DNA of 25,206 nt from a virus, in the IMG/VR virus record IMGVR_UViG_3300046535_000287, positions 1 through 25,206 of that record. One strand, 5' to 3'. Each line of letters starts with the position of its first letter. Position 1 is the stretch's first letter. A program made the translations under genes and the position numbers. A model generated the notes under the pieces. It was not told where the DNA came from. It did no database searches and saw only the letters and a program-made list of their open reading frames with translations. This document shows positions 1 to 25,206 of the stretch, piece after piece.

Positions 1-300
1 CGGCCAGATTTCACGCTCTGCGGGACGATGTTTGGCCTGCGTTCAGCGCACGGCGATCTGATTCGACACCGGCTCTTTGAACTGAACAAGCCATCATTTT
101 CGCTGTTGTCTCCATGCTCACATAGTGGCACGACGGTATCGGTCTTCGGCCACGGCGGACACATCTATCACGGCGTCAAAGATTGGCGCGTGGTGATGGG
201 TATTGACTGGATGTCGAGAGACGAACTCGCACAAGCCATCCCGCCAGCCTATACCGAATACATTGGCAAACAGCTTCTTGAGGCGATTCACTATGCCTGA
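1..300 (+). CDS. DNA (cytosine-5) methyltransferase, C-terminal part (5' end outside window)
   Basis: The first base of the window is already in frame, so 99 residues of the C-terminus are present and the catalytic part lies upstream. The residues follow a pattern I know from phage C5 methyltransferases: LCGTMFGL, then a HRLFE segment, a glycine/histidine-rich stretch (FGHGGH), a W-x-x-x-MGIDWM segment and AIPPAYTEYIG near the end, which corresponds to motif X. Such enzymes transfer a methyl group from S-adenosylmethionine to cytosine and usually protect phage DNA against host restriction. The target sequence cannot be told from this fragment. The last bases overlap the start of the nuclease gene by 8 nt, so the two are probably translated together. 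Subtype is a family-based inference. Confidence 0.8.
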   Translation, partial: RPDFTLCGTMFGLRSAHGDLIRHRLFELNKPSFSLLSPCSHSGTTVSVFGHGGHIYHGVKDWRVVMGIDWMSRDELAQAIPPAYTEYIGKQLLEAIHYA

Positions 301-712
301 AGACCTCGCGCTCCAAGCGCTCATTGCGAAACATCGACCCGTGCATCGCGAGCGCAAAGAATCGAATCTCCTTCCGCGACTCGTGACAGCGGCTGCGAAG
401 CTCGGCATGCGACTCTGGCGGAATCAGGTCGGCAGCTACAAGCTCGCTGATGGCCGCTATCTCACAAGCGGCCTGTGTGTGGGCAGTTCCGATCTCATTG
501 GCTACACGCGCGTGGTGATCACGCCTGAGATGGTGGGTCAAACCGTGGCGGTGTTCACCGCGATTGAAGCGAAAGCGCCGAGTGGAAAAGCCACCGATCG
601 TCAAGTGGCCTTCCTCGAGCGCGTGCGTGTGGATGGGGGGATTGCACAGACCGTGCGATCTGTGCTAGACCTCGAAGGCGTTCTTGTGCCATTTACTCTA
701 TTTCTGCGGTAG
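293..712 (+). CDS. VRR-NUC domain nuclease
   Basis: This 139-residue protein is the size of stand-alone phage VRR-NUC enzymes, members of the PD-(D/E)XK nuclease superfamily. The visible core is GSSDLIG (residues 64-70, with the metal-binding Asp67), then IEAK (residues 91-94, the E-x-K pair) and a downstream Gln104 in TDRQ. Members act on branched or flapped DNA, and some phage versions resolve junctions during replication or packaging; the exact substrate here is an inference. The ATG at 293 is preferred over the in-frame upstream start at 203 because it overlaps the methyltransferase stop and because the family fold begins after it. The 3' end overlaps the convergent reverse-strand gene by 20 bp. 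Confidence 0.88.
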   Translation: MPEDLALQALIAKHRPVHRERKESNLLPRLVTAAAKLGMRLWRNQVGSYKLADGRYLTSGLCVGSSDLIGYTRVVITPEMVGQTVAVFTAIEAKAPSGKATDRQVAFLERVRVDGGIAQTVRSVLDLEGVLVPFTLFLR

Positions 713-968
713 ATGTCAAATGAGCCTTTCTTTTCCGGTGGGCGAGTTCGCGATTCAGAAGTTCCGCGGTCAGCATGTCGATCTCGTGGTCCACTCTGGC
801 CGCCGTCCGCGCGAGTTGGTTTTCGATGCGCCGTCTATTCATCGGAATCTTCCGTATCGTGCGTTCGCAGGTATCGAGTCGAATATTTTGGTCGATGCAG
901 CGCGACAAATCGTTCACGAGCACGGCGAGTGTGTGCCATCGACCACGACCACGGAAGGCATAGCGCAT
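693..968 (-). CDS. Small basic helical protein of unknown function
   Basis: This 91-residue reverse-strand protein is second in a two-gene unit. Its ATG shares one base with the stop of the upstream reverse gene (TGATG), a usual sign of translational coupling. The middle and C-terminal parts are rich in Arg, Lys and Glu and look helical (for example NRRRIENQLARTAARVDHEI), so nucleic-acid or protein binding is possible, but I recognise no family. Long open frames also exist on the plus strand here, so the choice of strand rests on the promoter and ribosome site of the upstream partner. It ends in TAA inside the 3' end of the VRR-NUC gene. Confidence 0.5.
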   Translation of the reverse strand: MRYAFRGRGRWHTLAVLVNDLSRCIDQNIRLDTCERTIRKIPMNRRRIENQLARTAARVDHEIDMLTAELLNRELAHRKRKAHLTSTAEIE

Positions 969-1153
969 CAGTCCGCTCCACCGAACATTTCCTCGGCGGT
1001 TCTCGTGTCCTGCGCGTCCTGCTCGAGCCATGCGGCGCACGCCGGGCAGGTGGGTTCTTTGCTGTGTTCGCGTGCCGTGATCCAGGTGCCGCACACGGTT
1101 TCCTGCTTGCGGCCGTTCACGCGCGTGTAGGGGGGGATGTAGTGGGTCTCCAT
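968..1153 (-). CDS. Small CxxC-type (possible zinc-binding) protein
   Basis: This 61-residue protein is first in a reverse-strand unit. It has a Cys in VCGTWI (residue 20 region) and a PTCPAC pair further on, with His residues near the N-terminus. Such a layout is common in small phage proteins thought to bind a metal; the function is unknown. The ATG at 1153 is chosen over the in-frame GTG at 1165 because a strong ribosome site, GGTGGAGG, sits 5 nt before the ATG and would lie partly inside the coding sequence if GTG were used. A near-consensus sigma-70 promoter stands just upstream. Transcription against the rest of the module suggests separate timing, possibly early or constitutive. Confidence 0.68.
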   Translation of the reverse strand: METHYIPPYTRVNGRKQETVCGTWITAREHSKEPTCPACAAWLEQDAQDTRTAEEMFGGAD

Positions 1154-1169
1154 GTCTGCCTCCACCTGA

Positions 1170-1231
1170 GATACTATCCGCAGATGGTTGTGGTGTCAAG
1201 GGCCTTGTGGAAACTATCTGCGTATGGTATC
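1170..1231. repeat. 16-bp imperfect inverted repeat, operator candidate
   Basis: GATACTATCCGCAGAT at 1170-1185 is matched by ATCTGCGTATGGTATC at 1216-1231 on the other side; the arms agree at 14 of 16 positions, with a 30-bp centre. The left arm covers the -10 of the reverse promoter. The right arm lies next to a weak forward promoter-like pair (TTGTGG at 1205-1210, 17-bp spacer, TATCGT at 1228-1233). A dimeric regulator bound here could control both directions. The repeat is directly visible; the operator role is inference. Confidence 0.5.
1171..1199 (-). promoter_or_regulatory. Sigma-70 promoter for the reverse-strand pair
   Basis: On the minus strand there is a perfect -35 TTGACA (plus 1194-1199), a 17-bp spacer and -10 TAGTAT (plus 1171-1176, four of six consensus bases). 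The start codon lies about 18 bases beyond the -10, which leaves a very short leader holding the ribosome site. This is the best promoter match I found in the window. Confidence 0.7.
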
Positions 1232-1357
1232 GTGCTGGTTCGTCGGGCGGGTCGGCCGGCCTCGCTTGATGCGTAGTGCGCGCTGTGGAGCGCATGAGCC
1301 CGACGCCTTTCACCTACACAGGGGTGCCCAGATGATTCGCTCTCTGCAATTACTGTT
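1232..1357. other. Leader region before the VapE gene with very short reading frames
   Basis: No gene of normal size is evident. Two very short frames are present: one from the ATG at 1294 (13 codons, stop at 1335, GGAG 3 nt before it) and one from the ATG at 1332 (9 codons, stop at 1361, AGGGG 7 nt before it). The second one's stop overlaps the GTG used by the VapE gene. They may be leader peptides, or traces of a longer VapE N-terminus interrupted by a one-base shift near the GGGG run at 1321-1324. Confidence 0.3.
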
Positions 1358-2566
1358 GTGACGCCGCGCACATCCGGCGCGCCACACTGGCCTACCATCC
1401 TCGATTGCTCAGACAAAGGCCCACGTCCCAATCTCACCAACGCCGTGCGCGTGCTCCAGCACGATCCAACCCTTGGTGCGGAGACGATCTGGCGTGATGA
1501 TTTCCTTGATCGCGTGTTCGTGAAGAACTCGGCGCCGCGCGAATGGCGCGACGACGACGACACCCGGCTTGCGGTCTACATGCAAGACCACACCGGGCTC
1601 GTGAACATCCAAGAGCGCACGGTGGCAAGTGCGGTGCGCCTCGTCGCTCGACAGCGCGTGAAACATGTCGTGCGCGACTGGTTGACCGGGCTCGTCTGGG
1701 ACGAGGTGCCGCGCATCGCGCATGCCTTCGAGGATTTCTGGGGTGCCGCCGGCGACGACTACACGCGCGCGGCCAGCCGGAATTTCTTCATCGGCATGGC
1801 TGCTCGCATCCTCCGGCCAGGCTGTAAGCTCGACACGATGCCGGTGTTCGAGGGACCACAAGGCATCAGAAAATCCAGTGCGCTCCAAGTGCTCGGTGGC
1901 GAGTGGTATTCCGTGGCGCACGAATCAGTGAGTTCCAAAGATTTTCTTCAGGGCATGCGTGGAAAATGGCTCATTGAGATCGCTGAACTCCAGTCGTTCT
2001 CGCGCGCTGAAGTGAATGCGGTCAAGACGATGATGTCGTGTCAGGTCGACGATTACCGCCCGAGCTACGGCCGCCACGTCGTGAGTTTCCCGCGTCAGTG
2101 CGTGTTGGCCGGCACGACGAACAGCGTTGATTGGGGCACTGATGATACGGGTCTCCGGCGCTTCTGGCCGATTCGCTGCGGCGTCATTGACCTGGAGCGT
2201 CTCGCCCTCGCGCGTGAACAGCTCTTCGCCGAATCCTGTGCCGCGGTGCTTGCCGGCGGCCACTGGTGGGAGATGCCCGGACAGACCGCCGATATCCAAG
2301 CCGATCGCCAGTTTCAGGACGAGTGGACGAACGTCATCCTGCGGTGGGCCAAACTCCAACCTAGCGATGACGGCATCTCCGTCGCCGATGCCCTCCTCTC
2401 AGCCCTAAAAATCCCCCCCGACCGACACGACAAGAGCCTCCAAATGCGCGTCTCGAGCATTTTCCGGAAACAGGGGTGGGAACGGAAAAAGGTCCGCATC
2501 GGCACCGAAACGCGCTGGTTGTGGCTGAATAACCACGATGATACAGCGAAAGCGTCAATATTTTGA
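1358..2566 (+). CDS. VapE-like P-loop ATPase (virulence-associated E family, probable replicative helicase)
   Basis: This 402-residue protein has the layout of phage VapE-domain ATPases, which often act as DNA helicases, frequently fused to or beside a primase. An N-terminal region resembling KGPRPNLTNAVRVL leads to a Walker A-like loop GPQGIRKS (residues 166-173), a Walker B strand WLIEIAEL (204-211), a polar GTTN sensor (252-255) and an arginine-finger segment TGLRRFWPI (264-272). The sixth Walker A position is Arg rather than Gly. No primase domain is visible. The frame opens without an ATG; GTG at 1358 overlaps a short upstream stop (GTGA), but its ribosome site is poor and the true start is uncertain. 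A repeat-rich non-coding stretch follows directly, which fits a replication role. Confidence 0.85.
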   Translation: MTPRTSGAPHWPTILDCSDKGPRPNLTNAVRVLQHDPTLGAETIWRDDFLDRVFVKNSAPREWRDDDDTRLAVYMQDHTGLVNIQERTVASAVRLVARQRVKHVVRDWLTGLVWDEVPRIAHAFEDFWGAAGDDYTRAASRNFFIGMAARILRPGCKLDTMPVFEGPQGIRKSSALQVLGGEWYSVAHESVSSKDFLQGMRGKWLIEIAELQSFSRAEVNAVKTMMSCQVDDYRPSYGRHVVSFPRQCVLAGTTNSVDWGTDDTGLRRFWPIRCGVIDLERLALAREQLFAESCAAVLAGGHWWEMPGQTADIQADRQFQDEWTNVILRWAKLQPSDDGISVADALLSALKIPPDRHDKSLQMRVSSIFRKQGWERKKVRIGTETRWLWLNNHDDTAKASIF

Positions 2567-2578
2567 CACTTGTGGTGG

Positions 2579-2647
2579 GAACAGTGGGAACGGTGGGAAC
2601 GAAAAATGCTCGAATTTGTGCCCACTGTTCCCACGTTCCCACTGTTC
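2579..2647. repeat. Long inverted repeat, 21-bp stem with one bulge
   Basis: Bases 2579-2600 pair with 2627-2647 over 21 base pairs with a single bulged G (2592 or its neighbour) and a 26-nt loop. The arms are made of the GTGGGAAC units, so the hairpin follows from the head-to-head arrangement of the iteron-like repeats. No T-run follows, so a simple intrinsic terminator is unlikely. Confidence 0.7.
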
Positions 2648-2673
2648 TTAGTAGATCACTACATACATACGAT
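2645..2673 (+). promoter_or_regulatory. Weak promoter candidate in the AT-rich segment
   Basis: TTCTTA (2645-2650) and TACGAT (2668-2673) are separated by 17 bp. The -10 matches four of six consensus bases, the -35 only three. It would read toward the small membrane-protein genes. The AT-rich setting makes chance matches likely. Confidence 0.2.
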
Positions 2674-2781
2674 AGCCCACGTATGTTTAGAAAGTGGGGT
2701 GGGAACTGGGAACGTGGGAACAGAGAAAAACTCTCGGCGGATGGAATCTTCTACTCGCAGCGGATGAAAGGGAGGGTCAGC

Positions 2782-3036
2782 ATGCAGACCGAGAACCGCG
2801 TGACGGTCGTGTTGTACGTGCTCGCGCTCGCCGCGTTCGTGGCGGCCGGCGTGCTCATCTCGAGCCTGGCGCATGCGGCGCCGCTCGAGCCTGTGCGCTT
2901 CGGCGTGAGCGATGGCACGACGCTTCGGGACGGGCTCACGACGTGGCTGCTGCACGACGCTAGGCACCCTGAGCGGTGCGCGCTCGTGATGGACCATGCC
3001 GGCGCGCTGACCTCTCAGCCGTGGCCGTGTTCGTGA
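2782..3036 (+). CDS. Small secreted or membrane-anchored protein
   Basis: This 84-residue protein starts with a charged tip (QTENR), a long hydrophobic stretch (residues 7-29) and an AHAA sequence around residues 30-33 that would suit signal peptidase I. The rest is a short soluble part with two cysteines (ERC and the C-terminal PCS). I recognise no family. ATG 2782 is chosen because GGAGGG lies 5 nt upstream; an earlier in-frame ATG at 2764 would place that site inside the gene. It is followed by two more small membrane proteins, and together they could serve lysis or entry, although no endolysin is visible next to them. Confidence 0.65.
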   Translation: MQTENRVTVVLYVLALAAFVAAGVLISSLAHAAPLEPVRFGVSDGTTLRDGLTTWLLHDARHPERCALVMDHAGALTSQPWPCS

Positions 3037-3050
3037 GAGAATGACGCCAC

Positions 3051-3443
3051 ATGATGACCGATGCCGAAATCGCGCAACTACAAGCCGACAACCAATTGTT
3101 ACGAACAGCCGGCGCGTCGGCAAAGGTCGCAGCCATTAACGCCAACGACCACACATCGCTGTATGTCTTCGCGGTCTTAACACTGTCGCTGGTGGCGATT
3201 GGGGCGATCGTGGGGATCTTCATCACGCGGCCGGACAAGGACAACATGGGGCTGATTCTGACCGTGCTCGGGTTCCTCGTGCCGCTCGTGACGGGATTCC
3301 TTGGGGCCGCCCTACGAGAGGTGCATCTCGCGGTAAATGGACGGTTGACGCAACTACTCGCGCTCACCGAGAAAGCCTCGAGAGCTGAGGGACAACTGCA
3401 CGAGCAGTCGAGATCGGCGGCTGCGAAAACAAACGGAGGTTGA
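3051..3443 (+). CDS. Two-TM membrane protein, holin-like candidate
   Basis: This 130-residue protein has a polar N-terminus, a first membrane segment at about residues 37-58, a short polar link (TRPDKDN), a second segment at about 67-89, and a charged C-terminal helix containing VNGRLTQLLALTEKA. Similar two-helix proteins with a VNGRLTQLL-type tail are common in phages and are often labelled holins, but this is topology and context, not proof. Start at 3051 or at the second ATG (3054); no strong ribosome site separates them. Only 3 nt separate its stop from the next gene, another membrane protein. Confidence 0.72.
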   Translation: MMTDAEIAQLQADNQLLRTAGASAKVAAINANDHTSLYVFAVLTLSLVAIGAIVGIFITRPDKDNMGLILTVLGFLVPLVTGFLGAALREVHLAVNGRLTQLLALTEKASRAEGQLHEQSRSAAAKTNGG

Positions 3444-3446
3444 CGG

Positions 3447-3623
3447 ATGGATCTCTTCCTCTTGATTGCGATGCTGGCGTTGCTCGGGTTCCTGATCTGG
3501 CTGCTGACGACCTACGTCCCGATGCCGCCGATGTGGGCGCGCGCGCTCCAGGTGCTCGCGTTGGTGCTCGTGGTGCTCTACGTGTTCACGCGCGTGATTC
3601 ATCTGCCGAACGTGCTGAGATGA
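3447..3623 (+). CDS. 58-aa two-TM membrane protein, holin-like candidate
   Basis: This short gene encodes a nearly all-hydrophobic protein: one helix at about residues 2-20, a PMPPMW turn and a second helix at about 30-50 ending in a short basic tail. This helix-proline-turn-helix layout resembles small holin-like proteins found in many phages. GGAGG (3435-3439) sits 7 nt before the ATG, and the stop overlaps the next start as ATGA, which supports expression. The coding direction and size fit a lysis-module role together with the preceding gene, but no endolysin is seen nearby, so the assignment remains tentative. Confidence 0.72.
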   Translation: MDLFLLIAMLALLGFLIWLLTTYVPMPPMWARALQVLALVLVVLYVFTRVIHLPNVLR

Positions 3624-4048
3624 GCGACGAATCAGACGAAGTGCTCTCATGGGACCAGCTCGGCATCACGAAGCCGAAGGAAGGCCCGCTCAGTAAGCGC
3701 ATCGTGCGAGAAGCGGTGCGCGTGGCCATCATGCCGCACATCCGTGCGATTGTGGAGGCGCAAGTGGGCCAGGCATGCGGCATCAAATACCTCGTGAAGC
3801 GCGACGAGGACGGGAAGTTCAGCCGCATCGGGCCTGAGGGCATCGGCGACGGCGTCGGTATCGAAGTGTGGGAGAAAGACCCGAGCACAGCGGCCGCGGT
3901 GAACCTGCTGCACTACGCGATCGACAAGCCGAAGGAGCAGGAGCAGGAAATCGTGGTGCATGATGGCGACAAGATTCGCGAGCGGCTGAACGCGTGGAAA
4001 CTGGCGCATCGCGGCGAGTCGGAAGACGCGGTGAAATATGACTCCTGA
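3620..4048 (+). CDS. Possible terminase small subunit-like protein
   Basis: This 142-residue protein has an acidic start (MSDESDEVL), a helical middle (RAIVEAQVGQACGIKYLVKR), an EVWEKDPSTAAAVNLL segment and a DKPKEQEQEIVV stretch followed by a charged C-terminal helix. The 'AIDKP' type of ending after a helical block resembles small terminase-like proteins that precede TerL, which recognise phage DNA and load the packaging motor. I cannot see a clear helix-turn-helix, and TerL is four genes downstream, so this is tentative. ATG 3620 is chosen over the open frame from 3440 because the earlier part overlaps the membrane-protein gene and is compositionally a shadow frame. Confidence 0.7.
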   Translation: MSDESDEVLSWDQLGITKPKEGPLSKRIVREAVRVAIMPHIRAIVEAQVGQACGIKYLVKRDEDGKFSRIGPEGIGDGVGIEVWEKDPSTAAAVNLLHYAIDKPKEQEQEIVVHDGDKIRERLNAWKLAHRGESEDAVKYDS

Positions 4049-4217
4049 ACTTGAGACGATCGGCGTGTCGAAACCCATCGTGGACTACATGGAGTCGCCA
4101 CTCATCGACGATGACATCAAGGCGATGTTCAAGGGTCGGCTCTATTTCAGCCATGAAGTGCCGATGATGCAACTCATCAAAGAACTGAAACTGCGTGAGA
4201 AGACGCATGACTCGTGA
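4038..4217 (+). CDS. 59-aa protein of unknown function
   Basis: This small gene lies between the previous gene, which it overlaps by 11 nt, and the next, which it overlaps by the same amount. The product has an acidic first half (SPLIDDDIKAMF) and a basic, helical C-terminus (IKELKLREKTHD). I recognise no domain. Position between the small-terminase candidate and TerL, plus the unbroken overlap chain on both sides, is the main support for it being a gene. Confidence 0.6.
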   Translation: MTPELETIGVSKPIVDYMESPLIDDDIKAMFKGRLYFSHEVPMMQLIKELKLREKTHDS

Positions 4218-4389
4218 GGCGTGGGCGCTTGAGCGCATCGAGGAAGAATCGCGCGCGGTGGTCGGCTGCGTCCACATCGCGAAGTCGCCGGCCTGTGGGG
4301 ACGAATGGCGGGACCATATCGTGAATCGTGTCTACGTGCACGCCAGGCTGGCGGCACACTTCGCGCTCATCTTGAAGGAGACTGCATGA
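4207..4389 (+). CDS. 60-aa protein of unknown function
   Basis: The ATG at 4207 lies inside the end of the previous gene, and the stop overlaps the next start as ATGA. The product begins with a helical, charged stretch (MTREAWALERIEEESRAVV), has two cysteines (GCVH and PACG) and ends in a hydrophobic helix (AAHFALILKE). No family is recognised. An in-frame ATG at 4195 is less likely because it deepens the overlap without a better ribosome site. Confidence 0.55.
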   Translation: MTREAWALERIEEESRAVVGCVHIAKSPACGDEWRDHIVNRVYVHARLAAHFALILKETA

Positions 4390-5093
4390 AATCGTGGTTC
4401 GTCGCACTCGCGCTGCTCGTCGGCTCGTCGGCTCAGGCGCAGTCGCTCATCATCACGGATGCGCGTGTGGAGATTTGGTATTCCGAGGCACCTGCTACGT
4501 TCAGTGCCTCGAACGTCGGATGGGATCTGCCCATCACACTGAACGCGGGGCAAGACCTCGTGCTGACGCAGAATACCGGCACATATTCGTTCGACACGAG
4601 CGATGCGGGTTGCCAGTTCTCGGCGAACATCGCGGCGTGCAACCCGGGATGGGCGCTGATTCGGCTGACCGTGAACGGATTCGAGCACGTGTTCTGGGAT
4701 TTGAATCGCGTGTTGACGCTGAACGGCCACGACCCGCTGGACCCGGCGAATGAGGCGCAGGAATACAGTCCGGTCTATCAGGCGCGCGACTTCGATGTGT
4801 ATGTCGGCTACGCGGACAACATCCACACCGATCCGTGCGGGTCGTATCCGAACAGTGTGGGCCTGTTCGGCGCGGTGGCGTGCCTGCCGATGCCGTTCGA
4901 GCACATCTTCGACTCCGACAGGCCCACGTATTTCCAAGGGCAGGGCGTGCCGCTCCAAGCCGGGCTGACGCAGACGCAGCCGCACCACTGCGTCTACCAG
5001 AATCGTTTCCATCAGTGCTATGACGCTGGCGTGATTCGCATCGTGGCCCATAGCGACCTCGCGCCGCTGACGCCACGCGTTGTCACGAAGTAG
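4386..5093 (+). CDS. Secreted protein with signal peptide and six cysteines
   Basis: This 235-residue protein has a clear signal peptide: MKSW, a hydrophobic core and a cleavage site after SSAQA (residue 18). The mature part is rich in beta-type sequence and aromatic residues and carries six cysteines, enough for three disulfides in the periplasm or outside the cell. An LNAGQDLVLTQNTGTYSFDTSD segment, quoted here only in part (AGQDLVLTQNTG), resembles exported proteins of environmental bacteria, so a host origin is possible. GAAGGAG lies about 5 nt before ATG 4386, which overlaps the previous stop. It is unusual just before the terminase gene. Roles such as surface change or superinfection exclusion are speculation. 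Confidence 0.75.
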   Translation: MKSWFVALALLVGSSAQAQSLIITDARVEIWYSEAPATFSASNVGWDLPITLNAGQDLVLTQNTGTYSFDTSDAGCQFSANIAACNPGWALIRLTVNGFEHVFWDLNRVLTLNGHDPLDPANEAQEYSPVYQARDFDVYVGYADNIHTDPCGSYPNSVGLFGAVACLPMPFEHIFDSDRPTYFQGQGVPLQAGLTQTQPHHCVYQNRFHQCYDAGVIRIVAHSDLAPLTPRVVTK

Positions 5094-5104
5094 TAGCGTG
5101 CGAT

Positions 5105-5320
5105 ATGGACGCGATTTCTAATCCCTCGAAACTGCGGCGCCTGTCTGAGCGCGTTGGCGCGCCGGTCATCGCCGCGTATGCGCGGTGGTTCGAGCCGCAA
5201 ACCACGATCTTGGTGTTCACGGATGCGAAAACCGCATGGGTTGTGCCGAGAGAGGGGTCGGTTGAGCGCTACGAGCGGGACGTTGAGTGGATTCCAGGTC
5301 GGGGAGTTCGGGTGAGATGA
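5105..5320 (+). CDS. 71-aa protein of unknown function
   Basis: This small protein sits directly before the terminase and its stop overlaps the TerL start as ATGA, so it is probably translationally coupled to it. The sequence alternates short strands (TTILVFTDAKTAWVVP) with charged turns and suggests a compact alpha/beta or beta domain. No ribosome site is obvious before the ATG. No known family is recognised. It could be a packaging accessory by position only. Confidence 0.6.
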   Translation: MDAISNPSKLRRLSERVGAPVIAAYARWFEPQTTILVFTDAKTAWVVPREGSVERYERDVEWIPGRGVRVR

Positions 5321-6795
5321 GCGCTCAGGCGCGATCACTCGATGAAGACCTCGCCGAGGTGTGCGCGGCTCTCGCGCTCGACCCGCTCGCCTGGGTGCAG
5401 TGGGCGTATCCGTGGCCGATCAACGGCGAGCCTGGCCCGGATGCGTGGCAGTGCCGATTTCTCGATGAACTCGGGCAGCGGTTGCGCGCGAATAAATTCG
5501 ATGGCATCGTGCCCGTGCCCCCGGTGCGGATGGGGGCGAGCACGGGCCACGGCGTTGGGAAGACCGCCCTTGTCGGCATGATCGTGAATTTCCTGATGTC
5601 GACGCGGCCGGACATGCGCGGGACCATCACGGCGAACACGAACGACCAACTCGAGAAGAAAACGTGGGCGGGTATCCGTGAGTGGACGGAGCGGTGCATC
5701 ACACGGCACTGGTTCGAGATCAACTCGCAGATCATGTATCGGCTTGGGGAGCGCGCGACGTGGTTCTGCGCGCCGGCCTCGTGCGCGGCTGAGAACTCCG
5801 AGGCGTTCGCCGGTCAGCACACGAAGTCTTCGACGTCGCTCTACGTGTTCGACGAAGCCAGCGCGATACCTGACAAAATCTGGGAGGTTGCGGAAGGTGG
5901 CTTAACGGACGGCGAGCCGATGATCTTCGCGTTTGGGAATCCGACGCGGAACACGGGGACGTTCTATTCGATTGCGTTCGGAGACCGGCGAGACCGATGG
6001 GCGATCACGTGTCTCGACTCGAGGGAAACGAAGTTTGCGAACAAGACGACGATTGCGGAATGGGAGCAGGATTATGGCGAAGACAGTGATTTCTTCCGTG
6101 TGCGCGTTCGAGGACTTCCTCCAAACGCAGACGAGCTGCAATTTATCGATGCGCTCCGAGTGGCTCAGGCTCAACGCGGCAGTGTCCAGCCTGTCGCCGG
6201 AGACCCACTCATTGCTGGAGTCGATGTGTCGGGTGGCGGCAAAGCGTGGTCTGTCTGCCGGTTTCGTCGTGGCACTGATGCGAGAAGTGTGCCTCCAATA
6301 CGACTCACCGGAGAGCAGACCGTGGCCCATGACCGGCAACTCCTGATTGCGAAACTCGCCGATGCGATGACCACGCATCAAGTCGACGCGATGTTCGTCG
6401 ACGCGGCGTTCGGGGCAGTGATTGTCTCTCGGCTGAGGCAGATGGGCTTCACGCAGGTGCATGAAGTGAACTTCGGCGGGCCGCCGAGTGATATGCTCTG
6501 CGCGAACATGCGCGCGTTCATGTGGAAATCGATGAAGGAATGGCTCCCGCGCGGGTGCATCGACATGAAAGACCAGCGGCTCGCGACAGACCTCACGGCG
6601 CCTGGCTTCCACCTGAACACGAAGAACCAACTCGTGCTCGAGTCGAAAGAATCGATGCAGAAGCGGAACGTCGCGAGCCCGGATGACGGCGACGCGCTCG
6701 CGCTGACGTTCGCGATGCCCGTGCGGCCGAAACAGACCGTCAGTCCTCCGGCACGGCCAGCCGTTCGTCATTCTCAGCAAGGATGGATGGGATAA
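5317..6795 (+). CDS. terL: Terminase large subunit
   Basis: This 492-residue protein is the motor and nuclease that packages DNA into the prohead. The ATPase half has Walker A GASTGHGVGKT (residues 73-83), Walker B LYVFDE (175-180) and a coupling segment FGNPTRNTG (206-214). The RNase H-like nuclease half shows Asp303 in GVDV, Asp362 in FVDAAFG and an acidic cluster at 456-459 (DDGD). Length is normal for the family. ATG 5317 overlaps the preceding stop; a GTG at 5287 in the same frame is less likely. Between about 6060 and 6340 codon choice changes to A/T-ending codons although the protein motifs are conserved there, which is unusual (see findings). Confidence 0.95.
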   Translation: MSAQARSLDEDLAEVCAALALDPLAWVQWAYPWPINGEPGPDAWQCRFLDELGQRLRANKFDGIVPVPPVRMGASTGHGVGKTALVGMIVNFLMSTRPDMRGTITANTNDQLEKKTWAGIREWTERCITRHWFEINSQIMYRLGERATWFCAPASCAAENSEAFAGQHTKSSTSLYVFDEASAIPDKIWEVAEGGLTDGEPMIFAFGNPTRNTGTFYSIAFGDRRDRWAITCLDSRETKFANKTTIAEWEQDYGEDSDFFRVRVRGLPPNADELQFIDALRVAQAQRGSVQPVAGDPLIAGVDVSGGGKAWSVCRFRRGTDARSVPPIRLTGEQTVAHDRQLLIAKLADAMTTHQVDAMFVDAAFGAVIVSRLRQMGFTQVHEVNFGGPPSDMLCANMRAFMWKSMKEWLPRGCIDMKDQRLATDLTAPGFHLNTKNQLVLESKESMQKRNVASPDDGDALALTFAMPVRPKQTVSPPARPAVRHSQQGWMG

Positions 6796-6798
6796 ACC

Positions 6799-7398
6799 AT
6801 GAGTTTTCCGTATTACGCACAGGTGCAGCGCTCGCACAGCGAACTGATGGCGAGCGGGCAGATTCAGCGCCGGGACAATCAGGAAGCGGTCGAGCACGAC
6901 AAGGGGCTCCAGACGCGGCGGGCCGGCTACTACGCGAACCAGCTCGACTCGACGATCGGGATTCTCGAGAAGACCAGCGGGAATAACGCGCTCGGGTATT
7001 CGGTCGACCTGCTGATTACGCGCGCTGGCGTGTTCTGGGACGTGGCGACCGACAGCAACGGGCTGGCGATGCCAGTCGATGGCGAGACGCGCGGGCCGGA
7101 TGCCGAGTTGGCGCTGAAGTGGCGGCAGCCCACGGCGGAACTCGCTGGCCTGACCGATATCCCGGTGCCAGTGCCGCCGGGCGAGGTGATTCCCTACGAC
7201 GAGGCGAAATCGGTGGAATTCGGGATGGCGTGCAACGAGGTGTATACCGAGAGCGGCGCGCCGATCGATCCGGGAATGATCTCGGTGCAATCGCAGCGGT
7301 GCGCGTATGATTATTACGTGATGGGCGAACCATGGGATGCCTGTCTCGAGAAGCACGTCAACGAACTCCGGGCGATCTACGGGTTGCCGCCGGTATGA
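6799..7398 (+). CDS. Protein of unknown function between terminase and portal
   Basis: This 199-residue protein has a charged helical N-terminus (residues 1-45), a middle domain starting near SGNNALGYSVDLLITRAGVF that reads as beta strands, a WDVATDSNG segment, a proline-rich link (IPVPVPPGEV) and a helical C-terminus with cysteines and aromatic residues. The middle part resembles a small domain seen as part of other phage proteins, but I cannot assign a role. It starts 3 nt after terL and overlaps the next gene by four bases, so it belongs to the same transcript. Confidence 0.72.
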   Translation: MSFPYYAQVQRSHSELMASGQIQRRDNQEAVEHDKGLQTRRAGYYANQLDSTIGILEKTSGNNALGYSVDLLITRAGVFWDVATDSNGLAMPVDGETRGPDAELALKWRQPTAELAGLTDIPVPVPPGEVIPYDEAKSVEFGMACNEVYTESGAPIDPGMISVQSQRCAYDYYVMGEPWDACLEKHVNELRAIYGLPPV

Positions 7399-7637
7399 CT
7401 GAGATTCGCGGGAACGCGAAATACGCCGATGACCAAATCTCGATGAAGTGGGGCGAGATCGAGACGATGTGGGAACGAATGCGCGGTCGTGGCTGGCGCG
7501 AAGACCAGCGCGAGCGATTCCTTGAGGATGTGCGTCGCTGTCTAGCTCAGGGCTTACCACTGGAGTATTTCGACGAGCACCTGAGCGAATCGCAGCGCCG
7601 TTGCACGAATTGGTACCTGGCCAGCGAGTCGACTTGA
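7395..7637 (+). CDS. 80-aa protein of unknown function
   Basis: The ATG at 7395 overlaps the previous stop (ATGA). The product is strongly charged and helical, with aromatic residues (KWGEIETMWERMRGRGWRED and a DEHLSESQRR segment) and two cysteines. No family is recognised. An upstream in-frame ATG at 7332 would run far into the previous gene and is less likely. A promoter-like -35 box begins inside its stop region and points to the following genes. Confidence 0.6.
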   Translation: MTEIRGNAKYADDQISMKWGEIETMWERMRGRGWREDQRERFLEDVRRCLAQGLPLEYFDEHLSESQRRCTNWYLASEST

Positions 7638-7664
7638 CGTATCCGCTATGAGTAGTGATAGACT
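7634..7664 (+). promoter_or_regulatory. Promoter candidate before the 29-aa gene
   Basis: TTGACG at 7634-7639 matches five of six -35 bases. Downstream, GATAGA (7657-7662, 17-bp spacer) or TAGACT (7659-7664, 19-bp spacer) could serve as a -10. Neither -10 is strong. The GATAGnnTCTC surround resembles the reverse promoter at 1171-1199. Confidence 0.35.
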
Positions 7665-7681
7665 CTCGCCGGAGGCCAGCC

Positions 7682-7771
7682 ATGACCACTGCTGAACGTG
7701 AAGCGATCTATCGGGAAGCCTTGGCGCAGATGCGCGCAGAACGAGCGGCTGAGCGCGCGAAAGCGGCGTGA
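7682..7771 (+). CDS. 29-aa charged microprotein
   Basis: This tiny frame has a very good ribosome site (GGAGG at 7671-7675, 6 nt before the ATG), follows a promoter-like sequence and ends in TGATG, sharing one base with the next start. The product is a single charged helix rich in Ala, Arg and Glu. Its first residues, MTTAEREAIYR, match the start of the 153-aa protein encoded at 8025 (MTDAEREAMYR). It may be a functional small protein, a leader that couples translation, or a relic of a duplicated gene start. Confidence 0.5.
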   Translation: MTTAEREAIYREALAQMRAERAAERAKAA

Positions 7772-8025
7772 TGGTCGACATCGAGGAATCGGCCCTTGAC
7801 ACAGCCGGTGATGGGCTGTATCGCGTCTGCCGCGATGGTCATCCCGTCGAAGAGACGCATGAGGCAATTTTTGTAGCGACCACTGGCGAGTGGGAGTTCA
7901 ATCAGCGTGTGTATCTTGTGGCGCGTGTGCGCGATCCAAAGCCTGACGAGTCGTATCCTGACATGACTGTGCGGGCAGATGGGAAAGCGTTGTTTCGGCA
8001 GTTCTATCCGGTGGATAAAACGTGA
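7771..8025 (+). CDS. 84-aa protein of unknown function
   Basis: The ATG at 7771 shares a base with the stop of the 29-aa frame and the stop shares a base with the next start, so it sits in a tight coupled chain. The product is acidic at the N-terminus, then mostly beta-like (EAIFVATTGEWEFNQRVYLV), suggesting a small globular domain. I recognise no family. Codon choice is slightly less GC-biased than in the portal gene that follows. Confidence 0.6.
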   Translation: MVDIEESALDTAGDGLYRVCRDGHPVEETHEAIFVATTGEWEFNQRVYLVARVRDPKPDESYPDMTVRADGKALFRQFYPVDKT

Positions 8026-8486
8026 TGACCGACGCTGAGCGCGAAGCGATGTACCGCACGGTGTCCATGCCGGACACACCAGCGATGACCGCCTCGCGTC
8101 TGCCGGATGTCGTCAACAACGGCTATGCCACGCGCAAAGAGCGCGAAGCCTCCGATGCGCTGATGATGATCATGCGGGCATACGAGCGCAACCGGCCGCT
8201 CCTCCTCACGATCGTGGTCGATGGCATCCGCGAGTGGCGCCGCGTGGCGCGTCCGCAGTTCCGTCCGTTCGGTGTGACCGACGAGAAGATCGATGAGATG
8301 TTCAGCACGTTCGTCGCGTGGGCTGGCGTGAATCCGGCGATGCAGTTGTTGCAACTGCAAGGCGTGGAGCAGATCGCGAAAACCACGCTATGGGACCGCC
8401 GGGAGCGCACGCAGCGCAGCCTGATTGAAGGCTTGCGCGCCGCGAAGAAAGAACTCCGAGCCGAGCAGCGTAAGCGCGGGCACTGA
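8025..8486 (+). CDS. 153-aa helical protein upstream of portal
   Basis: This protein starts with MTDAEREAMYR, shared with the 29-aa frame upstream. The rest is mainly helical: a RKEREASDALMMIMRAYERN block, a hydrophobic helix (PLLLTIVVDGIREW) and a very basic C-terminal tail (AAKKELRAEQRKRG) that could bind nucleic acid. Both ends overlap neighbours by one base. No known family is recognised; position directly before portal would suit a packaging or head-assembly accessory. ATG 8025 is preferred over GTG 8022. Confidence 0.68.
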   Translation: MTDAEREAMYRTVSMPDTPAMTASRLPDVVNNGYATRKEREASDALMMIMRAYERNRPLLLTIVVDGIREWRRVARPQFRPFGVTDEKIDEMFSTFVAWAGVNPAMQLLQLQGVEQIAKTTLWDRRERTQRSLIEGLRAAKKELRAEQRKRGH

Positions 8487-10831
8487 TGGCCCGTTCCACA
8501 CCGTCCCCTGTCGGCACCGACCCGATCATCATCGAGGCGCGCGAGCGCTGGCAGCGCTGCGACGAGGCCGAGCAGGAGCAGCGGAAGCGCATCCTGGCCG
8601 CGAAGCAGTTCCGGGCGGGCGACCAATGGGACACAGACATCCGCGCGGCGCGCGAGGGCAAGAATGCGCTCCAAGGGGTCGGCGCGCAGCCACCACGCCC
8701 GTGCCTCACCATTGATAGGCTTTCTCAGCCCGTCAGGCAAGTCTCGAATCAGGTCAAGACCGCGAATTTCGCGATCGACGTCTCTCCGAATGGGCATGGG
8801 GCCGATGACGACACTGCTGAAATTATCAAAGGTTACCTCCGGCGAATTCAAAATCAAGCGCGTGATGAGTCCCCAATTGAGTGGGCCGCAGACGGTGCAA
8901 TTGAGGGCGGCCTTGGATGGTTTAGGCTTCGCACCGATTACGTTGACAACGATCCAGGTCCAGATGCCGGTATCGAAGCGTTCGATCAAGAACCACGCCT
9001 TGAGCGCATCACGAATTCGCTGAGTGTCTACTGCGATCCGAGTGCCTGCACGCCGACGCGGAAGGATGCGCGGTTCATGTTCGTGACGGAGGACATGCCG
9101 CGCGACGAATACGAGCGGCAGTTCGGCGAGGAAGACGCGCGGAGCCTCGACGACTTCGAGAGCACGGGCGATCCGGTCTGTAAAGGGTGGGTCTCGAAGG
9201 ACAACGTGCGCGTGGCCGAATACTGGCGCGTGACATTCGTCGATGAGAAGTGGATCGCGCTGCCGGACGGCTCGATTGAGCAGGTGAAAGAGTTTCCGAA
9301 GGACGGCTTCGACGCCAAGCGTGTGATCCGCCGGCCGAAAGTGGAAGGCTACAAGATCAACGCCGTTCGCATCCTCGAAGAACTGCCGTGGGTGGGCTCG
9401 CGAATTCCGCTATTCCCGGTGCTCGGTGAGGAACTGAACGTTGACGGGAAGATCGTGTTGCGCGGGATGATCGGAGAGAGCATGGACGCGCAACGCATGG
9501 TGAACTGGACGTATAGCGAGGGGATCTCAATCCTCTCTCTGGCCACGAAGTCCGACATGATCGTTCCGGCTGAAGCCGTGAACGGTTACGAAGATATTTG
9601 GCGGACGCGGAACGTCTACAACCATTCCCACCTTCCCTATAACCAATACGATCCATCCGGGCGCGCACTTGAGAAGCCGCATCGCGAGCAGGGCGAACCG
9701 GCGAACCTGCAAGCCGCTGTGCAGTTGATGCAGGTCTCCGAAGAAGGCGTGAAGTTTCAGACTGGCGTGTTCGATCCGTCACTCGGAAACACGAACCCGA
9801 AAGAGCGCTCAGGCCGGGCGATTCAGGCCCTTCAAGGCCAGTCAGACCTCTCGAATAGCAACTACGGATCCGGTGTGCAGCGCGCGCTCATCGACGTGGG
9901 GAACGCGATCGTCGAAATCCTGCCGAAGATCACTCGGAAAGGACAGACGTTGCATATCCTCGGGCTGGATGACAAGCCCGAGAAAGTCATTGCGGGCCAG
10001 CACTTCACGACGCAGCAGGGCGAGCCGGTGCCGATTTCGCCAGACGAAGCGGCGCAGATGCAACCCGGCATGGCGCAGTTCTACGACCTGTCGAAAGGGC
10101 GCTACGCCGTGACGGTGAAGGTCGGAAAGGCGAACGCGACGAAGCGCGAAGAAGGCGCGGCCGCGCTCGGCGAACTCATCCCGCATCTGCCGCCGGAGAT
10201 GGCCGCTGTCGCCACGCCGGACTACGTGGAACAACTCGACTTCGAGGGCTCGCATCAGATCGCGGAGAAACTCCGGAACGCGCTGCCACCGCAGCTCCAA
10301 GAGCAGCCGGAGGACGATCAGGTGCCGCCGGCGCTGAAGGCGCACATCCAGCAACTCACGGCACAGCTCGAGCAGGCGAAACAGTTGATTGCGACTGACG
10401 GCGCGAAAGAGCAGGCCAAGCAGCAAACCGCCGTCCAGAAAGCGCAACTCGACGCGCAGGTTGAGCAGTCGCGGCAGCAGTTCGAGCGCGAGATTCACGC
10501 GATGGACAACGCGGCTCGGATTGAAATCGCGCGGATCTCGGCGAAGGCGCAGCACGCGGATACCGTGGCCGGGATGGCTGAAGAAGCCATTGCGCTCGAC
10601 CACGAAGCGGTGCAGAATCAGCACGACCGGGTGCATGATGTCGTGATGGGGCAGCAAGCGCATGCACAAGCGCTCGCACAGGGGCAGGCTGGCGTGGCCG
10701 GCGATGCGGCACTCGCGGAGCAGGGTCATGAGCAAGCACTGGAGCAGGGTGCCGCCGGGCATGCACAGGCGCTTCAGCAGAACGAGCAGGCCGCCGCGTT
10801 GGCGCCGGAACCGGCTGGAGAGGGCGAATAA
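8486..10831 (+). CDS. P22-like portal protein
   Basis: This 781-residue protein is the portal, the dodecameric ring at one vertex through which DNA enters and leaves the head. The N-terminal half carries the family pattern (FRAGDQWD near residue 42; PCLTIDRL near 71; a VYCDPSA segment; then PLFPVLGEEL and QRMVNWTYSEG), as in P22 gp1-type portals. The C-terminal part, from about residue 600, is a long Gln/Ala-rich coiled coil ending in an acidic tail, comparable to the P22 portal barrel. Length is a little above P22 gp1. It starts at TGATG and ends at TAATG. A patch at about 8710-9005 has unusual A/T-ending codons. Confidence 0.93.
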   Translation: MARSTPSPVGTDPIIIEARERWQRCDEAEQEQRKRILAAKQFRAGDQWDTDIRAAREGKNALQGVGAQPPRPCLTIDRLSQPVRQVSNQVKTANFAIDVSPNGHGADDDTAEIIKGYLRRIQNQARDESPIEWAADGAIEGGLGWFRLRTDYVDNDPGPDAGIEAFDQEPRLERITNSLSVYCDPSACTPTRKDARFMFVTEDMPRDEYERQFGEEDARSLDDFESTGDPVCKGWVSKDNVRVAEYWRVTFVDEKWIALPDGSIEQVKEFPKDGFDAKRVIRRPKVEGYKINAVRILEELPWVGSRIPLFPVLGEELNVDGKIVLRGMIGESMDAQRMVNWTYSEGISILSLATKSDMIVPAEAVNGYEDIWRTRNVYNHSHLPYNQYDPSGRALEKPHREQGEPANLQAAVQLMQVSEEGVKFQTGVFDPSLGNTNPKERSGRAIQALQGQSDLSNSNYGSGVQRALIDVGNAIVEILPKITRKGQTLHILGLDDKPEKVIAGQHFTTQQGEPVPISPDEAAQMQPGMAQFYDLSKGRYAVTVKVGKANATKREEGAAALGELIPHLPPEMAAVATPDYVEQLDFEGSHQIAEKLRNALPPQLQEQPEDDQVPPALKAHIQQLTAQLEQAKQLIATDGAKEQAKQQTAVQKAQLDAQVEQSRQQFEREIHAMDNAARIEIARISAKAQHADTVAGMAEEAIALDHEAVQNQHDRVHDVVMGQQAHAQALAQGQAGVAGDAALAEQGHEQALEQGAAGHAQALQQNEQAAALAPEPAGEGE

Positions 10832-11163
10832 TGCAACTTGATCTGGGCGGCATCAAGTTGGATGTATACTTACACGACGTTGAACCGCATGCGCGGATCA
10901 TTGGCCTGTTGAATCAACTCGTGACCCAAGGAGAGACGATGGCGAAGAAACTCGACGATGTGAACGCGCGACTGGACGACCTGATTGCCTCGGTGACGGG
11001 TGTCTCCGGCGACGTGACCGCACTCAAGAAGGAAATCGAAGACCTGAAGAACGCGGCTGTCGGCGCGACTCCGGAGCAGGTCGACGCGCTGTTCACGCGG
11101 ATCGACGGCATCGCGACGCAGCTCTCCGCGCTCGACGCGGCCACGCCACCTCCGGCGGTGTGA
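10831..11163 (+). CDS. Small coiled-coil protein with a possible internal start
   Basis: This 110-residue protein has an N-terminal part (LDLGGIKLDVYLHDVEPHAR) followed by a long helical coiled-coil region (KKLDDVNARLDDLIASV and onwards) and a proline-rich tail. The first ATG has GGAGAGGG 6 nt upstream and overlaps the portal stop. An in-frame ATG at 10939 (codon 37) has an even better ribosome site, AAGGAG, 5 nt before it, so a 74-residue short form is plausible. Many phages have such a small helical protein next to the portal. The function is unknown. Confidence 0.7.
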   Translation: MQLDLGGIKLDVYLHDVEPHARIIGLLNQLVTQGETMAKKLDDVNARLDDLIASVTGVSGDVTALKKEIEDLKNAAVGATPEQVDALFTRIDGIATQLSALDAATPPPAV

Positions 11164-11254
11164 TGTCGACATGACGCACGACTATGGATTCGTCGTATTC
11201 ATAAAGAGGATACGAAAGAAGCCTTGGATAGTCGCTGTTGGAGCTAATAGGGAT
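11164..11254. other. AT-richer leader of unclear role
   Basis: This 91-bp stretch is clearly less GC-rich than its surroundings, with runs such as CATAAAGAGGATACGAAAG. It contains a small imperfect inverted repeat (CGTATT ... GATACG) and a TTGGAT ... TAATAG pair with a 15-bp spacer, too close to the ATG to be a normal promoter. It may be a control region for the DUF6496-like and Acb2-like genes, or the N-terminal coding part of the former. Confidence 0.3.
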
Positions 11255-11458
11255 ATGCCAACTACCATCGCAGGCGTCATGCGAGAATACGGCGCCGGAG
11301 AACTCCACAGCGGCTCGTCGACCGGGCCGAAGGTGCGGAACCGCAAGCAAGCCGTGGCGATTGCGCTGAGCGAACAGCGGCAGCAGGGCAAGCCGGTGGC
11401 ACCGAAGGTGAACCATCCGCATCGCAACCTCGGGAAGTTTCTGCACAAGGCGAAATGA
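11255..11458 (+). CDS. DUF6496-like small basic protein
   Basis: The 67-residue product has a pattern I know from DUF6496: VMREY followed by GELHSGSSTGPKV and a KQAVAIALSEQR segment, then a basic tail ending HKAK. These proteins are common in phages, and their role is unknown. I choose ATG 11255 because the family begins here and because the preceding open stretch (in frame from ATG 11171) uses codons unlike its neighbours. If 11171 were used, the protein would have 95 residues with a basic N-terminal extension. Neither start has a strong ribosome site. Confidence 0.72.
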   Translation: MPTTIAGVMREYGAGELHSGSSTGPKVRNRKQAVAIALSEQRQQGKPVAPKVNHPHRNLGKFLHKAK

Positions 11459-11463
11459 GCGAA

Positions 11464-11481
11464 GCCTTCTAAAACGAAGGC
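11464..11481. repeat. Short perfect hairpin before the Acb2-like gene
   Basis: GCCTTC (11464-11469) and GAAGGC (11476-11481) form a 6-bp stem with a TAAAAC loop. It lies 14 nt before the next ATG, so it could shape translation start. No T-run follows, so it is not a usual terminator. Confidence 0.4.
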
Positions 11482-11494
11482 GGAAAGAGAGTTT

Positions 11495-11719
11495 ATGCCA
11501 CCGACGTTGAGAGAAAAACTTGATGACATCTTTCGCTATCACGCCCCGTCGTCAGATGACACGGTTGCCTACGAAAAACTCCGAGCGTCGGCGAAGGACT
11601 TCGCGAAAGCGATCATCGATCTGACGCCGGCTTGCGCCGATCAGACTGCCGCTGTGCGGCTGGTTCGAGAGGCTGTGATGACGGCCAATTCAGCCATTGC
11701 GCTCAAGGGGCTCGTGTAA
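11495..11719 (+). CDS. acb2: Acb2-like anti-CBASS cyclic-nucleotide sponge
   Basis: This 74-residue protein fits the small helical Acb2/Tad1 hairpin family. The visible pattern is FRYHAP (residues 13-18), Tyr26, a YEKLRASAKDFAKAI helix, a TPACADQ turn and the closing helix VREAVMTANSAIAL, close to the family's A-x-M-x-A-N-x-A-I-A ending. Known Acb2 proteins form hexamers that bind cyclic di- and trinucleotides and so block CBASS, and in some cases related signalling defences. Here the family match rests on pattern memory, not on a search, and activity is inferred. It lies between the DUF6496-like gene and scaffold, which suggests expression with the capsid genes. The upstream GGAAAGAGAG is a moderate ribosome site. 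Confidence 0.75.
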   Translation: MPPTLREKLDDIFRYHAPSSDDTVAYEKLRASAKDFAKAIIDLTPACADQTAAVRLVREAVMTANSAIALKGLV

Positions 11720-11725
11720 GACGCT

Positions 11726-12652
11726 ATGAGCGAAGACATCAATCCATCGGCGGTCTCGGTTGAGCGCGACGGGCGTATCCTGTCGGGTGGTCCCGGCACG
11801 GACGTCGCGGCGCTCGAACGCACGATGGATCGGCATGCGCCAGAGACTTCGGAAGCCACGCCGGAGTCAGGCGCCACGCCCGCGACGGATCGACCTGACT
11901 CCTCTCAGCCAGAACCGCGCGGGCGTGCTCGGTTCACGAAACTGACCGGCGAGCGTGACGAAGCGAAGAAAGCCGCCGATGCTGCGACGCAGCGAGCGGC
12001 GGACCTCGAAGCGCGACTGGCGGCTATCGAAGCACGTCAGCAACAGGTTCGCGAGACGAAGCCAGAACCGGCACCTGTTCCTCGCCAGCCCGAGCCACAG
12101 ACTGATGAAGAACGTCTTGAGGCGCGCATTCGCACTGCGGCACGCGAAGAAGCGCGGCGAGAGTTCGAGGAAAAAGAAGCCTCGCGCGCGATGAACGACC
12201 GCATGTTCACGATGCGGACCTCGGCGCGTGAAATCTATCCTGATTTCGATACCGTGTTGAAAGATGGGCCAGGGGCCAAGATTCCTCTGGCGGCGGACGA
12301 CCAGATCGGCGCAGAGCGCGTCAACATGCTCGTGCACTTGGAGGGTGGGCAGCACGCGCTGTATCACATCTCGAAGGATGCGGCACTCGCGCAGCGCTTG
12401 TCTCAGATGTCTGACCGTGAGTTCGGGTTCGCAATCGCTCGCCTCCTTCCTGCGGATGCGTCTGTCGTTTCACCGGCCTCGACAGGCATTCCTCGTGCGG
12501 TGACGGCTCCTCCTCCCTATCAGCCGGTAGGGTCGGGTAGCAAGACGACGGCGCTTCCGTCCTCCGCACTAGTTTCTAAGGCTGGCTTCGACTTCGACAA
12601 GTCAGGCTACCGCGAAAAGCGTGCGGCGGAACGGGGGGTGCGCCGTAGGTAG
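11726..12652 (+). CDS. Scaffolding protein
   Basis: This 308-residue protein lies between the portal group and the coat gene, the position of P22 gp8, and has a similar length. The first 75 residues are acidic and disordered, followed by a long coiled coil (KLTGERDEAKKAADAATQRA and onwards, residues about 72-115), a charged helical region and a compact middle domain (EIYPDFDTVLKDG). The end, FDFDKSGYREKRAAERGVRR, is a short basic helical segment like the coat-binding tail of P22-type scaffolds. It drives prohead assembly and leaves before or during packaging. Assignment rests on position, composition and the C-terminal pattern. Confidence 0.85.
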   Translation: MSEDINPSAVSVERDGRILSGGPGTDVAALERTMDRHAPETSEATPESGATPATDRPDSSQPEPRGRARFTKLTGERDEAKKAADAATQRAADLEARLAAIEARQQQVRETKPEPAPVPRQPEPQTDEERLEARIRTAAREEARREFEEKEASRAMNDRMFTMRTSAREIYPDFDTVLKDGPGAKIPLAADDQIGAERVNMLVHLEGGQHALYHISKDAALAQRLSQMSDREFGFAIARLLPADASVVSPASTGIPRAVTAPPPYQPVGSGSKTTALPSSALVSKAGFDFDKSGYREKRAAERGVRRR

Positions 12653-12658
12653 TCCTGC

Positions 12659-13897
12659 ATGGCGAATACATTTCTCACGAACGACATCGTCACCTACGAG
12701 GCCCTCGATGTGCTGGAGAACACCGACGCGGTGCTCATGCACATCAACAGCGAATACTCCAACGACTTCGAGTTCGGCGGCGCGGTGCTCGGGCAAACGC
12801 TCAGCATCAGGAAACCCCCAAGATACATCGGCCGTCTCGGTCAGGCGGCACAGATCGAAGCCATCACTGAAACATTCGTCCCGTTGACGCTGTCGTATCA
12901 GCGCGGCGTTGATACGCAGGTCAGTTCACAGAATCTCATCCTCGATATCGACGACTACCGCAAGCGGATTCTCGAGCCGCAGATCGTGCGGTTGTCGAAT
13001 CTCACCGATCAGGACGTCTGCAACCTGGCGCAAGGGTTGAATCAGTTCGTGGGCACGCCCGGCACCACGCCGACGACGCTCACGACCTACCTCAACGCGA
13101 AGACGAAGCTCGACAACCTGGCGGCGCCGGCTGACCGGAACCGATTCGTGTTCCTGAATCCGGCGGCGGACAACACGCTCGTCGACAACCTGAAGGGGCT
13201 GTTCCAGGCGAGCGCGGAGATCGCCGAGCAATACACGATGGGCTCGATGCGTCGTGCGGCCGGCTTCCGGTGGGAGATGGACCAGAACATCTACGTCCAC
13301 ACCGTTGGGACGCTTGGCGGCACGCCGACTGTCACGACCGTGCCGACCTCCGGCGCGTCCACCATCGTGACCGGCTCATGGACATCGACCACGCTGAACG
13401 CGGGCGATGTCGTGTCGTTCGTCTCGACGTCGACGCCGGTCAACTGGGTGAATCCGCAGTCGTACTCGAGCACGGGCCAGACGGCGCAATTCGTCGTGAT
13501 GGCGACCACGACTGATAGCGGCGGGTCCATCACGATTCCCATCGGACCGGCGATCATCGGTCCAGGTTCGCAGCTCCAGAACGTGACGAATCTGCCGGCA
13601 ACGTCGACGCCGGTCTTTGTGTTCGACACGGCCGCCGCGTCGTTCTCGACGATCACAGGCAAGGTGTCGCCGCAGAACATGGCGGTTCACAAGGACTTCG
13701 GCACGATCGCGATGGTCGACATGCCGCTGCCGGCCGGGACCGATAAGGCGTATCGCGCCGCATCGAAGAAGTCGGGCAAGTCGATTCGGGTCATCCGCGA
13801 TTACGTCGCGACATCAGATCAGTGGATTCAACGCCTCGATCTTCTGTACGGCACAGCGGTGCTGCGGCAGGAACTCGGTGTGCGGGTGGGAGGGTAA
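12659..13897 (+). CDS. Major capsid (coat) protein, P22 gp5-like
   Basis: This 412-residue protein resembles P22 coat (430 residues). It starts MANTFLTNDIVTYEALDVLE and continues with IRKPPRYIGR, a TLSYQRGVDTQVSSQ segment, IDDYRKRILEP and a hydrophobic core ending in YVATSDQWIQRLDLLYGTAV. Residues about 220-325 are Thr/Ser-rich beta sequence inserted into the fold (VTGSWTSTTLNAGDVVSFVS), matching the place of the P22 I-domain, which stabilises the HK97-fold subunit. It forms the icosahedral shell around the scaffold core. It starts 6 nt after scaffold; GTAGG upstream is a weak to moderate ribosome site. Confidence 0.93.
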   Translation: MANTFLTNDIVTYEALDVLENTDAVLMHINSEYSNDFEFGGAVLGQTLSIRKPPRYIGRLGQAAQIEAITETFVPLTLSYQRGVDTQVSSQNLILDIDDYRKRILEPQIVRLSNLTDQDVCNLAQGLNQFVGTPGTTPTTLTTYLNAKTKLDNLAAPADRNRFVFLNPAADNTLVDNLKGLFQASAEIAEQYTMGSMRRAAGFRWEMDQNIYVHTVGTLGGTPTVTTVPTSGASTIVTGSWTSTTLNAGDVVSFVSTSTPVNWVNPQSYSSTGQTAQFVVMATTTDSGGSITIPIGPAIIGPGSQLQNVTNLPATSTPVFVFDTAAASFSTITGKVSPQNMAVHKDFGTIAMVDMPLPAGTDKAYRAASKKSGKSIRVIRDYVATSDQWIQRLDLLYGTAVLRQELGVRVGG

Positions 13898-13901
13898 CGC
13901 G

Positions 13902-14504
13902 ATGGCTTTGACTGCAACCACACTCGCCGGCGCAAAGGCGACGAACGATGTGTTTATCTCGCTTACGTCGGCCACCGGGATTCTGCCGAAGAATCTGGCC
14001 CTCGTCGATACCGAATGGATGCGCGTGACGTCGAACCTCCTCACGCCGACCATCGGTGTCGTTCCCGGCTACTCAGGTTCTCCGGCTGGCCCGCATGGCA
14101 TCCTTGCGCCAGTGATCTACGGGCCGACACAGGATTTCGTGGCGGTCGGGATTTTTCCCGGCTCGATCATGCCAAGCCAGAGCTTCGGCGTGGACGGGGC
14201 GATCACTGGGCCGAGCGGCACCGGAGTGCCCACAGCGAATACGGTGATCTACCTCACGAAGGCCACGGCTGGCGCGTATACGCTCGCGGGGCCGGCGAAA
14301 GATCAACAGAACACGGTGATCTTCGTGAGCACCACAGCGGCGGCGCATGTCATCACCTACACGGCCGGATTCTTCGGGAACACCACATCGTCTGATACGG
14401 CGACGTTCCCAGCGACGATCAACGGCGTGTTCACCATGAAGGCGCAGAACGGCACATGGGCGCCGGTCACGGCGGGCACCATGACGTCGGTGGTGGTGGC
14501 GTAA
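13902..14504 (+). CDS. Probable virion protein after coat (head decoration candidate)
   Basis: This 200-residue protein follows coat by 4 nt and has an excellent ribosome site (GGGAGGG, 7 nt before the ATG). The N-terminal third includes an ALVDTEWMRVTSN segment and a GYSGSPAGPHG turn; the rest is Thr/Ala-rich beta sequence ending in a VTAGTMTSVVVA strand. Such proteins directly after coat are often abundant virion components, for example decoration proteins or head fibre bases. No specific family is recognised, so the role is inferred from position and strong translation signals. Confidence 0.68.
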   Translation: MALTATTLAGAKATNDVFISLTSATGILPKNLALVDTEWMRVTSNLLTPTIGVVPGYSGSPAGPHGILAPVIYGPTQDFVAVGIFPGSIMPSQSFGVDGAITGPSGTGVPTANTVIYLTKATAGAYTLAGPAKDQQNTVIFVSTTAAAHVITYTAGFFGNTTSSDTATFPATINGVFTMKAQNGTWAPVTAGTMTSVVVA

Positions 14505-15166
14505 TGGGCGCGGGCGGGGCGTTTCTCCCGACCGACGACCAGAGCATCACGGGCAACTGGACGTTTTCCAGTTCTCCGACGATCACCTCGTCGGGCACGC
14601 TCGTGGCGACCACGGCGACCCAGACGCTCACGAACAAGACGCTGACCTCTCCGACCGTCACGAGCGAGACATCGGCGAATCCAACGATCACGGGCGATGC
14701 CTCGAGTGGGGTTGTCGTGTCCAAGACGGTGGCGTTCGTGGAAAACGCCACGATGACGACCAGCACCGGAACCGTGGTGATTCCGGCCGGGGCAACACTG
14801 GTGGATATCGTGGTCACGTCCTCGGTGCTGTGGTCGAAGGCGTCATCGCGGTTCACCTGCGGTGACGCGCAAGCCGCTACGGGGTGGTTCACGTCGACGG
14901 ATCTCAGCGGCACAGACCTGCTCGTCGGAGAAGCGCTACGGGCGGCCGGCGGGTCGGCCTCGTGGGGCGGCGTGAACGGGGCGTATCTCGTGTCGGCGAC
15001 GGGCGTGTTCGGGCAGGCGACGGCGACGAAGGCGGGACCGTATTACGTCTCGGCAGGGAGCGTGATTGGCGTCGTGACGGTGACGCCTGGGGCCGGGACG
15101 GCTGGTAGGACGTTCATGACCGTGACCTACTCGGTCGGTCAGGTGACGGCGCCGGTTGTGGCGTAA
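14504..15166 (+). CDS. Beta-rich fibre-like structural protein
   Basis: This 220-residue protein overlaps the previous stop at TAATG. It contains the TQTLTNKTLTSPTV motif, familiar from repeats in phage fibre and spike proteins, within a Thr/Ser-rich N-terminal region (residues 15-65). The C-terminal half is a glycine-rich beta domain with a single cysteine (TCGDAQA) and a YYVSAGSVIGVVTVTPG segment that resembles an outer beta-sandwich. It is probably a surface protein of the virion. A strong hairpin terminator follows it. Confidence 0.65.
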   Translation: MGAGGAFLPTDDQSITGNWTFSSSPTITSSGTLVATTATQTLTNKTLTSPTVTSETSANPTITGDASSGVVVSKTVAFVENATMTTSTGTVVIPAGATLVDIVVTSSVLWSKASSRFTCGDAQAATGWFTSTDLSGTDLLVGEALRAAGGSASWGGVNGAYLVSATGVFGQATATKAGPYYVSAGSVIGVVTVTPGAGTAGRTFMTVTYSVGQVTAPVVA

Positions 15167-15177
15167 TTGAGGCAAGG

Positions 15178-15209
15178 GCGGCCTGGCTCAAACAGTCAGG
15201 CCGCTATTT
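15178..15209 (+). terminator. Intrinsic terminator hairpin after the capsid block
   Basis: GCGGCCTG (15178-15185) pairs perfectly with CAGGCCGC (15197-15204). Three more inner pairs, one of them G-T, extend the stem to 11 bp around a CAAAC loop. TATTT follows, a short and imperfect T-run. It sits in the only sizeable gap of the structural block. It would cap or dampen transcription after coat and its partners. Confidence 0.65.
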
Positions 15210-15218
15210 GAGGAACCT

Positions 15219-15737
15219 ATGGATCTTCTCTCGATGTTCACGCCGGAGCAAATCGAAGCGCTCAAGGTGCAACTGCTCGCGAACAACTCTGGGCGCTCGC
15301 CGATCAAGCCGCGCCAACTGCACGATCTGCGGCTCCTGCCGACGAAGGATGACCCTCGGCCGATGTTCATCATGTCGGCCGAATCGCCGCGCGATGCCGG
15401 CGACCTCTCGAAGACCTACCCCTATCCGGCGCTGCTGTGGCACCGCGACACTGGCGAGGAAATCACGGTGCATTCCGCGAAGGACCGTGCGACGTATGGC
15501 CCGGAATGGAAATCAGTTCCGCCTGTTGATCGCGTGCTCACGCCGATGGAGGACATCAGCGAACTGCTCTCTGGCCTGACGGAGCATGAACGGTCGGTGG
15601 TTCTCGAGGCGCAGAACCGGCAGCGGATGGAATCGCTCCAATCGCGACTGGCTGACCTGACGCCAGAACAACTCGCGGCGCTTGTGGCGGGTCTGCCGCA
15701 GCCGAAAGCCGTGCCGGGGCAGAAGCGGACGGCCTAG
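15219..15737 (+). CDS. 172-aa protein of unknown function before the adaptor gene
   Basis: The product starts MDLLSMFTPEQIEALKVQLL, a helical N-terminus, then has a compact middle with RSPIKPRQLHDLRLLPTKDD, a TYPYPALLWH segment, a helical region (LSGLTEHERSVVLEAQNRQR) and a C-terminal LTPEQLAALVAGLPQP piece, which echoes the TPEQ-x-x-AL pattern of the N-terminus. The two 'TPEQ' helices suggest a repeated small motif. I recognise no family. GAGG lies 5 nt before the ATG, directly after the terminator hairpin, so it may start a new transcript segment or depend on read-through. Confidence 0.7.
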   Translation: MDLLSMFTPEQIEALKVQLLANNSGRSPIKPRQLHDLRLLPTKDDPRPMFIMSAESPRDAGDLSKTYPYPALLWHRDTGEEITVHSAKDRATYGPEWKSVPPVDRVLTPMEDISELLSGLTEHERSVVLEAQNRQRMESLQSRLADLTPEQLAALVAGLPQPKAVPGQKRTA

Positions 15738-15738
15738 T

Positions 15739-16479
15739 ATGCCGACCGTGCGCGCGATTGCCGCTGATGCGCTGATGGAAATCGGCGCGCTCGGGCAGAA
15801 TGAAACGATGTCCGCTGCGGATGCCATGCTCGCGCTCACACGGATTCAGGGCATGATCGACGGGTGGGCCGCGGATCGGCTCACGCTGTCCGTACAGTCC
15901 GCGCTCTCGATTTCATGGCCGGCGGCGACCAGCACGCGCACGATTGGGCCTGGCGGGGACATCAGCGCACAGCGGCCAGTGTGGATCAACACGATGAACT
16001 TCGTCGTGCCTGGGAGTTCGCCGGCCGTTGAAACGCCGATGGCGCAACTCGACGAAGACCAATACGCGCAGTTGACGATCAAGTCGCTGCAATCGGCGCT
16101 GCCGCAGCAGTTTTTCTATCAGACGTCGATCGATACCGCGGTCGGCACGCTGTTCATCTGGCCGCAGCCGACGCAGACGATTGAACTCCGGCTCTACGCG
16201 CCGCAAGCCGTGGGGGTGCCGGCGACACTCGACAGCATCTTGACCGGGCCGCCGGGATATCAACAGGCGTTCATGTATCAGCTCGCGCTGCGGTTGTGCA
16301 CGCCGTTCGCGAAGCAGGTGCCGCCGCTCCTGCCGCAGATGGCCGCTGAAGCCTATGCGTTGATGAAGCGCCAGAACGTATCTCCGGGCCTGCTCGGGTG
16401 CGATCCGGCGCTGATTCCGCACGGGGCAGGCGGCTACAACATCCTGAGTGATTCGATTTCTGCGCCGAGCGCGCACTGA
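15739..16479 (+). CDS. P22 gp4-like head-tail adaptor (tail accessory factor)
   Basis: This 246-residue protein has the pattern of the P22 Tail-4 family: an N-terminal helix RAIAADALMEIGALG, a DAMLALTRIQGMIDGW helix, then a beta region with TRTIGPGGDISAQRPVWI and a later FFYQTSIDTAVGTLFIWP segment ending in an ELRLYAP strand. P22 gp4 binds under the portal and extends the channel after packaging. Here the protein is longer than P22 gp4 (166 residues), with an extra helical C-terminus. ATG 15739 lies just after the previous TAG; an earlier in-frame ATG at 15682 falls inside the upstream gene. Confidence 0.85.
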   Translation: MPTVRAIAADALMEIGALGQNETMSAADAMLALTRIQGMIDGWAADRLTLSVQSALSISWPAATSTRTIGPGGDISAQRPVWINTMNFVVPGSSPAVETPMAQLDEDQYAQLTIKSLQSALPQQFFYQTSIDTAVGTLFIWPQPTQTIELRLYAPQAVGVPATLDSILTGPPGYQQAFMYQLALRLCTPFAKQVPPLLPQMAAEAYALMKRQNVSPGLLGCDPALIPHGAGGYNILSDSISAPSAH

Positions 16480-16489
16480 GGGGCGAGTC

Positions 16490-16714
16490 ATGATTATCGG
16501 CACCTGTAGTAAGTGCGGTGGGCCTGTCGATTCTCCGAACATGTCGATGTCGGTTCCTCCAGTTCCGACTTGTTTGCGCTGTGGAGCTACGATGGAAAAT
16601 CCGTATGGCCCTGTCGTGAAAATGAAGCGACAGCCCAACCTGAATTGCACATGTGGTTCGTCTGCTGGATGTGCAATTCATACGTGGACAAATCCGACAT
16701 TGCATTGCACGTAG
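16490..16714 (+). CDS. Small protein with two CxxC pairs (zinc ribbon candidate)
   Basis: The 74-residue product has C-S-K-C-G early and C-L-R-C-G about 20 residues later, the spacing of a small zinc ribbon, followed by a C-terminal part with four more cysteines and a His (TCGSSAGCAIH ... LHCT). GAGGGG lies a few nucleotides before ATG 16490. Codon choice is less GC-biased than in its neighbours, which suggests a recent arrival. Function is unknown; such proteins may bind nucleic acid or help assembly. Confidence 0.65.
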   Translation: MIIGTCSKCGGPVDSPNMSMSVPPVPTCLRCGATMENPYGPVVKMKRQPNLNCTCGSSAGCAIHTWTNPTLHCT

Positions 16715-16721
16715 GGACATC

Positions 16722-17000
16722 ATGGCGCAAATCTTCAATCAAGGCTACGCGAAAGCCATCCTCATCACGAAGTCCGATACGGTGAACTTCGATGCCTCCG
16801 TGTCCACGGTCGGTCAAGACGTCAAGCCGTGCGATGCGATCTGGGTCGGCGGCGCTGGCATCGTCAAAGCCGTGATGCAGGATGGGTCGACCGCAGAGTT
16901 TACTTGTGTTGCTGGCACGCTCCTGCCGATTCGGGCCATTCGCGTGTTCAGTGCCACCACGACAGCCACGCTGATGTATGCGCTCTACGCCAGCCCATGA
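16722..17000 (+). CDS. Small beta-rich structural protein, spike-base-like
   Basis: This 92-residue protein has a YAKAILITKSDTVNF opening, a DAIWVGGAGIVKAVMQDGST centre and a GTLLPIRAIRVFSATTTAT ending. The order 'AIWVGGAG-x-V, T-F-T, AGTLLPI, R-V' resembles small phage virion proteins labelled spike base or baseplate-associated in other genomes. It most likely forms a compact beta-sandwich. Start at ATG 16722 fits the family opening. The stop overlaps the next start as ATGA. The name is by resemblance, with no search done. Confidence 0.6.
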   Translation: MAQIFNQGYAKAILITKSDTVNFDASVSTVGQDVKPCDAIWVGGAGIVKAVMQDGSTAEFTCVAGTLLPIRAIRVFSATTTATLMYALYASP

Positions 17001-17386
17001 TCATCCACGTCCTCATGACGCAGCCGATGACGGCACGGGACCAGACGATCACGCTATCGTCTGGACCGCTGACGTGCGAAACGGAACTCGTGATTCCGGC
17101 CGATGCGGAGCCGAGCGAGCAGGAGTATCTTGCGGTCTGCAAGGTGTTCTCGAAGACGCAGGCGCAGGTGGTGCGCGGCGCCCGCGGAACCATCGCGCGG
17201 TCCTACCCGGCGAATACCATCGTCGGGGTGTCCTCCGATGGCATGATGCACGAACCGGCGCGTTCTGAGCCTGAAACCGAAGCCCTCCCTGAGACGATCC
17301 GTCCTTCCCGGCGTCAACCGCTCGACATTGCCGCCACGACACAGCGCGGGGCGTGTCCCCTGTGCGGCTGCACAGGGCAGCATTGA
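16997..17386 (+). CDS. Tail-associated small beta-domain protein with a C-terminal CxxCxC
   Basis: This 129-residue protein contains TARDQTITLSSGPLTCETEL, then an EYLAVCKVFSKTQAQVVRGA segment and GTIARSYPANTIVGV. The order 'switch-on strand, E-x-L-x-V, V-x-RG-x-x-GT-x-A-x-x-Y/H' is a small domain found in many phage tail and fibre proteins, and a second copy stands at the start of the next gene. The C-terminal tail ends ACPLCGCTGQH, a possible metal or disulfide site. It overlaps the previous gene by four bases and the next start by four bases. Confidence 0.6.
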   Translation: MIIHVLMTQPMTARDQTITLSSGPLTCETELVIPADAEPSEQEYLAVCKVFSKTQAQVVRGARGTIARSYPANTIVGVSSDGMMHEPARSEPETEALPETIRPSRRQPLDIAATTQRGACPLCGCTGQH

Positions 17387-18426
17387 CGACAACCACCCTC
17401 GCGCAAGCGCTCTCCGCCTCCGGTCAGAGCATCACGCTCACGGATGCCGGCGATCTCGTGTTCGGCGACCTGCTCGCGCTGGATGCCGAGTTCTGCCGCA
17501 TCCTGAAGGTGCTCACGCCGACACAGGCGCTTGTCCAGCGCGGGGTGAACGGCACGCCGTCTGCCGCGCATCTCGTAGGCGCGGTGGTGAACGTCGGAGT
17601 GCCTGAAGACTTCCTGACCGGGCCTCAGCAGCTCCCGGCGTTCGGCATCGATACCAACGTGCTCACCGGGCTCGGGCCGAGTGAAGCCGCGACGTTCCAG
17701 CCCTCGTCCGGCGGCGGCGGTGGGGCTCCAGCGAATGCGACATACGTCGTGCTCTCGCTGAATGCCACGCTGACGAACGAGCGCGTGTTGACGGCGGGGG
17801 CGAACATCACCCTGACGGATGGCGGGGCCGGCAGCACGCTCACGATTGCGGCGGCCTCGAGCGGCACCGGCACCGTGACGAGCGTCGGGCTCTCCCTGCC
17901 GGCGATGTTCACGGTCAGCGGCTCTCCGGTCACAACAACCGGCACGCTGACAGCCGTGCTCGCGACGCAGGTCACGAAGACGTTCCTCGCCGGACCGACC
18001 TCCGGGGCCGATGCGGTGCCCACGTTCCGCGTGCTCGCGGCGGCGGATATTCCCGACCTGAGCGCGGTGTATTCGCCGGTGGCCGGGAATTCGAGCCTTG
18101 TCACGGTCGGCACGATCACGGCTGGCACGTGGCACGGGGACGTGATTACCGGCCAGTATGGCGGCACGGGTGTGGCGAACACCGGGAAGACGATCACGAT
18201 TGGCGGGAACGTGACGACATCCGGCGCGTTCGCCCTCACGATGACGCTCACGGGGACAACCGGCGTCACGCTGCCCACGACGGGCACGCTCGCGACGCTG
18301 GCCGGTGCCGAGGCGCTGAGCAACAAGACCGGCCTCATCAGCCAGTGGACGAATGATAGCGGCTACATCACGGCTGCGAGCGTTGGCAACACGTTCGTGA
18401 AAACATTCCTGACGATGGGTGGGTGA
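17383..18426 (+). CDS. Tail fibre-like protein with a TTG start
   Basis: This protein has about 347 residues. The N-terminal ~75 residues repeat the small domain of the preceding gene (QSITLTDAGDLVFGDLLALD, then QALVQRGVNGT). A Gly-rich linker (SSGGGGGAP) leads to a Thr/Ser/Gly beta region with typical fibre motifs, such as ITAGTWHGDVITGQYGGTG, and a C-terminal LSNKTGLISQWTNDSGYITA. It is probably a host-contacting fibre or spike. I favour TTG 17383, whose bases overlap the previous stop (TTGA) with AGGG a few nt upstream, over the in-frame GTG at 17353, because the extra residues would be read from the overlap. Confidence 0.72.
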   Translation: MTTTTLAQALSASGQSITLTDAGDLVFGDLLALDAEFCRILKVLTPTQALVQRGVNGTPSAAHLVGAVVNVGVPEDFLTGPQQLPAFGIDTNVLTGLGPSEAATFQPSSGGGGGAPANATYVVLSLNATLTNERVLTAGANITLTDGGAGSTLTIAAASSGTGTVTSVGLSLPAMFTVSGSPVTTTGTLTAVLATQVTKTFLAGPTSGADAVPTFRVLAAADIPDLSAVYSPVAGNSSLVTVGTITAGTWHGDVITGQYGGTGVANTGKTITIGGNVTTSGAFALTMTLTGTTGVTLPTTGTLATLAGAEALSNKTGLISQWTNDSGYITAASVGNTFVKTFLTMGG

Positions 18427-18755
18427 TGGCTGAAGCGATTAAGGTGCTCTCACAGACGAAGCCAGGCGCGACGACGCTCACGGATTCGTATACGGTGCCA
18501 GGCGCCACCACGGCCGTGGTGAGCACGGTTGTGGTGTGCAATCAAAGCGCGACACCGACCACGTATCGCCTGAGTATCGCGGTTGCTGGCTTGGCGGATA
18601 CCGCGAAGCAATACATCGCCTACGATGCGCCGATTGCCGCGAATGAATCGCGCACGTTTACGCTCGGCGTCACGCTCGGGGCGGCAGACGTCGTGCGGGT
18701 CTACAACACGCTCGCGACGGTCTCGTTCAACGTCTTCGGCGTTGAGGAAAGCTGA
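18426..18755 (+). CDS. 109-aa beta-sandwich virion protein
   Basis: The sequence is nearly all strand-forming (YTVPGATTAVVSTVVVCNQS, then TTYRLSIAVAGLADTAKQYI and NESRTFTLGVTLGAADVVRV), the pattern of an Ig-like or jelly-roll-like domain. Proteins of this size and pattern occur beside phage fibre genes and probably decorate the virion or trimerise a fibre. Start ATG 18426 shares a base with the previous stop, and the stop overlaps the next ATG. No exact family can be given. Confidence 0.65.
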   Translation: MAEAIKVLSQTKPGATTLTDSYTVPGATTAVVSTVVVCNQSATPTTYRLSIAVAGLADTAKQYIAYDAPIAANESRTFTLGVTLGAADVVRVYNTLATVSFNVFGVEES

Positions 18756-20281
18756 TGTCTATCGGATCAACAGCGTCATCGACGGCCGTTACCGGCAACG
18801 TCACGGTGGTTCAGCCCACTGGTACGAATCTCCATGTCGTGACGGATACCACGTCGACGACGGCGGTCACTCAGGCGACCGGCACGAATCTCCACGCGGT
18901 CATCGATAGCGGGACCATCACGACAGTCTCGGCGGTGACGGCGATCACGAACGCGCTTCCGTCCGGGTCGAATGTCATCGGCCACGTGATCAACGACGCG
19001 AGTTCGGCTGTTATCGGTCATGTGATCGTCGACACGACGTCCACCACGGCGGTGACGCAGGCCACGGCGGCGAATCTCAACGCGGCTGTCGTTGGGACTG
19101 GCACGGCTGGCACTGCGGCTGGTGGCGTGCTGACGGTGCAAGGCGTGGCGAGCATGACGAAACTGCTCGTGACGCCGGATTCCGTGGCCCTCCCGGCGAA
19201 TCAATCTGTGAACGTCGCACAGGTGGCCGGGACCAACACCGTGACGGGCGGTGTGGCCGGGATCATCGCGGTGGGCGGGAACGTCGCGAACGCGGTCACG
19301 GCGACGGCGAACCCCGTGCCGGTCGGCGGTGTGTTCGTCACATCGCCAGCCACGCTCACGACGGGCCAGACCGCGACGCTCCAGTTCACGGCGGCGCAGA
19401 ACGCGAAGCACGACCTGACCACGTTGGCAGGCACCGCGACGGACACGAACTCTGGTAGCAAGTCGGCGGGCACGTTGCGCGTGGTGATTGCGACCGATCA
19501 GCCACAGTTGACGAATAAGTTGCTCGTCACTCCTGATTCCGTGGCGCTGCCAGCAAATCAAAGCGTCAACGTGGCCCAACTTGCTGGCACCACAACAGAT
19601 ACCAACAGTGGCAGCAAATCAGCAGGCACGCTGAGAGTCGTGCTCGCGACAGACCAGCCCGCGTTGACGAACAAACTACTGGTGACGCCTGACGCGAATA
19701 GCGCGATCAATCTCGCACAGGTCAATGGGACCACGACGGTTAATGGCGGATCCGCGGCGGGCATCCTGGCGGTCGGTGGGCCGAACGCGACAAACGTCGC
19801 GATCACGGGAAATCCGGTCAATAACGGCGCGCAAGCGGTCAGCAGCGAGAACGCCGCAGTGACCACGGCGCGCCAAGTGCAACTCGTTGCCGATCTGGTC
19901 GGGAAACTGATCGTCCTGCCCTACGCGAACCCAGAGAATTTCGTCTCAGGGGCTATCACCTCGGCGATGACTGGCACGACCACGACATCATTGCTCTCGG
20001 CTCCGGCTTCTGGCCTTCGGAACTACATCACCCAGATCACAGTGAGCAATGCCAGTATCACGGTGCCGACCGATATCTTGATTCAGGATGGGAGCGGGGG
20101 AACCACGCTCTATGTGCTTCCCTGTCCGATTGGATCGGGCACCGGCACCGGGACCAGCGGCGGCACGTTTGTCTTTCCGACGCCACTTCGTCAGCCTACG
20201 ACCGCCACGGCGATTTTCGTCGCGAATGTGACGACAGGTTCAAGCACGAAGGTCTCGGCCTCCGGCTACAAGGGCGCCTAG
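18755..20281 (+). CDS. Repeat-containing fibre/spike protein with C-terminal beta domain
   Basis: This 508-residue protein begins with Thr/Val-rich strands in short repeats (GTNLH plus TTSTTAVTQAT, seen twice and once in altered form). It then carries a 52-residue unit starting GTATDTNSGSKSAGTLRVV at about residue 225, followed by a second, slightly shorter copy, and a partial third copy upstream (KLLVTPDSVALPANQSVNVA). The C-terminal ~130 residues form a separate beta domain, beginning near NPENFVSGAITSAMTG and ending STKVSASGYKGA. This is probably a trimeric spike or fibre component with a host-binding head. The unit copies are more alike in protein than in DNA, so the duplication is not recent. 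Confidence 0.7.
   Translation: MSIGSTASSTAVTGNVTVVQPTGTNLHVVTDTTSTTAVTQATGTNLHAVIDSGTITTVSAVTAITNALPSGSNVIGHVINDASSAVIGHVIVDTTSTTAVTQATAANLNAAVVGTGTAGTAAGGVLTVQGVASMTKLLVTPDSVALPANQSVNVAQVAGTNTVTGGVAGIIAVGGNVANAVTATANPVPVGGVFVTSPATLTTGQTATLQFTAAQNAKHDLTTLAGTATDTNSGSKSAGTLRVVIATDQPQLTNKLLVTPDSVALPANQSVNVAQLAGTTTDTNSGSKSAGTLRVVLATDQPALTNKLLVTPDANSAINLAQVNGTTTVNGGSAAGILAVGGPNATNVAITGNPVNNGAQAVSSENAAVTTARQVQLVADLVGKLIVLPYANPENFVSGAITSAMTGTTTTSLLSAPASGLRNYITQITVSNASITVPTDILIQDGSGGTTLYVLPCPIGSGTGTGTSGGTFVFPTPLRQPTTATAIFVANVTTGSSTKVSASGYKGA
19427..19732 (+). repeat. Tandem 52-codon repeat inside the fibre-like gene
   Basis: Unit A runs from 19427 to 19582 and unit B from 19583 to about 19732, where it lacks a few codons. 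A partial copy covers 19154-19234. The copies share most residues but many third-base differences, so they were conserved at protein level. Confidence 0.75.
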
Positions 20282-20563
20282 ATGCCGCCCATTCAATCCG
20301 TCACCATCACCGACACCGCAATCATCATTGTGGATCTTCGTGGGGGGAACCGCACGTTTCTCTTCTCGCAACTGACGGCGGCACAAGATACGATTGCGAA
20401 AGCCGAGAACTTCATTAATCTCTTCCTCTCGGGACTCTCCAGCGGGTTCTATGGCGCCGTGTGCCACGTCTTCACGCTCTCACCGCTCACGCTGACGGTA
20501 GCCCTCTACGACGTCGGGACCACGCCACGGCCGAATTGGTGGAACGGATTCGGGAATGGCTAG
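20282..20563 (+). CDS. 93-aa protein of unknown function
   Basis: The ATG directly follows the previous TAG without a gap, and the end overlaps the next gene by 8 nt. The product is hydrophobic and beta-like at the start (QSVTITDTAIIIVDLRGGNR), then helical (AAQDTIAKAENFINLFLSGL), and ends in a short Trp/Asn/Gly-rich tail. I recognise no family. Its position between fibre-like genes suggests a virion or assembly role. Confidence 0.6.
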   Translation: MPPIQSVTITDTAIIIVDLRGGNRTFLFSQLTAAQDTIAKAENFINLFLSGLSSGFYGAVCHVFTLSPLTLTVALYDVGTTPRPNWWNGFGNG

Positions 20564-21674
20564 TCCCTTCTCTGAGCCCGGCTCAGATGCCACCTTCGAT
20601 CTGAGCCTCTGGAGCGGCACGGGCGGGACTGTCTCAAGCACCACGGCGCAGTTCCATACCGGCACCCATTCCATCGAAGTGCTGTCGACGTCTACTGGCA
20701 ACTTCAATCGGCATGGCTGTCTCGCCGATGCCGGGCGCCGCGTCTCGTTCTGGCTTCGGTTCGATACGGTGCCCGCGTCGACCGATGCGATCTTCTGCTC
20801 GCTCGCCAGCAGCGGCGGTGCGGCCGATATCATCCTGCTCTACATCACGAGTGCTGGCAAGGTGAAGAACGGTCCGGTTGGCGCAACAGCCGTGACAGGC
20901 ACGGCGGTGCTCGCCGTGAACACGTGGTATCAGATTTGTGCGTGCTACAGCATCACGAACACCACGACGTATTCGTGCAAGATCTATGTCAACGGCGTAC
21001 TGGACTCGACTACGAACGCGGGGACACTCACCGGCACGGGCACGGCCGATCTGTATCTGGCCTGCGATGCTAACTTCGGCACAACGAAAAAGTGTTGGTT
21101 TGACGACATCTATATCGATGACACGTCAGATGGTTCGTATCCCGGCGCGGTGCTCGTTACCTACAAGCGCCCGAACGCGAACGGCACCACGAACGGCTTT
21201 ACGACGCAGATCGGGTCAGGCGGCAGCGGCTACGGCACTGGACATTCACCGCAGGTCAATGAACAGCCACTCAGCCAGACGAACGGCTGGTCGATGGTCG
21301 GGGCAGGGTCGGCGGTCACGGAAGAATACAACGTCGAAGGATCGACGGTCGGTGAAGTGAACCTGACGGGCGCGACGATCAAGAGCGTGATGGGGTGGGT
21401 CTTCGCGAAAGCCCTCGCGAACGAAACCGCGTCGATCGTGGTCGATGGCACGTCCTCGGCGGTGGTTCCGCTCACAAGCACACCGCTCGCGTTTGTGAAG
21501 GAATCACCGAACCCCACGGCACTGCCGGCTGGCACCGGAAAGGATATCGGGCTCGTGACAACAACGGCGCTCACGACGGTCAGCCTTTACGAGTGCGGGA
21601 TCGTGGTGGCCTACACGGCGGCGGCAAGCACAGTGATCAATCGACGGTTGGCACTGCTCGGAGTCGGCCCGTAA
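20556..21674 (+). CDS. LamG/concanavalin-like lectin-domain virion protein
   Basis: The first ~200 of 372 residues read as a laminin-G or concanavalin-like sandwich: a FHTGTHSIEVLS strand, RRVSFWLRFDTVPAS, a NTWYQICACYSI strand and the CKIYVNGVLDST strand, closed by CWFDDIYIDD. Such domains bind glycans and would suit recognition of capsular or surface sugars. The C-terminal part is another beta region (EYNVEGSTVGEVNLTGATIK and VSLYECGIVVAYTA). It overlaps the stops on both sides. Cell-surface binding is the likely job but is inferred. Confidence 0.7.
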   Translation: MASPFSEPGSDATFDLSLWSGTGGTVSSTTAQFHTGTHSIEVLSTSTGNFNRHGCLADAGRRVSFWLRFDTVPASTDAIFCSLASSGGAADIILLYITSAGKVKNGPVGATAVTGTAVLAVNTWYQICACYSITNTTTYSCKIYVNGVLDSTTNAGTLTGTGTADLYLACDANFGTTKKCWFDDIYIDDTSDGSYPGAVLVTYKRPNANGTTNGFTTQIGSGGSGYGTGHSPQVNEQPLSQTNGWSMVGAGSAVTEEYNVEGSTVGEVNLTGATIKSVMGWVFAKALANETASIVVDGTSSAVVPLTSTPLAFVKESPNPTALPAGTGKDIGLVTTTALTTVSLYECGIVVAYTAAASTVINRRLALLGVGP

Positions 21675-22843
21675 TGCCCCGCAAGCCGATCCCCTCGTTC
21701 GTCGGCCCGTCGAACGTCTCCGCGTCGATGACCGCGGACCCGGAAGAGAGCATCAATTTCTTCATGGAGACGGTTGCGCCTGGGGCTGCGAAGGTCTCGA
21801 ATCCTTACCTCCGAGGCACGGCTGGGCTCCGTCCGTGGGTGCATCTCCCGACGTCTCCCGTCACGGCGCTGTTCTTCTCGCCGGCCACGCTCGACCGGGC
21901 GTTCGCGATTGCCGGTGGCGTCTTCTACGAAGTGTTCCCGACCACGCCAGCCACGTTCGCGGCCTACTCGCCGAATCTCGCGACGAACGTTTACATGCCG
22001 TCGATCTGCTCGAATGGCACGGCCGGATTCCAACTGTTTATCACGTCCGGCGACAAGGGCTACATCTTCGACCTCGGCGCGAACACGCTCAGCCAGATCA
22101 CCGACTCCGGATTCCCGGCGCGTGTCAGGATGGGCGAGTTCATGGACGGGTATTTCTTCGCGCTCGTCACGGAGACGCGGAAGTTCCAAATCTCCGCGCT
22201 CGAGGACGGCACGAGTTGGGATGCGCTCGACGTGGCCGAGCGGTCGGAAGCGAGCGACGACATCAACGCCTTGATTCGGAACCATCGCGTGATTGCACTG
22301 CTCGGGCGGAAGACCTCCGAGTTCTGGTATGACAGCGGCGATCCCAATTTCCCCTTCGCGCCGACCCAGGGCGAATTCATGGAATCCGGCTGCGTGGCGC
22401 CGTTCTCCGCGCGACGGCTCGAAAATACGCTGTTCTGGCTCGGGCAGAACGACGACGGGCAGGGGCTCGTCTGGGCGCTCGATGGCGTGGCGCCGAAGAT
22501 TGTCAGCACGCCCGCCATCTCCCGACTGATTCAGGGCTCTGGGAACGTGCTGACCGGCATTTCGTCGCATGATCTGCGGCTGTCGGTGGCGTTCGCGTAT
22601 CAGGAAGACTCGCACCGCTACTACTGCCTCCAGGTGCCAAACTGTCAGTGGATGTTGGTCTATGACCTCCTGACCGACCGTTGGCACAAGCGGGCGCAGT
22701 GGAACTCAACCGCGCTGACGTGGCTTCAGGGCCGTCCGCAGTGTCACATGTTCTTCGCGGGGCGGCATCTGGTTGGCGATCGGCTCACCGGCACGATTTA
22801 CGAGATGTCGCTCGACTACTTCGATGAAGAATTGAACGCCTGA
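21674..22843 (+). CDS. P22 gp10-like packaged DNA stabilisation protein (main part)
   Basis: This 389-residue protein has the typical opening (PIPSFVGPSN, then ESINFFMETV), a series of beta-propeller-like blades (AFAIAGGVFYEVF, QLFITSGDKGYIFDLG, GYFFALVTETRKFQIS) and conserved pieces such as DPNFPFAPTQGEFMESGC. It ends at GTIYEMSLDYFDEE. P22 gp10 closes the tail channel and keeps packaged DNA inside. The family usually continues past this point with a further beta region; here that part is encoded at the end of the next gene. ATG 21674 shares a base with the previous stop. Confidence 0.87.
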   Translation: MPRKPIPSFVGPSNVSASMTADPEESINFFMETVAPGAAKVSNPYLRGTAGLRPWVHLPTSPVTALFFSPATLDRAFAIAGGVFYEVFPTTPATFAAYSPNLATNVYMPSICSNGTAGFQLFITSGDKGYIFDLGANTLSQITDSGFPARVRMGEFMDGYFFALVTETRKFQISALEDGTSWDALDVAERSEASDDINALIRNHRVIALLGRKTSEFWYDSGDPNFPFAPTQGEFMESGCVAPFSARRLENTLFWLGQNDDGQGLVWALDGVAPKIVSTPAISRLIQGSGNVLTGISSHDLRLSVAFAYQEDSHRYYCLQVPNCQWMLVYDLLTDRWHKRAQWNSTALTWLQGRPQCHMFFAGRHLVGDRLTGTIYEMSLDYFDEELNA

Positions 22844-24123
22844 TGTCTGTTATCTTCTCGTATGACTTCGACGCGGGCCAGACGACGTTCAACTCGGACT
22901 GGACGAACAGCGGCGTGACGCTCTCCACTGGTGGCGTCGTGCCGAGCGGGTATTGCGTGGCGTGTTCGGCAGGCACGGCGTATCATGGGTTCACGCCCAC
23001 CGCGACGATCAGCCTTCGCGCGCAAGAAGCGATCATCTTGCCTCCGGCCACGTCGGCCAGCCTTGAACAGTTGTTTATAGGTGTCGCTCACAGCGGAACG
23101 CCGAACTTCTATGCATACTATCTAGGCTCTGACAATCTCGGGCGCTTCTATATTCGATGGAATAACGTCTTGAGCCCGGTCTATTCCTCGGCTGGTGTGG
23201 CGCCGATTGATGGGACGTGGTATGCCGTGCAGTGGAGGCTCAGCCAACTGACATCGACTACGGTATCCGTGGCTGTTGATGTCAACAACACGACGGTGTG
23301 GACAACGACATGGGACCAGGATAGCTTAGGATTTCTCGGGGCAGACACATCCAACACATTTTCAACACTGTTTATCCACCCTAATCAACTCACGATAGCC
23401 AACCAGTTATCTGCTACGGACAAGATCGAAGTCGACAACAGTAACGCGAAAATCACATGGTCGCTCGCGTCGAGCAACACGATGACGCAGTTGTTGACGC
23501 CCTCGCCGACACTCGCCGTCACTGGCATGGCCGTCACTGGCGGCGGGTCCACGCTGACACTCACCGGCACGTTCCGGCCGCCCGTGTTGGCGTATGTGCA
23601 ACTCGATGGCGTCTATACGGCGTTCACGGTGGTGTCGGCCTCGACGACCACGATCGTGCTCACGTTCTCTCCCGCGATTGCGACCACGAACGTGTGTGCG
23701 AAGGTCTATTCTCAGCTCTGTTGGGAAACCACGGCCGTCCCTCCACCCACGACGTTCTGCACGACCGCTCCGCCTGTCACCGTCACGTATCCGACGGTGC
23801 GTGAGCGCGTGTTCGTCCTGCCGTTCGAGACCAACCTGATGCTGTTCCTGAACCGGATCGAGTTTCTGGTGCAGGCTGGAGAGGGGCTCGTGACCGGGCA
23901 GGGCAGTGACCCGACGATGGAAGTCCGTTTCTCGCGCGATGGCGGGAAGACCTACGGGAACGCATTTCTTGTGAAACCTGGGAAGATCGGCGAATATGAC
24001 ACACGCAGTTACATCAACCGGCTCGGGAGGGCTCGGAATTGGGTGTGCAAGGTGCGGGTGAGTGACCCCGTGTTTTGGGCGCTGCTCGACTGCTACGCGG
24101 ATATGGAGGAAGGCACATCATGA
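22843..24123 (+). CDS. Lectin-like module fused to the gp10-like C-terminal domain
   Basis: The first ~310 of 426 residues are beta-rich: a DFDAGQTTFNSDWTNSG opening, a YAYYLGSDNLGRFYIRW strand pair and a later Ig-like part (STLTLTGTFRPPVLAYVQLD). This resembles a carbohydrate-binding sandwich. Residues 315-426 match the end of gp10-type proteins: a FLNRIEFLVQAGEGLVTGQG piece, EVRFSRDGGKTYGN, KIGEYDTRSYINRLGRARN and SDPVFWALLDCYAD. So this gene appears to complete the previous protein, with a lectin-like insert between. DNA from about 23030 to 23470 is less GC-rich than its surroundings, which suggests a recent insert. It starts at TGATG. Confidence 0.72.
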   Translation: MSVIFSYDFDAGQTTFNSDWTNSGVTLSTGGVVPSGYCVACSAGTAYHGFTPTATISLRAQEAIILPPATSASLEQLFIGVAHSGTPNFYAYYLGSDNLGRFYIRWNNVLSPVYSSAGVAPIDGTWYAVQWRLSQLTSTTVSVAVDVNNTTVWTTTWDQDSLGFLGADTSNTFSTLFIHPNQLTIANQLSATDKIEVDNSNAKITWSLASSNTMTQLLTPSPTLAVTGMAVTGGGSTLTLTGTFRPPVLAYVQLDGVYTAFTVVSASTTTIVLTFSPAIATTNVCAKVYSQLCWETTAVPPPTTFCTTAPPVTVTYPTVRERVFVLPFETNLMLFLNRIEFLVQAGEGLVTGQGSDPTMEVRFSRDGGKTYGNAFLVKPGKIGEYDTRSYINRLGRARNWVCKVRVSDPVFWALLDCYADMEEGTS

Positions 24124-24296
24124 GAGAAAAACTGAGATGGTTTGGCAAGAACGTGGAAGACATGACGCGCGAGGAATTGCTCGAAGTGGTCTATGCCTCG
24201 GCAGAGATGATGCAGCGAGAGAGAAAAAGCCACAACGAAGACATCGCTCTGCGCGATTACTTCGATCAAGTGAAGGCTCAGCACGCGAGCGCCTAA
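24120..24296 (+). CDS. 58-aa charged helical protein
   Basis: ATG 24120 overlaps the previous stop (ATGA) and the stop abuts the next ATG. The product is a charged helical protein (REKLRWFGKNVEDMTREELL, then AEMMQRERKSHNEDIALRDY). I recognise no specific family. Tiny helical proteins between tail genes often act as chaperones or connectors, but this is only context. The earlier in-frame ATG at 24075 lies in the preceding gene. Confidence 0.55.
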   Translation: MREKLRWFGKNVEDMTREELLEVVYASAEMMQRERKSHNEDIALRDYFDQVKAQHASA

Positions 24297-24572
24297 ATGA
24301 GCACCGTGGCGGTTCTCTCGGTTTCGCTCCAGCAGTTCCTTGACAGTGACGGCACGCCGTTGGCTGGTGGCCTGCTCTACAGCTACGAGGCAGGAACCGC
24401 GTTTTCTATTCCGCTGGCGCTGTATCAAGATGCCGCGCTGACCATGCCGTTCTCCAACCCGATTCCGCTGACGTCTTCCGGCCGCACGCCAGGACCGGTG
24501 TTCCCGAAAACGGCGCCCGCCTACGAGATCGTGCTGACTGACGCGAACGGCGTCACCGTGTGGACGTCGTAG
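24297..24572 (+). CDS. Small fibre/spike N-terminal-type beta-domain protein
   Basis: This 91-residue protein reads as the small beta-domain that often begins phage tail fibres and spikes: SLQQFLDSDGTPLAGGLLYS, a YEAGTAFSIPLALYQDAALT segment, then NPIPLTSSGRTPGPVFP and EIVLTDANGVTVWTS. In other phages this 'QF-x-D-x-x-G-x-PL-x-GG-x-L-Y' block anchors a long fibre; here it stands alone, right before a repeat protein. It may have been separated from its fibre or act as a linker subunit. Confidence 0.72.
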   Translation: MSTVAVLSVSLQQFLDSDGTPLAGGLLYSYEAGTAFSIPLALYQDAALTMPFSNPIPLTSSGRTPGPVFPKTAPAYEIVLTDANGVTVWTS

Positions 24573-24573
24573 G

Positions 24574-25206
24574 ATGGCCGGGATCATCGCCCCGGCGGCG
24601 TCTACGACGACGTCCACGCTCTACACGCTGACCGTCGTCAACGGCACAGGCGACGGCGAGTATCTCTCCGGCTCAACGGTGACGATCGTCGCTGACGGGC
24701 CAGCGTCGGGCATGCAGTTCAACGGGTGGACAGGGGCAACCGTGGCAAATGCGGCATCGGGGTCTACCACGATCACGATTACTGGCTCTGTCACGGTCAC
24801 GGCGACCTATGTCGCCTCGAGCGTGCCGCTCTACACGCTCACCGTCGTGCATGGCACCGGGAGCGGCAACTTCGCCTTCGGCACCGTGAATACCATCGTG
24901 GCGAATGCACCGGCAACCGGGCTGGTATTCAGTGCATGGACGGGTGGGACGGTGGCCAGCCCATCATCATCAACCACAACAGTCACGATGGGGACGTCGC
25001 CGGTCACCGTGACGGCGACCTACGTTGATGGCCCGTCTTACACGCTGACCGTCACGTCGGGCTCTGGAGACGGCACCTACCTTGTCGGGACGGTGGTCAC
25101 GATTGTGGCGGATGCGCCCGCGATGGGCGATGTCTTCGATGCGTGGACCGGAGCGACGGTGGCCAGTTCGACCTCGGCGAGCACGACGATCACGATGCCG
25201 GCGAGC
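24574..25206 (+). CDS. Divergent InlB B-type repeat protein (3' end outside window)
   Basis: The frame is open from ATG 24574 to the last base of the window (211 codons), so only the start is seen. After ~15 residues there are three tandem repeats of about 70 residues, each with the pattern YTLTV ... GTG-x-G-x-Y/F, then TIVA, a WTG and a closing VTATY. This matches the divergent InlB B-repeat (Flg_new_2-like) domain used in surface and adhesive proteins. In this place it may form an extended stalk of a fibre or adhesin. No signal peptide is visible. The two outer features that would decide its role are beyond the window. Confidence 0.75.
   Translation, partial: MAGIIAPAASTTTSTLYTLTVVNGTGDGEYLSGSTVTIVADGPASGMQFNGWTGATVANAASGSTTITITGSVTVTATYVASSVPLYTLTVVHGTGSGNFAFGTVNTIVANAPATGLVFSAWTGGTVASPSSSTTTVTMGTSPVTVTATYVDGPSYTLTVTSGSGDGTYLVGTVVTIVADAPAMGDVFDAWTGATVASSTSASTTITMPAS
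24619..25206 (+). repeat. Three tandem InlB-type repeat units
   Basis: Units begin near 24619, 24832 and 25042, with a shared start such as CTCTACACGCTGACCGTCGT in the first, a one-base variant in the second and a shorter match in the third. The third unit is cut by the window edge. Protein-level similarity is clear; DNA similarity is moderate. Confidence 0.75.

Follow-up and report, generated by a model that had tools for sequence, protein, structure and literature searches.

An Acb2-family hairpin protein of an uncultured phage belongs to a clade with a fixed exchange at a putative pocket position

A 74-residue protein encoded next to the head genes of an uncultured, soil-type phage belongs to the Acb2 hairpin family and, as judged from aligned sequences, to a distinct and newly recognised clade in which one residue, at a site that affects binding in T4 Acb2, is uniformly exchanged. 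We consider it likely that this acb2-like protein is a cyclic-oligonucleotide sponge of the Acb2 family, from a clade whose ligand pocket has been remodelled. The DNA analysed, called the window below, is an entire IMG/VR virus record, 25,206 bases long, and its genes indicate a P22-type podovirus. Acb2 has been called relatively rare and group-restricted (PMC11722364); short-pattern scans of IMG/VR returned at least 223 relatives of the acb2-like protein and at least 449 relatives of a second, T-type group, two counts that may overlap, suggesting that hairpin sponges are common among uncultured phages. With the fixed change from Thr to Arg, what determines sponge specificity can be probed concretely at a single residue.

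Family membership and predicted fold

The open reading frame of the preliminary description, with its FRYHAP start and AVMTANSAIA end, is present where it had been placed (Table 1); the two motifs occupy residues 13–18 and 60–69, and no other in-frame start codon was found upstream of 11495. The same description had assigned the protein to the Acb2/Tad1 family and proposed a profile search as a check. Indeed, the Pfam model PF24729 (Acb2_Tad1_hairpin) matches residues 15–69 with 32.6 bits (E 9e-8), above its curated cut-off of 27 bits, and the protein genuinely belongs to the Acb2 hairpin family. T4 Vs.4, the PaMx33-type Acb2 sequence and the 'Acb2 homolog 43' of PDB entry 9PTQ pass the model too, and all 50 sampled viral records with relatives exceed its cut-off. 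Two PHROG families also match, 31113 (1.2e-14) and 1454 (1.3e-10), both annotated 'unknown function'. Comparison with the 82% identical copy in another phage record, L002, gave a dN/dS of ~0.07 (dN 0.146; dS 2.25, near saturation), showing that the frame is under purifying selection.

Table 1 Features of the window, with the acb2-like gene and its neighbours
Feature	Position	Strand	Evidence or remark
Helicase	1358–2566		
Terminase large subunit	5287–6795		
P22-type portal protein	8486–10831	+	PF16510, E 6.5e-124; left border of variable slot
Coiled-coil 110-aa protein	10831–11163	+	sub-threshold coiled-coil Pfam matches only
AT-rich segment (~44% GC) before DUF6496 start	11164–11254		composition
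DUF6496 gene	11255–11458	+	PF20106, 48.2 bits (cut-off 24)
acb2-like gene, 74 aa	11495–11719	+	ATG start; hairpin domain at residues 15–69
Head scaffolding protein	11726–12652	+	phrog_8865, E 1.4e-10
P22-type major coat protein	12659–13897	+	PF11651, E 4e-26; phrog_283, E 5e-54

An AlphaFold monomer model built with 77 relatives (pLDDT 95.9) predicts helices at residues 5–12, 20–43 and 48–69, forming a short N-terminal helix followed by a two-helix antiparallel hairpin, all helical and with no beta domain. The Acb2 protomer has been described as a short helix and a two-helix hairpin (PMC12043709). Tad1 (Thoeris anti-defence 1) has the C-terminal hairpin model PF24729 in common with our protein, whereas its N-terminal beta-sheet domain has no counterpart in the all-helical 74 residues.

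Among predicted viral structures, the best BFVD matches of the model are annotated 'Acb2/Tad1 hairpin domain-containing protein' (E 1.3e-4, TM 0.84). Against solved structures, the VIA comparison ranked T4 Vs.4 (7UQ2) first with Z 6.5 and Acb2 (8H2X) third with Z 6.0, scores tied with those of unrelated helical hairpins; since a Z of ~6 does not separate Acb2 from such hairpins, we do not base our case on the fold search. A Foldseek search of the model against the PDB gave no match at E <1, and PDB sequence searches with a single sequence and with 7 sequences did not find Acb2. The best solved chain for a 79-sequence profile searched against PDB sequences was 9PTQ, a weak match (E 0.085). Among proteins from crAss-like phages, the 'cargo protein 1 compact domain' weakly resembles the hairpin (BFVD A0A7M1RXU8 and A0A7M1RXZ2; probability 0.75 and 0.60, both E >1).

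Putative pocket residues and a distinct clade

Residue equivalences were taken from the Pfam profile and a gap-free C-terminal alignment. Y15 aligns with T4 Y8 (PaMx33 Y11), the residue whose mutation Y8A makes T4 Acb2 binding-deficient (PMC12657230; PMC12657218); 74 of 77 relatives also have Tyr there. R55 aligns with T4 T68 (PaMx33 T74), where T68M lowers binding in T4 Acb2 (PMC12657230); Arg stands here in all 77 aligned relatives, and Thr in the studied Acb2 proteins (T4, PaMx33 and 9PTQ) and in 74 of 74 members of the T-type set. A69 takes the place of T4 F82, which stacks on the bound dinucleotide (PMC12657218); this change appears to be tolerated, because PaMx33 Acb2, which binds, also has Ala there. 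Invariant in the alignment of 77 relatives are D49, R58, E59 and N65. Fifteen positions past the Tyr, R30 aligns with T4 K23 (PaMx33 K26) and is basic in 75 of 77 relatives; we take K23/K26 to be a dinucleotide-pocket residue of Acb2.

Loss of ligand-pocket residues had been named beforehand as an outcome that would speak against the assignment. What we found is divided: the Tyr and the basic R30 are kept, which favours the family, and T68 is replaced by R55, which does not. Thr at T4 position 68 is no formal criterion of the Acb2 family, however, and its replacement marks a variant. Since this position is Arg throughout the clade, ligand specificity cannot be transferred from known Acb2 proteins.

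Comparison with the characterised proteins, T4 Vs.4 (7UQ2) and the PaMx33-type 'p26' (8H2J/8IXZ), shows the same Pfam domain, an alike predicted helix and hairpin, and an equivalent of Y8/Y11 plus a basic residue at Y15/R30. The acb2-like protein differs from both in lacking ~20 residues of the hairpin tip, in having R55 at T68/T74 and in having A48, not Arg, at the R67 equivalent. 9PTQ aligns collinearly and gap-free over 60 residues and has the same short hairpin; it carries Thr at the R55 position and REK where our protein has ADQ.

The clade is large, mostly environmental and marked by the signature ADQTAAxRxxREaVMTANaaIA, against RExSLALTxLExAMxWANAAIAR in T-type proteins, which occur in Paenibacillus, Gordonia and Mycobacterium phages and on many IMG/VR contigs and share the F-x-Y-H-x-P start, P45, N65 and the IA ending with our protein. 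Relative to the T-type set (74 relatives retrieved using T-type Acb2 sequences), the swaps are A48 for R48, D49 for E49, R55 for T55, R58 for E58 and T63 for W63. The search patterns partly dictated residues 58–65 in this clade, as they did T55 and W63 in the T-type set; R55 and D49 lay outside the pattern constraint, and both are present in 9 relatives retrieved by an N-terminal pattern alone. A tree built without the five diagnostic columns still sets all sampled clade members apart by a branch supported at 94/93, although with 54 columns its finer branching is unreliable. A protein of the Acidobacteria phage Tunturi_1 groups with the clade, and T4, PaMx33 and 9PTQ fall outside. Isolated phages nearly lack the clade, with a handful of similar isolate records, and we know of no experimentally studied protein from it.

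A portal–scaffold slot of variable content

As described earlier, the acb2-like gene sits between a DUF6496 gene and the scaffold gene, with the coat gene following (Table 1). Its start lies 36 nt past the DUF6496 stop, and its stop lies 6 nt before the scaffold ATG. No promoter-like site was found in 10700–12800 and no plus-strand terminator-like site between the acb2-like and scaffold genes; minus-strand ones were near shuffle expectation. The 6-nt gap and the lack of an intervening promoter-like or plus-strand terminator-like site make co-transcription with the head genes likely. No tRNA was found in the window.

The PF20106 match of the DUF6496 gene begins at residue 31 of a longer frame open from 11171; its start is probably the ATG at 11255, as the homologue in a related phage (L102) starts at the same Met. 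The compositionally odd segment noted previously does exist (43.7% GC over 11171–11257 vs 61.7% for the window), but it belongs to the DUF6496 leader, ~240 bp before the acb2-like gene and not just upstream of it. At 11164–11254, L102 instead has a different small ORF, and the AT-rich segment could represent either a leader or inserted DNA. Further downstream, the Hc3 head closure profile (phrog_578) is matched at 21395–24123 by two adjacent ORFs, the first covering profile positions 5–364 and the second, in its C-terminal part, 378–472; the gene looks split or interrupted by an insert of ~330 aa, because in record L091 a distance of ~408 codons separates the corresponding parts, as expected within one protein.

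Relatives were retrieved by coat protein and by portal, and the DNA between portal and scaffold ranges among them from ~0 (L105, L158) to ~3.7 kb (L141). The nearest relatives (portal 66–71%, coat 87% identity) keep the 110-aa coiled-coil gene (tblastn 58–62% in L099–L102 and L107), and L102 keeps the DUF6496 gene; none has an acb2-like gene in its portal-scaffold slot. L002 has the order seen here, namely portal, DUF6496-like, acb2-like and scaffold, with identities of 82–85% for the acb2-like protein, 56–60% for the portal, 75% for the coat and 42–53% for the scaffold. The more distant L091, a contig of an Acidobacteria metagenome-assembled genome (MAG), runs portal, acb2-like gene and a weakly scaffold-like gene. 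Beyond this phage, L002 and L091, no other portal or coat relative examined has an acb2-like gene in the slot, and the L023 and L024 copies instead precede the helicase and terminase genes. Among ~70 relatives retrieved by the acb2-like protein alone, the two upstream ORFs include a portal in at least five and a terminase in at least four, and a T-type relative in Gordonia phage ChisanaKitsune directly follows the portal gene. The acb2-like gene is thus accessory cargo that rides recurrently, though not always, with packaging and head genes. The proposed tie to the structural transcript is therefore plausible here by the 6-nt gap, but the capsid-block placement is not a conserved arrangement, as the closest relatives lack the gene there.

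By eye, the slot in related phages (L141 at 7334–11029, L124, L157, L167 and others) holds diverse cargo, including large ORFs of 443, 476 and 646 aa, a PAP2-phosphatase-like ORF, HNH-like ORFs and secreted-looking proteins; a DUF6496-like gene often adjoins the scaffold.

Proposed function, alternatives and defence associations

Our structural model suggests a protomer made of a two-helix hairpin and a short N-terminal helix. By analogy with Acb2, such protomers would assemble into a hexamer and bind cyclic di- and/or trinucleotides at their interfaces, without cleaving them, and this sequestration would starve CBASS-type effectors of their signal. The aligned residues point to a remodelled pocket, with Arg55 for the family Thr, Arg58 for Glu and no Arg at 48, so the protein may bind a ligand other than those of T4 or PaMx33 Acb2. 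Its gene, an accessory one in the portal-scaffold slot, would probably be translated from the head-gene transcript. Such cargo would place the sponge on the capsid-protein transcript; escape from CBASS has been connected with capsid genes (PMC10419184), and the major head protein triggers Thoeris (PMC12043709).

In favour of a sponge we counted the PF24729 pass, the BFVD matches, the ranks of 7UQ2 and 8H2X, Y15, the dN/dS and a Tad2-like neighbour in record L008; against it, the changes from T68 to R55 and from F82 to A69, the weak 9PTQ match, the Foldseek null result and the VIA Z of ~6. A refinement of the sponge explanation, compatible with it and which we hold tentatively, is that the Acb2 fold is kept and specificity has shifted, Arg55 and Arg58 selecting a signal that known Acb2 proteins do not bind, such as a nucleotide of the Thoeris type, a ring of larger size, or any ligand except the Panoptes decoy 2',3'-c-di-AMP. 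The strict division between Arg (77/77) and Thr (74/74) at the T68M position and the cohesion of the clade without its diagnostic columns would fit such a shift, and it has been proposed that phages might adjust Acb2 so as to avoid Panoptes ligands (PMC12657218). Retention of Y15 and of the basic residue of the dinucleotide pocket argues the other way, and the Thr-to-Arg exchange could also be a compensated structural change. That the whole ADQTAAxRxxRE clade is a large unrecognised sponge branch, its Arg55/Arg58 pocket capturing different immune signals, for instance to avoid Panoptes-like guards, is more speculative still, and we regard it as rather unlikely.

The location of the gene could instead reflect a small head-morphogenesis accessory, its hairpin an oligomeric scaffold part with no anti-defence role, given its position between portal and scaffold here, in L002 and in L091, and the recurrence of portal or terminase upstream in other relatives. 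We find this improbable, since the slot lacks the gene in all other portal and coat relatives examined, heads evidently assemble without it, the copy in L023 and L024 sits elsewhere, and the ligand-binding Tyr is conserved. Shortness, a single domain and a PF24729 score below those of most relatives might also suggest a decayed, non-functional Acb2 relic; the intact frame, the dN/dS of ~0.07 and an identity to L002 exceeding that of portal and scaffold make this a very improbable reading.

The preliminary description had taken the gene as a hint of CBASS, or a comparable cyclic-nucleotide defence, in the host group; the one CD-NTase cluster seen is in the MAG of L091. SMODS cyclases occur in one of 11 assemblies holding relatives, with no SMODS match in the other ten, and no enrichment is shown. 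The exception is the L091 assembly, where three tandem SMODS nucleotidyltransferase matches lie within 2.6 kb (L280–L283); the two that were scanned score as CBASS cyclases in PADLOC. Because binning may be wrong, we treat this CD-NTase cluster in L091's MAG as a lead only. A weak PADLOC match, PDC-M14B (E 0.0012), was discarded. No Tad2-like gene was found in the window; Tad2-like genes were rejected as general companions, occurring in only one of 50 records. In that record (L008, contig 5694–7259), the Tad2-like gene lies ~1.1 kb from the acb2-like gene on the same strand, and the two possibly form an anti-defence pair.

The 11 relatives in bacterial and archaeal assemblies include Acidobacteriota, Planctomycetota, Geobacteraceae, Myxococcales and a Methanoregulaceae archaeon bin. 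The contig in this last bin (L093) carries an acb2-like gene of the clade, possibly an archaeal-virus sponge.
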